DNA of 64,000 bases from Mesoterricola sediminis (GTDB taxonomy: Bacteria; Acidobacteriota; Holophagae; Holophagales; Holophagaceae): assembly GCF_030295425.1 (NCBI RefSeq), contig NZ_AP027081.1:3703001-3767000 (forward strand). Direction: 5' to 3'. Below, in pieces: positions 1 to 64,000 of the stretch. The position numbers were made by a program, and so were the translations under genes. Under the pieces are notes generated by a model. The model saw only the letters and a list, made by a program, of their open reading frames with translations, had not been told where the DNA came from and did no database searches. The first letter of the stretch is position 1, and each line of letters begins with the position of its first letter.

Positions 1-249
1 TTCGGCCGGGGTCCGGCCCAGGTAGCCGCCCAGGTGGTTCACCTGACTGCAGGTGCAGGCGAGGATGAGGGGGGCGTCCCAGTCCCGGGCCACCCGGACG
101 GCGGCGGCCAGGACCCCGGGATGCGTGGTCCGCACCGACGGAAGGCCCCGGTTCGTGCCGAGGCGGCGCTGGTCCAGCAAGGTGATTAGACGGTCGGGCA
201 AGGGCTGGCCCTCCTGAGGGAAGGGACGTGCAACCGAATGATTGTTCAT
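1..249 (-). CDS. GatZ/KbaZ-like D-tagatose-bisphosphate aldolase non-catalytic subunit family protein (N-terminus, runs off the window)
   Basis: The reading frame is open from an ATG at 249 to the window edge (83 codons). It begins MNNHSVARPF and contains GLPSVRTTHPGVLAAAVRVA and then CTCSQVNHLGGYLGRTPAE. These match the N-terminal signature of the GatZ/KbaZ family: a G-x-S-V-x-x-x-H-P segment, then a strand ending in C/T-x-x-Q-V-N/D-x-x-G-G-Y-x-G-x-T-P. Known members support the class II tagatose-bisphosphate aldolases GatY/KbaY, although many are orphan sugar-phosphate proteins. Only the first barrel segments are visible, so the substrate cannot be inferred. The gene is divergent from the next one. 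No strong ribosome site precedes the ATG, and a downstream start is possible. Confidence 0.72.
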   Translation of the reverse strand, partial: MNNHSVARPFPQEGQPLPDRLITLLDQRRLGTNRGLPSVRTTHPGVLAAAVRVARDWDAPLILACTCSQVNHLGGYLGRTPAE

Positions 250-264
250 TCTAGCGTCACAACC

Positions 265-301
265 TTTTTTTCATATCCTCCAGATGTTTTATAGTTCAAC
301 C
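265..301. promoter_or_regulatory. Divergent promoter region
   Basis: This short AT-rich spacer separates two divergent genes. On the minus strand TTGAAC (299-294) and TATGAA (275-270) are 18 bp apart and could drive the GatZ-like gene. On the plus strand TATAGT (290-295) lies 6 nt before the ATG at 302, with TTTTCA (268-273) 16 bp upstream, which would give a nearly leaderless transcript. Assigned by eye only. Confidence 0.35.
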
Positions 302-874
302 ATGTCTCCCTCCCAGACCTCCTCCGCCGACCCGGCCAAGGTCCGCCGTGTGCGCGGCACGGGCATCCCCCTGATGGTGGCCGCCGCCCGAGCGGCAGCG
401 GGCGAAGCGGCCTGGCTCGAGCGCATCCAGGTCTTTTCACCGGAGGTCCAGGCCTTCCTGGAGGAGCCGGTCGGCCTCGACACCTGGGTGGACGCGGACC
501 TGGTCGCCGAATGCCTGGCCCATCTGGCGGGCGTGGTGACCCTGGGCTCCATCCCCTCCGCCCTGGGCGCCGAAACCATGCGCCTCCGCCATCCGGAGGC
601 CTTCCAGGATCCCGACGCCCTGATCGGCTTCCTGCCCAGGATCTGGGCGCATTCGGTGGAGGGCGGCCGGCTCGACGCGCACCGCACGGGCCCCGCCTCC
701 GCGGAGGTGGAGGTGTGGGCGGACTGGGCGGTCCCCCTCTTCTTCGACACCCACCTCCCCGGGTGGCTGGGCCACGCGTTCCGCCTGGCCGGGGCCCCAG
801 GGGCCGCAGTCGAGGCCTGCGCCGAGCCCCCCTGCCGCCACCGCTACCGCCTGACGTGGCCGGAGACACTATAA
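302..874 (+). CDS. Hypothetical protein, 190 aa
   Basis: The product reads MSPSQTSSADPAKVRRVRG onward and is acidic and soluble, with no signal peptide or membrane segment. I do not recognise a family. The last third (HRYRLTWPETL at the C-terminus, preceded by a VWADWAVPLFFD strand) resembles a small alpha/beta domain ending in a basic strand, loosely like the roughly 200-residue DUF2378-type proteins of predatory or social bacteria, but this is weak. An upstream in-frame start at 242 is rejected because the ATG at 302 follows a -10-like TATAGT and removes a non-typical hydrophobic leader. The codon use matches that of the neighbours, so it is probably a real gene. Confidence 0.6.
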   Translation: MSPSQTSSADPAKVRRVRGTGIPLMVAAARAAAGEAAWLERIQVFSPEVQAFLEEPVGLDTWVDADLVAECLAHLAGVVTLGSIPSALGAETMRLRHPEAFQDPDALIGFLPRIWAHSVEGGRLDAHRTGPASAEVEVWADWAVPLFFDTHLPGWLGHAFRLAGAPGAAVEACAEPPCRHRYRLTWPETL

Positions 875-974
875 TTTCCCAATTAATTTCTATCGCCTTG
901 AGCGGCCGGGCCGGAGAAACTGGTCCCGGCCCCCAACGCCTTGATCCCGAGCAGGCACCCCAGGAGTCGCATCC

Positions 975-2450
975 GTGGCCTCTCCCCATCCCGAACCGGA
1001 ACCCCGTGACATGCTACTGAAGGACTCCGACGCCCTCGAGCTGGTGGAGCAGCTGGCCCAGGCCCGCAAGGAGGTCGCCCAGCTCAAGTCCCAGCTGGAA
1101 AGCCTGCGCGACCAGGACCCCCTGACGGGCCTGCCCAACCGCATCCGCCTCGCGGACCGCACGGGGCAGGCCATCCTCATGGCCCACCGCCAGGGCAACA
1201 TGGTGGCGGTGCTGTTCGTGGAGCTGGACCGGTTCAAGAGCGTCACCCAGACCCTCGGCTTCGCGGACGCGGACGACCTCTGCATGCAGCTCACCCGCAG
1301 GATCTCCGTGCTGCTCCGCCCCGGCGACACGCTGGCGCGGGTGGGCACGGACCAGTTCGCGGTCCTCCTGCCCGAGGTGCGTGATCCCCTCGAGCCCCTC
1401 AAGATCGCGCAGGGCATCCTCGACGCCCTCGCCATCCCCTACCGGGTCTCCCAGCGGGAGGTCCGGCTCACGGCGAGCATCGGCATCAGCCTCTCCCCCC
1501 AGGACGGCGACAACGCGGCGACCCTCCAGAAGGAGGCGGAGAACGCGTGCAACCGCGCCAAGAACGGCGGCGGCAACGCCATCCAGTGCACGACCCTCAC
1601 GCTCTCCGAGGCGGCCTTCGAGCGCCAGCAGATGGACGCGGCCCTGGGCGAGGCCCTCGCGAAGAACGAGATGCGGCTCTTCTACCAGCCGCAGTTCAAC
1701 ATGGAGGGCCACATCATCGGCATGGAGGCCCTCCTCCGCTGGCAGCACCCGGTGCTGGGCTCGGTGCCTCCCTCCAAGTTCGTGCCCCTGGCCGAGGAGA
1801 ACCTGCTCATCCACGCCCTGGGCGAATGGGCCCTGGCCACCGCGTGCCGGCAGGCCGCGGTCTGGCAGGCCCTCAGCCCCCGCCCCATCAAGCTGGCCGT
1901 CAACGTGAGCCCTGTGCAGCTCGCCCATCCCCGCCTGGTGGACCAGGTGGCGCGGGTGCTGCGCGAATCCAAGCTCAGCCCGTCCTGCCTGGAGCTGGAG
2001 ATCACCGAGAGCACCCTCCTCAAGAACCCCGATCCCCGCCATACGCCCCTCCACGACCTGAAGGCCCTGGGAGTGCGCATCGGGCTCGACGATTTCGGGA
2101 CGGGCTACTCCAGCCTCAGCTACCTGCAGCAGCTGCCCATCGACACCCTCAAGATCGACCAGGCCTTCGTGCGCAACATGCACCCGGACCGCCCCGGCGT
2201 CATCTCCAGCAACCCCATCGTCCAGACCATCGTGAACCTGGGCAACAACCTGGGGCTCGCGCTCGTGGCCGAGGGGGTCGAGACCCAGGCCCAGAAGGAG
2301 ACGCTCCACGCCATGGGCTGCCACAGCTTCCAGGGCTACCTCATGGGCCGGCCCATGGAGGCCGCCGCCATGGGGATCCACCTGGAGACCCAGATCAATT
2401 CGGCCTTCAACGCCCTGCTGGGGCACCCGAACCTGGAGCGGGCAAACTGA
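975..2450 (+). CDS. GGDEF-EAL protein, probable c-di-GMP phosphodiesterase
   Basis: 491 aa with a GTG start preceded by CAGGAG 8 nt upstream; an ATG at 1011 is an alternative. After a short coiled coil (about residues 20-50), a GGDEF domain carries GTDQF in place of GG(D/E)EF, so it is unlikely to make c-di-GMP and may bind GTP or act as a regulatory domain. The EAL domain (about 225-480) has the catalytic signatures MEALLRW, LEITES, DDFGTGYSSL, KIDQAFV and AEGVE, so hydrolysis of c-di-GMP to pGpG is expected. There is no membrane segment or sensory domain, so the protein should be cytoplasmic. Its 3' end overlaps the convergent kinase gene by 44 bp. Confidence 0.92.
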   Translation: MASPHPEPEPRDMLLKDSDALELVEQLAQARKEVAQLKSQLESLRDQDPLTGLPNRIRLADRTGQAILMAHRQGNMVAVLFVELDRFKSVTQTLGFADADDLCMQLTRRISVLLRPGDTLARVGTDQFAVLLPEVRDPLEPLKIAQGILDALAIPYRVSQREVRLTASIGISLSPQDGDNAATLQKEAENACNRAKNGGGNAIQCTTLTLSEAAFERQQMDAALGEALAKNEMRLFYQPQFNMEGHIIGMEALLRWQHPVLGSVPPSKFVPLAEENLLIHALGEWALATACRQAAVWQALSPRPIKLAVNVSPVQLAHPRLVDQVARVLRESKLSPSCLELEITESTLLKNPDPRHTPLHDLKALGVRIGLDDFGTGYSSLSYLQQLPIDTLKIDQAFVRNMHPDRPGVISSNPIVQTIVNLGNNLGLALVAEGVETQAQKETLHAMGCHSFQGYLMGRPMEAAAMGIHLETQINSAFNALLGHPNLERAN

Positions 2451-3582
2451 TCGTGAACGTGGTGCCGTCCTCGGGGGTGCTGGTGAACCCGACGCGGCCG
2501 CCCAGGAGGTTCTCGCCCAGGAGCTTCATGGCGTAGGTCCCCAGGCCGCGCCCCGCCTGCGCCTTGGTGCTGAAGCTGCGCTGGAAGACCTGGGCCGCCA
2601 CCGCCTCGCTCATGCAGCCGGGGTTGTGCACGGAGAAGGCGGGGGCGGTCCCGTCCAGGGCGAAGGCCAGGGTCACGGTCTCCCCGGGCCCGGCGGCCTC
2701 CACGGCGTTGACGGCCATGTTGGAGAGCACGCGCAGGAGGAGGACCGGGTCGGTGGTGATGCGGGCGCCCCGCAGGCCGCGGAGCCGCAGGTGGAGGCCC
2801 TTGCTCCGCACCATGGGGTGGGGCGCCAGGCTCTCCTGCAGCGAGGCCAGGAAGGGATCCGCCTCCACCGGCTGGAGGTCGACGGGGACCTCGCCCCGCT
2901 CGGCCTGCACGAGCAGGCGCTGGTGGTTCACAGCATCGCTGAGCCGGCCCGAGAGGTCCACGATGCGGGCCGCGGCGGACGCCAGGTCCACGTCGCCCTC
3001 CTTGAGGAGGTCCGCCCAGCAGCTGAGGGCCGACAAGGTGTTCCCGAGGTCGTGGAGGAAGGCCGTCTCCAGCATCTCCCGCCGGTGCTGGTCGCTGATG
3101 TCGTGGAAGACGGGGATGAGCACGCGGCCCAGGGGCAGGCGCAGGGAGGTGGCCCGGAGCTGGAATTCCCGGGCCTCCCATCGCCCCTCCTTGCGGATGG
3201 ACATGCGGCATTCGCTGGAGACGGGGCTCTGGCCCTCCTGGGCCGCCAGGAGGGCCAGGGCCGCGCCGCAATAGCGGCAGGCGCGGGAGGTGCCGCAGCC
3301 GTCGGGCCCCTCCTGGGCGTGGACGCAGTGGGCGGCCTCGCCCCAGCGCATGCCCAGCGGGTCCACCAGGCCCTCGGCGCGGAGGGCCTCCAGCAGGGTC
3401 GGGTTGGCGGCCAGGATCTGCCGCTGGTCGTTCAGGATCACCACGTACCCGTCCAGGGATTCCAGGATCGCCTGGGCGACGGGGCTCTCCACGCAGGCCT
3501 CCACCTGCACCCGGAGCTCGGCCTCGTCCACTCGGCCGGCGGGCAGGAAATGGGTGTCACCATCGAACGGGGCGGGGACCAT
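2407..3582 (-). CDS. PAS sensor histidine kinase with a five-cysteine sensor region
   Basis: 391 aa, cytoplasmic, no membrane segment. A PAS-like domain (about residues 32-165) contains C86, C96, C102, C105 and C125, with the local pattern GCGTSRACRYCGA. Related kinases in metal-reducing Deltaproteobacteria carry a similar CGT-x(3)-C-x(2)-CG patch, which suggests a metal, Fe-S or redox sensor (inference). The dimerisation helix has H177 in FLHDLGNTL, followed by a HATPase domain with NMAVNAVEA (N box) and a GRGLGTYAM G box. No response regulator is adjacent. The ATG at 3582 is the first in frame, with only a weak ribosome site. Its 3' end overlaps the convergent c-di-GMP gene. Confidence 0.88.
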   Translation of the reverse strand: MVPAPFDGDTHFLPAGRVDEAELRVQVEACVESPVAQAILESLDGYVVILNDQRQILAANPTLLEALRAEGLVDPLGMRWGEAAHCVHAQEGPDGCGTSRACRYCGAALALLAAQEGQSPVSSECRMSIRKEGRWEAREFQLRATSLRLPLGRVLIPVFHDISDQHRREMLETAFLHDLGNTLSALSCWADLLKEGDVDLASAAARIVDLSGRLSDAVNHQRLLVQAERGEVPVDLQPVEADPFLASLQESLAPHPMVRSKGLHLRLRGLRGARITTDPVLLLRVLSNMAVNAVEAAGPGETVTLAFALDGTAPAFSVHNPGCMSEAVAAQVFQRSFSTKAQAGRGLGTYAMKLLGENLLGGRVGFTSTPEDGTTFTISLPAPGSGAPAGR

Positions 3583-3650
3583 GGGCGCTCTGGGAATGCC
3601 CCAGGATACGCCCGGGGGCCCCGCGGCTACAATGGGCGCAGGAGGCCGCC

Positions 3651-4028
3651 ATGCCCGAGATTCCGGTCCCGCCCGCCCCGGAGGAGGACGCCGCGAAGTC
3701 CCCCGTGATCGACACCCCCATCCGGCGCCAGGTCCTCGTGTGCACCCACACCAGCTGCGCCGCCAACGGCAGCGGGGCGGTGCTGGAGGCCTTCCGCCGC
3801 ATCCTCGCCGACGAGCAGCTCCTCTTCCACAAGGGGAACCGGAAGGGCTCCGTCTCCTGCACCCACTGCGGCAGCATCGGCTTCTGCGCCATCGGGCCGG
3901 CCGTGATGGTGTACCCCGACGGGATCTGGTACGCCCACGTCCAGCCCGGGGACGTGCCCGAGATCATCGAGTCCCACATCAAGGGCGGCCGCCCTGTGGA
4001 ACGGCTGGTCCGCAAGCGGCTCGGCTAG
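3651..4028 (+). CDS. (2Fe-2S) thioredoxin-like ferredoxin
   Basis: 125 aa, preceded by the strong ribosome site AGGAGG and a TACAAT hexamer at 3628-3633. From about residue 20 it has the thioredoxin-fold ferredoxin pattern: CTHTSC (two ligands) and, after about 35 residues, C-x-x-C-GSIGFC, followed by GPAVMVYPDGIWYAHV and an H-I-K-G-G-R-P-V tail. This is the family of NuoE-like shethna ferredoxins used as small electron carriers. No redox partner is adjacent, so its role is unknown. The last four bases overlap the end of the convergent DUF4337 gene. Confidence 0.88.
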   Translation: MPEIPVPPAPEEDAAKSPVIDTPIRRQVLVCTHTSCAANGSGAVLEAFRRILADEQLLFHKGNRKGSVSCTHCGSIGFCAIGPAVMVYPDGIWYAHVQPGDVPEIIESHIKGGRPVERLVRKRLG

Positions 4029-4549
4029 AAGAAAAGCAGGAACCCGTTCACGAAGTTGACGATGCCCACCGCGCCCACGGCCATGCCCAGCCACCACACG
4101 GGCTGCTTCTTGAGCAGGGCGGCGATGGAGCAGAGGAGGATGGCGATCTGCAGGTAGATGACGGCGACGCCGAAGGCGGCGCCGTGCTTGAGGGCATCCT
4201 CGCGCTCCCGCTCCAGGCTCTGGGCCTTGGCCTGGATCTCCGCCTTCTCCTGGTCGTAGCGGGCCACCTTCTTGGCGTAGTCGTCGGCCTTGGCCTTGAG
4301 GTCCGCGGCGCGGGCCCCGGTGGCGCCCTTGGCCTCCAGTTCGAGCTGGTCGCGGGTGATCTCGCAGAGGTTCCCCTTGATGCTCTTGGCCTGGTAGAAG
4401 GCCCACTGATCCGAGGCCTGGGTCTGGCGCATGACCGAGCGGGTGGAGTGGCCGCCGCCCCGGAAGGTCGCCAGCGTGGCGCACACCGCGAGGATCACGG
4501 TGGAGAGGGCGAGGAAGTTGAGCCAGGGTTCTTTCTTGTCGTCAGCCAT
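4025..4549 (-). CDS. DUF4337 family membrane protein
   Basis: 174 aa. One transmembrane helix lies near the N-terminus (about residues 9-28), followed by a long charged, Ala/Lys/Glu-rich coiled coil (about 55-120) and two more helices (about 125-172). This organisation and the motif QASDQWAFYQAKSIKGNL are characteristic of DUF4337. The function of the family is unknown. It stands alone, convergent with the ferredoxin gene. Confidence 0.85.
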   Translation of the reverse strand: MADDKKEPWLNFLALSTVILAVCATLATFRGGGHSTRSVMRQTQASDQWAFYQAKSIKGNLCEITRDQLELEAKGATGARAADLKAKADDYAKKVARYDQEKAEIQAKAQSLEREREDALKHGAAFGVAVIYLQIAILLCSIAALLKKQPVWWLGMAVGAVGIVNFVNGFLLFF

Positions 4550-4590
4550 GGGGCTGATTTCAGCGGAGGACAGGCCGGGCCGTCAAGGGG

Positions 4591-6249
4591 TCACTGGGGC
4601 AGGTGCAGATCCCCGGCGCCGGAGAGGACCATGCCGGCGGGGATCCGGATCTGCGTCCCCAGGACGACGGCGCCCTCGCCCTTGGCGGGCACCGCCACGC
4701 GCCAGGCGCGGACGCCGGGGACGGGGCCCTCCTGGGAGGGCGTGGCCTCGGGGAGGGCGGTGATCCGCACCTTGTCGCTGCTGGGCTTGAGCTCCCGGTC
4801 GAGGAGCTCCACCTGGACGGGCGAGGCCGTCTCGTTGGCGACGACGATGCGCTCGCGCAGGGTCCACTGGAGGTCCTTGCTGAAGGTACCGACGCTCTCG
4901 CGCAGGGCCTGGGTGCGCTTCAGCTCCACGCGCACGCCCCGGTAGGGGCCGAAGCCCAGCTGGTAGGGCTGGCCGGGGGCGGGCAGCTCCAGGGCGCCCT
5001 GGCCCACCCGCTGGGTGCCGGCGTAGTGGACCACCTGCGAGCCGGGGAAGAGGGGCACGCCCTGGGGCATCTGGAAGCGCGCCACGCGGTGGACGAGGGG
5101 ATCCAGCCGCGGGGTGGCCACGAGGGAGAGCTCGGGCTGGAGGTCCCGGGCCAGGACGCGGAAGCGGTGCTCCTCGCCGTCGGCGGGGATGTCCTTGGCG
5201 CCCTCCAGGACCCAGGTGGCGGCGAGGCCCTGGGCCTCCTCCAGGGGCGCGGCCTCCGCGGGCGCGACGTCCGCCACATAGGCGTTCTGGGTGATGCCGG
5301 CCGACAGCTCCACCACCGCTGCGGCGGCGCGCTTGGCAACCTGGCGCGGGGCCGGGGGTGGCGGGGGCGCCGGCAGGGCGGCGTCCAGCTCCGCGGGTCC
5401 GCGGTAGGCCGCGAGGGCCAGGTTCCGGCCGGACCGGGCGTTGGTGATCTCCACCTGGACCCCCTTCCAATCCTCGCCCGTGGTCTGCTGCACGGTGGCC
5501 TGGAGGACCAGTTCCAGGGTCCGGCCGTCCCCGGCGAGGCGGGCTTCGTACGAGGGGCGCCAGCCCGCGCCGGGGAGGCGGTAGGTCAGGTCCACCTCGA
5601 CCTCCCCCGGACGGCTGGTGGCCACCTCCACCGTGGCCGTGGAGGGGCTGGTGCTGCGTTCGGCGTTGCGCTTGGCCAGGTCCTGGTTCAGCCGTTGGAA
5701 GACCTCCCGGGCCTGCTCCAGGTCCCGGCGGCGGCGGCGGTCCCGGGTCAGGACCTCGGCCAGACGTCCCTGGAGCCCCTTGCTCAGGTCCACGACGGCG
5801 GTGGCCCCCGGCAGGGCGCTGGTGAGCCGGGCGGAGATCTCCTTGTCGTAGGCGGCCTGCAGGCCCGTGAGGAAGGTCACCTCCCGCTGCAGGGCCTCGC
5901 CCTCCGCCTCAAGGCCGTCCACCCGGTCCCGGGCGGCCTCCCACTCGGCCTTGAGGGCCTTGTACTCGGGCGTCTCCGTGACCTTGCGGACCTCCGCGCC
6001 CAGGGAAAGGTCCCCCAGCCGGCTGCCTTCGGGCCCCCGGGCCGCGACCCGCACATCATCCTGGGAGAGGCCCGGGGGCAGGTCCCGGATCACGAAGCGG
6101 TGCACGCCGGCCGCCGCGACCCGGGCGGCCCCGCTCCGGGTCACCCAGGCGGTGTCGGGGTGGAGGCGCACCCGCCGGATGGGCGCCGTCAGCGGCGTCT
6201 GGGCGGCCAGATGGAAGGCAAGGCAGGGGAGAAGCCAGAGCGCGTGCAT
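4591..6249 (-). CDS. DUF4139 (MuiA-type) secreted protein
   Basis: 552 aa from the ATG at 6249 (GAGG 8 nt upstream), giving a normal signal peptide (MHALWLLPCLAFHLAAQ). The longer frame from 6270 would bury it. The N-terminal domain (RRVRLHPDTAWVTR) is DUF4140, then comes a Glu/Arg-rich coiled coil (about 90-200), and the C-terminal beta-rich DUF4139 domain starts near DLTYRLPGAGWRPSYEARL. Members are called mucoidy inhibitor A-like, and the biochemical function is unsettled. It is probably exported. The nuclease gene lies downstream of the same promoter side but is separately started. Confidence 0.88.
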   Translation of the reverse strand: MHALWLLPCLAFHLAAQTPLTAPIRRVRLHPDTAWVTRSGAARVAAAGVHRFVIRDLPPGLSQDDVRVAARGPEGSRLGDLSLGAEVRKVTETPEYKALKAEWEAARDRVDGLEAEGEALQREVTFLTGLQAAYDKEISARLTSALPGATAVVDLSKGLQGRLAEVLTRDRRRRRDLEQAREVFQRLNQDLAKRNAERSTSPSTATVEVATSRPGEVEVDLTYRLPGAGWRPSYEARLAGDGRTLELVLQATVQQTTGEDWKGVQVEITNARSGRNLALAAYRGPAELDAALPAPPPPPAPRQVAKRAAAAVVELSAGITQNAYVADVAPAEAAPLEEAQGLAATWVLEGAKDIPADGEEHRFRVLARDLQPELSLVATPRLDPLVHRVARFQMPQGVPLFPGSQVVHYAGTQRVGQGALELPAPGQPYQLGFGPYRGVRVELKRTQALRESVGTFSKDLQWTLRERIVVANETASPVQVELLDRELKPSSDKVRITALPEATPSQEGPVPGVRAWRVAVPAKGEGAVVLGTQIRIPAGMVLSGAGDLHLPQ

Positions 6250-6297
6250 GAGGACCTCGGGATTTCCCAAAGTATAGCCAGGGTCCGCGCGGCCGGG

Positions 6298-7077
6298 TCA
6301 GGGCTGGGGGGCCTCCACCTCCGCGGCGTCGCAGCGCCCCTCCAGGTCCGGGCGGTCCGGGGCCACGTCCACCCCGGCCCGCTCCCGCACGGCCTTCAGG
6401 GTGGTGGCGTACCGGGGCCAGGCGGCCGCGGGCAGACCCGCCTCGTGGGGGATCAACCAGGCGCAGGCATGGGTCTCTCCGGCGGGGGTGATCCAGATGG
6501 CGGCCTTCCACAGGGCCGAAGGGACGGCGATCCCCGTGTCCGCCAGGGTCTGGTCCGCCAGCACGGGCCCGGTGTACACCCAGATGTGGGCCGTGCGCGC
6601 GGTGAGGCCGGGCCGGAAGGTCCCGGCCGCGCGGGCGCCGCTGACGGCCTCCTCCAGCCGGGCCCAGATGCCGCCGTTGTGGGCCTGGAGCTGGGGCACC
6701 ATGTTGGCCATGGAGAAGGTCTCCCGGGCCGCCTCCCGGCCGAAGGCGTAGGCGATGGCGGCGAAGGGCGTGAGGTGCCCGCGGCTGTAGCCGGTGCCGG
6801 TGTAGTCCCGGGGGGAGACGGCCGCCTGGGTGAGGGGCTCCGCGAAGAAGGGCATGGCCTTGCGGGCCACCTCCCGGGGCTCCCCGCCCCCGCCGTCCAC
6901 CCGGTACACGCTCCACAGGGGCGCCTTGTCCGCCTCCGAGTAGCCCACCGCGTAGGCCATGTAGGTGACCACGGTGACGGGCTTCGGGGCCCGGGGGGCC
7001 TGCCCCCCGAAGAACAGATCGGCCGCCTGGAGGGCGAACGTGGCCAGCAGGAGGATCGCCAGGCGCAGGGCTTTCAC
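6298..7077 (-). CDS. Secreted DNA/RNA non-specific endonuclease
   Basis: 259 aa with a GTG start preceded by GGGGAG, and a signal peptide (MKALRLAILLLATFALQAA). The beta-beta-alpha-metal nuclease core is seen as SRGH (S98-H101, where the family usually has DRGH) followed by LTP, then SMANMVPQLQAHNGGIWARL, the conserved N-x-x-P-Q-x(3)-N-x-G-x-W block with the Mg-binding Asn. H101 would be the general base. The Ser in place of the first Asp is tolerated in several family members. The likely role is extracellular or periplasmic nucleic acid degradation. Confidence 0.87.
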   Translation of the reverse strand: MKALRLAILLLATFALQAADLFFGGQAPRAPKPVTVVTYMAYAVGYSEADKAPLWSVYRVDGGGGEPREVARKAMPFFAEPLTQAAVSPRDYTGTGYSRGHLTPFAAIAYAFGREAARETFSMANMVPQLQAHNGGIWARLEEAVSGARAAGTFRPGLTARTAHIWVYTGPVLADQTLADTGIAVPSALWKAAIWITPAGETHACAWLIPHEAGLPAAAWPRYATTLKAVRERAGVDVAPDRPDLEGRCDAAEVEAPQP

Positions 7078-7156
7078 GGGAACTCCCCTAGGTTCTGAGG
7101 GATCAGAAATCTATGGGGAGCTTATCACGTGCTCGCTGGAGCCTACGGGCCCTCGC

Positions 7157-7789
7157 TCAGAGCTCGGTCGTCACACCGGTGGCCAGGATGGCCCGCACCG
7201 GCGAGCCGTCGCCGCCCTCGATGCGCAGGGGCAGGGCCGACAGGAAGTAGAGACCCGGCGGGACGGCATCCAGGCGCAGGCCCTCCAGGCAGCGGAGGTC
7301 CCGGGCGAACAAGGCATGGTGGCTTTCCAGCGCCGCGCTGTCGAAGGGGTCCACGCTGGGCGTATCGAGGCCCACCAGACGGCAGCCCCGGTCGGCCAGC
7401 CAGTTCACCAGGTCGGGCGACAGGGCATTGAAGGTCTCCCGGAAGGCCTCCGGATCCGGATAGGATCCCGTCCGGAAGAGCACCCGGGGGGCCCGCGGTT
7501 CGTGGGGCAGGTGCTCAGGCAGGATCCGGGCGCGGGGCGGCAGGTCCACGGCGATGACCTCGCAGGGGCCGAAGTAGGCCGCCAGGTCCACCTGGTCCAT
7601 GGCCGGCGCCCCCGGCACCACGTGGGCCGGCGCGTCGGCGTGGGTGCCCGCGTGGGAGGTGGTGCTGAAGGTGCTGGTGGTCACCCAGTCGCCGGCGTCC
7701 AGGCTCAGGCCGACCTTCCGCTGGAAGCCGGTGTCGCCGGGCCACACGGCGAGACGGGAGGAGAGGGGGGCGGTGACATCGTAGAGCAT
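7157..7789 (-). CDS. kynB: Kynurenine formamidase (arylformamidase)
   Basis: 210 aa, close to the usual KynB length; GGAGG lies just before the ATG. The metal site is H46-A-G-T-H50-A-D52-x-P-x-H56. It also has the KynB-specific patterns MDQVDLAAYFGPCEV, GLDTPSVDPFDS and the C-terminal VPPGLYFLSALPL followed by G-SPVRAIL. The enzyme hydrolyses N-formylkynurenine to kynurenine in Trp degradation. No kynA or kynU is next to it, so either the pathway is dispersed or this is a broader cyclase-family hydrolase. Confidence 0.86.
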   Translation of the reverse strand: MLYDVTAPLSSRLAVWPGDTGFQRKVGLSLDAGDWVTTSTFSTTSHAGTHADAPAHVVPGAPAMDQVDLAAYFGPCEVIAVDLPPRARILPEHLPHEPRAPRVLFRTGSYPDPEAFRETFNALSPDLVNWLADRGCRLVGLDTPSVDPFDSAALESHHALFARDLRCLEGLRLDAVPPGLYFLSALPLRIEGGDGSPVRAILATGVTTEL

Positions 7790-7886
7790 GCCTCCAGCCT
7801 ACCCCTTTCCATGAAACATGATTTTTACAATAAAGGATCGACCGGTAGGTGATTCATATGGTAACTCATAACCATTGGAGGTTTGC

Positions 7887-8282
7887 ATGGCCCTCATCAC
7901 CTGGGACGCCCGGCTCGAGACCGGGCACCCCACCATCGACGAACAGCACAAGGCCCTCATCGATGCCTACAACGCCCTCCACTACGCCATGAAGCAGGGG
8001 AAGGGCAAGGACGAACTCCACAAGGTGCTGAGCTTCCTCGCCGACTACACGGTGTCCCACTTCCGCATGGAGGAGGACCTGATGGCCGCCCACGCGTACG
8101 CCGGTGCCCAGCGGCACAAGGAACTGCACGCGGACCTGGTGGCCAAGGTCACCGACCTGGTCCACAAGCTGAACAGCGGCCAGGCCATGCTCACCCTCCA
8201 GGTGATGGACTTCCTGGAGGGCTGGCTCGTGGAGCACATCCAGGGCGAGGACTACCGCCTCGCCCAGGCCCTGCGCGCCTGA
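7887..8282 (+). CDS. Bacteriohemerythrin
   Basis: 131 aa, with GGAGGT 4-9 nt before the ATG. All seven di-iron ligands of the family are present with canonical spacing: H21, H58, E62, H77, H81, H117 and D122. It is a single-domain cytoplasmic O2-binding four-helix bundle. The upstream region is AT-rich (TACAAT near 7826), and a short inverted repeat ATGGT/ACCAT (7858-7875) lies just before the ribosome site. A GC hairpin (8301-8314) follows the gene but has no U tract. Confidence 0.93.
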   Translation: MALITWDARLETGHPTIDEQHKALIDAYNALHYAMKQGKGKDELHKVLSFLADYTVSHFRMEEDLMAAHAYAGAQRHKELHADLVAKVTDLVHKLNSGQAMLTLQVMDFLEGWLVEHIQGEDYRLAQALRA

Positions 8283-8294
8283 CCGAGCCCCCCC

Positions 8295-8323
8295 TTGCGC
8301 CCCCGGTTCCGGGGACGTAGCCT
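8295..8323 (+). promoter_or_regulatory. Candidate promoter for the Thr leader / short ThrRS unit
   Basis: TTGCGC (8295-8300) and TAGCCT (8318-8323) are separated by exactly 17 bp. Initiation about 7 nt further on would fall at the ATG of the leader peptide (8330), making that peptide leaderless or nearly so. This fits the absence of a ribosome site before it. Both hexamers are weak matches, so the assignment rests on spacing and context. Confidence 0.4.
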
Positions 8324-8329
8324 GGATCC

Positions 8330-8380
8330 ATGGCCTGCGCCGTTGTCACCACCACGACCACCACCGCCCCCGGCGGGTGA
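8330..8380 (+). CDS. Threonine-rich leader peptide upstream of the short ThrRS gene
   Basis: The 16-codon ORF encodes MACAVVTTTTTTAPGG, with six consecutive Thr codons (ACC ACC ACG ACC ACC ACC, 8348-8365), and ends at TGA 103 nt before a threonyl-tRNA synthetase-like gene. Leader peptides rich in the regulatory amino acid are the hallmark of ribosome-mediated attenuation (thrL of E. coli is the classic Thr case). Two structures that could read out ribosome position follow (8413-8478). The reading is inference from sequence, but a Thr run in front of a Thr enzyme is hard to explain otherwise. Confidence 0.6.
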   Translation: MACAVVTTTTTTAPGG

Positions 8381-8412
8381 GGATCGTGCGGACCTGAAAC
8401 GAGCGCACGACC

Positions 8413-8478
8413 CCGACCCCGCCCCCCCGGCGGGGTCGGCGCGTACGGGCCGCCTCCGCCGCCTTTCCCGCACGGAGG
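8413..8478 (+). promoter_or_regulatory. Candidate attenuator structures of the short ThrRS mRNA leader
   Basis: Two elements lie between the leader peptide and the synthetase start. A perfect 11-bp hairpin is formed by CCGACCCCGCC (8413-8423) and GGCGGGGTCGG (8429-8439), loop CCCCC. CCTCCG (8453-8458) can pair with CGGAGG (8473-8478), which is the ribosome site of the synthetase ATG at 8484. GGCGGG at the end of the leader ORF (8372-8377) can also pair with CCCGCC in the left arm of the hairpin, giving an alternative fold. There is no U tract, so translational attenuation by hiding the ribosome site is more likely than transcription termination (inference). Confidence 0.45.
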
Positions 8479-8483
8479 AAACG

Positions 8484-9665
8484 ATGCTGGACCCCCACGA
8501 TCACCGCGCCCTGGGCCGCAGGATGCGCCTGTTCCACCTCCAGGAGGAAGGCCCCGGCATGGTCTTCTGGCACCCCCGCGGGCTGGCCTGCCTGCGTCTC
8601 CTGGAAGCCCGCGTCCGCCGCGTCATGGAGGCCGACGGCTTCCTGGAAGTGCGCACCCCCCAGGTGCTCGCCCGCTCCATGTGGGAGCGCAGCGGCCATT
8701 GGGACGCGTTCCGGGACGGACTCTTCATCGTGGCGGGGGCGCCTGAGCGGGCCATCAAGCCCGTCAACTGCCCCGGCCACATCCAGATCGTCCAGCGCCT
8801 GGCGCCCAGCTGGCGGGACCTGCCCCTCAAAGTGGCGGAGTTCGGCGTCTGCCACCGGAACGAACCCAGCGGGGCGCTGCAGGGGCTCTTCCGCCTCGTC
8901 CAGTTCACCCAGGACGACGGACACCTGTTCTGCCTGGAGGACCAGGTGGTGCCGCAGGTGGCCGGCTTCGCGGCCAGCCTCTTCCGCTTCTACGCGGCCT
9001 CCGGCTTCCCCTCGGCCCAGGTGGCCCTGGCGACCCGGCCCGAAGTGCGGGCCGGCGACGACGCCACCTGGGACCGGGCCGAGGCCTGGCTGGGCGAGGC
9101 GGCCCGACAGGCCGGACTCTCCTTCGAAGTGCATCCGGGGGACGGGGCCTTCTACGGGCCGAAGCTGGAGTTCACCCTGCGCGACCGCCAGGGGCGGCCC
9201 TGGCAGTGCGGCACCCTCCAACTGGACCTGGTGATGCCCGAGCGCTTCGGCCTGGAGGTCGCGGGTCCCGCCGGCCCGCTGCGCCCCGTCATGCTCCACC
9301 GCGCCCTCCTGGGCAGCCTGGAGCGCTTCCTGGGCATCCTCCTGGAGCACCACGGGGGGGACCTGCCGCTGTGGCTGGCCCCGGAGCAGGTGATGCTGGC
9401 GCCGGTGGAGGCCGCCCACCAGGCCTTCGCCGCCCACCTGCGGACCCGCTTCCAGGCCGCGGGCCTCCGGGCCGTGATCGCGCCGCCCGGGGACAGCCTG
9501 GGCCGCAGGGTCCGGACGGCGCGGGACCTGGGCATCCCCTGGTTCGTGGCCCTCGGGGACCGGGAGGCCGCGGGGGGCCCCCTCCACCTCCGCCCCCGCC
9601 GGGGCGAGGGCCGGGAGGCGCCCCCGGAGGATGCGATCGCCTGGCTCGCGGCGCAGGACGCCTGA
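8484..9665 (+). CDS. Short threonyl-tRNA synthetase homologue (catalytic and anticodon-binding domains only)
   Basis: 393 aa from the ATG with GGAGG upstream; the longer frame from 8295 is non-coding leader. It starts at the point where a full ThrRS catalytic core begins (HDHRALGRRMRLFHLQEE, GPGMVFWH) and lacks the TGS and editing domains, about 240 residues. The three zinc ligands are present (C96, H147, H272) with E. coli-like spacing, as are motif 2 (CHRNEPSGALQGLFR), FTQDD, AFYGPKLEF, WQCGTLQLD and motif 3 (HRALLGSLERF). The C-terminal anticodon-binding domain spans about 295-390. It could charge tRNA-Thr without proofreading, act as a back-up or inhibitor-resistant copy, or have a moonlighting role. 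A full-length ThrRS elsewhere in the genome is likely but not visible. Confidence 0.88.
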   Translation: MLDPHDHRALGRRMRLFHLQEEGPGMVFWHPRGLACLRLLEARVRRVMEADGFLEVRTPQVLARSMWERSGHWDAFRDGLFIVAGAPERAIKPVNCPGHIQIVQRLAPSWRDLPLKVAEFGVCHRNEPSGALQGLFRLVQFTQDDGHLFCLEDQVVPQVAGFAASLFRFYAASGFPSAQVALATRPEVRAGDDATWDRAEAWLGEAARQAGLSFEVHPGDGAFYGPKLEFTLRDRQGRPWQCGTLQLDLVMPERFGLEVAGPAGPLRPVMLHRALLGSLERFLGILLEHHGGDLPLWLAPEQVMLAPVEAAHQAFAAHLRTRFQAAGLRAVIAPPGDSLGRRVRTARDLGIPWFVALGDREAAGGPLHLRPRRGEGREAPPEDAIAWLAAQDA

Positions 9666-9670
9666 GGCGC

Positions 9671-10804
9671 TCAGACCGGCAGGAGCATGCGGAAGCAGCT
9701 GCCGAAGCCCACCTGGCTCTGGGCGTGGATCTGCCCCTGGTGGGAGGCCACGATCCGCTGGGTGATGGCGAGGCCGAGCCCGAAGCCCTTGGGCGCGTCC
9801 TCGCCCTTCACCTGGCGGAAGGGGTCGAAGATGAAGGGCAGCTCCTCGGCGGGGATCCCCCGCCCCGTGTCGATGACGTCGATGCGGAGGAAGGTCAGCC
9901 CCGCCTCCACGCCGGCCCCGTACTCGAGCCCCGTCTCCAGCTTCACGGCGCCGCCCCGGGGGGTGAACTTGAGGGCGTTGTCCAATAGGTTGTCCAGGGC
10001 GCGGTCCAGCTTGGCCCGGTCCCCGTGCAGGACGGGCATGCCCGGGTGGAGGGAGGCCTGGAAGGCCAGGTCCAGGCGCTCGGCCCGGAACCGGAAGCGC
10101 TCCGCCACCGCCTCCAGCCACGCGCCGGCCTCGAAGTCGGCGCGATCCACGGGCAGCCCCTGGTGCTCGCTCCGGTGCAGCTCCAGCATCTCCTCCAGGA
10201 GCCGGTTGACGCGCTCGAAGCTCTCCTCGGCCTGGGCCATGGCGCCGGGGCCGACCCGGGAGCCCTCCTTCACCATGCCCAGCACCAGGCCGACGCTGGT
10301 GAGGGGGGATCGGATGTCGTGGACCAGCATGGCGGTGAAATTGGCCTTGAGGGTGTGGATCTCCTTGAGCTTGAGGTTGGCGTCCAGGAGGGCCTGGTTC
10401 TGCCGTTCCAGGTCGCGGCCCAGGCGCGCCAGGGTGACGTGGTGCTCCACCCGCGCCTTGACCTCCTCGATGGAGAAGGGCTTGGTGATGTAGTCCCTGC
10501 CCCCGCACTGGAAGGCCTTCACCTTGTCCAGGGGATCGTCCAGGGCGCTGATGAAGATCACCGGAACCCCCCTGAGCACCTCGTCGGCCCTCATGGCCTC
10601 GCACGTCTCGTAGCCGTCCATGCCCGGCATGGTCACGTCCAGGAGTACGAGTTCCGGCAGGTGCCGCCGCGCGGCCTCCAGGCCCATGGGCCCGCTCGTC
10701 ACCGTCCGGATCCGGTGCCCGTCCACCTTGAGGACCACGGTGAGGAGCTCGAGGTTCGCTGGGTTGTCGTCGATGAGGAGGATGTCGGCGGGAGGAACGA
10801 GCAT
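9671..10804 (-). CDS. Response regulator-histidine kinase (REC-HisKA-HATPase)
   Basis: 377 aa, soluble. An N-terminal receiver domain has the acidic pair in LIDD, D56 as phosphoacceptor in LVLLDVTMPGMDG and the K of ITKPFS. A short coiled coil follows, then HisKA with H in MLVHDIRSPLTSV, and HATPase with NLLDNALKF (N), DTGRGIP (G1) and GFGLGLAI (G2). AGGAG lies before the ATG and the gene follows the larger hybrid kinase by 15 bp, so the two are probably one operon in which this protein receives phosphate from its neighbour (inference). Confidence 0.92.
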   Translation of the reverse strand: MLVPPADILLIDDNPANLELLTVVLKVDGHRIRTVTSGPMGLEAARRHLPELVLLDVTMPGMDGYETCEAMRADEVLRGVPVIFISALDDPLDKVKAFQCGGRDYITKPFSIEEVKARVEHHVTLARLGRDLERQNQALLDANLKLKEIHTLKANFTAMLVHDIRSPLTSVGLVLGMVKEGSRVGPGAMAQAEESFERVNRLLEEMLELHRSEHQGLPVDRADFEAGAWLEAVAERFRFRAERLDLAFQASLHPGMPVLHGDRAKLDRALDNLLDNALKFTPRGGAVKLETGLEYGAGVEAGLTFLRIDVIDTGRGIPAEELPFIFDPFRQVKGEDAPKGFGLGLAITQRIVASHQGQIHAQSQVGFGSCFRMLLPV

Positions 10805-10819
10805 CGGGAGTCTCCTGGT

Positions 10820-13447
10820 TCAGCCGAGGTGTTCGAGCAGGTCCTGAAGGCGGTACGCGCGGAGCCGCCCCCGGACGGCCTCGCGGAGCCCGGCTTCGGG
10901 CAGCTCGGCGAGAAGGGCGTCGGCGGCGTCCAGGTCGCCCATCTTCACCTGGGCGGCGAACCGCTCCAGCCAGGCCGGGTCCTGGGCGCCCAGGGCGGTG
11001 ATGTCGCCCATGCCCTGGGCCGCGCCGGGCGCGGCCTCCCGCTCCCAGCTCACGCCGAGGAGGGCCCGGACGAGGTCGAGCATGCGGTTGAGGTCGAGGG
11101 GCTTGGTTAGGAAGTCGTCGAAGCCGTGCTCGACGATCATCTCGCGCGTGACGTCGAAGACGCTCGCGCTCACGGCGATCACGGGGACGCGGGTGGCCAT
11201 GGCCTCCTCCCGCCGGCGGATCCGCCGCACCGCCTCGAAGCCGTCCACCTCCTCCATGCGCAGGTCCATGAGGATGAGGTCCGGCCTCAGGTTCCGCCAC
11301 TTCTCCACCCCTTCGAGCCCGCTCGCGGCGGTCTCCACCCGGAATCCCACCTGCAGGAGGATCTCGGAGAGGATCTCGCGGTTGCCCTCGCTGTCGTCCA
11401 CCACGAGGATCCGGGGGGCCTCGCCGGAACCGGCGAGCCTGGGGAGGGCGTGCTCGCCGGGCCCCACCATCGGGCCCTCGATCTCGGGCAGCGGGAGGGT
11501 GAAGGTGAACACGCAGCCCCGGCCCTCGGCGCTCTGCAGGGACATACGGCCCCCGAGGCTCTCCGCGAGCGCGCCGCTGATGTGGAGGCCCAGGCCCGCC
11601 CCGCCCAGGGCCGCCCCCCGCCGGGTCTCCTGGAAGGCCGTGAAGAGCCCCGCCTGGTCCTCGACGGGAATGCCGGGGCCCGAATCCTCCACCGCGAAGA
11701 CCGCCGAACCCTCCGCCCAGGCGGCGCGGGCGGTGACGTGGCCGGCCTTGGTGAACTTGAAGGCGTTGCCCAGCAGGTTGACGAAGATCTGGCGGATCTT
11801 CGCCTTGTCGCCGTTGACGTAGGGCGGGAACCCCAGCCGGTCCACGGAGAAGCGCAGCCCCTTCTGGGTCGCCGTCAGGTGGAAGAGCCCTTCCAGCTCC
11901 GAGAAGAGCCGCTCGGGCTCGAAGGGCTCGAGCTTCACCTCGCTGCGGCCGGCCTCGATCTTGGTGAGGGAGAGCACGTCGTTGATGAGGGAGAGGAGGT
12001 GTTCCCCGGCCTGCTGGATGCGCAGGAGCTGGCCCTGCTCCGCGGCGGGCCGCCCCGGCGTCCGCGCCAGGAGGCTGGCGTAGCCGAGGATGACGGAGAG
12101 GGGCGTCCGCAACTCATGGCTCATGTTCGCCAGGAAGACGGACTTGGCCCGGGAGGCCTCCAAGGCCCGCGCCTCACTGGCCCGCAGCCGCTCCTCGGCC
12201 TCCTTGAGCTTGGTGATGTCCTCCAGCAGGCCGTCCCACAGGATGCTCCCGTCCTCGAGGCGGGTGGGCGAACGCCGGACCCGCACCCACTTGATCTCGC
12301 CCGGGCGCTCCGTGTACGACCGCCCCTCCCAGGTGACGGGCGACAGCTGCGCCGCGGCTTCCGTCAGGGCGGCCAGGTATCCGGGCCGGTCGTCGGGGTG
12401 GACCTTGTCCAGGGAATAGGCGGGGTTCGCCTCGAGCACCGAAGGGGGCGCGCCGTAGAAGGCTTCGAACTGGGCGCTGCAGAAGGGCCAGGCGCGGCGT
12501 CCGTCAGGCCAGACCCGCGTCTGGTAGACCACGTCCGGCAACCGGTCCACCAGGGAGCGGTACCGGGCCTCGCTGGAGGTGAGCTCCGATTCCAGGGCCT
12601 TGATGCGGGAGAGGTCCTGGGCCACGCCCATGGTGCCCAGGAATTCCCCCTCCGGCGTCCGCACCTGGGAGATGCCCAGCAGCACCTCGGTGAGGTGGCC
12701 GTCCCGGTGGCGATAGTGGCACTCGCTGGAGAACCCGGGCAGGGCGGCCGCTTCCTGCACGGCCGGGATCCCCGGTTCGACGGGCCGGCCCAGCTGGGCC
12801 GAAAGCTCCGCCGCCAGGTGCTCCAACTCCTCGGACAGGCGCCACCAGGCGGGATCCCCCCGCCCCACGATCTCCTCGGCCGTGAACCCCGTCATGCGTT
12901 CGGCGCCCCGGTTCCACAGGTTCACCCGCCCGTCGGGATCCAGGCCGATGATGGCCGCGGACGCCCCGTCGAGCACCGCCCGTTGGAAGGCCTGCTGTTG
13001 GCGCACCGTCTGGAGGAGGACCTGGTTCTGGCGCAGGGTCCGGCCCAGCTCCCGCCGGACCAGGGCCAGTTCATCCCCCTCCGGCAGGTCCTCGGAGGGC
13101 GGCACGTCCGGCGTATGGACGGCCCGCAGCTGGGTCAGCAGCTTTTGCACGCCCCGGCGCACCCGGTAGGCGATGAGGTTGCTGAAGGCCACCGTCACCA
13201 CCAGGGTGAGCACCGCCAGGGCCAGGCCGAGGGCGAGGGAGAGGCGCCCCTGGCTCCGCAGGGCCGCGATCTGGGCCTCCGGGACGCCCAGGCTGCCCGC
13301 GTGGCCCATCAACAGGCGCAGGGCCTTGCCTTCGGTCGCGATGGCCAGGCCGAGCACGGCCAGGGAGCCGGCGATGGCCATGCTCGCGATGACGAGCAGG
13401 CCGACGCGGACCTGGGAGGCGATGGAACCACGCGGTCGAAGGAGCAT
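10820..13447 (-). CDS. Membrane hybrid sensor histidine kinase (TM-PAS-PAS-HisKA-HATPase-REC)
   Basis: 875 aa. Two transmembrane helices (about 15-38 and 70-92) flank a very short periplasmic loop, so input is probably cytoplasmic or membrane-based. There are two PAS domains (about 150-270 and 290-400), HisKA with H in FLANMSHELRTPL, HATPase (NLLGNAFKFT, DSGPGIP, GAGLGLHI) and a receiver domain with D in LILMDLRMEEVDG. The last about 60 residues form an Ala/Leu-rich helical tail. It is first in a two-gene operon with the REC-kinase downstream. Confidence 0.92.
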   Translation of the reverse strand: MLLRPRGSIASQVRVGLLVIASMAIAGSLAVLGLAIATEGKALRLLMGHAGSLGVPEAQIAALRSQGRLSLALGLALAVLTLVVTVAFSNLIAYRVRRGVQKLLTQLRAVHTPDVPPSEDLPEGDELALVRRELGRTLRQNQVLLQTVRQQQAFQRAVLDGASAAIIGLDPDGRVNLWNRGAERMTGFTAEEIVGRGDPAWWRLSEELEHLAAELSAQLGRPVEPGIPAVQEAAALPGFSSECHYRHRDGHLTEVLLGISQVRTPEGEFLGTMGVAQDLSRIKALESELTSSEARYRSLVDRLPDVVYQTRVWPDGRRAWPFCSAQFEAFYGAPPSVLEANPAYSLDKVHPDDRPGYLAALTEAAAQLSPVTWEGRSYTERPGEIKWVRVRRSPTRLEDGSILWDGLLEDITKLKEAEERLRASEARALEASRAKSVFLANMSHELRTPLSVILGYASLLARTPGRPAAEQGQLLRIQQAGEHLLSLINDVLSLTKIEAGRSEVKLEPFEPERLFSELEGLFHLTATQKGLRFSVDRLGFPPYVNGDKAKIRQIFVNLLGNAFKFTKAGHVTARAAWAEGSAVFAVEDSGPGIPVEDQAGLFTAFQETRRGAALGGAGLGLHISGALAESLGGRMSLQSAEGRGCVFTFTLPLPEIEGPMVGPGEHALPRLAGSGEAPRILVVDDSEGNREILSEILLQVGFRVETAASGLEGVEKWRNLRPDLILMDLRMEEVDGFEAVRRIRRREEAMATRVPVIAVSASVFDVTREMIVEHGFDDFLTKPLDLNRMLDLVRALLGVSWEREAAPGAAQGMGDITALGAQDPAWLERFAAQVKMGDLDAADALLAELPEAGLREAVRGRLRAYRLQDLLEHLG

Positions 13448-13671
13448 TGGGGCTCCGGCGAAAGGGATGTTGACAGGATTTTACAAGAATCGCGGGCCCG
13501 GACCACGGGAAATCCCCCGCCCTTCGGCCCCGGGGGGCCCCACGGCCCTGGGGCGGCGCGGCCTCCGAGCGGGCGATGGGTGGCTCCCCGCCGGGCCTTC
13601 CAACCTGGCGATGGCCCGGACCCGCCCCGTTCGCTGTGGGGCGCCCAGGATTGACCGACCAAGCGGCCATC

Positions 13672-13690
13672 TGATATATCACATATCACA
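13672..13690. promoter_or_regulatory. Palindromic operator candidate before the peptidase operon
   Basis: The 266-bp gap between the divergent kinase and peptidase genes is GC-rich except for one AT-rich stretch 24-42 bp before the peptidase start. It contains the perfect palindrome TGATATATCA (13672-13681), followed by a second ATATCA copy (13684-13689). A GntR-family regulator is encoded second in the operon that starts here and is the obvious candidate ligand (inference). I see nothing else in the gap. Confidence 0.4.
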
Positions 13691-13713
13691 CCCCCATCGC
13701 CCGCGAGGTCCCC

Positions 13714-15096
13714 ATGGCCGGATCCCTCCCCTACGCCCAACGGCGGCGCCGCCTCCAGGCCCGCTTTTCCGGAGGTCTCCTCCTGCTCCTGGGCAACGGG
13801 GAGAGTCCCATGAACTACCCGGACAACCCCTACCCCTTCCGCCAGGACAGCACCTTCCTCTACTTCACGGGAATCGCCCGGCCCGGCTTCGCCGCCCTGG
13901 TGGATCTGGACGCGGGCCGCACCACCCTCTACGCCGACGACCCCACCCTGGACGACATCGTCTGGACGGGCCCCCAGCCCTCCGCCAGGGATCTGGCGGA
14001 CGCGGCCGGCATCGAGGGGGTGGCCGCGGCGGCAGCCCTGGAAACGGAGGTCCAGCGGGCCCTGGCCGGAGGCCGCCCGGTCCACTTCCTGCCGCCCTAC
14101 CGGGGGGAGCACCAGCTGCGCCTCCAGGCGGCCCTGGGCCTGGCCCCGGCGGAGCAGGCCGCCCGGGCTTCGGTGCCCTTCATCCGCGCGGTGGCGGACC
14201 TGCGCATCCGCAAGGCCCCCGAGGAGATCGCCGAGATCGAGGCGGCCGTGGAGGTCTCCGTGCGCATGCACCTGGCGGCCATGGCCATGGCCCGCCCCGG
14301 CGTCCTGGAATCCGAGATCCGGGGCCGGGTCACGGAGATCGCCCTGGCCGCCGGCGGCGGCCTCTCCTTCCCCGTGATCGCCACCGTGCGGGGCGGGGTC
14401 CTCCACAACCACGACTACAGCCACGCCCTCGAGCCGGGGCAGCTCTTCCTGCTGGACGCGGGGGCCGAGACCGCCAACGGCTACGCCGGCGACCTCTCCA
14501 GCACCTTCCCCGTGGACCCCGCCTTCACCTCCCGCCAGCGGGACATCCACGACCTCGTCCTCGCGGCCTTCCTGGCCGCCGTCGCGGCCCTCCGGCCCGG
14601 GGTCCCCTTCCAGGACGTGCACCGCCTGGCCTGCCGGACCCTGGCCTCCGGCCTCCGGGACCTGGGCCTGATGAAGGGGGACGTGGACGAGGCCGTGGCC
14701 CAGGGCGCCCACGCCCTCTTCTTCCCCTGCGGGCTGGGCCACCTCATGGGCCTGGACGTCCACGACATGGAGAACCTCGGCGAGGGCTGGGTGGGCCACG
14801 AGGGCCGCCCCCGCAGCACCCAGTTCGGCCTGAAGTCGCTGCGCCTGGCGCGCCCCCTGGAGCCGGGCTTCGTCCTCACCGTCGAGCCCGGCATCTACGT
14901 CATGCCCGAGCTCGCGGACCGCTGGCGCGGGGAGGGCCGCTTCCGGGACTTCATCGACTACGGGGCCCTGGAGGCCTGGCGCGGCTTCGGCGGCCTCCGC
15001 ATCGAGGAGGACTTCCTGGTGACGGAGGACGGGGCCCGCCGGCTGGGCCCGCCCAAGCCGCGCACCGCCGCCGAGATCGAGGCGGCCAAGGGATGA
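13714..15096 (+). CDS. Xaa-Pro aminopeptidase family protein (M24B)
   Basis: 460 aa. The creatinase-like N-terminal domain (residues 1-165) includes FRQDSTFLYFTGI, typical of aminopeptidase P. The M24 pita-bread domain has the five metal ligands in order: D in LLDAGAET, D in YAGDLSSTFP, H in CGLGHLMGLDVHD, E in TVEPGIYV and E in RIEEDFLV. No signal peptide, so cytoplasmic. It removes N-terminal residues before proline. The 3' end overlaps the GntR gene by ATGA, so the two are translationally coupled. Confidence 0.93.
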   Translation: MAGSLPYAQRRRRLQARFSGGLLLLLGNGESPMNYPDNPYPFRQDSTFLYFTGIARPGFAALVDLDAGRTTLYADDPTLDDIVWTGPQPSARDLADAAGIEGVAAAAALETEVQRALAGGRPVHFLPPYRGEHQLRLQAALGLAPAEQAARASVPFIRAVADLRIRKAPEEIAEIEAAVEVSVRMHLAAMAMARPGVLESEIRGRVTEIALAAGGGLSFPVIATVRGGVLHNHDYSHALEPGQLFLLDAGAETANGYAGDLSSTFPVDPAFTSRQRDIHDLVLAAFLAAVAALRPGVPFQDVHRLACRTLASGLRDLGLMKGDVDEAVAQGAHALFFPCGLGHLMGLDVHDMENLGEGWVGHEGRPRSTQFGLKSLRLARPLEPGFVLTVEPGIYVMPELADRWRGEGRFRDFIDYGALEAWRGFGGLRIEEDFLVTEDGARRLGPPKPRTAAEIEAAKG

Positions 15097-15776
15097 GCCC
15101 CGCCCCGGACGCCCCCCGCCCCATCGACGCCCGGCCCCTGCGGGAGCAGGTCTACGACCACCTCAAGGCGGAGATCCGCCGCGGCGCCTTCGCGTCGGGC
15201 TCCTTCCTCGACCTGAACCGCCTGGCCCGCGACCTGGGCGTGAGCCGCACGCCCCTGCGGGACGCGCTCCTGCAGCTGGAGGCCGAGGAGTTCGTCACCA
15301 TCTCCCCCCGGCGCGGCGTCTCCATCCGGACCTTGGAGCCCCGGGACATCCGGGAGATCTACCAGCTGGTGGGGGCCCTGGAGGCCGCCGCCCTCCTCGC
15401 GGCGGCCCCCGGCATCACGCCCGCGGACCTGGACCGCCTCCGGGAGCTGGACCGGGGCTGCGCCCGGGCCGTCGCCGACGGGGACCCGGACGCCTACCGG
15501 GAGCACAACTACGCCTTCCACGACTTCTTCCTGGAACGGCAGGGAAACCGCAGGATCATCGCCCTCGTCCACCTGAAGAAGCACCAGCTCTACGACTGGA
15601 CCCGGCGCGCGGAGCGCATCCACGTCCCCTGGGAGGAGCGGGGCATCCTCGAGCACGAGGAGATCCTCCGCCTCCTGGAGGCGGGGTCCCCCGCCGAGGC
15701 CGCCGCCCACCTGCGGGACGTGCACTGGGGCTTCGAGGCCCAGGAACCCTTCGTCCGCCAGGTCTACTTCCCCTGA
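15093..15776 (+). CDS. GntR-family transcriptional regulator (FadR/FCD type)
   Basis: 227 aa. A winged helix (about 14-80) is seen as LREQVYDHLKAEIRRGAF, then LARDLGVSRTPLRDALLQLE and RRGVSIR. The C-terminal FCD helical domain (about 85-220) carries the metal/ligand histidines in HNYAFHDFF, ILEHEEILR and LRDVHWGF. Its ATG lies inside the stop of the Xaa-Pro peptidase gene. Placed between two peptidase genes, it probably senses a peptide, amino acid or organic acid and controls this operon (inference). Confidence 0.92.
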   Translation: MSPAPDAPRPIDARPLREQVYDHLKAEIRRGAFASGSFLDLNRLARDLGVSRTPLRDALLQLEAEEFVTISPRRGVSIRTLEPRDIREIYQLVGALEAAALLAAAPGITPADLDRLRELDRGCARAVADGDPDAYREHNYAFHDFFLERQGNRRIIALVHLKKHQLYDWTRRAERIHVPWEERGILEHEEILRLLEAGSPAEAAAHLRDVHWGFEAQEPFVRQVYFP

Positions 15777-15792
15777 ACCGCCCGGAGTCCCC

Positions 15793-18027
15793 ATGCTGAA
15801 ACCCGCGCTGATCCTCCTCGGCCTCGCCGGCGTCCTCGCCGCCCAGGGCACCCGGGCCGACTACGAACGGGCCGCCCGCATGAAGGCCCTCGTCACCGCC
15901 GAGCTGGGCCAGATGGCCCTCCGCCCCACCTGGCTGGAGGATGGCTCGGCCTTCTGGTACCGCAAGGGTCTCCCGGGCGGCGGCGCCGCCTGGATCCGGG
16001 TGGAGGCCCGGAGCGGCGCCCGGCGCCCCGCCTTCGACCACGCGGCCCTGGCCGCCGCCCTCGCCCGGGTCACGGGCCGGCCCGTGGACGCCGAGCGCCT
16101 GCCCCTCCAGGACCTGGCCTTCCTGGACGGCGGGAAGCGCCTCCGCTTCCGCACCGACGAAGGCTGGTGGAGCATCGATCCGCGCAAGGGCGCGGTGAGC
16201 CCCGTCCAGCCCCCCCCGGAGGCGCCCCCCGCGCCCCGCCCCGACGACGACCCGCCCCCGCGCCGCACCGCCGCGCCCGTGCGCAGTCCCGACGGCCTGA
16301 AGACGGCCCAGCTCCGGGATGCCAACATCGTCGTGCGGACCCTCGGGGGCAAGGAGCTCTTCCGCACCCAGGACGGGGACACCCAGAATCCCTACACGGG
16401 CGCCCTGGACTGGAGCCCCGACGGCCGCAGCCTCGTGGCCCAGCGCACCACCGTCGTCCCCGTCCGCAAAGTGACCTTCGTGGAATCGTCCCCCAAGGAC
16501 CAGCTCCAGCCCAAGGTGCACGTCCACGACTACGCCAAGCCCGGCGACCCGCTGCCCGTGGTGCGGCCGGTGCTCATCCGCCTCGAGGGCGGCGGCCGCG
16601 CGTTCCCCGCCGACGAGACCCTGGCCCCCACCCCCTACTTCGGCTACGGCGAGGACCTGGACATCCACTGGGCCAAGGACGGAAGCCGCTTCTTCTACGT
16701 GTACAACCAGCGCGGCCACCAGGTCCTGCGGGTCATCGCCGTGGACGCCGCCACCGGCGCCTCCTCCGCCGTCGTGGACGAGCGCAGCGCCACCTTCATC
16801 GACTACTCCGGCAAGCAGTTCCTGGACTTCCTAGACGACACCGGCGAACTGGTCTGGATGAGCGAGCGGGACGGCTGGAACCATCTCTACCTCGTGGACA
16901 GCCGCACCGGCCAGGTGAAGAACGCCATCACCCGCGGGCCCTGGGTGGTGCGCCGCGTCCTCCACGTGGACCGGGAGAAGCGCCAGATCCTCTTCCTCGC
17001 CGGGGGCCTCGTGCCCGGGCAGGATCCCTATCAGCTGCACCTGGCCCGGGTGGGCCTGGACGGCGCGGGCCTGACCGTCCTCACCCAGGGCGACGGCACC
17101 CACACCGTCACCCTGAGCCCTGACCGCCGCGCCTTCGTGGACGTGTGGTCCCGGGTCGACCAGGCCCCCGTGGCCGAGCTCCGGCGGACCTCCGACGGCG
17201 CGCGGATCGCGGAGGTGGAGCGCTGGAACCCGGATGCCCTCCTGAAGGCCGGCTGGCGCCTCCCCGAGCGGTTCGTGGCCAAGGGCCGGGACGGGCGCAC
17301 CGACATCCACGGCGTGATCTACCGCCCCAGCACCTACGACCCCGCCCGCCGCTACCCCGTCATCGAGTACATCTACGCCGGCCCCCACGGCGCCTTCGCC
17401 CCCAAGGCCTTCACCCACCAGCCCCTCCACGCGGACCTGACCGAGCTGGGCTTCATCCTCGTCTGCATCGACGGCATGGGCACCAACTGGCGGTCCAAGG
17501 CCTTCCACGACGTCTGCTGGCAGAACCTCGGCGACGCCGGCTTCCCGGACCGCATCCTCTGGATGAAGGCCGCCGCGGCCCACGACCCCGCCATGGACCT
17601 GGGCCGGGTCGGGATCTTCGGGGGCAGCGCCGGCGGCCAGGACGCCCTCCGGGGCCTCCTCGCCTTCGGCGATTTCTACAAGGCCGGGGTGGCCGACTGC
17701 GGGTGCCACGACAACCGCATGGACAAGGTCTGGTGGAACGAGCAGTGGATGGGCTGGCCCGTCGGCCCCGCCTACGCCGAGCAGAGCAACGTCACCAACG
17801 CCCACCGCCTCCGGGGGGACCTGCTCCTCCTCGTGGGCGAGACCGACACCAACGTGGACCCCGCCTCCACCCTCCAGGTGGTGAACGCCCTGGTGAAGGC
17901 CGACCGGGATTTCGAGATGCTCGTCGTCCCCGGCTCGGACCACGGCACCATGCGCATCCCCCACGTGGAGCGGCGCCTCAAGGACTTCTTCGTCCGCAGC
18001 CTCCTGGGCGTGAAGCCCAGGAGCTGA
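15793..18027 (+). CDS. Secreted S9 family peptidase (dipeptidyl-peptidase IV-like)
   Basis: 744 aa with a signal peptide ([19 protein letters not shown]). The N-terminal two thirds form a DPP IV-type beta propeller. The C-terminal alpha/beta hydrolase has the nucleophile in FGGSAGGQ (GxSxGG), the Asp in [11 protein letters not shown] and the His in VPGSDHGTM. It should release dipeptides, often Xaa-Pro, from peptides in the periplasm or outside. Gap of 16 bp from the GntR gene, same operon; together with the cytoplasmic Xaa-Pro peptidase this makes a two-compartment route for proline-containing peptides. Confidence 0.92.
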
Positions 18028-18045
18028 CGGAACGGCGGGGCCCCC

Positions 18046-18366
18046 TCAGGCGAGGGCCGGTCCCAGGAAGGTCTTCAGGCCGGCGAGGTTCCCTGGGTGG
18101 CCGGTACGGGCGGTGACCTTGCCATCCTTGAAGAGCACCAGCGCGGGGATGGACATGATCCCCAGGCCCGTGGCGGTGTCTGGGTTGGCGTCGATGTCCA
18201 TCTTGACGATCTGGACTTTGTCCCCGAGCTCCTCCGCCGCGGCCTCCAGGGTGGGCGTCAGGGCCTTGCAGGGGCCGCACCAGGGAGCCCAGAAGTCCAC
18301 CAGGACCCAGCCCTGGGCGGTGGCTTCCTGGAAGCCCTGGTCAGTGATTTCAGCAAGTCGGGACAT
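18046..18366 (-). CDS. trxA: Thioredoxin
   Basis: 106 aa from the ATG at 18366 with CGGAG upstream; an upstream extension in frame is non-coding antisense. The active site is W-C30-G-P-C33, with the cis-Pro in MSIPALVLF and the buried Asp in VDFWAPWC. Last gene of the six-gene minus-strand operon. Its start overlaps the end of the LysR gene by 17 bp. Confidence 0.96.
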   Translation of the reverse strand: MSRLAEITDQGFQEATAQGWVLVDFWAPWCGPCKALTPTLEAAAEELGDKVQIVKMDIDANPDTATGLGIMSIPALVLFKDGKVTARTGHPGNLAGLKTFLGPALA

Positions 18367-19294
18367 GGATGCTCCGGAGAGGGGGAAGGCCCGCCTGGGG
18401 CGGCGGGCTGAGGGCGTAGCGGACCTGCAGGAGGTCCAGAAAGACGCGGGCGGCGGGGCAGCACCGGGGATCCCGGCGGTGCGCCACCCGGATGTCGCGG
18501 GTGATGGGCTGGCCCGGCAGGGGCAGCGCCGTGAGGGAACCCTCGGCCAGTTCCCGCGCCAGGCAGAGCCGGGGCAGGATGGCGACGCCGGCGCCGCCGG
18601 CCACGAAGCGCTTGAGGGTCTCAAGGGAGGGCAGTTCCATGGCGTTCACGAGACCCGAGCCGGACTGGGTGAGCTGGAATTCCAGCCGCTGGCGGGTGGG
18701 GGTCCTGCGGGAGTGGGCCAGGATGGGCCAGCAGCGCAGGTGGGCCCAGGTCAGCGAGGGGAGCCGCTCCAGGGGGTGGCCCGCGGGCACGCAGATCACC
18801 AGCGGATCCGCGAAGAGGGAGCGGTGGGTCAGCTCTCCCGAGCACGGGGCGAAGGTCACGAACCCGAAATCGTAGTCCTGGTCAAGCAGGCCCTTGAGGA
18901 CATCCGAGGAGGCCCCCTGGACCACCTCCACCCGCACGCCCGGGGACCGGTTGTGGAAGGTCTCAAGGAGCGGCGGAAGAAGGTACGAGCAGAGCAGCTC
19001 GTTGGCGATGACGCGGAGCTGGCCCTGCCCTCCGCCCTCCAGGTCCCGTAGGTCGCGGGCGGCGTTCTCCCGGAGCTGGAGCATGTGCTTGGCCATGACG
19101 AGGACCCGCTTGCCGGCCTCGGTGGGCACCACCCGGTGGGAGTTGCGCCCCAGGAGGCGCGACCCGAACTCCGATTCCAGACGGCGCACGGCCATGCTCA
19201 CCGCGGGCTGGGACCGGTTCAGCTTCTGGGCGGCCCAGGTGAAGCGGCCCTCCTCGGCGAGGCATACCAGCACTTCCAGGTCGGCGAGGTTCAT
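18350..19294 (-). CDS. LysR-family transcriptional regulator
   Basis: 314 aa from the ATG at 19294 (GGAGG upstream). The N-terminal winged helix is MNLADLEVLVCLAEEGRFTW, then AAQKLNRSQPAVSMAVRRLE. The C-terminal periplasmic-binding-protein-type effector domain runs from about 90 to 295. Two Cys occur close together in RRDPRCCPAARVF, but the OxyR-type spaced redox pair is not obvious. Embedded between trxB and trxA, it probably controls the thioredoxin operon, perhaps in response to thiol status (inference). Confidence 0.92.
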   Translation of the reverse strand: MNLADLEVLVCLAEEGRFTWAAQKLNRSQPAVSMAVRRLESEFGSRLLGRNSHRVVPTEAGKRVLVMAKHMLQLRENAARDLRDLEGGGQGQLRVIANELLCSYLLPPLLETFHNRSPGVRVEVVQGASSDVLKGLLDQDYDFGFVTFAPCSGELTHRSLFADPLVICVPAGHPLERLPSLTWAHLRCWPILAHSRRTPTRQRLEFQLTQSGSGLVNAMELPSLETLKRFVAGGAGVAILPRLCLARELAEGSLTALPLPGQPITRDIRVAHRRDPRCCPAARVFLDLLQVRYALSPPPQAGLPPLRSIHVPTC

Positions 19295-19310
19295 GGCCGT
19301 CCTCCAGGCA

Positions 19311-20297
19311 TCAACGGCCGCCGGCGGCGGCCAGGGCCTCACGTTCGGCCAGCCAGCGCTCCGCCTCGATGGCCGCCATGCAGCCGCGGCCCGCAGCGGT
19401 GACCGCCTGGCGGTAGGTGGGATCCGCCACATCGCCGGCGGCGAACACGCCTTCGATGATAGTGCGGCAGGTTCCGGGCTCCACCTTCAGGTAGCCGCCC
19501 TCGTCCACGGGGAGCTGGCCGTTCAGGAAGCCCGTGTTGGGCTGGTGGCCAATCGCCACGAAAAGGCCCTGCACCGAGAGGCGGGAGATGGACTGGTCGC
19601 GGGTGTCCTCCAGGAGGAGCCCCTCGAGGCGTTCCTGCTCTCCGCCGGCGACGGCGGTCTTCCAGGTGTGCAGGTCCGCCACGCGCTTGTTCCAGTGGAT
19701 CGTGATCTTCTCGTGGGCCAGGGCCCGTTCCTGCATGGCCTTGGAGGCCCGGAAGGCGTCCCGGCGGTGCACCAGGTGCACCCGCGAGGCGAAGCGCGTC
19801 AGGTACAGCGCCTCCTCCAGGGCCGTGTCGCCCCCGCCCACCACGGCCACCTCCCGCCCGCGGAAGAAGAATCCGTCGCAGGTGGCGCAGGCCGAGACCC
19901 CGCCCCCGGTTCGGCTCAGGGACTCGTCCTTGCCCAGGCCCAGCCACTTGGCCGAGGCGCCCGTGGCGAGGATGACAGTCTCTGCGAGGATGCGGCCCTG
20001 GTCCGTCTCCACCGCGAAGGGACGGGCCGACAGGTCGGCCGAGGCCACGGTGGCCGTCAGGATCTCGGTCCCGAAGCGCTCCGCCTGGGCGCGCATGGTC
20101 GCCATCAGCTCGGGGCCGGCAATGCCGTCCCGGAAGCCGGGGAAGTTCTCGATGTCCGTGGTGATGGTGAGCTGGCCCCCGGGCTGGGGCCCCTCCAGCA
20201 GGAGGGGCTGCAGCCCCGCCCGGGAGGCGTAGATGGCGGCGGTATACCCGGCGGGGCCTCCGCCGATGATGAGGACGTTGCGGACCGGTTGGGACAT
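19311..20297 (-). CDS. trxB: Thioredoxin-disulfide reductase
   Basis: 328 aa, the usual low-Mr TrxB length. FAD-binding GGGPAGYTAAIYASRAGL, the redox pair in SACATCDGFF, the NADPH motif VVGGGDTALEEALYL and HRRDAFRASK, and the C-terminal FAD motif GVFAAGDVADPTYRQ are all present. Flavoenzyme that reduces TrxA with NADPH. It lies 13 bp downstream of dsbD and 16 bp upstream of lysR in the same operon. Confidence 0.97.
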   Translation of the reverse strand: MSQPVRNVLIIGGGPAGYTAAIYASRAGLQPLLLEGPQPGGQLTITTDIENFPGFRDGIAGPELMATMRAQAERFGTEILTATVASADLSARPFAVETDQGRILAETVILATGASAKWLGLGKDESLSRTGGGVSACATCDGFFFRGREVAVVGGGDTALEEALYLTRFASRVHLVHRRDAFRASKAMQERALAHEKITIHWNKRVADLHTWKTAVAGGEQERLEGLLLEDTRDQSISRLSVQGLFVAIGHQPNTGFLNGQLPVDEGGYLKVEPGTCRTIIEGVFAAGDVADPTYRQAVTAAGRGCMAAIEAERWLAEREALAAAGGR

Positions 20298-20310
20298 GGG
20301 GACCTCGGGT

Positions 20311-22077
20311 TCAGGAGCGGAGCCAGGCCAGCATCTCGGCCGGCTTGCGGAAGCCCAGGCTGCGCCGGATCTCCCGGCCCTCGGCGTCCATCAGGATCAC
20401 GGTGGGGAAACTGCGGATGGCGTAGGTCTTCGCCAGGTCGGGGCGCACCTTGTCGGCGTCCACCTTCACGGCCACGGCGTTGGCCTTGATCCAGGCCGTC
20501 ACCTCGGGATCCGGCCAGGTCTTCTCGTCCAGTTCCCGGCACTGGGCGCACCACACGGCCCAGGTGTCCAGGAGGACCACCTTGCGGGAGGCCTTGGCCT
20601 CGGCGAGGGCCTTCTCGAAATCGGTCCCCCAGGCGGAGGCCTCGGCCTTCCCGGCCTGCGCGGCGCCGCCGGCGGGCAGGAGCTGCACGTCCAGGCCCGT
20701 CTCCACGGCCTTCAGGGCGAGGACCGCGGCGAGCACCAGGAGGACGGCGGCCAGGGCCCTGCGCGCCTGGGCGGCCAGGCCCTCCGCGGCCTCGAAGACC
20801 CCGAACACCGCCGCACCAGCGAGGGCGGTCGCGGTCCACAGGGCGTAGTTGGCCCATCCGGGCACCACGAAGCGCACGTTCCAGGCGGCGAAGCCCAGGA
20901 CCACCAGGCCCATGACGTGCTTGAGGCGGGTCAGCCAGTCGCCGCTGCGGGGCAGGCCCGCGCTGAACGTGCCCACGGCCATGAAGAGGACGCCCATGCC
21001 CAGGGCGAAGACGAAGAGCTGCAGGCCGCCCAGGACCATGCTGCCCTTCTGGGCGATGCCCACCAGCACGGTGCCGATGATGGGGCCGACGCAGGGCGCG
21101 GCCAGGGGGCCCAGGACGAGGCCCATGAAGAAGGCGCCGGCGTAGCCCTTGCGGGGGCCGCCGCCCTGGAGGCGGTTCTGGAGACCCTGGGGCAGGCTGA
21201 TCTCGAAGGCGCCGAAGAGGGACAGGGCGAAGACCGCGAAGAGCGCGGACACGGGCACGAGGAAGGCGGCCTTCTGGGCGAAGGCCCCGAAGGTGGCGCC
21301 GCTCCGGGCCGCGACGACGCCCAGCACGGTGTAGGTGACGGCCATGCCCAGGACGAGGACGAAGGAGAGGGAGAAACCCTTCAGCTTCCCGCCGCCCTTG
21401 GCGCCGATGATGGCCATGGTGATGGGGATCATGGGGTAGACGCAGGGCGTGAGGGAGGCGCCGAGCCCCGCCAGGAAGACCACGAGGAGGCTCAGGAGGA
21501 AGCCTTTGTCCTCGGCGGCCGGCGCGGGGGGCTCGGCATGGGCGGGGGCCGCGGCGGGCGCGGCCCCGGGGGCAGGGGCGGCCTCGGCCGTCCCGGAGGC
21601 GGGTTCGGCCTGGGCGGTCCCGGCGGCGGCGTCAGCCATGGCCGGTACGGCCTCCGCCTTCCCCTGGGAGTCCGCGGCCCGGTTCAGGTCCGCAGCCTTG
21701 ATCTTCAGCTCCACCTCGGTGGGCGGGTAGCAGTTGCCGCCCTCGCCCTCCGTGCAGGCCTGGTACTGCACCAGGAGCTTCGCCGGGTCCTGGAGGCCCT
21801 CCCCGGCCACGGGGATCCGCACGGTGCCGTGGTAGATGTCGTCGCCGAGCTCGTCCTTCGCGTCGGCCCTGGGCAGGGCGGCCGGCTTGAGACGGCCGCG
21901 ACCGTCCAGACGCACCTCGGTGAAGGATTTCTTGATGTGGGTCCCCTGGGGGACGGTGATCACCACCTCGCCTTTCTTGAAGGCGACGTCGATCCGGGGA
22001 TCCGCGGCGGCGGCCGGGTTCGTCCCCGTCAACGCGAGCACCAGGGCCGCGAGGGATAGCAGTCTGGAAAGGAACAT
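20311..22077 (-). CDS. dsbD: Thiol:disulfide interchange protein DsbD
   Basis: 588 aa with a signal peptide. The periplasmic alpha domain (about 25-150) has the Cys pair in QACTEGEGGNCYPP. An Ala/Pro-rich linker (about 150-190) follows, then the eight-helix membrane domain with the two essential Cys in LTPCVYPMIP and AAPCVGPIIG, and a C-terminal thioredoxin-like gamma domain with WAVWCAQC. It carries electrons from cytoplasmic thioredoxin to periplasmic thiol proteins. Here it is directly co-transcribed with trxB and trxA, so the whole electron path is one transcription unit. Confidence 0.96.
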   Translation of the reverse strand: MFLSRLLSLAALVLALTGTNPAAAADPRIDVAFKKGEVVITVPQGTHIKKSFTEVRLDGRGRLKPAALPRADAKDELGDDIYHGTVRIPVAGEGLQDPAKLLVQYQACTEGEGGNCYPPTEVELKIKAADLNRAADSQGKAEAVPAMADAAAGTAQAEPASGTAEAAPAPGAAPAAAPAHAEPPAPAAEDKGFLLSLLVVFLAGLGASLTPCVYPMIPITMAIIGAKGGGKLKGFSLSFVLVLGMAVTYTVLGVVAARSGATFGAFAQKAAFLVPVSALFAVFALSLFGAFEISLPQGLQNRLQGGGPRKGYAGAFFMGLVLGPLAAPCVGPIIGTVLVGIAQKGSMVLGGLQLFVFALGMGVLFMAVGTFSAGLPRSGDWLTRLKHVMGLVVLGFAAWNVRFVVPGWANYALWTATALAGAAVFGVFEAAEGLAAQARRALAAVLLVLAAVLALKAVETGLDVQLLPAGGAAQAGKAEASAWGTDFEKALAEAKASRKVVLLDTWAVWCAQCRELDEKTWPDPEVTAWIKANAVAVKVDADKVRPDLAKTYAIRSFPTVILMDAEGREIRRSLGFRKPAEMLAWLRS

Positions 22078-22087
22078 GGGGCAGGCC

Positions 22088-23563
22088 TCAGGAAAGGGGT
22101 TTCAGGGTCAGGGGGTCGCGCAGGGGCAGGCGCACGACGGGCAGCGGGGCGACAGCCGCCAGGGGACCGGGGTGCTCGGGATCGCCGGCCAGGGCCTCGT
22201 CGGCCTTCCCCACCACGAGGAGGACGAGCTTCGCGGGGTCCAGGTAGGTCCTGGCCACCCGCTGCACGTCCGCGGCCGTCACGGCCCGGATCCGCTCGCG
22301 GTAGTCGGTCCACCCGTCCTCAGGCCAGCCCACCAGCCGCTCACCGGCGAAGAGGTTCACCACGTTGGCCTTCCGCCCCCACCGTGCGGGGAAGGCTTCC
22401 ACGATGGTGTTCTGGATGGAGCCCAGCTCCTCGGCGGGAACGGGCTCGCGCTTGATGCGGTCCAGTTCGCCCAGGAAGAGCCTCAGGGCGTAGGCCACGG
22501 ACTTGTTCTTGGTCTGGAAGCTTCCGCTCCAGTGGCCCCGCCAGTACGACCCCTCGCCGAACGCGCCGCCGATGCCGTAGGTGAGGCCCTCGTCGCTGCG
22601 GATCTTCTTCATCAGACGGCAGGTGAAGTCGCCGCTGGCCAGGATGCTGTTCAGCACGGTGGCGGCGGCCCAGTCCGGATCGGTGCGCCGCAGGCCGGGC
22701 AGGGCCCACTGGACGAGACTCTGGGGGACCGCCTTGTCGACGACGTAGATGCCGGGCTTCGCCAGCGCACCGGGAGCGGGCACGACGGGGCTCGGCTTCG
22801 CCGCGGGGCCGGCCTTGAGGCGGCCCAGGGTCGCGTCGAGGCGGGCCAGCATCGCCTTGCGCTGGAACTTGCCCGAAACCGAGACGACCAGATTGGCGGG
22901 GTGGAGGAGCCGGGCATGGAAGGCCGCCAGGTCCTCCCGGGTGAGGGCGGCGACGCTGGCCGCCGTGGGCTGGGCCGAGGTGAAGTGGCCCGCCCGGTAG
23001 AGCAGCCGGGGCAGCTCCACCGCCGCGATGGATTCCAGCTTGTCGCCGCGGGAGGCCAGGTTCTGGCGGATGGCCCGCTTCGCCTGGTCCAGCCGCTCCG
23101 GCGCGAAGGCCGGCTGGGTCAGCACCTGCATGAACAGGTCCAGGCCTTCGGTCAGGTCCTTCTCCAGGATATCCAGGGAGACCGAGCCGCTGGTGTCGCC
23201 CAGGCTGCTCTGGATGGAGGCGGCGAGGAATTCCAGGCGCTCGTCCAGGGCCGCGGCCGGGGTGCGAAGGGTGCCTCCGGCGCGCAGCTGGGCTCCGGCG
23301 AGGGCCGCGAGGCCCTCCTTGCCCGCGGGATCCAGGTACGCCCCCCCCTTGATGAAGACCCGGATCCGCACGAATGGAAGACCGTCGGGCTCCTCGGCGA
23401 TGTAGACCGGAATGCCGTTGGAGAGGTCGGCCTTGAAGGCGCCCGCCTTGGGGACGGAGAAGGCGAGGGGCTTGAACGCGATGGCCTCGGGCCGGGGCGG
23501 GATGGCCTGGGCCTGGAGGGCCAGGCCCGCGGCCAGGGAGAGGAGGATGGGGCGGATCATCAC
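22088..23563 (-). CDS. M16-family peptidase-like subunit lacking the zinc motif
   Basis: 491 aa with a signal peptide (MMIRPILLSLAAGLALQAQA). It has the M16 fold: DLSNGIPVYIAE start strand, two domain repeats and the R-x-Y type C-terminal region (GGAFGEGSYWRG). At the position of the HxxEH zinc site it reads GLAALAGAQL, so it has no metal site. It overlaps the active M16 gene by ATGA. This is the classic active/inactive pair of periplasmic M16 peptidases that work as a heterodimer. Confidence 0.92.
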   Translation of the reverse strand: MMIRPILLSLAAGLALQAQAIPPRPEAIAFKPLAFSVPKAGAFKADLSNGIPVYIAEEPDGLPFVRIRVFIKGGAYLDPAGKEGLAALAGAQLRAGGTLRTPAAALDERLEFLAASIQSSLGDTSGSVSLDILEKDLTEGLDLFMQVLTQPAFAPERLDQAKRAIRQNLASRGDKLESIAAVELPRLLYRAGHFTSAQPTAASVAALTREDLAAFHARLLHPANLVVSVSGKFQRKAMLARLDATLGRLKAGPAAKPSPVVPAPGALAKPGIYVVDKAVPQSLVQWALPGLRRTDPDWAAATVLNSILASGDFTCRLMKKIRSDEGLTYGIGGAFGEGSYWRGHWSGSFQTKNKSVAYALRLFLGELDRIKREPVPAEELGSIQNTIVEAFPARWGRKANVVNLFAGERLVGWPEDGWTDYRERIRAVTAADVQRVARTYLDPAKLVLLVVGKADEALAGDPEHPGPLAAVAPLPVVRLPLRDPLTLKPLS

Positions 23564-25080
23564 TTGGCCTCCTTCCGGCGGACCACCAGGGTGTTGCGGC
23601 CCTCAAGGGCGAAATAGGCGCGGGCCACGCGCTGCACGTCCTCACGGGTCACGGCCTGGAGCAGTCCCGGCTCTTCCAGGAAATCCCGGTAGGTCCCGGC
23701 GGATTCGGCCTCGGCCAGCTGGTCACGCAGGTCGGCATTGCTGTCCATGCGCCGGTACATGCTGGCGGCGATCTGGTTCTTCGCTTTCTGGAGTTCGTGG
23801 TCAGTGACGCCCTGCTCCTGGATGGCACGGACCTGCTCGAGGAGCAGTCCCTCCATCTCCTCGGGGGCCTTCCCCGGGACCGGGGCCGCGTAGAGGCGGA
23901 AGACGCCCCCGAACTTCATGCCGTCGAATCCGCTGCCGGCCAAGACCGCCACGCTCCGGTCCTGCACGAGGGCACGCTTGAGCCGGCCCGAGTCCCCGTT
24001 CAGGATGCCCGAAAGGATGTCCAGCGCCGCGGCGTCCCGGTGGACGGCGGGAACTGCCTTCTGGGCGATCAGCACGAAGGGCATGGACTCGACCGTGGCC
24101 ACCAGCCGCTGTTCGCCGCCCTGGGGCGGCTCGAGCACGGTGACCGGCGGCGGCGGCACGGGGTTCCCAGGGATCCGGCCGAAGTAGCGGGTGACGGTCG
24201 CCATCGCCTCGTCGGCTCTGAAGTCGCCCACCAGGATGAGCGTGATGTTGCCGGGCGCGTAGTACGTCGAGAAGAATGCGTCGGCCTGGTCCCGGGTGAG
24301 GCTGGAGATGTCGCTGGGCCAGCCGATCACGGGCCAGCTGTAGGGGCTGGCCTGCCACTGCATGGCCTGGAAGGTCTCCAGGGCCTTGCCCGTGGGGGTG
24401 GCCTCTACCCGCAAGCGGCGCTCCTCCAGGACCACGTCACGTTCGCTGTAGAACTCCCGGAACACCGGGTTCAGGAGCCGGTCGGACTCCAGCCACGCCC
24501 ACAGCTCCAGCTTGTTGGCGGGCAGGTCGATGTGGAAGAAGGTCCGGTCCATGGTGGTGTTGGCGTTGAGCCCGGTCCCCCCGGCCTGGCCGTACAGCTT
24601 CATGAGCTCGTCCTTGACGATGAGCTCCCGCTGGGCCTTCACCAGGGTGTCCAGCTCCGCCAGGGCGGCCTGGAGACGCGGCGTGCGCACCGCGGGGTCC
24701 CGCAGGTCCTGGATCTCGCCCCGGCGCAGGCGCTCCCGGAGGAGGGCCTGCTCCCCCCGGACGGTCTTCATCACCTCGTCCTGCTTCCGGTTCAGCTCGC
24801 CGTCGCGGACCGCGTCCCGGGTGCCGATGGTGCGGGTGCCCTTGAACATCATGTGCTCGAAGAGGTGGGCCACGCCCGTGATGCCAGGCCGTTCGTTGGC
24901 GCTTCCGGCCCGGGCCACCCAGCCACAGGCGATGGACGGCTCGTCGTGGCGCTCCACCAGCAGCACCTTGAACCCATTGGGCAGCGTGCGCTCGAGGACC
25001 TTCACCTCCTGGCCCGCGAGGGGGGCCAGGGCGCAAAGGAAGGCCAGGACGGCCCTGGCGGGTTGACATGTTCTGCCCAT
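23560..25080 (-). CDS. M16-family zinc metallopeptidase, active subunit
   Basis: 506 aa from the ATG at 25080 (CGGAG upstream), which gives a signal peptide ending near ALAPLAG. The zinc motif H72-L-F-E75-H76 is intact, with the downstream Glu expected in the about 75-residue insertion. The C-terminal half carries the usual substrate-cleft residues (GDFRADEAM, SGFDGMKFGGVFRLY). First gene of the six-gene operon; it starts the unit and is coupled by ATGA to the inactive partner. Probable role: clearing misfolded or signal peptides in the periplasm next to DsbD-driven disulfide repair (inference). Confidence 0.93.
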   Translation of the reverse strand: MGRTCQPARAVLAFLCALAPLAGQEVKVLERTLPNGFKVLLVERHDEPSIACGWVARAGSANERPGITGVAHLFEHMMFKGTRTIGTRDAVRDGELNRKQDEVMKTVRGEQALLRERLRRGEIQDLRDPAVRTPRLQAALAELDTLVKAQRELIVKDELMKLYGQAGGTGLNANTTMDRTFFHIDLPANKLELWAWLESDRLLNPVFREFYSERDVVLEERRLRVEATPTGKALETFQAMQWQASPYSWPVIGWPSDISSLTRDQADAFFSTYYAPGNITLILVGDFRADEAMATVTRYFGRIPGNPVPPPPVTVLEPPQGGEQRLVATVESMPFVLIAQKAVPAVHRDAAALDILSGILNGDSGRLKRALVQDRSVAVLAGSGFDGMKFGGVFRLYAAPVPGKAPEEMEGLLLEQVRAIQEQGVTDHELQKAKNQIAASMYRRMDSNADLRDQLAEAESAGTYRDFLEEPGLLQAVTREDVQRVARAYFALEGRNTLVVRRKEAK

Positions 25081-25358
25081 AGGCGCTCCGGGTTTTGAAT
25101 GAACGGGAAGGGGGGCCGCGACGTGCGGCCGTGCTCCAGGGTGCCTGGGCCTGCCCGCCAGCCAGTGATCCAGTCCTGAACAATCCCAGTAGTCCAGTTG
25201 CCATTTCACATTCAAAAGCTTCAACAAAAAGGCTTATCAAACTTCCGAGGTCCCATCGACCGCGGCCCGATGCCCGCGGGATCATCGATAAGCAACGTGA
25301 ATGCCTCCCCCCGCCCGCGCCGCTTGCGGCGCCCGCGGGGGGAGCCTATCTTCTCCCC
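25081..25358. promoter_or_regulatory. Divergent intergenic region between the M16 operon and proBA
   Basis: A 45-bp AT-rich stretch (about 25201-25245) stands out in this GC-rich genome and must hold the divergent promoters of both operons; I cannot fix the hexamers with confidence. Close to the proBA leader ORF there is a strong hairpin: CCCCCCGC (25307-25314) pairs with GCGGGGGG (25335-25342), and GCGCC with GGCGC further in, across a 2x2 internal loop. It may be part of the leader RNA rather than a terminator. Confidence 0.45.
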
Positions 25359-25436
25359 ATGACCTCCGCCGCCGTGCGCCCCGCCTCCCCGCGCCCTAGC
25401 CACCTGGGTGCCCCGGAGCGCGTGCCGTCCGCCTGA
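25359..25436 (+). CDS. Possible proBA leader peptide, 25 aa
   Basis: The ORF reads MTSAAVRPASPRPSHLGAPE and continues to RVPSA, then stops. It contains five Pro codons, three of them within six codons (RPASPRP), and one is the rare CCT. It lies directly before an intrinsic terminator that precedes proB. Proline content alone is not striking in a GC-rich genome, and the ribosome site (GGAG, 14 nt upstream) is weak. The call depends on the position in front of the attenuator-like terminator. Confidence 0.35.
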   Translation: MTSAAVRPASPRPSHLGAPERVPSA

Positions 25437-25460
25437 GCGAAGCCGCCCCCTTCCGCACCC

Positions 25461-25484
25461 GCCCCCGTCCTCCGGGGGCTTTTT
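25461..25484 (+). terminator. Intrinsic terminator just before proB (probable attenuator)
   Basis: A perfect 7-bp stem GCCCCCG/CGGGGGC (25461-25467 and 25473-25479) with a TCCTC loop is followed immediately by TTTTT. No full-size gene ends here on the plus strand, and the proB ATG is 17 nt later, so the site would terminate transcripts entering proBA. GGGTGC within the leader ORF (25406-25411) is complementary to GCACCC (25455-25460), which abuts the stem and could nucleate an antiterminator. Confidence 0.65.
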
Positions 25485-25500
25485 CATGCCAGGACCCCCC

Positions 25501-26379
25501 ATGACCCCGCCCCAGACCTCCCCATCCCCCGCCCGGGCCCGCCTCGCCCAGGCCCGCCGCATCGTCGTGAAGGCCGGCACGAACGTCCTCCTGGGGGAGG
25601 ACGGGCTGCCCGCCCTGGGGCGGCTCTTCGCGCTGGTGGAAAGCCTGGCGGGCCTCCGCCGCCAGGGACGGGAGGTGCTGCTGGTGACCAGCGGCGCCAC
25701 GGGCCTGGGGGCGCGGCGCCTGGCCCTGGCCGGGAAGCCCCAGGGCCTGGCCCTCGCCCAGGCCTGCGCCGCGGTGGGCCAGGGGGAGCTCATGGCCCTC
25801 TACCAGACCGGGTTCCTGCGCCTGGAGACGGTCTGCGCCCAGGTGCTGCTCACCCAGGACGATTTCCGGGACCCGGGCCGGCGCGCCAACCTCCGCGCCA
25901 CCCTGGAGAAGCTCCTGCGCATGGGCGTGGTGCCGGTGATCAACGAGAACGACACCGTGGCCACCCTGGAGCTGGAGCGGCTGCGGGTCTTCGGGGACAA
26001 CGACAAGCTGAGCGCCCTGGTGGCCGCGGGCCTCGGGGCGGATCTGCTCCTGCTGCTCTCGGACGTGGATGGCCTCCACGCCGCCAACCCCCGGCAGAGC
26101 CCCGGGGCCCCCCTCCTGCCCGAGGTGCGGCGCATCGACGCGCGGATCCAGGCCCTGGCCCAGGGCGGCGGCGCCCGGGGCCGGGGGGGGATGGCCACCA
26201 AGCTGGAGGCGGCGCGCCTGGGCATGGCGGCGGGCGTGACCGTGGTCATCGCCCCCGGGGAGCGCCCCGGCATCGTGGAGGCGGTGCTGGCCGGGGCGGA
26301 GGCGGGGACGCTCTTCGTGCCGGGGGCCCGTCCGAAGAAGGATCCCCTGGACCGGTGGCTGAAGGAGGTGGAGGCATGA
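25501..26379 (+). CDS. proB: Glutamate 5-kinase, short form without PUA domain
   Basis: 292 aa. Amino acid kinase fold: IVVKAGTNVLL, LVTSGATGLGARRL, PVINENDTVAT, FGDNDKLSALVA and LLSDVDGLH, ending in GRGGMATKLEAA. It phosphorylates glutamate in the first step of proline synthesis. The C-terminal PUA domain of E. coli ProB (367 aa) is absent. The ATG at 25501 is chosen as the first codon after the terminator; an in-frame start further upstream would run through it. It overlaps proA by ATGA. Confidence 0.95.
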   Translation: MTPPQTSPSPARARLAQARRIVVKAGTNVLLGEDGLPALGRLFALVESLAGLRRQGREVLLVTSGATGLGARRLALAGKPQGLALAQACAAVGQGELMALYQTGFLRLETVCAQVLLTQDDFRDPGRRANLRATLEKLLRMGVVPVINENDTVATLELERLRVFGDNDKLSALVAAGLGADLLLLLSDVDGLHAANPRQSPGAPLLPEVRRIDARIQALAQGGGARGRGGMATKLEAARLGMAAGVTVVIAPGERPGIVEAVLAGAEAGTLFVPGARPKKDPLDRWLKEVEA

Positions 26380-27659
26380 GCCAGGCCATGAAGGTCCTCG
26401 CGGCCACCGCCCGGGCGGCGACCCGGACCCTGGGCACCTGCCCCGACGCCCAGCGCGCCGGCGCCCTCCGCCAGGCCGCGGGGGCCCTGCGCGCCGGGCG
26501 CCAGGCCGTCCTGGAGGCCAACGCGGCCGACTGCGCCGCCGCCGCGGACCTGCCCGCGGCCCTCCTGGCCCGCCTCCACCTGGACGCGGCCAAGGTGGAG
26601 GAGATGGCCCGGGGCCTCGAGGCGGTGGCGGCCCTCCCCGACCCCCTGGGCCGGGTGGACCTGCGCCGTCGCCTGGACGAAGGCCTGGAGCTCACCCGGA
26701 TCACCGTCCCCCTGGGGGTGCTGGCGGTGATCTTCGAGAGCCGGCCCGACGCCGCCGTCCAGATCGGCGCCCTCGCCGTGAAGAGCGGCAACGCCGCCCT
26801 CCTGAAGGGGGGCCGCGAGGCCGCGCGCACCGTGGCCCTCCTCGTGGACCTCCTGCGCGGGGCCCTGGCGGCGGAGGGCCTCCCCCCCGGCGCCCTCCAG
26901 CGCCTGGAGGACCGGGACGAGGTGGACGCCCTCCTGGCCCTCCACGGGGACGTGGACCTGGTGATCCCCCGCGGCTCCTCGGACCTGGTCCGGGCCATCC
27001 AGGCCCGCACCCGCATCCCCGTCCTCGGCCACGCCGAAGGGGTCTGCCACCTCTACCTGCACGCCGCGGCGGACCCGGCCATGGCCCTGGACCTCGTCCG
27101 GGACGCCAAGCTCCAGTACCCCGCCGCCTGCAACGCCGTGGAGACGGTCCTCGTGGACGCCGCGGCCGCCCCCCGCCTGGTCCCGGCCCTGGTGGCGGCC
27201 CTGCCGGAGGTCGCCTTCCGGGGCTGCCCCCGGGCCCGGGCCCTGGCGCCCATGGCCGAGGCGGCCGAGGCGGACTGGGACGCCGAGTACGGCGCGCCCA
27301 TCCTCGCCCTGCGGGTTGTGGACGGCCTGGACGAGGCCCTCGCCCACATCGCCGCCCACGGCAGCGGCCACACCGAGGCCATCGTCACGGGGGATCCGGA
27401 GGCCGCGGCCCGCTTCCTGCGGGAGGTGGACGCGGCCGGCGTCTACCACAACGCCTCCACGCGCTTCGCCGACGGCTACCGCTACGGGTTCGGGGCCGAG
27501 GTGGGCATCGCCACGGGGCGGCTCCACGCCCGGGGCCCGGTGGGCCTGGAGGGCCTGGTGACGGTCAAGTACCTGCTCCAGGGCCAGGGCCACCGCGTCG
27601 CCGACTACGCCGGGCCCGGCGCGCGGCCCTTCCGCCACGAGGACCTGCCCCCGGCCTGA
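26376..27659 (+). CDS. proA: Glutamate-5-semialdehyde dehydrogenase (gamma-glutamyl phosphate reductase)
   Basis: 427 aa. Aldehyde dehydrogenase superfamily; the catalytic Cys is in LQYPAACNAVET. Other ProA signatures are ITVPLGVLAVIFESRPDA, KSGNAALLKGG, IPRGSSDLV, THAEA-like GHAEGVCHLYL and FGAEVGIATGRLHARGPVG. It reduces gamma-glutamyl phosphate with NADPH, the second step of proline synthesis. A strong ribosome site (AAGGAGGTGGAGG) lies in the 3' end of proB, and the ATG overlaps the proB stop, so the two enzymes are made together. Confidence 0.97.
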   Translation: MSQAMKVLAATARAATRTLGTCPDAQRAGALRQAAGALRAGRQAVLEANAADCAAAADLPAALLARLHLDAAKVEEMARGLEAVAALPDPLGRVDLRRRLDEGLELTRITVPLGVLAVIFESRPDAAVQIGALAVKSGNAALLKGGREAARTVALLVDLLRGALAAEGLPPGALQRLEDRDEVDALLALHGDVDLVIPRGSSDLVRAIQARTRIPVLGHAEGVCHLYLHAAADPAMALDLVRDAKLQYPAACNAVETVLVDAAAAPRLVPALVAALPEVAFRGCPRARALAPMAEAAEADWDAEYGAPILALRVVDGLDEALAHIAAHGSGHTEAIVTGDPEAAARFLREVDAAGVYHNASTRFADGYRYGFGAEVGIATGRLHARGPVGLEGLVTVKYLLQGQGHRVADYAGPGARPFRHEDLPPA

Positions 27660-27695
27660 GGTGGCGGGCCGTGGTCCAATGGAGGAAAGGTTGGA

Positions 27696-28574
27696 TTGCC
27701 CGTGGACCGTACCCTCCCCCCCTGGACCCCCCTCGCGCCCATCGCCTGCCTGGCCTTCGGCGGACTCATCGGCGCCCTGGTGATGGCCCTGGCCGGGGCG
27801 GCGCCCGCGCGGGTGGCGACCCAGCTGGTTGCCCTGGGGGCGGCCCTGGGCCTGGCCTGGGTCCTGCGGTCCGTGCCCGCCGAGGCGGTCGCCAAGGCGC
27901 GCTTCTGGCTGCCGGCCCTGGCCCTGCTGGGGGCCGCCTTCCTGGACGTGGGCCTCATCGGCATCCACCGGTGGGTGAGCCTGGGCCCGATCCACCTCCA
28001 CACCGGCTTCCTGGCCTGTCCCCTCCTGCTCGTGGCCCTGGCCCGCGGGCTCGCCGAAGGCCGCTGGCGGGCCGCGCTGCTCCTGGCCGGGGCCACCCAG
28101 GCCCTCCTTTGCCTCCAGCCCGATGCCGGAACGGCCACCGCCTTCGCCCTGGGCGCCGCGGCGGCGGCCGCCGCCACCCCCGCCCTGGCCCGGCCCGCCC
28201 GGACCGGCCTGGCCCTCGCCCTCCTGGCCCTGGCCGTGCCCGCCTGGACACGCCCCGATCACCTCTCCCCCGTGCCGGTGGTGGAGGGCATCCTGGCCCT
28301 GGCCGCGACCACGGCCGGCGTCCTGGGGGTCCTGGCCCGCCTGGCGGCCCTGGCCCTGCCGGCCTCCCTGGCGATCCTCGCCCTGGACACCCGCCGGCGG
28401 GACCCGGGCGCGGCCCCCGTCGCCGCCGGCCTGGCGGCCTTCGCCGCCGGGGCCTTCCTCGCGCCGGCCCTGGGCCAGTTCCCCGTGCCCGTCCTGGGCT
28501 ACGGCATCTCCCCCCTCCTGGGCCTGGCCTTCGCCTCGGGCCTCCTGGGCGGGGCGGCGCGGCGCGCGGCCTGA
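27696..28574 (+). CDS. Integral membrane protein with SEDS (FtsW/RodA)-like motifs
   Basis: 292 aa from a TTG (GGAGGAAAGG upstream); a GTG at 27702 is the alternative. About eight hydrophobic helices. Two segments look like SEDS glycosyltransferases: GIHRWVSLGPIHLHTGFLA (residues 89-107), resembling the G-x-x-R-W-x-x-L-G-x(3)-QPSE block, and LQPDAGTATAF (140-150), resembling the QPDxGTA block. The QPSE residues are replaced and the protein is about 80 residues shorter than RodA, so catalytic activity is doubtful. It may be a degenerate or specialised relative. It lies 36 bp after proA but is probably functionally unrelated. Confidence 0.7.
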   Translation: MPVDRTLPPWTPLAPIACLAFGGLIGALVMALAGAAPARVATQLVALGAALGLAWVLRSVPAEAVAKARFWLPALALLGAAFLDVGLIGIHRWVSLGPIHLHTGFLACPLLLVALARGLAEGRWRAALLLAGATQALLCLQPDAGTATAFALGAAAAAAATPALARPARTGLALALLALAVPAWTRPDHLSPVPVVEGILALAATTAGVLGVLARLAALALPASLAILALDTRRRDPGAAPVAAGLAAFAAGAFLAPALGQFPVPVLGYGISPLLGLAFASGLLGGAARRAA

Positions 28575-28621
28575 CCCATCCTCCCCGCCGGAGGGGCCCC
28601 CAATCCTGCTAGCGTAGTGCC

Positions 28622-29839
28622 ATGCGCGACATGGCCCCCCTCCCCGGCACCTCCTTCGATCTCTGCGTCGTCGGCGCGGGGGTCAGCGGCCTCTGCCTGG
28701 CCCGGGCCGCGGCCCGGGCCGGCCAGAAGGTGATCGTCCTCGAGCGCCGCCCGGAGGCCGGCGGCTGCCTGAGCTCCGCCCCCGTGCCCCCCGCCGGCGT
28801 CCTCGAGCTGGGCGCCCACACCTGCTACAACTCCTACACCCAGTTCCTGGGCCTGGCCGAGGAGGCCGGATTCCTGGCCCTGCCCTCCCCCCGCAAGGGG
28901 CTGGGCTTCCGCATGGTGGTGGGCGGCAAGGTCCGCTCCATCGGCTCCTGCCTGAACGTCCTGGAGGCGGCCGTCTCCGTCCCCAAGGCCTTCTGGACCC
29001 GGAAGGAGGGCCTCACCGTGGAGGGCTACTACGGCCGCATCCTGGGCCGGGGCAACTGGGACCGCGTCCTCCACCCGGCCCTCAACGCCGTGGCCTCCCA
29101 GGAGACCGCGGGATTCCCCGCCGGCGCCCTCTTCCAGAAGCGCCCCTCCCGGCGCAAGGAGGTGCTCCGCAGCTTCGCCGTGCGCGGGGGCCTGGGGCCC
29201 GCCGTCCAGGCCCTGGCGGAGCATCCCGGCATCCACCTGGCCGCGGGCCGTGAGGCCGCGGGCCTCGCCCGCACCGGCGACGGGTTCCGGGTGCGCACCG
29301 GCCTGGGCGAGGAGATCGCCGCGAAGCGGGTGGCCCTGGCCGTCCCCGCCCCCGAGGCCGCGGCCCTGGCGGCGGCGGACTTCCCGGGGGTGGCCGAGGT
29401 CCTGGGCCGGATCCGCACCGTCACGGTGCGCACCCTGGGCCTCGTCCTCGCCGATCCCCTGCCGCACCTGCCCCGGCTCACGGGCCTGATCCTTCCCGAG
29501 GGTCCCTGCTTCTCCGCCGTCTCCGGCGACGCCTTCCCCGTGGAGGGCAAGCGGGCCTGGAGCTTCCATTTCCGGGGCGACCGCGACGACAGCGAGGCGG
29601 CCATGCGCGCCTACGCCTGCCAGGTCCTGGGCGCCGACCCCGCCCGCATCGAGGCCGCCCACCGCCGGGACCACACCATGCCCGCCCTGGCCCTGGGCCA
29701 CGAGGCCTGGCTGGCGGAGCTGGACCGGGCCCTGGCCGGCCAGGACCTCCTGGTGGCCGGCAACTACCTCTCCGGCATGTCCATCGAGGACTGCGCCGGC
29801 CGCGCCCTCCGCGAGTGGGCGCGGGCGACGGGGGCCTGA
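28622..29839 (+). CDS. FAD-dependent amine-oxidase-fold protein (protoporphyrinogen oxidase-like)
   Basis: 405 aa. An N-terminal Rossmann motif VVGAGVSGLCLARAAARAG with ERRPEAGG, and a C-terminal FAD signature VAGNYLSGMSIEDCAGR, are those of the HemY/phytoene-desaturase group. It could oxidise protoporphyrinogen or a carotenoid/quinone-like substrate, and no neighbour decides this. A -10-like TAGCGT (28610-28615) lies 6 nt before the ATG, so the mRNA may be leaderless. An internal ATG at 28634 is an alternative start. Confidence 0.8.
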   Translation: MRDMAPLPGTSFDLCVVGAGVSGLCLARAAARAGQKVIVLERRPEAGGCLSSAPVPPAGVLELGAHTCYNSYTQFLGLAEEAGFLALPSPRKGLGFRMVVGGKVRSIGSCLNVLEAAVSVPKAFWTRKEGLTVEGYYGRILGRGNWDRVLHPALNAVASQETAGFPAGALFQKRPSRRKEVLRSFAVRGGLGPAVQALAEHPGIHLAAGREAAGLARTGDGFRVRTGLGEEIAAKRVALAVPAPEAAALAAADFPGVAEVLGRIRTVTVRTLGLVLADPLPHLPRLTGLILPEGPCFSAVSGDAFPVEGKRAWSFHFRGDRDDSEAAMRAYACQVLGADPARIEAAHRRDHTMPALALGHEAWLAELDRALAGQDLLVAGNYLSGMSIEDCAGRALREWARATGA

Positions 29840-29851
29840 GTCCGGTACGGG

Positions 29852-29892
29852 GGCGAGGCGGACCTCCGCGGCCCGCGGAGGTCCGCCTCGCC
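29852..29892. terminator. Perfect 19-bp inverted repeat between convergent genes
   Basis: GGCGAGGCGGACCTCCGCG (29852-29870) pairs without mismatch with its reverse complement at 29874-29892 across a GCC loop. It lies between the stops of the flavoprotein and TlpA genes and presumably acts as a bidirectional terminator, though no U tract follows on either strand. Confidence 0.7.
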
Positions 29893-29907
29893 AGGCTTCC
29901 TGCGGGC

Positions 29908-31023
29908 TCAGGGCCGCTTCGCGGCCTTGGCCTCGTAATCCTTCAGCAGCGCTTCGTCCTTGGCCAGCTGCTCCTTGATCATGGGGCCGGCTTCGGGGTG
30001 ATCCTTGAGGATCTCGGGAACGCGCGCGCGCAGTTGCTTGAGGTCCTCCGCTTTGCTCCTGGCGGCGCCCTTGAAGTCGCCAGCCTTGGCCTGGGCCTTG
30101 GCCAGCATGCCGTAGAAGGCCTTGTTCTGCTCGACCATGCCCTTGAGGTCCGCCACGGCCATCTCGTACCAGGACGCGGCGAGGCCATCCGTCCCCGTGA
30201 TCATGCCCAGGTACGTGATCAGCAGCTCGGGCTGGTCCTTCCTCACCTTGGCGAGCTGGGCCTCGGCGACCTTCGGATCGAGGTGGAGCTGGGCCTGGAA
30301 TCGATAGAAGCCCGCCCAGGCAGTCGCAATGGGGTTGATCGGTTTGAACCCCGGGAGCAGGTCCAGGACGCGCTGCCATTCCTGGGCCTGGGCCGCCTTG
30401 GCGATCTCGCCCTCGACCTTCTTGTTCTCCTCGGTCGCGGCCGCTTCGGCGGCGGGGTCGAAGGTGCCCGCGACCACCTTCTGCAGGATGGGGTCCAGGG
30501 CCATCGGATGGCCTGTCCAGACGATCCGGCCCTTGCCATCGACGATGAAGGTGGCGGGGATGCCTTCCTTCCCGGCCGCCTTCAGCCACTTCGTTGCCAT
30601 CGCTCCGTCCGGAGTGTCCCGGCAGACCAGATAGTCCATCTCGGCGCCCTTGCCGTCCACGAAGGCCTTGACCTTGCGGTCGACCTCCTCCGGCTTGCCG
30701 GTCTCCATCACGTTCACGCCGATGATGGTGACCTTGCCCGCATACTGCCGGGCCAGGGCCGTCAGGTGGGGGATGGCGGCCTTGCAGGGGCCGCACCAGG
30801 TCGCCCAGAACTCCATGACATAGATCTTCCCCGGGGCGAGGGCCTTGACGGGTTCCCCCTTCACCCAGGCGCCCGGTGTAAAGGCGGGGGCAGGATCCCC
30901 TTCCTTGAGCGTCACCGTCTTGGTTTGAACGGCTGCAGCCCGGGGCGCTGGCGCCGCGGCAAGGCAGACGTGCGTGGCCGCCAGAACAAGGGCCAGGGGG
31001 CCGAGAGATTTGAACAAGGACAT
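29908..31023 (-). CDS. TlpA-like periplasmic thioredoxin with a C-terminal helical domain (TlpA1)
   Basis: 371 aa with a signal peptide (MSLFKSLGPLALVLAATHVC; cleavage after CLAAA). The thioredoxin domain (about 40-185) has W-C77-G-P-C80 and the cis-Pro in GIPATFIVD. The C-terminal half is a charged helical region of TPR-like repeats. It ends with a Lys-rich tail. Strong GGAGG before the ATG. Upstream is operator A (31091-31121). It has the same domain plan as TlpA2 (34277-35437). Probably reduces a periplasmic or receptor-bound thiol substrate with electrons from DsbD (inference). Confidence 0.9.
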   Translation of the reverse strand: MSLFKSLGPLALVLAATHVCLAAAPAPRAAAVQTKTVTLKEGDPAPAFTPGAWVKGEPVKALAPGKIYVMEFWATWCGPCKAAIPHLTALARQYAGKVTIIGVNVMETGKPEEVDRKVKAFVDGKGAEMDYLVCRDTPDGAMATKWLKAAGKEGIPATFIVDGKGRIVWTGHPMALDPILQKVVAGTFDPAAEAAATEENKKVEGEIAKAAQAQEWQRVLDLLPGFKPINPIATAWAGFYRFQAQLHLDPKVAEAQLAKVRKDQPELLITYLGMITGTDGLAASWYEMAVADLKGMVEQNKAFYGMLAKAQAKAGDFKGAARSKAEDLKQLRARVPEILKDHPEAGPMIKEQLAKDEALLKDYEAKAAKRP

Positions 31024-31090
31024 GGTGTCCTCCAGAGGGGTCCGGACCGGTCCGGATATCAGGGATTCGGGTGAGCAACGGCGGGGTTGG

Positions 31091-31121
31091 GCACCGGTTC
31101 ACGGATTGCCGGCTGCACCGG
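31091..31121 (-). promoter_or_regulatory. Operator A (24-bp-spaced heptamer pair) before TlpA1
   Basis: Read in the direction of the gene, CCGGTGC (31121-31115) and CCGGTGC (31097-31091) are exactly 24 bp apart, 68 bp before the TlpA1 start. GAATCC (31068-31063) lies 22 nt after the proximal copy, a possible -10. The spacer shares GGCAATCC-TGA with operator D (GGCCAATCC-TGA). One of five such sites in this locus. Confidence 0.7.
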
Positions 31122-31154
31122 AGGCAGGACGCTGCTCCCGGAGCCGGACGGTGT

Positions 31155-31194
31155 CCAGGAAGGCCCCGCGGTCCTGCTGCCGGGGCCTTCCTGG
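31155..31194 (-). terminator. Terminator hairpin of the TonB receptor gene
   Basis: CCAGGAAGGCCCCG (31155-31168) pairs perfectly over 14 bp with CGGGGCCTTCCTGG (31181-31194). It starts 16 bp after the receptor stop codon and separates it from the TlpA1 promoter. Confidence 0.7.
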
Positions 31195-31209
31195 GCGGTG
31201 CCGAACGTC

Positions 31210-34071
31210 CTAGAAGCGGATCCCCAGGTCGAAACTGAACGACCGGGCAGGCTGATTGACCACCCCTTTGCCGTCGTAGAGGGTGAAGGGGACGTAGGGG
31301 CCAGCGTAGGCGGTCCCGTAGTACTGGATCGAGGTGGTGGGCATGTAGTTCAGGATGTTCAGAATGTTCACCTTGCCAAAGGCCTTGGCCTTCCCGGCGA
31401 TCGGGTGCTCGTAGCCGATCTGCAGGTCCAACGTGAAGTACTCGGGCTGGTGGAGGACCCCCAGCTCCGGGAAGAACTTGCGGTAGGTCGCGGCGTAGCC
31501 CTGGGCGACCAGATTGGCCGGCGTGTTGGCGGTGCCCCAAGGACAGCTGCTGATCTGCCGACTGAAGTAGCTGCCCAGCAAGGAGAAATTGTAGCGGCCC
31601 TGCCCGAGGGTGTTCTGGTAGGTGGCGTCGGCATGGAGGATGAAGGGACGGTCGAAGGACGCCGTCGGCCCCTGAGGTGCCAGGCGGTCACGGGAAATGC
31701 CGTTCCCGAAGTTGTTGGCCTGCCCCCCAGTCACGGCGGAATCATTGCCCAGGGACCGGGACCAGGTGAGGTTGCCCCCGAACGAGACATGCTCGATCGC
31801 ATTGTTGCGGTAGGTCAATTCCAGCCCGTAGTAGTCGCGCTTCCCATCGGGATCGTTGGAGATGATGATCTTGGCCCGGCCAGGGGCGATCCCGTCGCCA
31901 TACCAGATATCATCCACAAACCGATCCATCCAGCGCCTGACCAGCGTGGCGCTGAAGGCCTGCTGGGGGATCTCATGCCGATAGCCCAGGGTCAGCTCCC
32001 GCGTGCGGGGGGCCTTGAGGTTGGGGTCCACGAAGGTCGTTCGGTTCTGGATCGGATCCTGGGTGGTGACCGGGTTGGCCTGCCCCGTGACCCCCGCGGA
32101 TTTGCCCCAGGCTGCCCAATTGATGGCGCCGGTGGAAGTCAAGGCATCCGTGCCCAGGCCCTGGTTGGCGCCTCCGGTGCCCACGTACAGGTAGGTCCGG
32201 GTGATAGGCGTCTTGGTGACCGAAGCGCCGGCCAGGTTGCTCTGGAGGATCTGCGAGGCATACTCCGCCGCCGTGAAGCTGACGACGTGGCGCTTGTCCC
32301 CGGCAAGATCCACATTGACGGCCAGCCTCGGCGCGAGGGCGCTGGCCGAATAGTGGTTGTTCTCGGGCGTCGTGTCGCTGGTGAACCCGTCGTACCGCAG
32401 GCCCAGGTTGAAGGAGAGATGCTTGTCCAGGGTCCAGGTATCGTTCAGGTAGACGGCCTTGTTCTTGGTGTTCGACTTGCCGTGGACCGGAACCTGCCAG
32501 ACCAGGCTGGTCAGGGCGGCGTTCTGGACCGCCATCACGCGGTTCGCGAGGGCCGGCGTGGATGCGCCGGGCACGAACCCGTTGAAGGAAATGAGGTACC
32601 CGGACGGGAAATCCAGGGCCGCTGATTCCAGCGTGTACTCGTACCCCTGGACCCCGGCCTCCACTTGGTGCTCGCCCATCCCGTGGGCGAACCAGGTGAC
32701 ACCCAGGCTGAACACCTTCTGGTGGCGCTCCTCCGGTTCACTGCTGAAGGTCCCGTTGTCGAACAGGGTGGAGGTCGTCATGTCCTTCCACGTCGGCACC
32801 AGGGCTCCGCCGGTGGACCCCGTGCCCGGACCGCCCGACTTGTAGTAGGCATCGTTGTACTTGAGGTCCAGGAGGAGGCTCGACGTCAGCTGGCTCGTCC
32901 AGCCCACGGAGTAGTAGCCCCGCTTCTCGCGCTTGAGGCCGCTGAGGGTCTCAAGGGTGGACGGGTTCCCGAGGTTGTTGAACCGGTTCTCGGAACGGGT
33001 TTCCGACGCGTTCCACTGGAAGGAGATCCGATTGGCCGTGTCGACGATCCAATCCAGCTTCGCGTCCTTGCGCTCTTCGCTGAGGCTGGCGACATAGGGT
33101 AGTCCGCTGAAGACGAAGCCACCCGTCTTCCCGTAGGTCTTCTGCTCAGGTGAGTACGTCTGGTAGCCAAGGGAGAAGAACAGCCGGTCCTTGAGAATGG
33201 GACCCAGGAAGGTGTAGGACTGAATGGTGGTGGTGGCGTCGGCCGACCGGGTCATGGAGATCCCGAGGGCCTTGTAGAGTTCGGGGGTCTTGCCGAGTCC
33301 TTGCCATTTGGGATTGCTGAGGACCATTCTCATGGAGCCTTCGAACGCGTTGGATCCGCTCCGGGTCGTCACGGCGACCAGGGCACCATCGAACCGTCCG
33401 TACTTCGCGGACACGCCGCCTGTCATCACCTGGACCTGGTCGAGGAGGTCGTTGTTGAGCTGGGTGATGGCCTGTCCATAGTTGGAATCGGTGGTGTCCA
33501 CACCATCCACGTTGTAGGCCAGGTTGGAGGCCCCGTGGTAGGCGTACCCAGTATTGGTGCCAGGCACGAGCAGGAGGGTCTGGGAAAGGCGATCGGTGGT
33601 CGTCGTCAGCGGGATCGGCAGATTGTCGATCTGCTCCATGGTGGTCGTGAAACCCGTCTTGGATTGGTCCAGATCGGTCGTATTCAGGGGCACGGACGAG
33701 TTGATGGCCACCACCTCGACCGTCGTCGAGGCCTGGGGCTTGAGCCGGATGGCAAGGGCCGTGGTCTGGTTGACCATCACCAGGACTTCGCTCCGGAAGT
33801 CCATCATGCCGGCAGCATGGACCTTCACCACCACCTTGCCTGGAACGAGGTTGGGAAGGCGGAACTGGCCCTTCTCGTCGGTCCGGAGTTCCCGCGCGCC
33901 GCGGGGCGTCTCCACGAGGATGGCCTGGCCAACAGCAGGCGATCCGTCAGGCCGGGCGACAGTGCCGGTGACATGACCGACCGCACTCGTCTGACCGATC
34001 AGGAGGGGCGAGGCCCCGATGAGCAGGGCGCATAGGCGCCCGCGTGTCAGGAGGCTTGATGAGGAATGCAT
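31210..34071 (-). CDS. TonB-dependent receptor, Oar-like, with N-terminal carboxypeptidase-regulatory domain
   Basis: 953 aa from the ATG at 34071 (GAGGTGACC upstream), giving a signal peptide; the open frame to 34419 crosses the promoter and is rejected. After the signal comes a CarboxypepD_reg-like beta sandwich (about 33-115: TGTVARPDGSPAVGQAILVE, LRTDEKGQFRLPNLVPGKV), then a plug domain (about 125-245, with YNVDGVDTTD and VMTGGVSAKYGRFDG), then a large outer-membrane barrel ending in FSFDLGIRF with the terminal Phe used by BAM. It imports an unknown ligand, possibly a peptide or metal chelate. Codon choice is visibly less GC-extreme than in the flanks. Operator B1 lies upstream. Confidence 0.94.
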   Translation of the reverse strand: MHSSSSLLTRGRLCALLIGASPLLIGQTSAVGHVTGTVARPDGSPAVGQAILVETPRGARELRTDEKGQFRLPNLVPGKVVVKVHAAGMMDFRSEVLVMVNQTTALAIRLKPQASTTVEVVAINSSVPLNTTDLDQSKTGFTTTMEQIDNLPIPLTTTTDRLSQTLLLVPGTNTGYAYHGASNLAYNVDGVDTTDSNYGQAITQLNNDLLDQVQVMTGGVSAKYGRFDGALVAVTTRSGSNAFEGSMRMVLSNPKWQGLGKTPELYKALGISMTRSADATTTIQSYTFLGPILKDRLFFSLGYQTYSPEQKTYGKTGGFVFSGLPYVASLSEERKDAKLDWIVDTANRISFQWNASETRSENRFNNLGNPSTLETLSGLKREKRGYYSVGWTSQLTSSLLLDLKYNDAYYKSGGPGTGSTGGALVPTWKDMTTSTLFDNGTFSSEPEERHQKVFSLGVTWFAHGMGEHQVEAGVQGYEYTLESAALDFPSGYLISFNGFVPGASTPALANRVMAVQNAALTSLVWQVPVHGKSNTKNKAVYLNDTWTLDKHLSFNLGLRYDGFTSDTTPENNHYSASALAPRLAVNVDLAGDKRHVVSFTAAEYASQILQSNLAGASVTKTPITRTYLYVGTGGANQGLGTDALTSTGAINWAAWGKSAGVTGQANPVTTQDPIQNRTTFVDPNLKAPRTRELTLGYRHEIPQQAFSATLVRRWMDRFVDDIWYGDGIAPGRAKIIISNDPDGKRDYYGLELTYRNNAIEHVSFGGNLTWSRSLGNDSAVTGGQANNFGNGISRDRLAPQGPTASFDRPFILHADATYQNTLGQGRYNFSLLGSYFSRQISSCPWGTANTPANLVAQGYAATYRKFFPELGVLHQPEYFTLDLQIGYEHPIAGKAKAFGKVNILNILNYMPTTSIQYYGTAYAGPYVPFTLYDGKGVVNQPARSFSFDLGIRF

Positions 34072-34143
34072 GGTCACCTCAAGGCTGGAAGGATGGGGAG
34101 TGGAATTTCCCCCAAGCTTAGGGTGGCGAGGGAGGCTGGTTGC

Positions 34144-34174
34144 GCACCGGTTCTTGAAGATCCATGCGCACCGG
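34144..34174 (-). promoter_or_regulatory. Operator B1 before the TonB receptor gene
   Basis: In gene direction CCGGTGC (34174-34168) and CCGGTGC (34150-34144), spaced 24 bp, 72 bp before the receptor start. TAAGCT lies 23 nt after the proximal copy. Both copies are followed by GC (CCGGTGCGC). It lies back to back with operator B2. Confidence 0.7.
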
Positions 34175-34187
34175 CCCCTCCAGTTTG

Positions 34188-34218
34188 CCGGTGCGCCCGG
34201 GAATGCGCGATCCGGAGC
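34188..34218 (+). promoter_or_regulatory. Operator B2 before the TlpA2-kinase-MocR operon
   Basis: In gene direction CCGGTGC (34188-34194) and CCGGAGC (34212-34218), spaced 24 bp, 58 bp before the TlpA2 start. The same T-to-A change in the proximal copy occurs in operator D. The orientation is reversed relative to B1, matching the reversed gene. Confidence 0.68.
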
Positions 34219-34276
34219 ACCTGGCGGACCGGCGCAAGGAAGATGATGGGGCCCCCGGAACGCCTCCGGGCCAGCC

Positions 34277-35437
34277 ATGGAGTTGAACGTGCGACTTTTG
34301 ACCGCCCGTGTCCCCCGCCTCTTTTCAGCGGTCTGTTTGGTAGCCCTTTGCACGCCCGCCCAGGCCCAGTTCAATCCGAACCCGACCCTGGCGATCGGTG
34401 ACGCCGCCCCCGCCTTCACCCCCCAGGCGTGGGTGAGGGGTCAGCCCCTGTCCGGCTTCAGGAAGGGGCGTGTCCACGTGGTGGATTTCTGGGCGACCTG
34501 GTGCGGAGGGTGTGTGATGTCCTTCCCCCGCATCAGCGGCATCGCCGAGCAGTACCGGGACCGGGTCACCTTCGTGTCCGTGGACAGCTACGAGGGGCTC
34601 GGGGAGAACAAGGGCAAGGACCCCGTCGCCCTCGTCAAGGCCTTCCTCGCCACGCCATCCGGCAAGAAGCTGACGCTGGATGTCGCCGTGGACGGCCCCG
34701 GCAACCCCCTGTTCCAGGCCTGGATCAAGCCGCTCCGGAGGGGCGGATTCCCCACGACCTTCATCGTGGACCAGGAGGGGCGGATCGCCTGGATCGATGT
34801 CAACCTCGACCACCTGACCTGGGCCCTGGACCAGGTGCTGGCGGGCACCTGGGACAGCGCAAAAGCCAGGGACGTCATGCAGGGCCGGGACGCCGCCGAG
34901 GACGCGATGATCGCCTCCTTCAAGGTCCAGGGCCCGGCCCACGACAAGGCGCTCCGCGAGATGCTGGCGAGGGCCGAAGCTTTCGAAGCCCAGTTCCCCG
35001 ACCGGAAGGACGCCGTCGCCTTCTACAAATTCATGGCCCTCCTGGAGCTCGATCCGGGCCGCCTCCCCGGGATCCTGGAGCAGATGGCTTCCGACCCTCT
35101 GTCCCGCTACCTCAACTTGCATGATGCGGCGGCCATGAGCCTACGGAGGGACGACCTTCCCCGGGCCGCCTACACCGCCATCGTCAAAGTGCTGGAGCGC
35201 TGCCTGCACAACCCGGACATGGCGCCGAACACGGGGGGATCCCCCTCGGCCCTCCTTGGCGAGATCGCGTCCGCCCACCAGAAGGCCGGCGACACCGGCA
35301 AGGCCCTGGTCACGCTCCGGCGCGCCGTCCAGGCGGCCAACGCCGAGCAAGCGCCGAAGGCGACCCTGGAGGGGCTCCAGAAACGCCTCGCCCAGGTCGA
35401 GCCGTCAGCCTCCGGGAAAGCGCCCGCCCACCCTTGA
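34277..35437 (+). CDS. TlpA-like periplasmic thioredoxin with CGGC active site (TlpA2)
   Basis: 386 aa with a signal peptide (cleavage near TPAQA-QF). The thioredoxin-like domain (about 36-195) shares AIGDAAPAFTPQAWVRGQPL with TlpA1 (EGDPAPAFTPGAWVKGEPV), so the two are paralogues. Its active site is W-C76-G-G-C79 instead of WCGPC, which should change its redox potential. The C-terminal half is helical and TPR-like. It heads the operon TlpA2 - Ser/Thr kinase - MocR. The start at 34277 gives a complete signal peptide, although the ribosome site is weak. Confidence 0.88.
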   Translation: MELNVRLLTARVPRLFSAVCLVALCTPAQAQFNPNPTLAIGDAAPAFTPQAWVRGQPLSGFRKGRVHVVDFWATWCGGCVMSFPRISGIAEQYRDRVTFVSVDSYEGLGENKGKDPVALVKAFLATPSGKKLTLDVAVDGPGNPLFQAWIKPLRRGGFPTTFIVDQEGRIAWIDVNLDHLTWALDQVLAGTWDSAKARDVMQGRDAAEDAMIASFKVQGPAHDKALREMLARAEAFEAQFPDRKDAVAFYKFMALLELDPGRLPGILEQMASDPLSRYLNLHDAAAMSLRRDDLPRAAYTAIVKVLERCLHNPDMAPNTGGSPSALLGEIASAHQKAGDTGKALVTLRRAVQAANAEQAPKATLEGLQKRLAQVEPSASGKAPAHP

Positions 35438-35574
35438 CCCCACCCTGGATAAGCCAGCATGGCCTTCCGCCGTAGAACTTCCCGGGTGACCCGCCGGCCT
35501 GCCAACCTTAGGCTGAAGCCTGAGCCTCCCCCCTAGGTTGCCTCCGCCCACGCCGTCCGTTGGACTCCCCTCCC

Positions 35575-38500
35575 ATGTTCTCCGCCCACCTCACGTCCAG
35601 GATCCAGCAGGAGGCCCAGTCCCGCGGGCTCCTGGGCGAACCGCGCCCGGGCCAGGAAGGGGATGCCGCGGGCTACCAGGACCGGGAGGCCGCCTACTGG
35701 GGCACGGAACTGGCCTCTCTCCTGGCCACCGGCCAATTGACCGAAAGTTCGCTCCATGGCCTCGCCTGGGAGGCCATCGGCGGCGAGGCCGGGTCCTGGG
35801 CGGACCCGCTCTTCCGGGGCCCCGCGCCCATGGGTGGGCTCAAGGGCCTGGGCGACCGCTACCAGGACCTGGTTCGAATCGGCGAAGGGGCCAGCGCCCA
35901 TGTCTTCAAGGGCATGGACACCCTCCTGCAGCGCCACGTGGCCATCAAGGCCCTCAAGGACCCGCGCGGCCCTGTCCTCGTCGAGGCCCGGGCCCAGGCG
36001 CGGGTCGAGCACCCCGGGGTCTGCCGTGTCTACGAAGTCGGACAGGGCTACCTGGTCATGCAGCTCGTGGAAGGTCCGACCCTCGCCCAGCTGGCCCCCC
36101 AGCTCGAGGTCCGGGAGAAGCTCCGGATCATGCGGGACATCGCCCTTGGGGTCCACGCCGCCCACCAGAAGGGCCTCATCCACCTGGACCTGAAGCTGAA
36201 CAACATCCTCATGGATCCCCACGAGGACGGATCCTTCCATCCGATCGTCAGCGATTTCGGCATGGTCATGGGCGCCTCCGGGCCTTCGGACCAGGGCTGC
36301 AACCTCGGAACGCCGCCCTACACCAGCCCTGAGCAGCTGGCCAAGGACCCCACCCGCCTCGGGCCGGCCACGGATGTCTACGCCCTCGGCGTCATGACGT
36401 ACGTGCTCCTGGCCGGGAGGATCCCGTTCGAGGCCAGCGACTTCCCCGGCCTGCTCCGGGCCATGGCGGAGGATCCCCCCGTCCCGCTGCGGACCCGGGT
36501 GCCCAGCGTGGACCGGGATCTCGCTTCGATCGTGGCCAAGTGCATGGCGAAGGCACCCGGTGCCCGGTTCGCCAGTGCCCGGGACCTGGCCGAGGAACTG
36601 GACCGCTACCTCCGCGGCGAGCCCCTCGCCCTGAGGGGCGCCGCCCCCGGCTACCGGCTGGCCAAATGGCTCCGCCGGAACCGGAAGCTCCAGTGGATGG
36701 GCGCGGCGAGCCTCGCCCTCCTCCTGGCCGCGCTAGGGCTCTTCCTTCGGCGCCTGACCTTTGTCTCCCAACAGGCCGAGTGGGACCACCATTTCCAGAA
36801 GATCGTCGGCGACCTCGGCGCGCGCCTGGACCGGATCCATCGGCGTCCGGCCCACGACATCCGCGGGGATCTGGACGAGGCCTCCACCAGCCTGGGGCAG
36901 ATCGAGGCCTCCATGGGCGGCGGAGGCGAGGCGGCTGCCGGTCCGGCCTGCCTCGCGCTCGGCCAGGCCCACTTCATGATCGACCCCGAGGACCCGCAGG
37001 CTGCAGCCCTGCTCCAGAAGGCCTGGGACCTGGGCTACCGCACCGAGAGCGCCCGCGCCTGGCTCACGGTCGCGCGCCTCGCCCACTACCGCGGGGCCAT
37101 GTGGAGTTTCATGCCGGGCATCCAGGATCCGGCCAACGCGGGCCGGGTGAGGGAGATCCGGCGGCAATACCTGGATCCGGCCCGGGCGATGCTCAAGGGC
37201 CGCTCCAGCGCTGACCAGGTCAAGCTCGCCTTCCTCGTGGACCTTGCCGACGCCCAGACCCTCGATGTATCCAACATCGAGCGCCAGCTGCAGATCGTCC
37301 AGGCCTTCCGCGCTCAGCGCCCCGACGATCTGGACGGCCAGCTCGAGGAGGCGGCGGCCCTCAACCTGAAAGCGGTCCTCCTGCTGATGCCCACCTACAC
37401 GAAGCCGGAAGGCGGCGCCCCTCCGGACGCCCCGGAGGCGGACGCCTGCCGGGCCAAGGCCCGGGACCTGCTTCTCCGCATCCAGCGGACTGCCCCCAGC
37501 CTCCCCAAGGTCTATGCGGCCCTGGCGGAGAGCTGCCTCCGGGAGAACACGATGCCGACGACGGCCACGGCACCGACGCTCGAACTGCTTTCCAGGACGG
37601 AAACCTGGCTAAGGGCGGGCCTCGCGGTGCGCCGGGACGACCCCACCCTGGTGGTCCTCCAGGCCCAGTGCCTGGCGCGGTACCTCCTGCCGCTCCGCCT
37701 CGCCGCGGGCCAGGACCCCGGCCCCCTGGCGGAAGCCTGGCTGAAGCTCCGGCCCGACCCCGCCTCCGGACCCCAGGCCAAGGTGTGGAAGGGCCTCCGG
37801 GCCACCGGAGCCACCTTCGTCAGGTGTTGCCGGTCCCTGGGCGCCGCCCCTCCGCGGGCCCTGGTCGACGCCCTGCGCAGCCAGGTCCAGGAGGCCTGGT
37901 CCCGTACGGCGCCCTCGGACCCCACGACCCGCCTGGACCTGGCCACGACCCTCCTGGACATGGGCGAGGACGCGACCCCCCTCCTCGAGGCGGTGCATCA
38001 AGCGCCCCTCCCCGCCGAACCTCCAGGGCAGTATGCCCTCGGCCGAGCCGACCTCAGGGTGGCCGAGCAGCAGTGGCAACGGGGCGGCGATCCCGCCCCC
38101 TGGATCCAGCGGGCCGAAGCCGTCCTCGAAGGGATGCCCACCCCCTCCCCCTTCCGGACGGAGTTCGCCCGGGAGCTGCTGAGCACCCAGGCCAGGCTGA
38201 TCGGCGACGAAGCCACCTGGCGGCGCCTGCGGGACGAGGTGACGCACATGCAGGCGCCCCGTCGCGGGACCCTGGACCGGGAGCTTACCTGGTACATCGA
38301 ATTCCAGGAGCTCCTCGCCCGGCATGAGCTGACATCGGACCTGGATCCCGGCCCCCGCCTCAGCCTGGTCCAGGCCTGCCTCCACCAGCCTCCCCTCAAT
38401 CAGTACGCCCTGAGTCCCGACTGGCTCACCTGGTCTGCGACCCTCCATCTCCTGGGCGCGCGCCGGGCCCCCGATCCCGGGCGGGAGCTGGGGCAGGCCC

Positions 38501-38805
38501 TGGACGCCGTGGACCGGGCCCTGGTCCAGGTGCTCCCGCCGAGCCCCACCGCGCGTGGAGCCGCCCAGCGCTCCCGGCCGGAAAGGTTCCCGGACCACGT
38601 GGCCGCCCTGGGCCGGATCCGCCTCCTCAAGGCCGAGATCCTCGTCGAACTGGCCGGCCGGAACACCCAGCCCCAACGGCGGGCCCACCTGGCGCGCGAG
38701 GCCCTGGCCGTCATCCAGGCTTGCCTTGCGGGCGATCCCCTCGTGGCGCGGCGCCTGGCCCCCCTGGCCGCGAAGGCCAGACAGTTGTCGATCCCCCTTT
38801 CCTGA
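35575..38805 (+). CDS. Membrane Ser/Thr protein kinase with large C-terminal helical region
   Basis: 1076 aa. An N-terminal extension (1-90) precedes a PknB-type kinase domain (about 90-355): glycine loop GEGASAHVFKG, VAIKALK, catalytic loop HLDLKLNN (about residue 203; HRD changed to HLD), DFG in SDFGMVM, GTPPYTSPEQL and ATDVYALGV. One transmembrane helix (about 375-398) follows, then about 680 residues of TPR-like helices, presumably periplasmic. A TTG at 35560 is the alternative start; neither start has a clear ribosome site. It sits between TlpA2 and the MocR gene, suggesting that it senses periplasmic state and signals inward (inference). Confidence 0.9.
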   Translation: MFSAHLTSRIQQEAQSRGLLGEPRPGQEGDAAGYQDREAAYWGTELASLLATGQLTESSLHGLAWEAIGGEAGSWADPLFRGPAPMGGLKGLGDRYQDLVRIGEGASAHVFKGMDTLLQRHVAIKALKDPRGPVLVEARAQARVEHPGVCRVYEVGQGYLVMQLVEGPTLAQLAPQLEVREKLRIMRDIALGVHAAHQKGLIHLDLKLNNILMDPHEDGSFHPIVSDFGMVMGASGPSDQGCNLGTPPYTSPEQLAKDPTRLGPATDVYALGVMTYVLLAGRIPFEASDFPGLLRAMAEDPPVPLRTRVPSVDRDLASIVAKCMAKAPGARFASARDLAEELDRYLRGEPLALRGAAPGYRLAKWLRRNRKLQWMGAASLALLLAALGLFLRRLTFVSQQAEWDHHFQKIVGDLGARLDRIHRRPAHDIRGDLDEASTSLGQIEASMGGGGEAAAGPACLALGQAHFMIDPEDPQAAALLQKAWDLGYRTESARAWLTVARLAHYRGAMWSFMPGIQDPANAGRVREIRRQYLDPARAMLKGRSSADQVKLAFLVDLADAQTLDVSNIERQLQIVQAFRAQRPDDLDGQLEEAAALNLKAVLLLMPTYTKPEGGAPPDAPEADACRAKARDLLLRIQRTAPSLPKVYAALAESCLRENTMPTTATAPTLELLSRTETWLRAGLAVRRDDPTLVVLQAQCLARYLLPLRLAAGQDPGPLAEAWLKLRPDPASGPQAKVWKGLRATGATFVRCCRSLGAAPPRALVDALRSQVQEAWSRTAPSDPTTRLDLATTLLDMGEDATPLLEAVHQAPLPAEPPGQYALGRADLRVAEQQWQRGGDPAPWIQRAEAVLEGMPTPSPFRTEFARELLSTQARLIGDEATWRRLRDEVTHMQAPRRGTLDRELTWYIEFQELLARHELTSDLDPGPRLSLVQACLHQPPLNQYALSPDWLTWSATLHLLGARRAPDPGRELGQALDAVDRALVQVLPPSPTARGAAQRSRPERFPDHVAALGRIRLLKAEILVELAGRNTQPQRRAHLAREALAVIQACLAGDPLVARRLAPLAAKARQLSIPLS

Positions 38806-38813
38806 GCGGCCCC

Positions 38814-40274
38814 ATGCGTCCCAACGACTTCCTCCTCGAACTCGCCGGCGCCCCGGGGGGCGTCCTCTACCAGCGGATCGCCCAGACCCTCCAGAACGCC
38901 ATCCTGGAGGGACGGCTTCCCAGGGGATCCGCCCTGCCCGGCTCCCGGATCCTGGCCGACCATTGGCATGTCAACCGGCGGACCGTCATCGCGGCCCTCC
39001 AGGACCTCGAGGCGCAGGGATGGCTGGTCACCCGGCCCAACAGCGGTACCTTCATCGCCGATGAATTCCCGTCCGGCGCCGCGGCCCAGGTGCTCAAGAC
39101 CGGGGCGTCCGACGCCCAGGTGGGCTTCGACCTCCCCAGCGTCATGCAGGCCGTCTCCACCACCGTGGCGGGGGACCTGCTCCTGGAGGACGGATCCCCC
39201 GACCCCCGGCTAGCGCCTGCCGATGAGCTCGCGAAGGGCTACCAGCGCGCCCTCCGCCGCAACGGCCCCCGGATCCTGGACGACCGGGACCCCCAGGGAA
39301 CCCCCCTGCTGCGGGAGGTGGTCGCCCAGTGGCTGGCGGAGCGCCACAGCGTGGCGATTCCCCCGGAACGCATCCTCATCACCCGGGGCAGCCGGGAGTC
39401 CCTGGCCCTGCTCGCGACCGCCATGATGAGGCCGGGCGGCCTCGCGGCTGTGGAAGACCCCGGCAACCGGGCTGCCTGGACCCTGTTCCAGCAGGTCGGG
39501 CGGATGGATCTCCGGCCTGTGCCCGTCGACGCGGAAGGCCTCCTGCCCTCCGCCCTGGGGGAGGTGCTGAGCCGGGAGCGGGTCCGCCTGCTCTACATCA
39601 CCCCGCGGCGCCAGTTCCCCACGACGGCCGTCCTGTCCGAGGCGCGGAAGCACGAGATCCTGCGGTTGGCCGAGACCTACCGCACGGCGATCATCGAGGA
39701 TGACTACGACGGGGAGTACTGCTTCGAGGAGGGCCGCACCGCCCCCCTGCTCTCCCTGGACCGCACGGGCCAGGTCATCCACATCGGCTCCCTGTCCCGC
39801 CTCCTGGCGCCCGGCCTCAAGATGGGCTACATGGTGCTCCCGACACCGCTCATCCCTTATGTCACCAAGCTCCGACGGAGCCGGAGCGAACTGGGCGACC
39901 CCGTCCTCGAATGGGCGGTGGCCGACCTCATCCGGGACGGCGAGCTCATCCGCCACCTCCGGAAGGTGCGCAGGATCTACGCGGAACGCCGGGATATCCT
40001 GGCCGGGCTCCTGCGTGAACGGCTGGGCGACAGGCTGGACTTCACCGTGCCGGGCGGCGGCCTCAGTCTGTGGGTCCGGGGCCGCGGAGGAACGGATGTG
40101 GAGGGTCTCGTCCGGATCGCGCGCCAGGGCGGCCTGATCCTCAATCCGCCCTCGCACTTCGGCCTGGAGAAACCGCCAGCCGCCTTCCGGCTGGGGTTCG
40201 CCCAGGCCGACCCCGTGGAGCTCGAGGAGGCGGTAAACCGCCTGGAGCGGGCCTCCCGTCAGTTGCCGGGCTGA
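38814..40274 (+). CDS. MocR-type (GntR/aminotransferase-fold) regulator lacking the PLP lysine
   Basis: 486 aa, 8 bp after the kinase gene. The GntR winged helix (about 15-85) reads VLYQRIAQTLQNAILEGRLP, then PGSRILADHWHVNRRTVIAA and RPNSGTFI. The aminotransferase-like domain (about 115-480) has the PLP-pocket Asp in IIEDDYDGEY and the TPRRQFPTTAVLS loop. The Schiff-base lysine, normally in G-(T/S)-F-S-K-x-L-x-P, is Arg329 (GSLSRLLAPGLKMGY), so PLP cannot bind covalently. MocR proteins bind direct repeats, which fits the five 24-bp-spaced operators in this locus. Confidence 0.92.
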   Translation: MRPNDFLLELAGAPGGVLYQRIAQTLQNAILEGRLPRGSALPGSRILADHWHVNRRTVIAALQDLEAQGWLVTRPNSGTFIADEFPSGAAAQVLKTGASDAQVGFDLPSVMQAVSTTVAGDLLLEDGSPDPRLAPADELAKGYQRALRRNGPRILDDRDPQGTPLLREVVAQWLAERHSVAIPPERILITRGSRESLALLATAMMRPGGLAAVEDPGNRAAWTLFQQVGRMDLRPVPVDAEGLLPSALGEVLSRERVRLLYITPRRQFPTTAVLSEARKHEILRLAETYRTAIIEDDYDGEYCFEEGRTAPLLSLDRTGQVIHIGSLSRLLAPGLKMGYMVLPTPLIPYVTKLRRSRSELGDPVLEWAVADLIRDGELIRHLRKVRRIYAERRDILAGLLRERLGDRLDFTVPGGGLSLWVRGRGGTDVEGLVRIARQGGLILNPPSHFGLEKPPAAFRLGFAQADPVELEEAVNRLERASRQLPG

Positions 40275-40278
40275 GGGG

Positions 40279-40710
40279 TCACCGGGTCTGCCGCCGCTTC
40301 CGGCCCTCCAGGGTGAGCAACCCGACCACCACGAGCCCGAGCGTGAGCAGGGCCACCAGAATCCAGCCCAGCTGATGGATGCCCAGGAGGGCATCGCCCA
40401 CCCAGGCCAGGAGACAGAGGAGGTTGCACAGATAGGCGCCCAGCCAGGGCAGGCCAGGGGCGATCCGCTGGGCCCACGGCACAATCCGACTCCGAAAGAA
40501 GATGGGCGTCCCGCGTGGGTGCCCCGGGATGGCGGGTCCGTCCGCCGACGGCCGGGACCCGGCCAGCGCCGACCGCCCCGGGGCGGCCTCCCGGGGTGCC
40601 GCCTCCGCCATACGGACCCCCGCGCCGCCTGGGCCGGCTGCGGACGCCTGGGGCCCGATGGCCAGGCCGAGGGTCAACAGGAAGGGTGCTGGACGGCAAC
40701 GCAGGCGCAT
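40279..40710 (-). CDS. Small membrane protein of the MocR locus
   Basis: 143 aa from the ATG at 40710, which gives a hydrophobic signal-like N-terminus (MRLRCRPAPFLLTLGLAIGP). A Pro/Ala-rich, disordered, probably periplasmic linker (about 25-75) follows, and two transmembrane helices lie at about 87-135, ending in the basic tail EGRKRRQTR. I do not recognise a family. It has its own operator (C) and is convergent with mocR, with 4 bp between the stops. The size and topology would suit an accessory or immunity-type subunit of the adjacent ABC exporter (speculative). Confidence 0.6.
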   Translation of the reverse strand: MRLRCRPAPFLLTLGLAIGPQASAAGPGGAGVRMAEAAPREAAPGRSALAGSRPSADGPAIPGHPRGTPIFFRSRIVPWAQRIAPGLPWLGAYLCNLLCLLAWVGDALLGIHQLGWILVALLTLGLVVVGLLTLEGRKRRQTR

Positions 40711-40775
40711 GAATTCACGGTCCCCCGGGCGGACATCGCCCACCCCTGGATACGGCCGACCCGCTTCCTGGATGT

Positions 40776-40806
40776 GCACCGGTCCCCTGCCTGCCGACTG
40801 CACCGG
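40776..40806 (-). promoter_or_regulatory. Operator C before the small membrane protein
   Basis: In gene direction CCGGTGC (40806-40800) and CCGGTGC (40782-40776), spaced 24 bp, 66 bp before the start. GTATCC (40753-40748) lies 22 nt after the proximal copy, as in operators A and D. A third, imperfect copy (CCGTTGC, 40818-40812) lies just upstream. Confidence 0.7.
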
Positions 40807-40822
40807 AGCGTGCAACGGTCCT

Positions 40823-41494
40823 TCAAATGGAACGCCGCGCGTAGGTCCGGAGGGCGCCAGCCAGCAGCAGCACCGCGACCAGCGCGGTCAGCCCCGCCTG
40901 CACCCCATCTGCCCGGGCGGCGGGGCACCCCGTCCACCGGACCAGCCGTTCAGACAGGATGGGCATCAGGATGGCAAGGAGGTTGGCCAGGACGAGGAAG
41001 CCCGCGATCCCAGCTGCGAGCCCTCGGCTCGCCACGCCGATCAGCGTCCCGCAGGCCACCGCGAGCAGGACGCCTGGCACCCGCAGCAGGACGAGGCCAC
41101 GCAGGATCGGCCCCCAGGCCAGGGGCGCCTTGACGACCCCTTCGTTCACCAGGAACAGGCCGGCGAGGCCCAGGCCCGTGGCGGCCAGGAGGGCGCTGGC
41201 CTGGCCTGCGGCCCGGGCGAGCGGGAAGGAGGTCCTGGGAATGGGCCGCACGGCATACAGGACAGGGATGCCCTGCTGCACATCCGCGATCAGGGAGGTG
41301 GCGATCATGGCACCCATCGTCAGGGCCGACAGGTAAACGAGCATGATGACGGCGACCGGAACCAGTCGGGACGCCAGCGTCCCGCTCGCGACGAGGGTGA
41401 CGGGCATCAGGCACACCAGGAGGGCGAGGACGACCTTGAGCAGGCGGTTCCTGCGGAGGTGCCTCCATTCATCGCGAACCATCAGGACAAACAT
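40823..41494 (-). CDS. ABC-2 type exporter permease
   Basis: 223 aa with about six transmembrane helices. The N-terminus MFVLMVRDEWRHLRRNRLLK is the cytoplasmic connector typical of ABC-2 permeases, followed by a helix and ...VAVIMLVYLSALTMGAMIATS. The family is usually somewhat larger, but six-helix forms of this size exist. Its start overlaps the ATPase gene by 13 bp, so the two form one exporter. Confidence 0.82.
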   Translation of the reverse strand: MFVLMVRDEWRHLRRNRLLKVVLALLVCLMPVTLVASGTLASRLVPVAVIMLVYLSALTMGAMIATSLIADVQQGIPVLYAVRPIPRTSFPLARAAGQASALLAATGLGLAGLFLVNEGVVKAPLAWGPILRGLVLLRVPGVLLAVACGTLIGVASRGLAAGIAGFLVLANLLAILMPILSERLVRWTGCPAARADGVQAGLTALVAVLLLAGALRTYARRSI

Positions 41495-42477
41495 GCGGGC
41501 AACGCTCCTTCCATCTCGACCGAATCGTCCGTCAGCCCTCCGACAATGGCCTCCAGGGTGGGCACCACGGGCTTCACGAACCGGATGGCGTGCCCGCCCG
41601 CAATCATCTGCCCCAGCAGCGCCGTCCCCACCGCCAGGACATCCCCCTCCTCCGCCACGTGCAGGCGCACCACGTTGGGGGCCGTCAGCTCCAGCCGGGC
41701 GACACCGTTCAGCGCGCTCAGCCGTGCGTGCGCGAGGATCCCGGTGAAGCCGATGTCCAGGACGCCGGCGTTCCCATGGCCGGCCCGGAGCGCGTCGACG
41801 CCGCCATCATAGATGAGACGGCCCGCCTTGAGGATGAGGACGCGTCGCATGAGTTCCTCCACATCCGCCAGGATATGGCTCGAGAAGAGGATGGCCACGC
41901 CCTGCTCGTTCAGCTCCGCGAGCACCGACTTGAGATGCTGCCGGCCAGCCGGGTCGAGGTGATTGAAGGGCTCGTCCAGGATCATCAGGTTCGGCTGGTT
42001 CAGCATGGCTTGGGCCAGCCCGAGACGCTGACGCATGCCCCTCGACAGGGTCTCGACCCGCGAGGCCTCCCTGCCCCCCAAACCGACCTGCCGGAGGACC
42101 GTCGGAATCTGCGACCGGAGGGCGGCGTCGGGAATACCGGAGAGCCGCCCGAACAACAACAAAGTCTCACCGGCCGTCCTCCAGGTGGCAAAGGCCACAT
42201 CCTGGGGCAGGTACGAGATCCGGGCCAGGATCTCCCGCCGGTCCTGGGCGAACCCCTTGCCAGAAAGGCGAAGTCCCCCCTCAAAGGCCGTCTCCATGCC
42301 CGCCAGGATTCGCAGGGTGGTCGTCTTGCCCGCCCCGTTGGGCCCCACGAACCCCACCAGTTCGCCCGGGGACAGGACGAAGGAGACCTGATCCAGGGCG
42401 AGGGTGCCGCCGAACCGCTTTGTCAGCCCTTGGGCCGAGACCAGGGGATGGGACCAGCACTCGACGCCTTCAAGCAT
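41482..42477 (-). CDS. ABC-2 type exporter ATP-binding protein
   Basis: 331 aa. Walker A GPNGAGKTTTLRI, Q loop ISYLPQDV, signature LSRGMRQRLGLAQAM, Walker B NLMILDEPF with NHLDPAGR, and the switch His in FSSHILADVEEL. The C-terminal about 100 residues form the extra domain seen in bacitracin/lantibiotic- and Nos/Gld-type exporters. It works with the overlapping permease to export an unknown small molecule, peptide or lipid. Operator D lies upstream, placing the exporter in the same regulon as the receptor. Confidence 0.93.
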   Translation of the reverse strand: MLEGVECWSHPLVSAQGLTKRFGGTLALDQVSFVLSPGELVGFVGPNGAGKTTTLRILAGMETAFEGGLRLSGKGFAQDRREILARISYLPQDVAFATWRTAGETLLLFGRLSGIPDAALRSQIPTVLRQVGLGGREASRVETLSRGMRQRLGLAQAMLNQPNLMILDEPFNHLDPAGRQHLKSVLAELNEQGVAILFSSHILADVEELMRRVLILKAGRLIYDGGVDALRAGHGNAGVLDIGFTGILAHARLSALNGVARLELTAPNVVRLHVAEEGDVLAVGTALLGQMIAGGHAIRFVKPVVPTLEAIVGGLTDDSVEMEGALPACLS

Positions 42478-42569
42478 GGGTTCGACCTTCCATCAACCAA
42501 CCCGGCGCCTGCCCCGCATCTGGGTGGGGCCGGAGGCTCCAGTATTCGGCCGGCGCCCGGGCCGCGCGT

Positions 42570-42600
42570 GCTCCGGATCAAGGATTGGCCACTGCACCGG
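42570..42600 (-). promoter_or_regulatory. Operator D before the ABC exporter genes
   Basis: In gene direction CCGGTGC (42600-42594) and CCGGAGC (42576-42570), spaced 24 bp, 93 bp before the ATPase start. GAATAC (42547-42542) lies 22 nt after the proximal copy. The spacer resembles that of operator A. Confidence 0.68.
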
Positions 42601-42713
42601 CCCCGCGGCGGGGTTGGAAGCCATCCAGGCCCTTTTCCCCCTCGGATGGAGCCGCCCCGCGTTGCCGCATGCGCTATAACAGGATCCGGCGAGCACGCCA
42701 TCCCGGAGGCGCC

Positions 42714-43202
42714 ATGCCGACGCTCCACGATTTCTCGGCCCCTTCCCTCCGCGGCGAGGAGGTCCCGCTGTCCCGCTTCGCCGGGAAGGTGGTCCTCGTG
42801 GTCAACACGGCCAGCCAGTGCGGGCTGACGCCCCAGTACCGGGGGCTGGAGGAGCTCCACCGGCGCCTCGCCCCCGAAGGCCTCGCCATTCTCGGCTTCC
42901 CCTGCAACCAGTTCGGGGGCCAGGAGCCCGGGGACGCGGCCTCCATCGAAGGCGGCTGCCTCCTCAACTACGGGGTGAGCTTCCCGGTCTTCGGAAAGGT
43001 CGAGGTCAACGGACCCGGGGCCCACCCCCTCTTCCAGTGGCTGACCCGGGCCCTGCCGGGCCTCCTCGGACCGCGGGTGATGTGGAACTTCACCAAGTTC
43101 CTGGTGGACCGGGAGGGGAGGCCCCTCCGCCGCTTCGCCCCCCTCACCGCCCCCGGACGCCTGGAGGGGCCCGTCCGCCGGGCGATCCTGACGGGGGCCT
43201 GA
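42714..43202 (+). CDS. Glutathione peroxidase-family peroxiredoxin (Cys type)
   Basis: 162 aa; GGAGG before the ATG. Peroxidatic C36 in NTASQCGLTPQY, the catalytic tetrad segments FPCNQFGGQEPG (with the Gln) and WNFTKFLVDREG (with Trp and Asn). No selenocysteine. Bacterial enzymes of this type usually use thioredoxin, so TrxA/TrxB from the 18-20 kb operon are plausible partners. It is divergent from the ABC exporter but lacks its operator in the right orientation. Confidence 0.94.
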   Translation: MPTLHDFSAPSLRGEEVPLSRFAGKVVLVVNTASQCGLTPQYRGLEELHRRLAPEGLAILGFPCNQFGGQEPGDAASIEGGCLLNYGVSFPVFGKVEVNGPGAHPLFQWLTRALPGLLGPRVMWNFTKFLVDREGRPLRRFAPLTAPGRLEGPVRRAILTGA

Positions 43203-43227
43203 CACGGGGGCCGTCCGGCGTTAGGCT
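43199..43227 (+). promoter_or_regulatory. Candidate promoter of the lipoprotein gene
   Basis: CTGACA (43199-43204) and TAGGCT (43222-43227) are 17 bp apart and 33 bp before the GTG start. The -35 overlaps the stop codon of the peroxidase gene. Confidence 0.4.
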
Positions 43228-43259
43228 GGGGCCACCCCCCCCATCCACCGGGAGCTCCC

Positions 43260-43829
43260 GTGCGATACCTTCCGCTGTTGCTGTGCCTCCTGCTGCCCCT
43301 GGCCTGCGCCCGGATCCCGCGCCGCGCCCGGTTCACGCCCCCCGCGCCCGAGGTCAACGCCGAATCCATCCGGGGCGAGGTGCGGGTCCGCCTCCTGGAG
43401 TGCTCCGAGCAGATCCGGTACGTCCCCGATCCGGGCGGGGGCCCCAGGGCCAAGGTGGTCCGGGGCCTGGGCATCCTCTACGTGGCCGAGGCCCTGGCGC
43501 CCGGCGAGCCCAGGAACTGGAACATCCAGCAGTCCCAGCTCCTCGGGGGCGGGGGCCGGTCCCTCGAGGTCCCCGTCACCGGGGACGAGGCCTCGAGCGG
43601 CCCACTGCTCAATTTCCACGGCTACACCGGGTACCATTTCCACCTCCTGGCCCTGCCGAAGGTGGCGATCCCCGAGCAGGCCTGCGTCATCGACGAATGG
43701 TTCCCCGGGACCCCCCTGCCCGAGGGCCCCTTCACGCTCCGGATCTGGATCAGCTCCGGCCCCCGGGACCGGCAGCTGCACAGCTTCACGATCCAGCCCC
43801 CCCGGCCCCGGTCCCGAACCTTCCTATGA
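43260..43829 (+). CDS. Hypothetical lipoprotein
   Basis: 189 aa from a GTG with GGAG upstream. N-terminus MRYLPLLLCLLLPLACARIP is a signal with a possible, non-canonical lipobox (LPLAC). The remainder is beta-rich with no recognised domain (ESIRGEVRVRLLECSEQIRY, GYTGYHFHLLALPK). It may sit on the outer membrane or inner-membrane periplasmic face. No operon partner. Confidence 0.7.
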   Translation: MRYLPLLLCLLLPLACARIPRRARFTPPAPEVNAESIRGEVRVRLLECSEQIRYVPDPGGGPRAKVVRGLGILYVAEALAPGEPRNWNIQQSQLLGGGGRSLEVPVTGDEASSGPLLNFHGYTGYHFHLLALPKVAIPEQACVIDEWFPGTPLPEGPFTLRIWISSGPRDRQLHSFTIQPPRPRSRTFL

Positions 43830-43969
43830 GCTATTAGAACCCCCGTTTGATTGAATTAATTATTGAAAAAACCCGGATGACGGGACCCGAAGGCGGCTGA
43901 TAATCCTATCCATCACGTCCAGACCCTTCCCAATCCCATCGCGCCCCCCGGAAGCGACGTCCCCATTCC

Positions 43970-46054
43970 ATGCGAGCCCATCCGAAGGACCCCGCCGTAC
44001 CGCCCCGGCCCCGGGGCGGGGGGACCCTGGGCGCCTACCTGCTGCGCCTCGTGGCCCTGGGCATGGCGCCCCTCATGGTCGTGGGGCTCGGCCTGGTGTG
44101 GAAGGAGGCCCGCCGGGCCCGCGCGAACCGGGACGCCCAGGCCTCGGCCATCGCCCACCGGTGCATGGAACTCGCCGAGGGCCGCCTCAACGAGCGCATC
44201 GGCGCCCTCGCCATGCTCGCGGCCTCCCCCGCGGCTGACGGCCCGGCAACCTGGCCCCTCCTCTACCAGGAGGCCCTCAGCTTCCGCGCCATCTTCGGCA
44301 GCCACGTGATCCTGGCGGACCTGGACCGCCGCATGCGGTTCAACACGCGCGCCCCCTTCGGCAGCCCCCTCCCCCTCCTCCCCCCCGTGAAGGGCCGCGC
44401 GGCCTTTCCGACGGCCCTCGCCTCCCGGCGGCCCGCGGTGAGCGACCGCCTCCTGGGTCCCGTCGCGGACGAACTGCTGGTGACCATCGCCGTGCCCGTC
44501 CTGCGCGACGGCGCGCCGGTGGCGGGCCTCCTCACCACCTTCGAGATCCGGGCCTTCCAGGACTGCGTGGACCGGGTCCCCCTCCCCGCGGGGTGGCGCC
44601 TCTCCCTGGTGGATTCCACGGGGGCCCTCATCGCCGGCGACCCGGCCCCGGACCAGGACGTCACCCGGTTCGCGGCCACCTCGCCCCTGGCGCCGTGGAC
44701 GGCGGTGACGGCCGTCCCCCGCGCCCAGGGGCGCGCGCCGGCCCTCTCCGTCCTCCTGGGTCTCGGCCTGGGCCTCGTTGCGGCCAGCCTCGTGGGCCTG
44801 GGTGCGGCCGCCTGGGCCGCGCGCCGCTTCGGCCGCGCCGTGGCCGGCATGGGCCGCGGGGACGACGCGGCCATCCTCCCCTACGCGGGTTTCCGGGAGA
44901 TCTCCTCCGTCCAGGGCCGGCTGGCCTCCATCGAACACCGCTTCGAGGCCCTGTTCGAGCAGGCCGCGGTGGGCATGGCCATGGTCGCCCCCGACGGGCG
45001 GTGGCTCCGCGTGAACCGGAAGCTGTGCGAGCTCCTCGGCTACGAGCCCGGCGACCTGGCCCGATCCTCGTACCAGGCCCTCACCCACCCCGAGGACCTG
45101 ACCGCCTCCACGGAGGCCGTGGCCCGCCTCATGGCCGGAGAGAGCCGCTCGGAAAGCCTCCCCAAGCGCTACCTCCGCAGGGACGGGACCTGGTTCTGGG
45201 CCCAGCTCACCACGACCCTCGCGCGGACGCCGGAGGGGGATCCCGACTACTTCATCTCCGTCGTCGAGGACATCACTGGCCGGCGCCGGGCCGAGGAGGA
45301 GATCCGGGCCCTCAACGCCACCCTGGAGCAGCGGGTGGAGGAGAAGACCGCGGAACTCCAGGCCGCCAACCAGGAGCTGGAGGCCTTCGCCTACGCCGTC
45401 TCCCATGACCTCCGGGCCCCCCTGCGGGCCATGAACGGGTTCAGCCAGGCCCTCCTCGAGGATTTCGGCGAGGGGCTCGCCCCGGACGCCCGCGGGTACC
45501 TGGAGGAGATCATGGAGGCCAGCCGCCGGATGGGCCTCCTCATCGACGGCCTCCTGGACGTGTCCCGGAGCACCCGGGGCGACCTGGCCCGGGAGGACGT
45601 GGACCTCAGCGACCTCGCGCGGCGGATCCTCGGCGAGCTCCAGGCCGGCGACCCGGACAGGGCCGTCGCCTGGGAGGTCGAGCCGGGCCTCGCCGCCCAC
45701 GGGGACCCGCGCCTCCTCGACGTCGTCCTCCGCAACCTCCTGGGCAACGCCTGGAAGTACACCGCCCGGACGGCCCATCCCTTCATCCGGGTCCACGGAT
45801 CCCGGGAGGACGGGGCCTCCTGGATCTGCGTGACGGACAACGGGGCCGGTTTCGACATGGCCCACGCGGCCCGCCTCTACAAGCCCTTCCAGCGCCTCCA
45901 CCGCCAGGACGAGTTCCAGGGCCTCGGCATCGGACTCGCGACGGTCCAGCGCATCCTGCGCCGCCACGGCGGCCGGATCGAGGCCCGCAGCGAACCCGGA
46001 CGGGGGGCGGCCTTCCGCTTCACCCTGCCCGCCCCGGAGGAGACGACCCCATGA
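43970..46054 (+). CDS. Membrane PAS histidine kinase (phytochrome-kinase type)
   Basis: 694 aa. Two transmembrane helices (about 22-42 and 258-282) enclose a periplasmic dCache/CHASE-like sensor domain (about 45-255). PAS (about 320-440) is followed by a coiled coil, HisKA with H in FAYAVSHDLRAPLRAM, and HATPase (NLLGNAWKYT, DNGAGFDM, GLGIGLATV). The FAYAVSHDLR histidine box and the YKPFQRLHRQDEF loop are those of the cyanobacterial Cph1/bacteriophytochrome kinase class, which pairs with Rcp1-like regulators; one follows with ATGA overlap. The 140-bp upstream gap is AT-rich (43835-43870) and probably holds the promoter. Confidence 0.92.
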   Translation: MRAHPKDPAVPPRPRGGGTLGAYLLRLVALGMAPLMVVGLGLVWKEARRARANRDAQASAIAHRCMELAEGRLNERIGALAMLAASPAADGPATWPLLYQEALSFRAIFGSHVILADLDRRMRFNTRAPFGSPLPLLPPVKGRAAFPTALASRRPAVSDRLLGPVADELLVTIAVPVLRDGAPVAGLLTTFEIRAFQDCVDRVPLPAGWRLSLVDSTGALIAGDPAPDQDVTRFAATSPLAPWTAVTAVPRAQGRAPALSVLLGLGLGLVAASLVGLGAAAWAARRFGRAVAGMGRGDDAAILPYAGFREISSVQGRLASIEHRFEALFEQAAVGMAMVAPDGRWLRVNRKLCELLGYEPGDLARSSYQALTHPEDLTASTEAVARLMAGESRSESLPKRYLRRDGTWFWAQLTTTLARTPEGDPDYFISVVEDITGRRRAEEEIRALNATLEQRVEEKTAELQAANQELEAFAYAVSHDLRAPLRAMNGFSQALLEDFGEGLAPDARGYLEEIMEASRRMGLLIDGLLDVSRSTRGDLAREDVDLSDLARRILGELQAGDPDRAVAWEVEPGLAAHGDPRLLDVVLRNLLGNAWKYTARTAHPFIRVHGSREDGASWICVTDNGAGFDMAHAARLYKPFQRLHRQDEFQGLGIGLATVQRILRRHGGRIEARSEPGRGAAFRFTLPAPEETTP

Positions 46055-46491
46055 ACCCCCGCCACATCCTCCTGGTCGAGGACAACCCCCAGGACGAGCG
46101 CCTCACCCTGCGCTCCCTGGCCAAGGCCCACCTCGCCAATGCCGTCCAGGTGGTCCGGGACGGCCAGCAGGCCCTGGACTTCCTGTTCCGCGAGGGCGAG
46201 TTCGCGGGCCGGCCCGGGACGGACCAGCCCGCCGTGGTCCTCCTCGACCTGGGCCTGCCCAAGGTGAGCGGCCTGGAGGTCCTGGAGCGGCTCCGGTCCG
46301 ACGCCCGCACCCGCCTCATCCCCATCGTGATCCTCACCTCCTCCGATGAGGAGCAGGACCGCCTCCAGAGCTACCGCATGGGCGCCAACAGCTTCGTCCG
46401 GAAGCCCGTGGATTTCGCCGCGTTCGCGGACGCCGTCGCCCGCCTCGGCCTCTACTGGATGGCCCTCAACGAACCCCCGGAGGCGAACTGA
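46051..46491 (+). CDS. Rcp1-like single-domain response regulator
   Basis: 146 aa. Receiver domain with the acidic pair E10/D11, phosphoacceptor D66 (VVLLDLGLPKVSG), and the conserved Thr (ILTSSDEE) and Lys (FVRKPVDF). The 15-residue insertion between beta2 and the phospho-Asp (REGEFAGRPGTDQP) is typical of Rcp1. No output domain, so it probably relays phosphate from the upstream kinase. ATGA overlap with the kinase and 5 bp to the next gene. Confidence 0.93.
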   Translation: MNPRHILLVEDNPQDERLTLRSLAKAHLANAVQVVRDGQQALDFLFREGEFAGRPGTDQPAVVLLDLGLPKVSGLEVLERLRSDARTRLIPIVILTSSDEEQDRLQSYRMGANSFVRKPVDFAAFADAVARLGLYWMALNEPPEAN

Positions 46492-46496
46492 CGCCC

Positions 46497-49127
46497 ATGA
46501 AGATCCTGGTCATCGAGGATTCCCAGCCCGACTTCCTGCTGACGGCCCGCAACCTCCGCCAGCACGGGATCCAGGCCGACCTGCACCGGGTGGACGATCC
46601 CGCCGGGCTGGAGGCGGCCCTGGACGCCGGGCCCTGGGACGCGGTGATCTCGGACTACAACGTCCCGTCCCTGGACTTCGGCCGGACCCTGGCCACGCTC
46701 CGCACCCGCCTCCCCCAGGTCCCCGTCATCCTCCTCTCCGGGAGCATCGGGGAGGAGACCGCCCTGGACCTGCTCCGCCAGGGCCTGACCGACTTCGTCC
46801 TCAAGGACCGCCCCACCCGCCTCGCCGGCGCCCTCCTGCAGGCGCTGGAGGGGTTCCGCCAAGCGCGGGAGGCGCGCACCCTCGCCGCGGCCCTCAGCGA
46901 GAGCGAGGACCGCTTCAGCACCCTCTTCAACCTGAGCCCCCTGGGCATGGGCCTCAGCGACTGGGCCTCGGGCCGGCTCGTGGAGGCCAACGCGGCCCTC
47001 CTCGCCATCTTCGGGAACCGGCGGGAGGAGCTCATCGGGCGGACCTCCCTCGAGGCCGGGCACTTCGTCGACCCCGGGGACCGGGCGTCCCTGGGGGCCC
47101 TCCTCGAGGCCCGGGGCCGCGTCAGCAACTGGTCCTGCCGGGCCCGGCGCGCGGACGGCTCGGAGTTCGACCTGCTCGTCTCCGCCGCCCTGGTCAAGCT
47201 GGGCGGCCGCGACTACATGCTGGGCATCCTCTCGGACGTCACGCCCATGAAGGAGGCGGAGCGGGCCCTCCAGGCCAGCGAGCAGCGCTACCGCAGCCTG
47301 TTCGAGCACCTGGAGGAGGGCTTCGCCCACTGCCGCCTCATCCTGGAGGACGGGGAGCCCCGGGACTACCTGTTCCTGGCCACCAACCCCGCCTACCACC
47401 GCATCACCGGCCTCGGGCGGATCGCCGGGCGCCGGGCCTCGGAGGTGCTCCCCACCCTCCTCGCCGACAACCCCGAGCTCCTGCCCTTCTATGCGGGCGT
47501 GGTCCGCACCGGCGTGCTGGGCAAGCTGGAGACCTACGTGCCGGCCCTGGCCCGCTGGTTCGGAATCACCGCCTACCGGCAGGCGGAAGACGAGTTCATC
47601 ACCATGGTCGAGAACATCACCGACCGCAAGGTGGCCGAGCTCAAACTCCGTTCCAGCCGGGCCCGCTTCCAGAAGGTCTTCCAGGTGAGCCCCGTGGCCA
47701 TCGTGCTGAGCCGGGCCCGGGACGGCGTCATCCTGGAGGCCAATCCGGCCTTCATCCGGCTCTTCGCCCTGGAGCCCGAGGCGGTGGTGGGCCGCACCAG
47801 CACGGAACTGGGCCTCTGGCCCGACCCCGGCGCGCGGGAGCGCATCATGGAGGCCCTGCTCCGCGAGGGGCGGTTCCGGGCCGAGGACCACGAGCTCCGG
47901 ACCCCCGGCGGCGCGCCCGTCCACGTCACCTGGACCACGGACCTGGTGGACATGGACGGGGAGCGCGTCCTCCTGACCCTCCTCCAGGACCGGACCGAGC
48001 AGGTCCGCTCCGAGGCCGAGCGCCGCCGCCTGGAGGCGGAGGTGGCCCACGCCCAGAAACTCGAGTCCCTGGGCGCCCTGGCCGGGGGCATCTCCCATGA
48101 CATGAACAACGTGCTGGCGGCGATCATGGCCGTCGGCTCCGCCCTCCAGGCCCGGCACGGGGAGGACCCCGAACTGGGCCGCGGGCTGGACATGCTCCTG
48201 CGCGCGGCTGAACGCGGCCGCGACCTGGTGAAGGGCCTGCGGGACTTCGTGCGCAAGGACGTGGCCGAATCCCGGGCCCTGGACCTGAACGTCCTCGTGC
48301 GCCAGGAGGCGGACCTCCTGAGCCGGACCACCCTGCAGCGGGTGCGGGTCGAGGCCCTGCTGGCCGAGGGCCTCCCCGGGGTGATGGGCGATGCCAGCTC
48401 CATTTCCAACGCGCTCATGAACCTCTGCGTCAACGCCCTGGACGCCATGCCCGGCGGTGGCCGCCTGGAGCTCGGGACCCGGCTGGCGCCGGACGGCTTC
48501 GTGGAAGTCACCGTCCGGGACAGCGGCCAGGGCATGGCCCCGGAGGTCCTGCAGCGGGCCATGGAGCCGTTCTTCACCACCAAGCCCGCCGGGAAGGGCA
48601 CGGGGCTCGGCCTGTCCCAGGTCTTCGGGGTGATGAAGGCCCACGATGGACGCGTGGCCATCGCGAGCACCCCCGGCGAAGGCACCTGCGTCATCCTCGC
48701 CTTCCCCCCCATCCGCGCCGAGGCGCCGGCCTCCGCCCAGGCCCCCGAGGCCGGGACCGGTCCCGGGCGGCTCCTGGACATCGTCCTCGTGGACGACGAC
48801 GAGTTCGTCCGCAACTCCGTCGCCGGCATGCTCCGCATGCTCGGGCACCGGGTGAGGTCCTTCACCGGCGGCCTGGAGGCCCTCCGGCGCCTGGGCGAAG
48901 GCGCCCCCCCGGACGCGATCATCCTGGACCTGAGCATGCCCGAGATGGACGGAGAGGCGACCCTGGCCCGCCTCCGCCTCCTGCTCCCCGAAGTGCCCGT
49001 CCTCCTTTCCTCCGGGTACCTGGACGAGCGTGCCGAGCGTATCCTCGCGCGGTTCCCGAAGGTGGCCCTCCTGGTCAAGCCCTTCACCGCGCTGGAACTG
49101 AAGGCCTGCCTGGGCCAGCTCGGCTAG
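46497..49127 (+). CDS. Hybrid kinase REC-PAS-PAS-PAS-HisKA-HATPase-REC
   Basis: 876 aa, soluble. An N-terminal receiver (D in VISDYNVPSLD) is followed by three PAS domains (about 140-255, 262-380 and 390-505), HisKA with H in GALAGGISHDMNNVLAAI, HATPase (NLCVNALDA, DSGQGMA, GTGLGLSQV) and a C-terminal receiver (D in IILDLSMPEMDG). It is the NtrB/FixL-like hybrid class. Third gene of the cluster; its first receiver may be fed by the upstream kinase and its last one ends a phosphorelay (inference). Confidence 0.92.
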   Translation: MKILVIEDSQPDFLLTARNLRQHGIQADLHRVDDPAGLEAALDAGPWDAVISDYNVPSLDFGRTLATLRTRLPQVPVILLSGSIGEETALDLLRQGLTDFVLKDRPTRLAGALLQALEGFRQAREARTLAAALSESEDRFSTLFNLSPLGMGLSDWASGRLVEANAALLAIFGNRREELIGRTSLEAGHFVDPGDRASLGALLEARGRVSNWSCRARRADGSEFDLLVSAALVKLGGRDYMLGILSDVTPMKEAERALQASEQRYRSLFEHLEEGFAHCRLILEDGEPRDYLFLATNPAYHRITGLGRIAGRRASEVLPTLLADNPELLPFYAGVVRTGVLGKLETYVPALARWFGITAYRQAEDEFITMVENITDRKVAELKLRSSRARFQKVFQVSPVAIVLSRARDGVILEANPAFIRLFALEPEAVVGRTSTELGLWPDPGARERIMEALLREGRFRAEDHELRTPGGAPVHVTWTTDLVDMDGERVLLTLLQDRTEQVRSEAERRRLEAEVAHAQKLESLGALAGGISHDMNNVLAAIMAVGSALQARHGEDPELGRGLDMLLRAAERGRDLVKGLRDFVRKDVAESRALDLNVLVRQEADLLSRTTLQRVRVEALLAEGLPGVMGDASSISNALMNLCVNALDAMPGGGRLELGTRLAPDGFVEVTVRDSGQGMAPEVLQRAMEPFFTTKPAGKGTGLGLSQVFGVMKAHDGRVAIASTPGEGTCVILAFPPIRAEAPASAQAPEAGTGPGRLLDIVLVDDDEFVRNSVAGMLRMLGHRVRSFTGGLEALRRLGEGAPPDAIILDLSMPEMDGEATLARLRLLLPEVPVLLSSGYLDERAERILARFPKVALLVKPFTALELKACLGQLG

Positions 49128-49128
49128 G

Positions 49129-49173
49129 CATCATGTTTTGGCCCGTCACTGCTTGAGGGGCCAATGCATGATG
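49129..49173 (+). terminator. Long hairpin after the kinase cluster
   Basis: CATCATG (49129-49135) pairs with CATGATG (49167-49173), and TTGGCCC (49138-49144) with GGGCCAA (49158-49164), separated by a 2x2 internal loop, two bases after the stop codon. No U tract follows. A terminator or mRNA-stabilising structure. Confidence 0.5.
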
Positions 49174-49330
49174 TCTAGCTTGGCTCCGGGAATCCAGGGC
49201 CCACCGGCGGAGGCTCCGGCCTTATGATGGATTGAAACGACTTCGCCGATTCTATGGAAATTACAGGAACCCACGTCCAGGCACGCACCGTCCGCACACC
49301 GGCTTGGCCGTTCGGCCGTGGAGGCGCCCG

Positions 49331-50923
49331 TTGAGGACCCCCGACCTGCTCGCGGCCACCCTGGCGGCCTCGTCGGCCCTGTCCTTCTTCCTGGCGGGCT
49401 TCGGCCTGTCCCGGCGGGGGAGCCGGGGAGCCGTGGAGTTCTCGGGGTTCATGGGCGCCTCGGCGATCTACGCCCTGGGCTATGCCCTGGAACTGGGGTG
49501 CGCGGACCTGCCGGGCATGCTGGGCGCCCTCCGCTTCCAGTACCTGGGCATCCCCTTCATCTGCTACTGCTGGCTGCTCTTCGCGCTGAGGTTCACCGGC
49601 CTGGAGCGGCCCTTCCGCATCCTGCGCCCGGTCCTGGCCGCCCCCGCGGTCGCGGCGGTCCTCCTCTTCTGGACCAACGACCTGCACGGGTGGTTCTACG
49701 TCCGTTCCTGGGTCCGCACAGACGCCCCCTTCCCCCTCATCGGCGTGGTTCACGGGCCGGCGTACTGGATCCATGTGGGGATCGCCCAGGTCGAGCTCAT
49801 GGCCGGCATCGCCGTCCTGCTCGCCTACGCCCGGGGCGCCCGGCACCGCCACCGGAGCCAGGCCCTGACGGCGGCCTTCGCCTCGGCCTTTCCCATGGTC
49901 GTTTTCCTCGCCTACCTGGCGGGGGCGACGCCCTGGCACCTGGACATCTCCCCCCTCGGAACCGTCTGCTCGGGGCTCCTGTTCTCCTGGGCCATCTTCC
50001 GGCTGGGCATCCTCGAGCTCGTCCCGGCGGCCCGGGAACTGGCCATCGACTCGCTGCGGGACGGATTCCTCGTCCTGGACCGGAAGGGCGTCGTCGCCGA
50101 CGCCAACGCCGCCGCCCGCCACCTCCTGGCGGGGGTGACCGTCCGCGAGGGCCTGCCCATCGCCGACCCCGGCGGCAACGCGCCCTGGCTTCCCGGGGTC
50201 ATCGCCCTCGCCCGCGGCGAACGCCGGGGACCGGGGTCCGAGCGGCTGGAGATCCGCGCGGTCCAGCCGGGCGGAGACGCGCGGCACCTGGCGCTGGAGG
50301 CCCTGCCCCTCCGGGACCCGCGCGGCCGGCTCACGGGCTCGGTGGTGGTCATCCGGGACGTCACCGAACTGACCGTCCTCATGGACCGCCTCACCGAGAT
50401 GGCCGTCACCGACGAGCTCACGGGGCTCTTCAACCGCCGGCGCTTCCAGGAGCTGGGCTCGCGCGAGGCCGGCCTGGCCCAGCGCACCTGCCGGCCCCTG
50501 GCCGTCGCCCTCCTGGACGTGGACCACTTCAAGCTCGTCAATGACCACTACGGCCACGACGCCGGGGACGCCGCCCTGAAGGAGGTGGCCCGCCGCCTGT
50601 CCCGCGCCCTCCGGGCCGGGGATGTGCTCTGCCGCTACGGCGGCGAGGAGTTCGCCCTGCTCCTGCCCGACACCGGCCCCGCCGGCGCGGCCCTCGCCTT
50701 CGAGCGGTTCCGCCTCGCGGTGCGCGGCGCGCCGGTGATCTGGGGCGACACCGCCATCCCCGTCACCCTGAGCCTGGGCTACCACGCCGCCGTCCCCGCC
50801 CAGGGCGAGGGCCTCGAGACCTTCCTCACCCGCGCCGACGAGGCCCTCTACCGGGCCAAGTCCCTCGGACGGGACCGCTGCGAGGCGTGGACCGAGGGTC
50901 CCCCCGCGCCCCTGGCCCGCTGA
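49331..50923 (+). CDS. Membrane diguanylate cyclase (7TM-PAS-GGDEF)
   Basis: 530 aa from a TTG with GGAGG 6 nt upstream; an ATG at 49232 would add a basic, non-typical N-terminus. Seven hydrophobic helices (about 5-215) match the histidine-kinase 7TM sensor module. A PAS-like domain (about 225-350) follows, then GGDEF with the intact active site RYGGEEFALLLPDT and an I-site RAGD five residues before it, so it should make c-di-GMP with product inhibition. It probably opposes the phosphodiesterase at 975-2450. Confidence 0.92.
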   Translation: MRTPDLLAATLAASSALSFFLAGFGLSRRGSRGAVEFSGFMGASAIYALGYALELGCADLPGMLGALRFQYLGIPFICYCWLLFALRFTGLERPFRILRPVLAAPAVAAVLLFWTNDLHGWFYVRSWVRTDAPFPLIGVVHGPAYWIHVGIAQVELMAGIAVLLAYARGARHRHRSQALTAAFASAFPMVVFLAYLAGATPWHLDISPLGTVCSGLLFSWAIFRLGILELVPAARELAIDSLRDGFLVLDRKGVVADANAAARHLLAGVTVREGLPIADPGGNAPWLPGVIALARGERRGPGSERLEIRAVQPGGDARHLALEALPLRDPRGRLTGSVVVIRDVTELTVLMDRLTEMAVTDELTGLFNRRRFQELGSREAGLAQRTCRPLAVALLDVDHFKLVNDHYGHDAGDAALKEVARRLSRALRAGDVLCRYGGEEFALLLPDTGPAGAALAFERFRLAVRGAPVIWGDTAIPVTLSLGYHAAVPAQGEGLETFLTRADEALYRAKSLGRDRCEAWTEGPPAPLAR

Positions 50924-50991
50924 ACGATCGTGCTTGTCCGTTCTACCGCCTCCTGGTAGTTTGGACAAAATCAACATCAAAGGAACGGGCC

Positions 50992-51633
50992 ATGCGGATT
51001 CCCCTCGTACGGATCAGCCTCCTTGTGCTTGCCACCCCCCTGCTCCAGGCCGCCGATGTCGCCTGGGAACTGAAGGCCGGCCTCACCGCGCCCCTCGGGT
51101 CCGTCCGGACCCATCCCGACGCGGGCATGGACGGCTCGATCGGCACCAGTTTCGGGGCCGCCGTCGTCTGGAGGCTCCGCCCCCATGACAGCCTCCGGGT
51201 GCGCCTCGACCTCGCGGGCCTGGGCACCAGCGCCAGCCACCGCATCGACACGGGCGACCCGAACGAGACCCTGACCTTCGAACCGGAGTGGAGCATTCCC
51301 GAGTTCGGCGTCGACTGGCGCCATGACTGGCTCAAGGGCGGCGCGGGGTGGTTCGTCGAGGCCGGGGCGGGCTTCGCCTCCCCCAAACTCGGCCTCAACA
51401 CCCACTACACGGCCGGCCCCGGTTGGCCCACCGTCGGGTCCACCTACACGGCGCGCCAGGACACGAAGCCCGCCCTCCAGATCGGGGGCGGGCATTTCTT
51501 CACGCCGCGCGTCTTCGCCTCGGCGACCTACCACCACGTGTTCGTGGACAAGTCCGGCTCCGACCCCTTCCCCTTCGACACCCTCACCTGGCTCGACGTC
51601 TCCGTGGGGGTGCGCTTCGGCGGAGGCCGGTGA
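50992..51633 (+). CDS. Outer-membrane beta-barrel protein
   Basis: 213 aa from the ATG at 50992 (AAAGGA upstream) with a signal peptide ending at LLQAA-D. Alternating hydrophobic strands with aromatic girdles (AGWFVEAGAGFASPKLGLNT, VFASATYHHVFVDKSG) and the end LDVSVGVRFGGGR fit an eight-strand OmpW/OmpA-type barrel. Specific function unknown. Monocistronic. Confidence 0.75.
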   Translation: MRIPLVRISLLVLATPLLQAADVAWELKAGLTAPLGSVRTHPDAGMDGSIGTSFGAAVVWRLRPHDSLRVRLDLAGLGTSASHRIDTGDPNETLTFEPEWSIPEFGVDWRHDWLKGGAGWFVEAGAGFASPKLGLNTHYTAGPGWPTVGSTYTARQDTKPALQIGGGHFFTPRVFASATYHHVFVDKSGSDPFPFDTLTWLDVSVGVRFGGGR

Positions 51634-51639
51634 GACCGC

Positions 51640-52737
51640 TCACCGGTACCGCGCGATCCAGTGCGCGTAGGGCGGGGGCAGGGTCCGGGCGGCGGCGTCC
51701 TCGAGGCCCAGCTCCCGGGCCGCGTGGAACGGCCAGTGGGGATCGTCCAGGAAGGGGCGGCCCAGGGTGTAGAGGTCGAGCTGGCCTTCCCGCAGGAGGG
51801 CGTCGGCCTCCCGGGCGTCGCGGCTGAGGTTCCAGCTGGTGCCCACCGGGAGGCCCGTGGCCTCCCGGATCCGGCGCGCGTGGGGCAGCAGCATGCCGGG
51901 GCCCCAGGGGATCTGCGCGTCCGGCGTGTTGAAGCCCATGGAGACGTCCACGAAGTCCAGGCCGCCGTCCTTCATGCGGTTGAGCAGGTCCACCGATTCC
52001 AGGAACATGGCCTCGTCGTCGCCGTGGAACTCCACGACGCCGAGCCGCACGTTGAGCACCCGGTCCTCCGGCCACACTTCCCGGACGGCCCGGAAGGTCT
52101 CGAGGAGGAAGCGGGCCCGGTTCTCCGCGCTGCCCCCGTAGGCGTCGGTGCGCGCGTTGACCAGGGGCGAGAAGAACGCCTGGGCCAGGTAGCCGTGGGC
52201 CATGTGCAGCTGGAGCCACTGGAACCCCAGGTCCCGGGCCCGGACGGCCGCGGCCACCGTGTCCGCCTGGACCCGCCGGATGTCCTCCAGGGTCATGGCC
52301 CGGGGCACCCGGTCGAGGCCCTTGCCGAAGGCCGCGGCCGACGGCGCCAGGGTCTCCCAGGCGTTGGGCTGGCCCAGGGGGATGTGATCGTCACCCTCCC
52401 ACGGCCGGTTGGCAGAGGCCTTCCGGCCCGCGTGGCCGATCTGGAGGCCCGCCACCGCGCCCGCGCTCCGGATGCCCGCGACCACCGGCTCCAGGGCCGC
52501 GGCCTGGGCGTCGTTCCACAGGCCCAGGTCCGCCCAGGTGATGCGGCCTTCGGGGGAGACGGCGGTGGCCTCCACCACCACGAGCCCGGCGCCGCCCCGG
52601 GCCAGGGAGCCGTAGTGGACGCGGTGCCAGTCCGTGGCCCGGCCCTCGTCGGCCATGTACTGGCACATGGGCGGCACGGCGATGCGGTTGCGCAGGGTGA
52701 CGCCCTTGAGGGCGAGGGGGTCGAACAGTCCGGGCAT
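51640..52737 (-). CDS. Old yellow enzyme family NADH:flavin oxidoreductase (YqjM-like)
   Basis: 365 aa from the ATG at 52737 (GGAGG upstream). FMN-binding TIM barrel with the YqjM-class redox residue C25 and Y27 (PPMCQYMAD), QIGHAGRKAS, the active-site H-M-A-H-G-Y-L segment (QLHMAHGYLAQAFFSPLVN, NARTDAYGGSAENRARF) and the C-terminal FMN phosphate site LGRPFLDDPHW. Reduces activated C=C bonds or nitro compounds with NAD(P)H. Divergent from the MarR gene, which probably represses it in the absence of electrophiles (inference from the usual pairing). Confidence 0.94.
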   Translation of the reverse strand: MPGLFDPLALKGVTLRNRIAVPPMCQYMADEGRATDWHRVHYGSLARGGAGLVVVEATAVSPEGRITWADLGLWNDAQAAALEPVVAGIRSAGAVAGLQIGHAGRKASANRPWEGDDHIPLGQPNAWETLAPSAAAFGKGLDRVPRAMTLEDIRRVQADTVAAAVRARDLGFQWLQLHMAHGYLAQAFFSPLVNARTDAYGGSAENRARFLLETFRAVREVWPEDRVLNVRLGVVEFHGDDEAMFLESVDLLNRMKDGGLDFVDVSMGFNTPDAQIPWGPGMLLPHARRIREATGLPVGTSWNLSRDAREADALLREGQLDLYTLGRPFLDDPHWPFHAARELGLEDAAARTLPPPYAHWIARYR

Positions 52738-52763
52738 GGGAACCTCCGCGAGGGACAGGTTCC

Positions 52764-52820
52764 AAATTAATTGCACGCGCCGACTATTTCAAATAAAAAC
52801 TATTTGACGCTGCAAATTTT
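52764..52820. promoter_or_regulatory. AT-rich divergent promoter with MarR operator candidate
   Basis: The perfect inverted repeat TCAAATA (52789-52795) / TATTTGA (52801-52807) lies midway between the two divergent starts, nested within an outer repeat TTGCA (52771-52775) / TGCAA (52811-52815). The length suits a MarR dimer site. Confidence 0.55.
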
Positions 52821-52859
52821 GTCTTGTGCCATGATTCTGGGGCAGCCCCCGGAGGCGCG

Positions 52860-53324
52860 ATGGCCCCACAACCCCCAGAAGGCACGGTCCTGGCCCGGAA
52901 CTGGGGCGCCCTGTCGCTGCTCCACGCGCACGTCCAGGGCCACCTGGAGCGGGTCCTCGCGGAGGGCTGGGGCCTCTCCGCCCGGGAATACGACCTCCTG
53001 GACGTCCTCAGCCGGCAGCACGCGGGTCCCGGCGGCCACCTCCAGATGAAGCAGGTGGCGGACGCGGTCCTCCTGAGCCAGAGCGCGACGACGCGCCTGG
53101 TGACCCGGCTCGAGGAGCGGGGCCTCCTGGCGCGCTTCTTCTGTCCCACGGACCGCCGGGGCATCTACACCAACGTCACCCCCGAGGGCTTCGCCGTCCT
53201 GGAGCGGGCCCGGCCCGCCCACGACGCGGCGCTGGCGGAGGCCTTCGCCGCCGCGCGGCGCGAGCCCGCCTCCCGGCCCCTGGTCGCGGCCCTCGAGGCC
53301 TTCTGGAAGGGCCGCCAGGCCTGA
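52860..53324 (+). CDS. MarR-family transcriptional regulator
   Basis: 154 aa from the ATG at 52860 (GGAGG upstream). Winged helix: LSAREYDLLDVLSR, then LQMKQVADAVLLSQSATTRL (recognition helix) and RRGIYTNVTPEG wing. A Cys in RFFCPTDRR sits at the start of the wing and might be redox-active. Divergent from the old yellow enzyme gene; its stop directly abuts that of the convergent MFS gene. Confidence 0.92.
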   Translation: MAPQPPEGTVLARNWGALSLLHAHVQGHLERVLAEGWGLSAREYDLLDVLSRQHAGPGGHLQMKQVADAVLLSQSATTRLVTRLEERGLLARFFCPTDRRGIYTNVTPEGFAVLERARPAHDAALAEAFAAARREPASRPLVAALEAFWKGRQA

Positions 53325-54548
53325 TCAGGACCGGCGGCGCGCCACGAGGCTCAGGACCGACGCGCCCACGGCCAGGCCCGCCACGCCCTGCCATCCCGCG
53401 CGCTGGAAGAGCGCCGAGGCCAGGGCCGACCCCGCCGCCATGCCCAGGAACATGCCCACGTAGAGCACCGCGTTGAGGCGGCTGCGGGCCTCGGGCTCCA
53501 GGCCGTAGACGAGGGTCTGGTGGGCGATGAGGGTGGACTGGACGCCGAGATCGAAGCCCACCGCGCTCACGCCGAGCACCCAGAGCCGGGTCTGCGGGGC
53601 CATCCAGGGGAAGGCGAGCATGGGCAGGAAGGCCGCCAGGGTCAGGACGGCGCCGGCCCCGGCCACCCAGGCCGGCCCCCTGCGGTCCGCAAGCCGGCCC
53701 GCCAGGGGTGCCAGGAGGGCCCCCGCCGCGCCCGCGAGCCCGTAGGCGCCGGCCGCGGCGGAGCCCAGGTGGAAGGGCGCGCCGTGGAGGTACACGGCCA
53801 GGGTCGACCAGAAGCCGCTGAAGCCCACCGCGAGCAGCCCCTGGGCCAGGGCCGCGCGGCGCAGGGCCGGGTGGCGGCGCAGGAGCGCGGCCAGGGTCAG
53901 CAGCAGGTCCCCGTAAGCGAGGGACGTGGTGGGGCGGAAGGCGGGGAGGCGGCGCCACGCGGCCGCCAGGATCCCGGCGACGCTGAGGGCGGCCCCGCCG
54001 AAGGTCCACCGCCAGCCGAAGCGGGCCCCCACCACCCCGCTGACCACCCGCGACAGGAGGATGCCCAGGAGGAGCCCCGTCATGACGTAGCCCACCATCT
54101 GGCCCCGGGTGCGCTCGGGCGCGAGGGCCGCGGCGGCGGGGACGAAGTCCTGGGCGAGGGTCGCGGCCAGCCCCACCAGGAGGCTCCCCGCCAGGAGCTG
54201 GGCCAGCGAGCCCGCCGAGGCCACCAGCAGGAGGGCCGCGATGAGCACGGCCCCCTTGGCCAGGATCACCCGCTTGCGGTCGTACCGGTCCCCCAGGGGC
54301 GCCAGGAAGAGCAGGCCCAGGGCGTACCCGCACTGGGTGAGGGTCGGCATCCAGCCGATGGCCTGGCTCCCGGCGCCCAGGCTCTCCGCCAGCAGGCCCA
54401 GGAGGGGCTGGTTGTAGTAGAGGGTGGCCACCGACAGGCCGGCCCCGGCGCCGATGAGGCCCAGGAGGCCCGGGGTCAATACCTCTTGCGAATGAACGGG
54501 GACGGCGGCCGATGCCGGGGCGGTGAGGGGTTCGGGGTGCCAGGCCAT
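53325..54548 (-). CDS. MFS transporter
   Basis: 407 aa with 12 predicted helices. Motif A is GDRYDRKRVI between helices 2 and 3, and a second, weaker copy GRLADRRG between helices 8 and 9. N-terminal half VATLYYNQPLLGLLAES is characteristic of the YnfM/DHA1-type efflux group. Probable drug or metabolite exporter. Divergent from the LysR gene, the likely regulator. Confidence 0.9.
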   Translation of the reverse strand: MAWHPEPLTAPASAAVPVHSQEVLTPGLLGLIGAGAGLSVATLYYNQPLLGLLAESLGAGSQAIGWMPTLTQCGYALGLLFLAPLGDRYDRKRVILAKGAVLIAALLLVASAGSLAQLLAGSLLVGLAATLAQDFVPAAAALAPERTRGQMVGYVMTGLLLGILLSRVVSGVVGARFGWRWTFGGAALSVAGILAAAWRRLPAFRPTTSLAYGDLLLTLAALLRRHPALRRAALAQGLLAVGFSGFWSTLAVYLHGAPFHLGSAAAGAYGLAGAAGALLAPLAGRLADRRGPAWVAGAGAVLTLAAFLPMLAFPWMAPQTRLWVLGVSAVGFDLGVQSTLIAHQTLVYGLEPEARSRLNAVLYVGMFLGMAAGSALASALFQRAGWQGVAGLAVGASVLSLVARRRS

Positions 54549-54562
54549 GGTCGGTCTCCTGT

Positions 54563-54582
54563 CTGATCCAATGCAGGATCAG
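54563..54582. promoter_or_regulatory. Inverted repeat, candidate LysR operator
   Basis: CTGATCC (54563-54569) and GGATCAG (54576-54582) form a perfect 7-bp inverted repeat with a 6-bp spacer, 15 bp before the MFS start. On the other side TATACT (54632-54637) lies 8 nt before the LysR ATG, suggesting a nearly leaderless regulator mRNA. Confidence 0.5.
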
Positions 54583-54645
54583 TGTCCGGCCGGAGCTCCA
54601 TCCTGCGTAGGCCCGCCGGGGGCATGAGGCTTATACTTCTGGCGT

Positions 54646-55608
54646 ATGGCCAAGCCCCTCCCTCACCATCCCCCCTCCCCGTCCCCCGCGGACCGCCTGG
54701 AGCTCTGGCAGACCTTCGTGCGCATCGTCGAGGCGGGGAACCTCACCGCCGCCGCCCGCCACCTGCGCACCACCCAGCCCACGGTGAGCCGCCGCCTCCA
54801 GCAGCTGGAGGCGGCCACCGGTGTCCACCTGGTCCAGCGCACCACCCACAGCTTCCGCCTCACCCGCGAGGGCGAGGCCTGCTACGAGCGGGTCAAGCGC
54901 CTCCTGGCGGACTGGGAGGGCTTCGAGACGGAACTCTCCCTGCCCGCCGGCGACCCCGAGGGCACCCTGCGCGTCGTGGTGCCCCACGCCTTCGGCCAGG
55001 AGGTGCTGGTCGGGCCCCTGGCGACCTTCCTGGAGCGCCACGCCCGCGTCGCGGTGGAGTGGATCCTCCATGACGAGCCCGGCCACTTCATCGCCGCGGG
55101 CATCGACTGCGCGCTCCAGGTGGGGGAGGTGCAGGATCCCAACCTGGTGGCGATCCGCCTGGCCCAGGTGCCCCGCATCGCCGTGGCGGCCCCCGCCCTC
55201 CTGGGAGCGGCCCCGCCCCGGACCCCGGAGGACCTGGCGGCCCTGCCCTGGCTCGCCCTGCGCACCTACTACCACCGGGAGGTGGCCCTGGTCCACGCCG
55301 CCACCGGCGAGACCCGCACGTTCCGCATCCAGCCCCGCCTGAGCACGGACAACCTGGTCGCCCTCCGCGCCGCGGCCTCGGCCGGCCTCGGCGCCTGCGT
55401 GGGATCGGCGTGGATCTTCGCGGAGGACCTGGCCCGGGGGCGGCTCGTGCAGCCCCTGCCCGCGTGGCGCGGCACCCCCCTGCCCCTCAGCCTCGTCTAC
55501 CCCTACGCCCCCAGCTACCCCACCCGGCTGCGGCGCTTCGTGGAGACCATGCGGGACCAGGTGCCCGCGCTGTTCGAGGCCATGAACGCGGCCCCGGGCG
55601 GCGCCTGA
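54646..55608 (+). CDS. LysR-family transcriptional regulator
   Basis: 320 aa. Winged helix at about 18-80: LELWQTFVRIVEAGNLTAAA then TTQPTVSRRLQQLEAATG, and the C-terminal effector-binding domain (about 105-305), which contains the AaeR/DmlR-like pattern DCALQVGEVQDPNLVAIRLA. No ribosome site before the ATG. Divergent from the MFS exporter. Confidence 0.93.
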   Translation: MAKPLPHHPPSPSPADRLELWQTFVRIVEAGNLTAAARHLRTTQPTVSRRLQQLEAATGVHLVQRTTHSFRLTREGEACYERVKRLLADWEGFETELSLPAGDPEGTLRVVVPHAFGQEVLVGPLATFLERHARVAVEWILHDEPGHFIAAGIDCALQVGEVQDPNLVAIRLAQVPRIAVAAPALLGAAPPRTPEDLAALPWLALRTYYHREVALVHAATGETRTFRIQPRLSTDNLVALRAAASAGLGACVGSAWIFAEDLARGRLVQPLPAWRGTPLPLSLVYPYAPSYPTRLRRFVETMRDQVPALFEAMNAAPGGA

Positions 55609-55635
55609 GCCGCCCGGGGCCGTCGCCGGACCCGC

Positions 55636-57699
55636 CTACTGGCCGCCCTTCGGGGGCAGGGCCAGGCCGTAGTAGTACTTGTCGAAGAAGGGCTTGAAGT
55701 CCTGCCGGGTGACCGCCTCGAGGACCATCCGCACGTCGTCCGTGGTGACGAACTTGTCCTTGAAGTTGATCTGCATGGACTTCATGAAGCGCCAGAAGTC
55801 CTTGTCCCCGATCCGCTCGCGGATGCGCTGGAGCAGGAAGGGCCCCTTCCCGTAGAGCAGGGCGAACCGGATGAGCGCGGAATGTCGCCTGTCCTTCGCC
55901 AGGTGGATGCGGTTGGCCATCGGAATGGGGCCGAGGGGCGCCGCGAATTCCGCGTTGACCTTCCAGCGGCCCACGACGCCGTCGAAGGCCGAGTCGCCCT
56001 TGCCCCGGACGAACTTCATGGCCTCGCCGCTCATGTACTCCGCGAAGGCCTCGTCCAGCCACTCCTCCTCGGCCGAGGGGGTCTTCAGGAGGCCGCCCCA
56101 GTACTGGTGGGCCACCTCATGGGCGATGCGCTGGTTGAGGCCGTGGGTGAAGAACTTGGCGAAGTCGTCCGTCTTGCCCTCGAAGGCCTCGTCGCTCAGG
56201 ATCATCATCCCCGGAGGGGCCTGCCCGTAGCCCAGGTCCCGGTCCTGCACGATGACGAACTCGTCGTAGGGGAAGGGGGCGAGGATCTCGCCGTAGAGGT
56301 CGATGAAGGCGTTGGCGAGTTTGGCGATCTGCTTGGACTGGACGCCGGCCGAGACGTAGCTGGCCACGTTGATCCGGCGCTTCCCGAAGACCTCCTCGGT
56401 CAGCACGAACTTGCCAATGAACAACGCGTAGTTGCACACGGGCCGGTTGAAGGCGACGCGCATCACGTTCATGCCGTCCTCCTCGGACCGCTTGATGGTC
56501 TCGCCGCCCGAAACGGCCACCCAGGCCTTGGGAGTGCGGACCTCGGCGCGGAGGGTGTAGTACTCGCCCGACGCCTCCGGCAGGGGGAACCACGGCTCGA
56601 TGTCGAACTTGAAGCAGTCCACGTTGTCCGGATTGAACAGGAGCCGGCCCTGGATCTCGACCCGCAGGGTGATCACCTCGTCGGGGGAAGCGGTGCGGCC
56701 GAGGTCCACCAGCAGATCATTGTTCCCGTGGTGGAACGCCAGGGCGCGCCCGGCGGCGTCCGTGACCGAGGTGACCCGGACGGGCGAGGCCTCCCACAAC
56801 CGGGCGCCGAAGCGGTAGAGCTTGCTGTTGAGGCGCAGGGGCAGCACCCGCATGGCCTCGAAGGGAACCACCGTCTCGACCGCCGTCAGGGCGGCCATGC
56901 CGGTCGGCTCTGCCGTCAACTTCAGGTCCACATCCTTGAGGATGTACCGGGGGTCCGAAGGCACGCCCGGCTTCCACCCCAGGGGCTGGAAGGACAGGGG
57001 CTGGAAGTGGTGGTATTCCTCGTTGTTGTGGAACTCCACGTGGATGGCGTCGAGGGCCTCCACCTTGCTCCAGGCCTCGTCGAGGCGGTAAATGAGCGCG
57101 AACTTGCCGCTCCGGAGTTCGGCCACGGCCGCGGCCTTGCCCGGGGCATTCCGGGAGGCGTAGGCCAGCAGTTCCTCCTTCCCGTGCCAATAGGGGGCCG
57201 TCAGCTGCCCGACCTGGAAGTCCAGCCGGAACCGCTTGGCGTGTTCCTGGAAGGCCTTGTCGAGGTCGGCGTCGGTGGCGGCGGGGCCGTTGAGCAGGCT
57301 CTCGGGCGCCCCCAGGACGAGGCCATCCTCCACCGGCATCGCGGCGCCGAGGCTGCCGTCCTTCTCCTCCCACTTGTAGTTCAGGACGCCCATGGGCGTG
57401 GAGCTGTTCTCCCCGTTGTACCGGAACACCTTGATATCGGGCTGGAAGGTGGAGACGTAGCGGAAGGAGCCGGCCCCCGTGAAGTACAGGCCCACGCAGG
57501 TGCCGTTGGCCATGACGCGGTCGGCCACCCCGGACTTCACGGTGAGTTCCGCGCGCCCGGTCTTCCAGGTGAGGCCGCTCACCTGCCGGGGGGTGCCGGC
57601 CAAGGTGAGCTTGAAACCCAACGGAAGGCCCGCCGGAGGGGCCTGGGCGAAGGCCAGGGATGAACAGAGGGTTATAAGGCATCGAAGCCAGAAACGCAT
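55636..57699 (-). CDS. Secreted M1-family aminopeptidase-like metallopeptidase
   Basis: 687 aa with a signal peptide (ends SSLAFAQA). Zinc site H527-E-V-A-H531 with E550 in WLDEAFAEY, exactly the M1 spacing. The N-terminal about 230 residues precede the usual M1 saddle domain and are not recognised. The GxMEN motif is replaced by APPGMMIL, so exopeptidase specificity may differ. Probably periplasmic or extracellular. No operon partner. Confidence 0.9.
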   Translation of the reverse strand: MRFWLRCLITLCSSLAFAQAPPAGLPLGFKLTLAGTPRQVSGLTWKTGRAELTVKSGVADRVMANGTCVGLYFTGAGSFRYVSTFQPDIKVFRYNGENSSTPMGVLNYKWEEKDGSLGAAMPVEDGLVLGAPESLLNGPAATDADLDKAFQEHAKRFRLDFQVGQLTAPYWHGKEELLAYASRNAPGKAAAVAELRSGKFALIYRLDEAWSKVEALDAIHVEFHNNEEYHHFQPLSFQPLGWKPGVPSDPRYILKDVDLKLTAEPTGMAALTAVETVVPFEAMRVLPLRLNSKLYRFGARLWEASPVRVTSVTDAAGRALAFHHGNNDLLVDLGRTASPDEVITLRVEIQGRLLFNPDNVDCFKFDIEPWFPLPEASGEYYTLRAEVRTPKAWVAVSGGETIKRSEEDGMNVMRVAFNRPVCNYALFIGKFVLTEEVFGKRRINVASYVSAGVQSKQIAKLANAFIDLYGEILAPFPYDEFVIVQDRDLGYGQAPPGMMILSDEAFEGKTDDFAKFFTHGLNQRIAHEVAHQYWGGLLKTPSAEEEWLDEAFAEYMSGEAMKFVRGKGDSAFDGVVGRWKVNAEFAAPLGPIPMANRIHLAKDRRHSALIRFALLYGKGPFLLQRIRERIGDKDFWRFMKSMQINFKDKFVTTDDVRMVLEAVTRQDFKPFFDKYYYGLALPPKGGQ

Positions 57700-57776
57700 G
57701 GCGGGGTCCTTGAAAAAGGCGAAGCGATGGATTTGATGCCTCCATTCTCACCCAGGAAACCCCTGCCTGGAAGCAA

Positions 57777-57812
57777 AATGGCCCGCGGGATCCTGCCGGG
57801 CCGCGGGCCATT
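57777..57812 (-). terminator. Intrinsic terminator of the aldo-keto reductase gene
   Basis: AATGGCCCGCGG (57777-57788) pairs perfectly over 12 bp with CCGCGGGCCATT (57801-57812). On the minus strand the stem is followed by TTTT, 7 bp after the stop codon at 57819. Confidence 0.75.
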
Positions 57813-57818
57813 GAATGA

Positions 57819-58904
57819 TCAATACGTAGCTTCCCCGGGCTGGATGGAGAAGGGGCTGGGAGCCCCGTACACCCCATTCACCGTGGTCCCGGCGTTATGA
57901 ATGGACGGGAATATCGGCATCATGCTCTGGGGGAACCCGAAGGTGGGCCGGGTCAGCTCGTCCAGCCGGGCCACGGCCTCCGGCGCCAGCTTCAGGTCCA
58001 GGGCCCCCACGTTGTCCTCCAGCTGGGCCAGGCGCCGGGCGCCGATGATGGGGGAGGCCACACCGGGCCGGCCGCACACCCAGGCCAGGGCGACCCGGGC
58101 CACGGTCGTCCCGTGGGCCGCGGCGATGGCCGCCAGCTCATCGATCAGGGCGAAGGCCCGGTCGTTCAGGGCCGCGTCCAGGAAGGGACCCCGGTCCCGC
58201 GGCTGGGAGGCCGCCGTGAGCCGGGTGTACTTGCCGCTCAGGGCCCCGCTCTTGAGGGGGGACCAGGGGGTGATGCCGAGCCCGAATTCCAGGGCCATGG
58301 GCACCAGGTCCTGCTCCACCGAGCGCTCCAGCAGCGAGTACTCGATCTGGAGGCCGATGAACGGGGCCCAACCCCGGAAGCGGGCCAGCATGTTGGCCTC
58401 CACCACTTTCCAGGCAGGCGTATCCGACACCCCGATGTACCGGACCTTGCCCGCCTGCACCAGGGCCTCCAGGGCGGCCATCGTTTCGTCCATGGGGGTG
58501 TGCACGTCCCAGTTGTGGAGCCAGTAAAGGTCGATGTAGTCGGTCTGGAGGCGGCGCAGCGACTGCTCGCAGGCCGCGAGGATGGACTTGCGTCCCGAGC
58601 CGCCGCCGTTGGGGTCGCCGGGATAGAGGTTGCCGCTGAACTTGGTGGCGAGCACCAGGCGGTCCCGCTTGGCGGGGTGGCGGCCGAGGTGATCGCCGAT
58701 GATCTTCTCCGAGTGGCTCTTGGTGTAGAAGTTGGCGGTGTCGATGAAATTGCCGCCGAGCTCCAGGAAGCGGTCCATGATCCGGCAGGATTCCTCCACG
58801 CTGGAACCCCAGCCGAGGTCCTCGCCGAAGGTCATGGCGCCGAGGCACATGGGACTGACCCGAAGGCCGGATCGCCCGAGGGTGACGTACTGGTCGAGGG
58901 ACAT
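57819..58904 (-). CDS. Aldo/keto reductase
   Basis: 361 aa TIM barrel. Catalytic tetrad segments: Asp and Tyr in IDTANFYTKS, Lys in LATKFSGN and His in YWLHNWD. The NADPH site is seen as GITPWSPLKSGALSGKY and IIGARRLAQLEDN. Substrate unknown; general role in aldehyde or ketone reduction. Divergent from an AraC/cupin regulator, a very common arrangement in which the regulator controls the reductase. Confidence 0.94.
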   Translation of the reverse strand: MSLDQYVTLGRSGLRVSPMCLGAMTFGEDLGWGSSVEESCRIMDRFLELGGNFIDTANFYTKSHSEKIIGDHLGRHPAKRDRLVLATKFSGNLYPGDPNGGGSGRKSILAACEQSLRRLQTDYIDLYWLHNWDVHTPMDETMAALEALVQAGKVRYIGVSDTPAWKVVEANMLARFRGWAPFIGLQIEYSLLERSVEQDLVPMALEFGLGITPWSPLKSGALSGKYTRLTAASQPRDRGPFLDAALNDRAFALIDELAAIAAAHGTTVARVALAWVCGRPGVASPIIGARRLAQLEDNVGALDLKLAPEAVARLDELTRPTFGFPQSMMPIFPSIHNAGTTVNGVYGAPSPFSIQPGEATY

Positions 58905-59028
58905 GGGAACTCCTGCGTTCGGAACCCTGGGCCCGGGACCGTCCCGGGTTGCCAGGCAGCAAGCCTACGCCGCCGCGCCTGGACCCTGAATGCTTGCAAG
59001 TCCCAAAGACATGCGCGATCGTTCAGCC

Positions 59029-59952
59029 ATGCCGGACCTGCTTTCGGACATCCTCTCCCTGGCCAATCCCCAGTCCGTCGTGACGGGGGCCCTCCAGGCC
59101 GGCGGCGACTGGGCCGCGCGGTTCCCGCCGCCCGCCCAGGTCAAGTTCTTCGGCATCGCCCGGGGCGCCTGCTGGATGCGGCTGGAGGGCGCCGAGCCCG
59201 CGCGGCTGGAGGCGGGCGACGTGTTTCTGCTGTCGGCCCCCCTGGCCTTCGTGCTGGCCAGCGATCCCGCCCTGCCGCCCCTGGACGTGGCGGCCGCGTT
59301 CCGCGGCTGCGCGGACGCCGCGGCCCGCCTCAACGACGGCGACGACTTCCTGATGGTGGGCGGCCACGTGGACCTGAATCCGGACAACGGGGACCTCCTC
59401 CACGCCGTGCTGCCGCCCATGCTGCTGGCCCGCGCCGGCTCCGCCCCGGCCACGGCCTCCCAGTGGATCCTGGACCAGCTGGTCCAGGAGCGGCTGACAG
59501 GGCAGCCCGGCGCCGGCTCCGCCACCGCGCACCTGGCCCAGCTGCTCTTCCTCCACCTGCTGCGGGCCCACCTGGCCAGCCAGGAGGCCTTCCCCCCCAG
59601 CTGGATCCGGGCGATCACCGATCGTCAGCTCGCCCCCGCCCTCCGCCTCATGCACGGGGAGCCCGGCCGGTCCTGGCAGCTCGGCGAACTGGCCAAGGCC
59701 GCCGGCATGTCCCGCACGAGCTTCGCCACCCGGTTCCGGGCCGCCGCCGGCCTGCCACCCCTGGCCTACCTGACCGAGTGGCGCATGCGCTTGGCCCGGA
59801 AGGCCCTGCGGGAGACGGACACGCCGGTGTCGACCCTCGCCTTCTCCCTGGGCTACACCTCCGAGAGCGCCTTCAGCCACGCCTTCAAACGCAGCGTCGG
59901 CATCGCCCCCCAGCGCCACCGGGCCGCCCGCGAGGACCCGGCGAACGCCTAG
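59029..59952 (+). CDS. AraC-family regulator with N-terminal cupin_6 domain
   Basis: 307 aa from the ATG at 59029 (MPDLLSDILSLANPQSVVTG is the usual cupin_6 start; in-frame ATGs at 58990 and 59011 are possible). The ligand-binding cupin (about 5-170) is followed by two HTH helices (about 200-300): LGELAKAAGMSRTSFATRF and VSTLAFSLGYTSESAFSHAF. The stop codon TAG is the first TAG of the structured repeat element at 59949-60157. Confidence 0.92.
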   Translation: MPDLLSDILSLANPQSVVTGALQAGGDWAARFPPPAQVKFFGIARGACWMRLEGAEPARLEAGDVFLLSAPLAFVLASDPALPPLDVAAAFRGCADAAARLNDGDDFLMVGGHVDLNPDNGDLLHAVLPPMLLARAGSAPATASQWILDQLVQERLTGQPGAGSATAHLAQLLFLHLLRAHLASQEAFPPSWIRAITDRQLAPALRLMHGEPGRSWQLGELAKAAGMSRTSFATRFRAAAGLPPLAYLTEWRMRLARKALRETDTPVSTLAFSLGYTSESAFSHAFKRSVGIAPQRHRAAREDPANA

Positions 59953-60157
59953 TGCCGAGTCCGCCAAGGCTCCTGGATCATCCGTTCGCGATGGGAGCGG
60001 CATTGGCCGGGGGTCTGGGGGCCCGGCATGGGGCCCCCAGGGGGCGACAGTCGGGAAGGCACTGCCTTCCCGACGCCATGGGGGGCTATGCCCCCGATGG
60101 ACGTGCAGCGGCCGCTCCCCTCGGATGATTCAGGCAACTTGGCGGACGCTGCACTAG
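59949..60157. mobile_element. 209-bp MITE-like element with imperfect terminal inverted repeats and three internal hairpins
   Basis: Both ends read CTAGTGC inward. Comparing the left end with the reverse complement of the right end, TGCCGAGTCCGCCAAG matches TGCAGCGTCCGCCAAG and, after a 3-base variable patch, CCTGGATCATCCG matches CCTGAATCATCCG: about 26 of 32 positions, and GGGAGCGGC recurs further in. Inside are a 10-bp stem (60015-60024/60031-60040), an 11-bp stem (60050-60060/60064-60074) and a 10-bp stem with one mismatch (60076-60085/60091-60100). It has no coding capacity. CTAG at both borders could be a 4-bp target duplication, as in IS5-like families, or part of the repeat. It supplies the TAG stop of both flanking convergent genes. 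Confidence 0.65.
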
Positions 60158-60801
60158 TCGGGAATCTCCTCGCTCCGCCACGCCACGCAGGCCGTGCGGT
60201 CGGCCAGGGCCGCGAGTTCCGCCGCCTGGAGGGCCGCGGCGGACAGGACCCCCCCGCGGCCGTCGGGCAGGTCCCGCGTGGCCGTGGCCGGGGCCAGGAG
60301 GGTGACGGAGAAGCCCAGGTCGTTGGCGTCCCGGGCCGTGGTGCTGACGCAGTTGTGGGTCATGAACCCCACGAGGATCACCCGGGTCCGCCCCGTGCGC
60401 CGGAGGGCCGCCTCCAGGCCCGTTCCCGCGAAGGCGCTGATGCGCCGCTTCTCCACCACGGGCTCCCCGGCCAGGGGGCGCAGGGGCGCCACGATCTCGA
60501 AGCCCGGCGTCGCGGGATCGAAGACCCCGCCCCCGCCCCGGTGCACCACGTGGATCACGGGCGTGTTGGCGGCCCGGGCCCGCTTCAGGAGGCCGGCCGC
60601 GGTCCCCACCGCCGCCTCCATGCCCGCCAGGGGCAGCGCCCCGTCCAGATACTCCCGCTGGGCGTCGATGAGCACGAGGACCGCCTCCGAAAGGCGGGCC
60701 GGCGCCGGTACCGCGCCCCCCATCTGGAAGAGGGTCCGGGGCGTCCCGGCGGCGCCGGGCAGGCCGAGCGCGACGGTCAGGGCCAGGGAACGGATCGTCA
60801 T
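60154..60801 (-). CDS. Isochorismatase-family hydrolase with apparent signal peptide
   Basis: 215 aa from the ATG at 60801 (GGAGG upstream). Catalytic triad D46 (LVLIDAQREYL), K118 (VVEKRRISAF) and C151 (THNCVSTTARDA), with the conserved non-proline cis peptide in GFMTHNC. The first 20 residues (MTIRSLALTVALGLPGAAGT) look like a signal peptide, unusual for this cytoplasmic family. The isochorismatase fold includes nicotinamidases and biuret hydrolases. Divergent from a GlxA-type regulator. Its stop codon lies in the right end of the repeat element. Confidence 0.9.
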   Translation of the reverse strand: MTIRSLALTVALGLPGAAGTPRTLFQMGGAVPAPARLSEAVLVLIDAQREYLDGALPLAGMEAAVGTAAGLLKRARAANTPVIHVVHRGGGGVFDPATPGFEIVAPLRPLAGEPVVEKRRISAFAGTGLEAALRRTGRTRVILVGFMTHNCVSTTARDANDLGFSVTLLAPATATRDLPDGRGGVLSAAALQAAELAALADRTACVAWRSEEIPD

Positions 60802-60909
60802 GGCAACCTCCACGGGGCCTCGGGCCCCGGGTCCAGGGTCCCCGGCCCGGCCTCCGGACAGAAGTGGCGGCTCCGCCCAAAAAAAGGCCGATCCTGCCAT
60901 ACTGCCGCC

Positions 60910-61866
60910 ATGCGGATCGCACTGTGGGTGGAAGCGGGCGCCACGGCCTCGAGCGTCGCCACGACACTGGACCTCTTCCGGCTCGCCCAGCGCTTCCAGC
61001 CCAGCGGCGACTTCACCCCCGCCCTCTTCTCCAGCCGGGGCGGCCCCGTCCAGCTCACGGAAGCGGTGACGGTGGCGACCGAAGCCCGGCCCCGCCCCTT
61101 CCCGCCCTTGGAGGCCCTGCTTCTGCCCGGGTTCTTCGCGGAATCGCCGGAGGGCATCGCCGAGGCCCTCGCGACCACGTGGCGGGACGCCGTCGCGGTG
61201 CTCCGGACGCTGCCCGCCGGAACCCTCGTGGGCGCCAGCTGCTACGGCACCTTCGCCCTGGCGGAGGCGGGCCTCCTGGACGACCGCCCCGCCACCACCA
61301 CCTGGTGGCTGGCCCAGGCCTTCCGGAGCCGCTACCCCCGCGTGCGCCTGGACGCCGACCAGGCCCTGGTGGACGGCGGCCGAGTTGTGACCGCCGGCGC
61401 CATGACCGCCCACGCCGACCTGGCCCTGCACCTGCTGCGCCGCCTGGGGGGCGCCGCCCTGGCCCGCCAGGTGGGCGCCGTGATGCTCCTGGACGGCGCC
61501 CGCACCTCCCAGCTGCCCTTCACCTCCCTGGCCCGGCGCTACCCCGATCCCCTGGTCCAGCGGGCCGTGGACTGGCTCGCCGCCCACCTGGCCGAACCCA
61601 TCACCCTCGAGGCCCTGGCCCGGGCCGTGAACGCCAGCCCCCGCACCCTCTTCCGCCGCTTCCGCGACCGGGCCGGCCTGGCCCCCATGGCCTGCCTCCA
61701 GGCCCTGCGCACCGACCGGGCCAAGGAGCTCCTGGAGGCTACTGCCGACGATTTCGAGACCATCACCGCGCGGGTGGGCTACGCCGACCCCGCCACCTTC
61801 CGCCGCCTCTTCAAGCGCGCGACGAGCCTCACCCCGGGCCAGTACCGGCGGCGTTTCCGGGGCTGA
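60910..61866 (+). CDS. GlxA-type AraC regulator with DJ-1/PfpI domain
   Basis: 318 aa. An N-terminal DJ-1/PfpI (class I amidotransferase-like) domain (about 1-185) has the nucleophile-elbow Cys in VGASCYGTFALAEAGLL. A C-terminal AraC HTH pair (about 215-315) reads ITLEALARAVNASPRTLFRRF and FETITARVGYADPATFRRLF. Probably controls the divergent isochorismatase-like gene. Confidence 0.93.
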   Translation: MRIALWVEAGATASSVATTLDLFRLAQRFQPSGDFTPALFSSRGGPVQLTEAVTVATEARPRPFPPLEALLLPGFFAESPEGIAEALATTWRDAVAVLRTLPAGTLVGASCYGTFALAEAGLLDDRPATTTWWLAQAFRSRYPRVRLDADQALVDGGRVVTAGAMTAHADLALHLLRRLGGAALARQVGAVMLLDGARTSQLPFTSLARRYPDPLVQRAVDWLAAHLAEPITLEALARAVNASPRTLFRRFRDRAGLAPMACLQALRTDRAKELLEATADDFETITARVGYADPATFRRLFKRATSLTPGQYRRRFRG

Positions 61867-61891
61867 CCGGACCGGGCGCCTCGTCTACACT
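61863..61891 (+). promoter_or_regulatory. Candidate promoter of the propeller-protein gene
   Basis: CTGACC (61863-61868) and TACACT (61886-61891) are spaced 17 bp, 40 bp before the ATG. The -35 overlaps the stop of the regulator gene, as in the promoter at 43199. Confidence 0.4.
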
Positions 61892-61931
61892 GGAGCCCAT
61901 CCCATTGACCCGAACCGAGAAAGGTGGATTC

Positions 61932-63224
61932 ATGGTGCGCCCCCTGGCCACGCTTTGCCTGTTGTCGTCCCTCGCCCTGGCCCAGGAACCTGGCGCCACG
62001 GCCCCGAAGCAGGCCCCGCCGCCCGTCTCCGTCCCGGCGGCCAGCGGCGCGGACACCCCCAGCCCCGCCCGGAGCGCCCCCCCCGACTACGACTTCTACA
62101 ACAACAACCCGGTCTATCCGCTCGAGTTGGAAGTCGGGCGCAGGCCCCTGTGGAGCAAGAACCTCGTGGAGGCCGGCTTCAAGGTCTACAACCCCGGCTT
62201 CACCCGGGAGCGCATCCTCCTGTGCGACCACAAGCGGCTCGCCGCCATGGACCCCGCCACCGGCGAACTCACGTGGGACCACACCTTCGAGCGGGACCTG
62301 GACGATTACATCAGCGACGGGGACCTCCTCGTCTACACGGACCACCGCATGGGCCTGATGGGCGGCGACACCTGGCTCCACGGCTTCGACATGCGGACGA
62401 ACACGGAACGCTGGACCATTGAAAATACCCGGGGCGCCTGGCTCCATGTCTTCGATGGCCGCATCTACCAGTTCTTCTGCTCGACCTTCTCCTCCACCCT
62501 CCACTGCCTCGGCAAGGACGGGAAGGACATCTGGACCTACAAGACCCGCGGCGCCAGCCGGATCTTCTTCACCGAGGCCTTCGCCATCTTCACCCCCGGC
62601 CCCGGCAAAAAGGTGATCGCCCTGAACCTCGCCGACGGCACCGAGGCCTGGACGTTCCCCCTCGAGTCCGACGCCTTCGAGCGCTCCGTCCACAAGTCCG
62701 TCATGTATCTCACCCGCCGGAACGTCACGCCCATCGTGGGGGTGGGCGGCACCGTGTTCGTCACCGCCGTCGACCTCAAGACCGGGAAGCAGCTCTGGCA
62801 GTACACCACGAGCGCGGACGACGGCTGGTTCCACGAGCAGATCGGCGGCGTGATCTCCAACGGCGACATCTGCGTGCTCGACACCAACCGCCGGCTCATC
62901 GGCCTGAACGCCAGGACCGGCGAGCGTTTGTGGGTCGCCAATCCCACCGAGAAGATGAAATTCCTCGACTCCAAGCCCATCATCCTGGGCGGGTCCCTTT
63001 TCGTCATCCAGACCGTCAACGGGAAGAAGTCCATCCTCCAGTTCCTGGACCTGGCCACCGGGGCGGAGATCTCCCGCACCGAGATCCCCGACGAAGCCGT
63101 CCCGCCCGCCAAGGTGGTGGGGAAGTCCCTCTTCCTCTGCTTCCGGCACGGGGACATGCTCGCCTTCGCCCTGCGGGAGCCGGCGGCCCCCACCCAGGCG
63201 CCCGCCCCTGCTTCCGGCCGGTGA
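61932..63224 (+). CDS. Secreted PQQ-like beta-propeller protein
   Basis: 430 aa with a signal peptide (MVRPLATLCLLSSLALAQ) and a Pro/Ala linker (to about residue 55). Repeats with the A-x-D-x-x-T-G-x-x-x-W signature of PQQ-like/BamB propellers follow: AAMDPATGELTW, ALNLADGTEAW, AVDLKTGKQLWQY, GLNARTGERLWV. No dehydrogenase catalytic residues, so a scaffolding or BamB-like role is likely. Pro/Ala-rich C-terminal tail. Confidence 0.85.
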   Translation: MVRPLATLCLLSSLALAQEPGATAPKQAPPPVSVPAASGADTPSPARSAPPDYDFYNNNPVYPLELEVGRRPLWSKNLVEAGFKVYNPGFTRERILLCDHKRLAAMDPATGELTWDHTFERDLDDYISDGDLLVYTDHRMGLMGGDTWLHGFDMRTNTERWTIENTRGAWLHVFDGRIYQFFCSTFSSTLHCLGKDGKDIWTYKTRGASRIFFTEAFAIFTPGPGKKVIALNLADGTEAWTFPLESDAFERSVHKSVMYLTRRNVTPIVGVGGTVFVTAVDLKTGKQLWQYTTSADDGWFHEQIGGVISNGDICVLDTNRRLIGLNARTGERLWVANPTEKMKFLDSKPIILGGSLFVIQTVNGKKSILQFLDLATGAEISRTEIPDEAVPPAKVVGKSLFLCFRHGDMLAFALREPAAPTQAPAPASGR

Positions 63225-63329
63225 CCGCATCAAGCCCGGCCGGTTGAAACGAAGGGGGGCCGCAGGATCGGCTAGACTGGCCCCAGGGCCGCCGGCCGCG
63301 TCCGCCGGCCCCACCCGGACGAGGCGACC

Positions 63330-63785
63330 ATGAACCCCCTGCTCGAGCACCTCCAGGCCCACTTCATCAAGGATCTGCAAGCCTTCGCCCGGGAGATCGA
63401 AGCCTTCCCGGACGATTCGGCCCTCTGGCGGGCGCCCCAGGGCATCGCCAATCCAGCCGGCAACCTGGCGCTGCATGTGGCCGGCAACCTCCAGTTCTGC
63501 GTGGGGGCCCTGCTGGGGGGCAGCGGCTACCAGCGGGACAGGGACGGGGAATTCAGCCGGCGCTCCGGAACCCGCGAGGAGGTGGTGCGGGAGCTGGACC
63601 AGGCCCGCCGGGCCGTGGAGACGGTCCTGCCCCGCCTCACCGACGCCGATCTCCAGAAGGAATTCCCGCTCACCAAGGACGGCCAGCGATTCCCCACCGA
63701 TGTCTTCCTGCTGCGGCTCGCCGTCCACCTGACCTACCACCTGGGCCAGGCCAACTACCTCCGGCGCATCACGGCCCAGGCCTGA
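63330..63785 (+). CDS. DinB-family protein
   Basis: 151 aa four-helix bundle. The three metal-ligand histidines of the DinB fold are probably H49 (NLALHVAGNLQF) and the two in VHLTYHLGQANYL. Ribosome site GAGG. DinB-like proteins are thiol-dependent transferases or stress proteins; no thiol partner gene is adjacent. Confidence 0.85.
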   Translation: MNPLLEHLQAHFIKDLQAFAREIEAFPDDSALWRAPQGIANPAGNLALHVAGNLQFCVGALLGGSGYQRDRDGEFSRRSGTREEVVRELDQARRAVETVLPRLTDADLQKEFPLTKDGQRFPTDVFLLRLAVHLTYHLGQANYLRRITAQA

Positions 63786-63999
63786 GCAGGGCCGCCCGCG
63801 ATCCACGGGCTGGCTCACGGGCAAACATGCAGGCCAGGGCCCCCGGGGCAGCCCGGGTCCAGGCGCCCTCGCGCCCCTCCGGCCAGGCTCCGCATGCCGA
63901 GCAGGTGGCCAGGTCCCCCTCCAGGAGCCGGGTGCCGGCCCCATCCGGAATCCGGCGGCGGGTCGGTGGGATTCCACCCGGACCGGCGGAAGCGGTCCC
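63769..63999 (-). CDS. Possible C-terminus of a hypothetical protein (partial)
   Basis: An open frame enters from the window edge and stops at 63769, overlapping the DinB gene by 17 bp. The visible 76 residues include the Cys pair in LATCSACGAW and the stretch TRAAPGALACMFAREPARGS. Codon use is only moderately GC-biased at third positions, so it may not be real. Apart from this the last 215 bp hold nothing I recognise. Confidence 0.3.
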   Translation of the reverse strand, partial: GTASAGPGGIPPTRRRIPDGAGTRLLEGDLATCSACGAWPEGREGAWTRAAPGALACMFAREPARGSRAALLRPGP

Positions 64000-64000
64000 C

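Follow-up and report, generated by a model that had tools for sequence, protein, structure and literature searches.

Why should a short open reading frame with six consecutive threonine codons stand in front of a threonyl-tRNA synthetase (ThrRS) gene? The locus lies in a 64,000-nucleotide stretch (the window) of the complete, 4.5-Mb genome of Mesoterricola sediminis. The initial annotation had described a six-Thr ORF with its stop 103 nt before a ThrRS homologue, and a promoter with a 17-bp spacer that would place the transcription start at the leader ATG. We found the ORF exactly so: MACAVVTTTTTTAPGG followed by a stop occupies positions 8330-8380 of the forward strand (ATG at 8330, TGA at 8378-8380, 16 codons), its threonine codons, ACC ACC ACG ACC ACC ACC, run without interruption from 8348 to 8365, and 103 nt separate it from the ThrRS ATG at 8484. 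The upstream neighbour is a bacteriohemerythrin gene ending at 8282, after which the promoter boxes are present on the forward strand (8295-8323), with TTGCGC as the -35 element (8295-8300), a 17-nt spacer and TAGCCT as the -10 element (8318-8323), 6 nt upstream of the leader ATG. A generic sigma-70 scan and a terminator scan of the window gave no match, the leader promoter being weak by the former.

The gene downstream (8484-9665, forward strand) encodes a protein of 393 aa made up of the class II core and the anticodon-binding domain only; no other Pfam domain was found in it, and the TGS and editing domains are missing. It spans positions 171-547 of the TIGR00418 profile and scores 373 bits, below the cut-off of 383.65, as expected since the N-terminal domains are absent. 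An alignment to E. coli ThrRS structures shows that the zinc ligands (Cys334, His385 and His511) and the threonine-binding residues are kept, and the catalytic, zinc and threonine-binding residues are invariant in 74/74 short ThrRS. A full-length ThrRS gene accompanies the short one in this genome (open frame of 676 aa, G000:C1:4343215-4344360) and in all 25 other sampled genomes carrying the short gene, although in two or three of these the longer gene is divided between contig ends or was matched piecewise. Since a full-length ThrRS is present in every sampled genome with the short gene, we regard the short enzyme as auxiliary. By analogy with Anabaena T2, for which Ser-tRNA-Thr errors have been measured (PMC4787780), the missing editing domain predicts such errors here, and the full-length enzyme would be available to edit in trans. 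No conserved operon partner was seen at 15 loci. Two other roles were considered and rejected. A defence gene found no match in PADLOC. In an inhibitor-resistant ThrRS of the ObaO type, resistance comes from Gly463 to Ser (E. coli numbering; PMC11252418), and this position is Gly in 74/74 short ThrRS; at position 489, 62 of them have Leu and 12 have Met, and L489M alone gave no resistance (PMC11252418).

In order to follow the leader beyond the window, we used one genome-collection search, which returned 80 loci, 7 with a full-length and 73 with a short ThrRS. Together with the window these make 74 short loci, spanning Acidobacteriota, Myxococcota, Alpha- and Betaproteobacteria (MAG contigs are grouped as labelled in their records), and the nearest relative with the short gene is the Holophagaceae MAG UBA706 (78% identity). 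An upstream short ORF in which Thr codons cluster precedes 73/74 short ThrRS genes, and in 67/74 the leader holds at least five Thr in eight residues; these counts are not independent, since many loci are close relatives (Myxococcus, Corallococcus, Nannocystis), which the subset of 41 leaders used below reduces without removing. The sole exception, L073, has no assignable start. Relatives without a leader in the first scan were full-length ThrRS or L073, and L003 lies on a contig without upstream sequence. About 38 full-length thrS genes scanned upstream (the housekeeping thrS of 27 relatives, of the window's own genome and of its congeners, plus the seven full-length search matches) showed no such Thr leader, with never more than three Thr among eight residues. 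Conservation of the leader ORF and its Thr codons, which the initial annotation had proposed as the check, extends across three phyla, and is restricted to short ThrRS genes.

A search with model R1, whose matches above about E = 0.0001 were mostly other or chance structures and whose stronger ones include some other attenuators of similar build, added L127, a third Holophagaceae copy, and L125, from another acidobacterial family. At L127 (1484-2730) the leader MSHVLTATTTTTAQGG is intact and the ThrRS frame is broken by a frameshift or deletion, suggesting decay or an assembly error. At L125 (minus strand, about 1500-1680) the leader MLELSITHTSTTTTTAIGGSSG stands before a short ThrRS that groups with Betaproteobacteria and would represent an independent transfer. 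Four Ferrovibrio leaders of short ThrRS (L067, L088, L094 and L107) carry mixed Ile/Val/Thr codons (MQSIILTVATIKVTVVGG), which suggests a changed set of sensed amino acids. A tree built from 122 catalytic domains gathered the 81 short forms, without exception, on the same side of a split (support 1.0), joined by L016, a long-branched outlier that is probably not a ThrRS. Since the window clade branches near Myxococcota in this tree and L125 with Betaproteobacteria, the short gene probably entered Acidobacteriota at least twice.

Similar leaders were also observed before genes other than ThrRS. Thr-run leaders of the same design (MNLIQQHLTRTTTTTAPGG...) precede a small isochorismatase-like hydrolase gene (start ALLIIDMQTGLYDG) at L178, L179 and L183 (about 1440-1640), and at L186 (about 1480-1640) the leader MTRTAHHHGHHHPTLAGSAGGLVA, which carries a run of His and a GC hairpin of the same kind, stands before a histidyl-tRNA synthetase-like gene. 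At L190 and L191 (about 1480-1640) a leader with Thr, Ile and Lys (MLKTQIIITPKTTRLRGTL...) precedes an aspartate-semialdehyde dehydrogenase gene, and at L180, L181, L182, L184 and L187 (about 1480-1660) a conserved short ORF of the type M.K.SR..N..MTRFGWAVGGVVR, with the same terminator, precedes a locus that includes a molybdopterin-oxidoreductase-like gene.

The closeness of leader and promoter is a property of the family. The -10 hexamer lies 6-8 nt from the leader start codon in 53/73 loci and 5-10 nt in 65/73, and the leader promoters score above shuffled sequence. The nearest relative, L031 (78%), reads TTGCGC-17-TAGACT-6-ATG, and the other relatives mostly have better promoters (TTGACA or TTGACG) at the same distance from the leader start. 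Given this spacing, the leader transcript probably begins at the start codon itself, that is, as a leaderless mRNA, so that the annotated start at the ATG holds well past the window. Sinorhizobium meliloti trpL is known to have a leader-peptide mRNA that begins with its ATG (PMC7298713); it would resemble the window leader in being leaderless but serves a Trp biosynthesis gene through classical transcription attenuation.

Six segments recur among the leaders: the Thr codons, GGCGGG, CCCCGCC, a GGGG arm, an anti-Shine-Dalgarno and the Shine-Dalgarno. Downstream of the ORFs they appear as a conserved GGCGGG, a CCCCGCC...GGGGC hairpin and a hairpin that hides the Shine-Dalgarno. In the window, all on the forward strand, segment 1, the putative sensor, is the Thr run itself. 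Segment 2 (8372-8390) comprises GGCGGG, which encodes the Gly-Gly of the leader, and TCGTGCG, and can pair as an anti-hairpin with segment 3 (8404-8423; CGCACGA...CCGACCCCGCC). Segment 3 can alternatively pair with segment 4 (8428-8439), the 3' arm of an 11-bp GC hairpin (8413-8423 with 8429-8439). The CGGCGGGG of segment 4 can in turn pair with segment 5 (8454-8461 with 8428-8435), and segment 5, the anti-Shine-Dalgarno CCGCCTCCGCCG (8450-8461), with either segment 4 or the ribosome-binding site (RBS; 8453-8458 with 8473-8478). Segment 6 is the ThrRS Shine-Dalgarno, CGGAGGA (8473-8479). Helix 3:4 is thus a terminator-like hairpin, which helix 2:3 excludes because both use segment 3; helix 5:6 hides the RBS, and helix 4:5 is its alternative. 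The GGCGGG-type motif occurs in 63/73 leaders, at a median of 6 nt past the last Thr codon. Since the stop codon of the window leader falls within segment 2, a ribosome finishing the ORF would cover this segment and one stalled early in the Thr run would leave it free.

We compared these pairings with shuffled partners in 41 leaders less than 80% identical. Long runs of pairs exceeded the shuffled partners for 3:4, 4:5, 5:6 and 2:3: a 3:4 run of at least 6 pairs was present in 36/41 leaders (11.4 expected), and a 4:5 run of at least 9 pairs in 15/41 (1.8 expected). A Shine-Dalgarno hairpin of at least 6 bp was found in 46 of 67 distinct sequences, against a mean of 18 and a maximum of 28 when the anti-Shine-Dalgarno side was shuffled, and its sequence varies by lineage with the pairing kept (CCTCCG/CGGAGG, CCTCCTC/GAGGAGG, GGTCGTCTCC/GGAGACGACC, CGTTCTTC/GGAGAACG). 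On an alignment of 24 sequences, 4:5 was paired in 85.8% of cells, versus 38.7-65.4% in slid registers, and 5:6 in 81.3%, versus 38.9-49.3%. Compensated 4:5 pairs include CGGACGGGGC/GCTCCGTCCG and CGGTTGGGGC/GCTCCAGCCG, to be compared with CGGCGGGG/CTCCGCCG of the window; in Myxococcaceae this helix is imperfect, mostly of 6 pairs. No 3:4 covariation was detected on the same alignment, as this helix hardly varies. From the entire leader RNAalifold retrieved nothing beyond the 3:4 hairpin and one helix of 3 bp, and shuffled sequence of equal composition gives 1:2, 2:3 and 4:5 duplexes at least as strong as those of the window taken by itself. The case for the helices is therefore a comparative one, made across loci and not from the window by itself. 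Predicted energies for the window are -36.0 kcal/mol for 2:3 with 4:5, -34.4 for 3:4 with 5:6, and -44.8 for the latter with the TCGTGCG/CGCACGA helix added. The unmodified minimum-energy fold is stronger than helix 2:3 (-23 kcal/mol), so the on state would have to be reached kinetically, by way of a stalled ribosome, as in known attenuators. The window leader and 12 relatives gave nothing at the gathering score in Rfam, and no relevant family, including Thr_leader, up to E=5; the T-box covariance model gave no match.

These features of the loci (anatomy, conservation, restriction to short ThrRS and pairing potential) make it very probable that the element is a ribosome-mediated attenuator which senses charged tRNA-Thr and controls an auxiliary ThrRS devoid of an editing domain. 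A short ORF with many codons for the regulated amino acid, and predicted to be translated, stands before 73 of the 74 genes, and mutually exclusive helices follow, with the end of the ORF overlapping the first arm of the anti-hairpin. From this arrangement we infer the stall, the switch and the physiological trigger. Transcription would begin at or next to the leader start codon. With Thr-tRNA plentiful, the ribosome would pass the Thr codons, reach the stop at 8378-8380 and cover segment 2, whereupon the GC hairpin 3:4 and the Shine-Dalgarno-hiding helix 5:6 would form and the gene would be off. With Thr-tRNA short, the ribosome would stall in the Thr run and segment 2 would pair with segment 3; 3:4 would be blocked, and the freed segment 4 could take segment 5, exposing the Shine-Dalgarno. 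Such a shortage might arise from lack of threonine, or from failure or inhibition of the main ThrRS. A spare enzyme off in the presence of charged tRNA-Thr and on in its absence would fit an emergency ThrRS. The initial annotation had raised ribosome-mediated attenuation of a ThrRS, and both the restriction of the ORF to short ThrRS genes and the competing helices support it. What changes is the identity of the gene, an auxiliary, editing-less ThrRS and not the housekeeping thrS, and the probable output in the window, where hiding of the RBS is likelier than intrinsic termination.

The output differs between lineages. A U-tract follows 3:4 in 14/15 loci of Alphaproteobacteria and related MAGs and in 8/8 of Burkholderiaceae (22/23 together), in 3/5 of Nannocystis, in 0/23 of Myxococcaceae and in 0/2 of the window clade. 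As judged from this distribution, the sensor is shared among the lineages and the expression platform differs. For Alphaproteobacteria and Burkholderiaceae, helix 3:4 is predicted to act as an intrinsic terminator. No U-tract follows position 8439 in the window, which thus lacks the intrinsic terminator of the transcription-terminating subtype, and a GC hairpin of this kind makes RBS hiding likelier than classical intrinsic termination; control in the window clade and Myxococcaceae is probably exerted at translation initiation (or through Rho-dependent termination).

A simpler scheme would be a classical attenuator of the thr-operon type that acts by termination only, using intrinsic terminators in some lineages and Rho in the window, with the Shine-Dalgarno hairpin and 4:5 incidental. 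The U-tract terminators of the 22/23 Alpha/Burkholderia loci and the classical 1:2/2:3/3:4 geometry agree with it. We consider it unlikely, since neither the window clade nor Myxococcaceae has a U-tract (0/25), and RBS hairpins of differing sequence retain their complementarity in 46/67 loci against 18 expected. The capacity of segment 4 to pair with the anti-Shine-Dalgarno arm suggests a relay joining termination and translation initiation. Tentatively, then, five competing helices (1:2, 2:3, 3:4, 4:5 and 5:6) may form a relay in which one ribosome stalled on a leaderless ORF both blocks termination and unmasks the RBS, and depending on whether a U-tract is present, this relay would switch transcription, as in some lineages, or translation, as in Myxococcaceae and Acidobacteriota. 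As it would turn on a ThrRS without proofreading, threonine stress may shift cells to fast, error-prone (Ser-for-Thr) charging.

Autogenous control, in which the short ThrRS would bind its own leader RNA as E. coli ThrRS binds its operator, the short ORF being incidental, would account for the regulated gene being a ThrRS with its RBS within a hairpin; it is highly improbable, as runs of Thr codons in a promoter-adjacent short ORF are conserved at 73/74 loci, whereas the operator in E. coli is not translated. A chance origin of the Thr run from GC-rich intergenic DNA, in which ACC/ACG repeats can arise, is ruled out for practical purposes by conservation in orthologues of three phyla, by absence before full-length thrS and by rarity in the genome, where runs of five Thr-type codons give 10 pattern matches on both strands of the 4.5 Mb, two of them the MACAVVTTTTTTAPGG leader.

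Attenuation by a leader peptide, the reading we prefer, is classical for the thr, phe and trp operons and for pheST. E. coli thrL-thrABC (Rfam Thr_leader) shares with the window a Thr-codon leader peptide and mutually exclusive helices between ORF and gene, but it controls biosynthesis genes, mixes Thr and Ile codons and has a U-tract terminator. The auxiliary indolmycin-resistant TrpRS of Streptomyces is reportedly under ribosome-mediated attenuation, and would likewise be a spare synthetase induced by a leader sensing its own charged tRNA; unlike it, the short ThrRS bears no resistance signature, as residue 463 shows. In Bacillus subtilis, thrZ is an auxiliary ThrRS under T-box control, like the window gene an inducible second ThrRS answering uncharged tRNA-Thr, but the T-box binds the tRNA directly whereas the sensor proposed here is a translating ribosome. 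Classical attenuators have been described before trpS and leuS in Streptomyces (PMC1262725), and these, like E. coli pheST, place a synthetase gene under a leader rich in its own amino acid, although for amino acids other than threonine. Anabaena ThrS2/T2 is also a second ThrRS with poor editing, expressed under stress (PMC4787780); in contrast to the window enzyme it keeps a degenerate editing domain, and it is repressed by Zur (zinc), with no leader peptide reported. We found no report of leader-peptide attenuation of a ThrRS in the literature searched, most subscription papers lying outside it. As a mechanism this is familiar; what looks new is its use on a ThrRS and in Acidobacteriota, the probable leaderless start and the possible link between termination and RBS unmasking.

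If this reading is correct, ThrRS would join the few synthetases for which regulation by a leader of cognate codons is known, and such leaders would extend into Acidobacteriota. The family would form a natural series, with the same sensor coupled to termination in certain lineages and to the start of translation in others. The second, proofreading-less ThrRS of many soil bacteria could then be understood as an emergency enzyme made only when charged tRNA-Thr is short.
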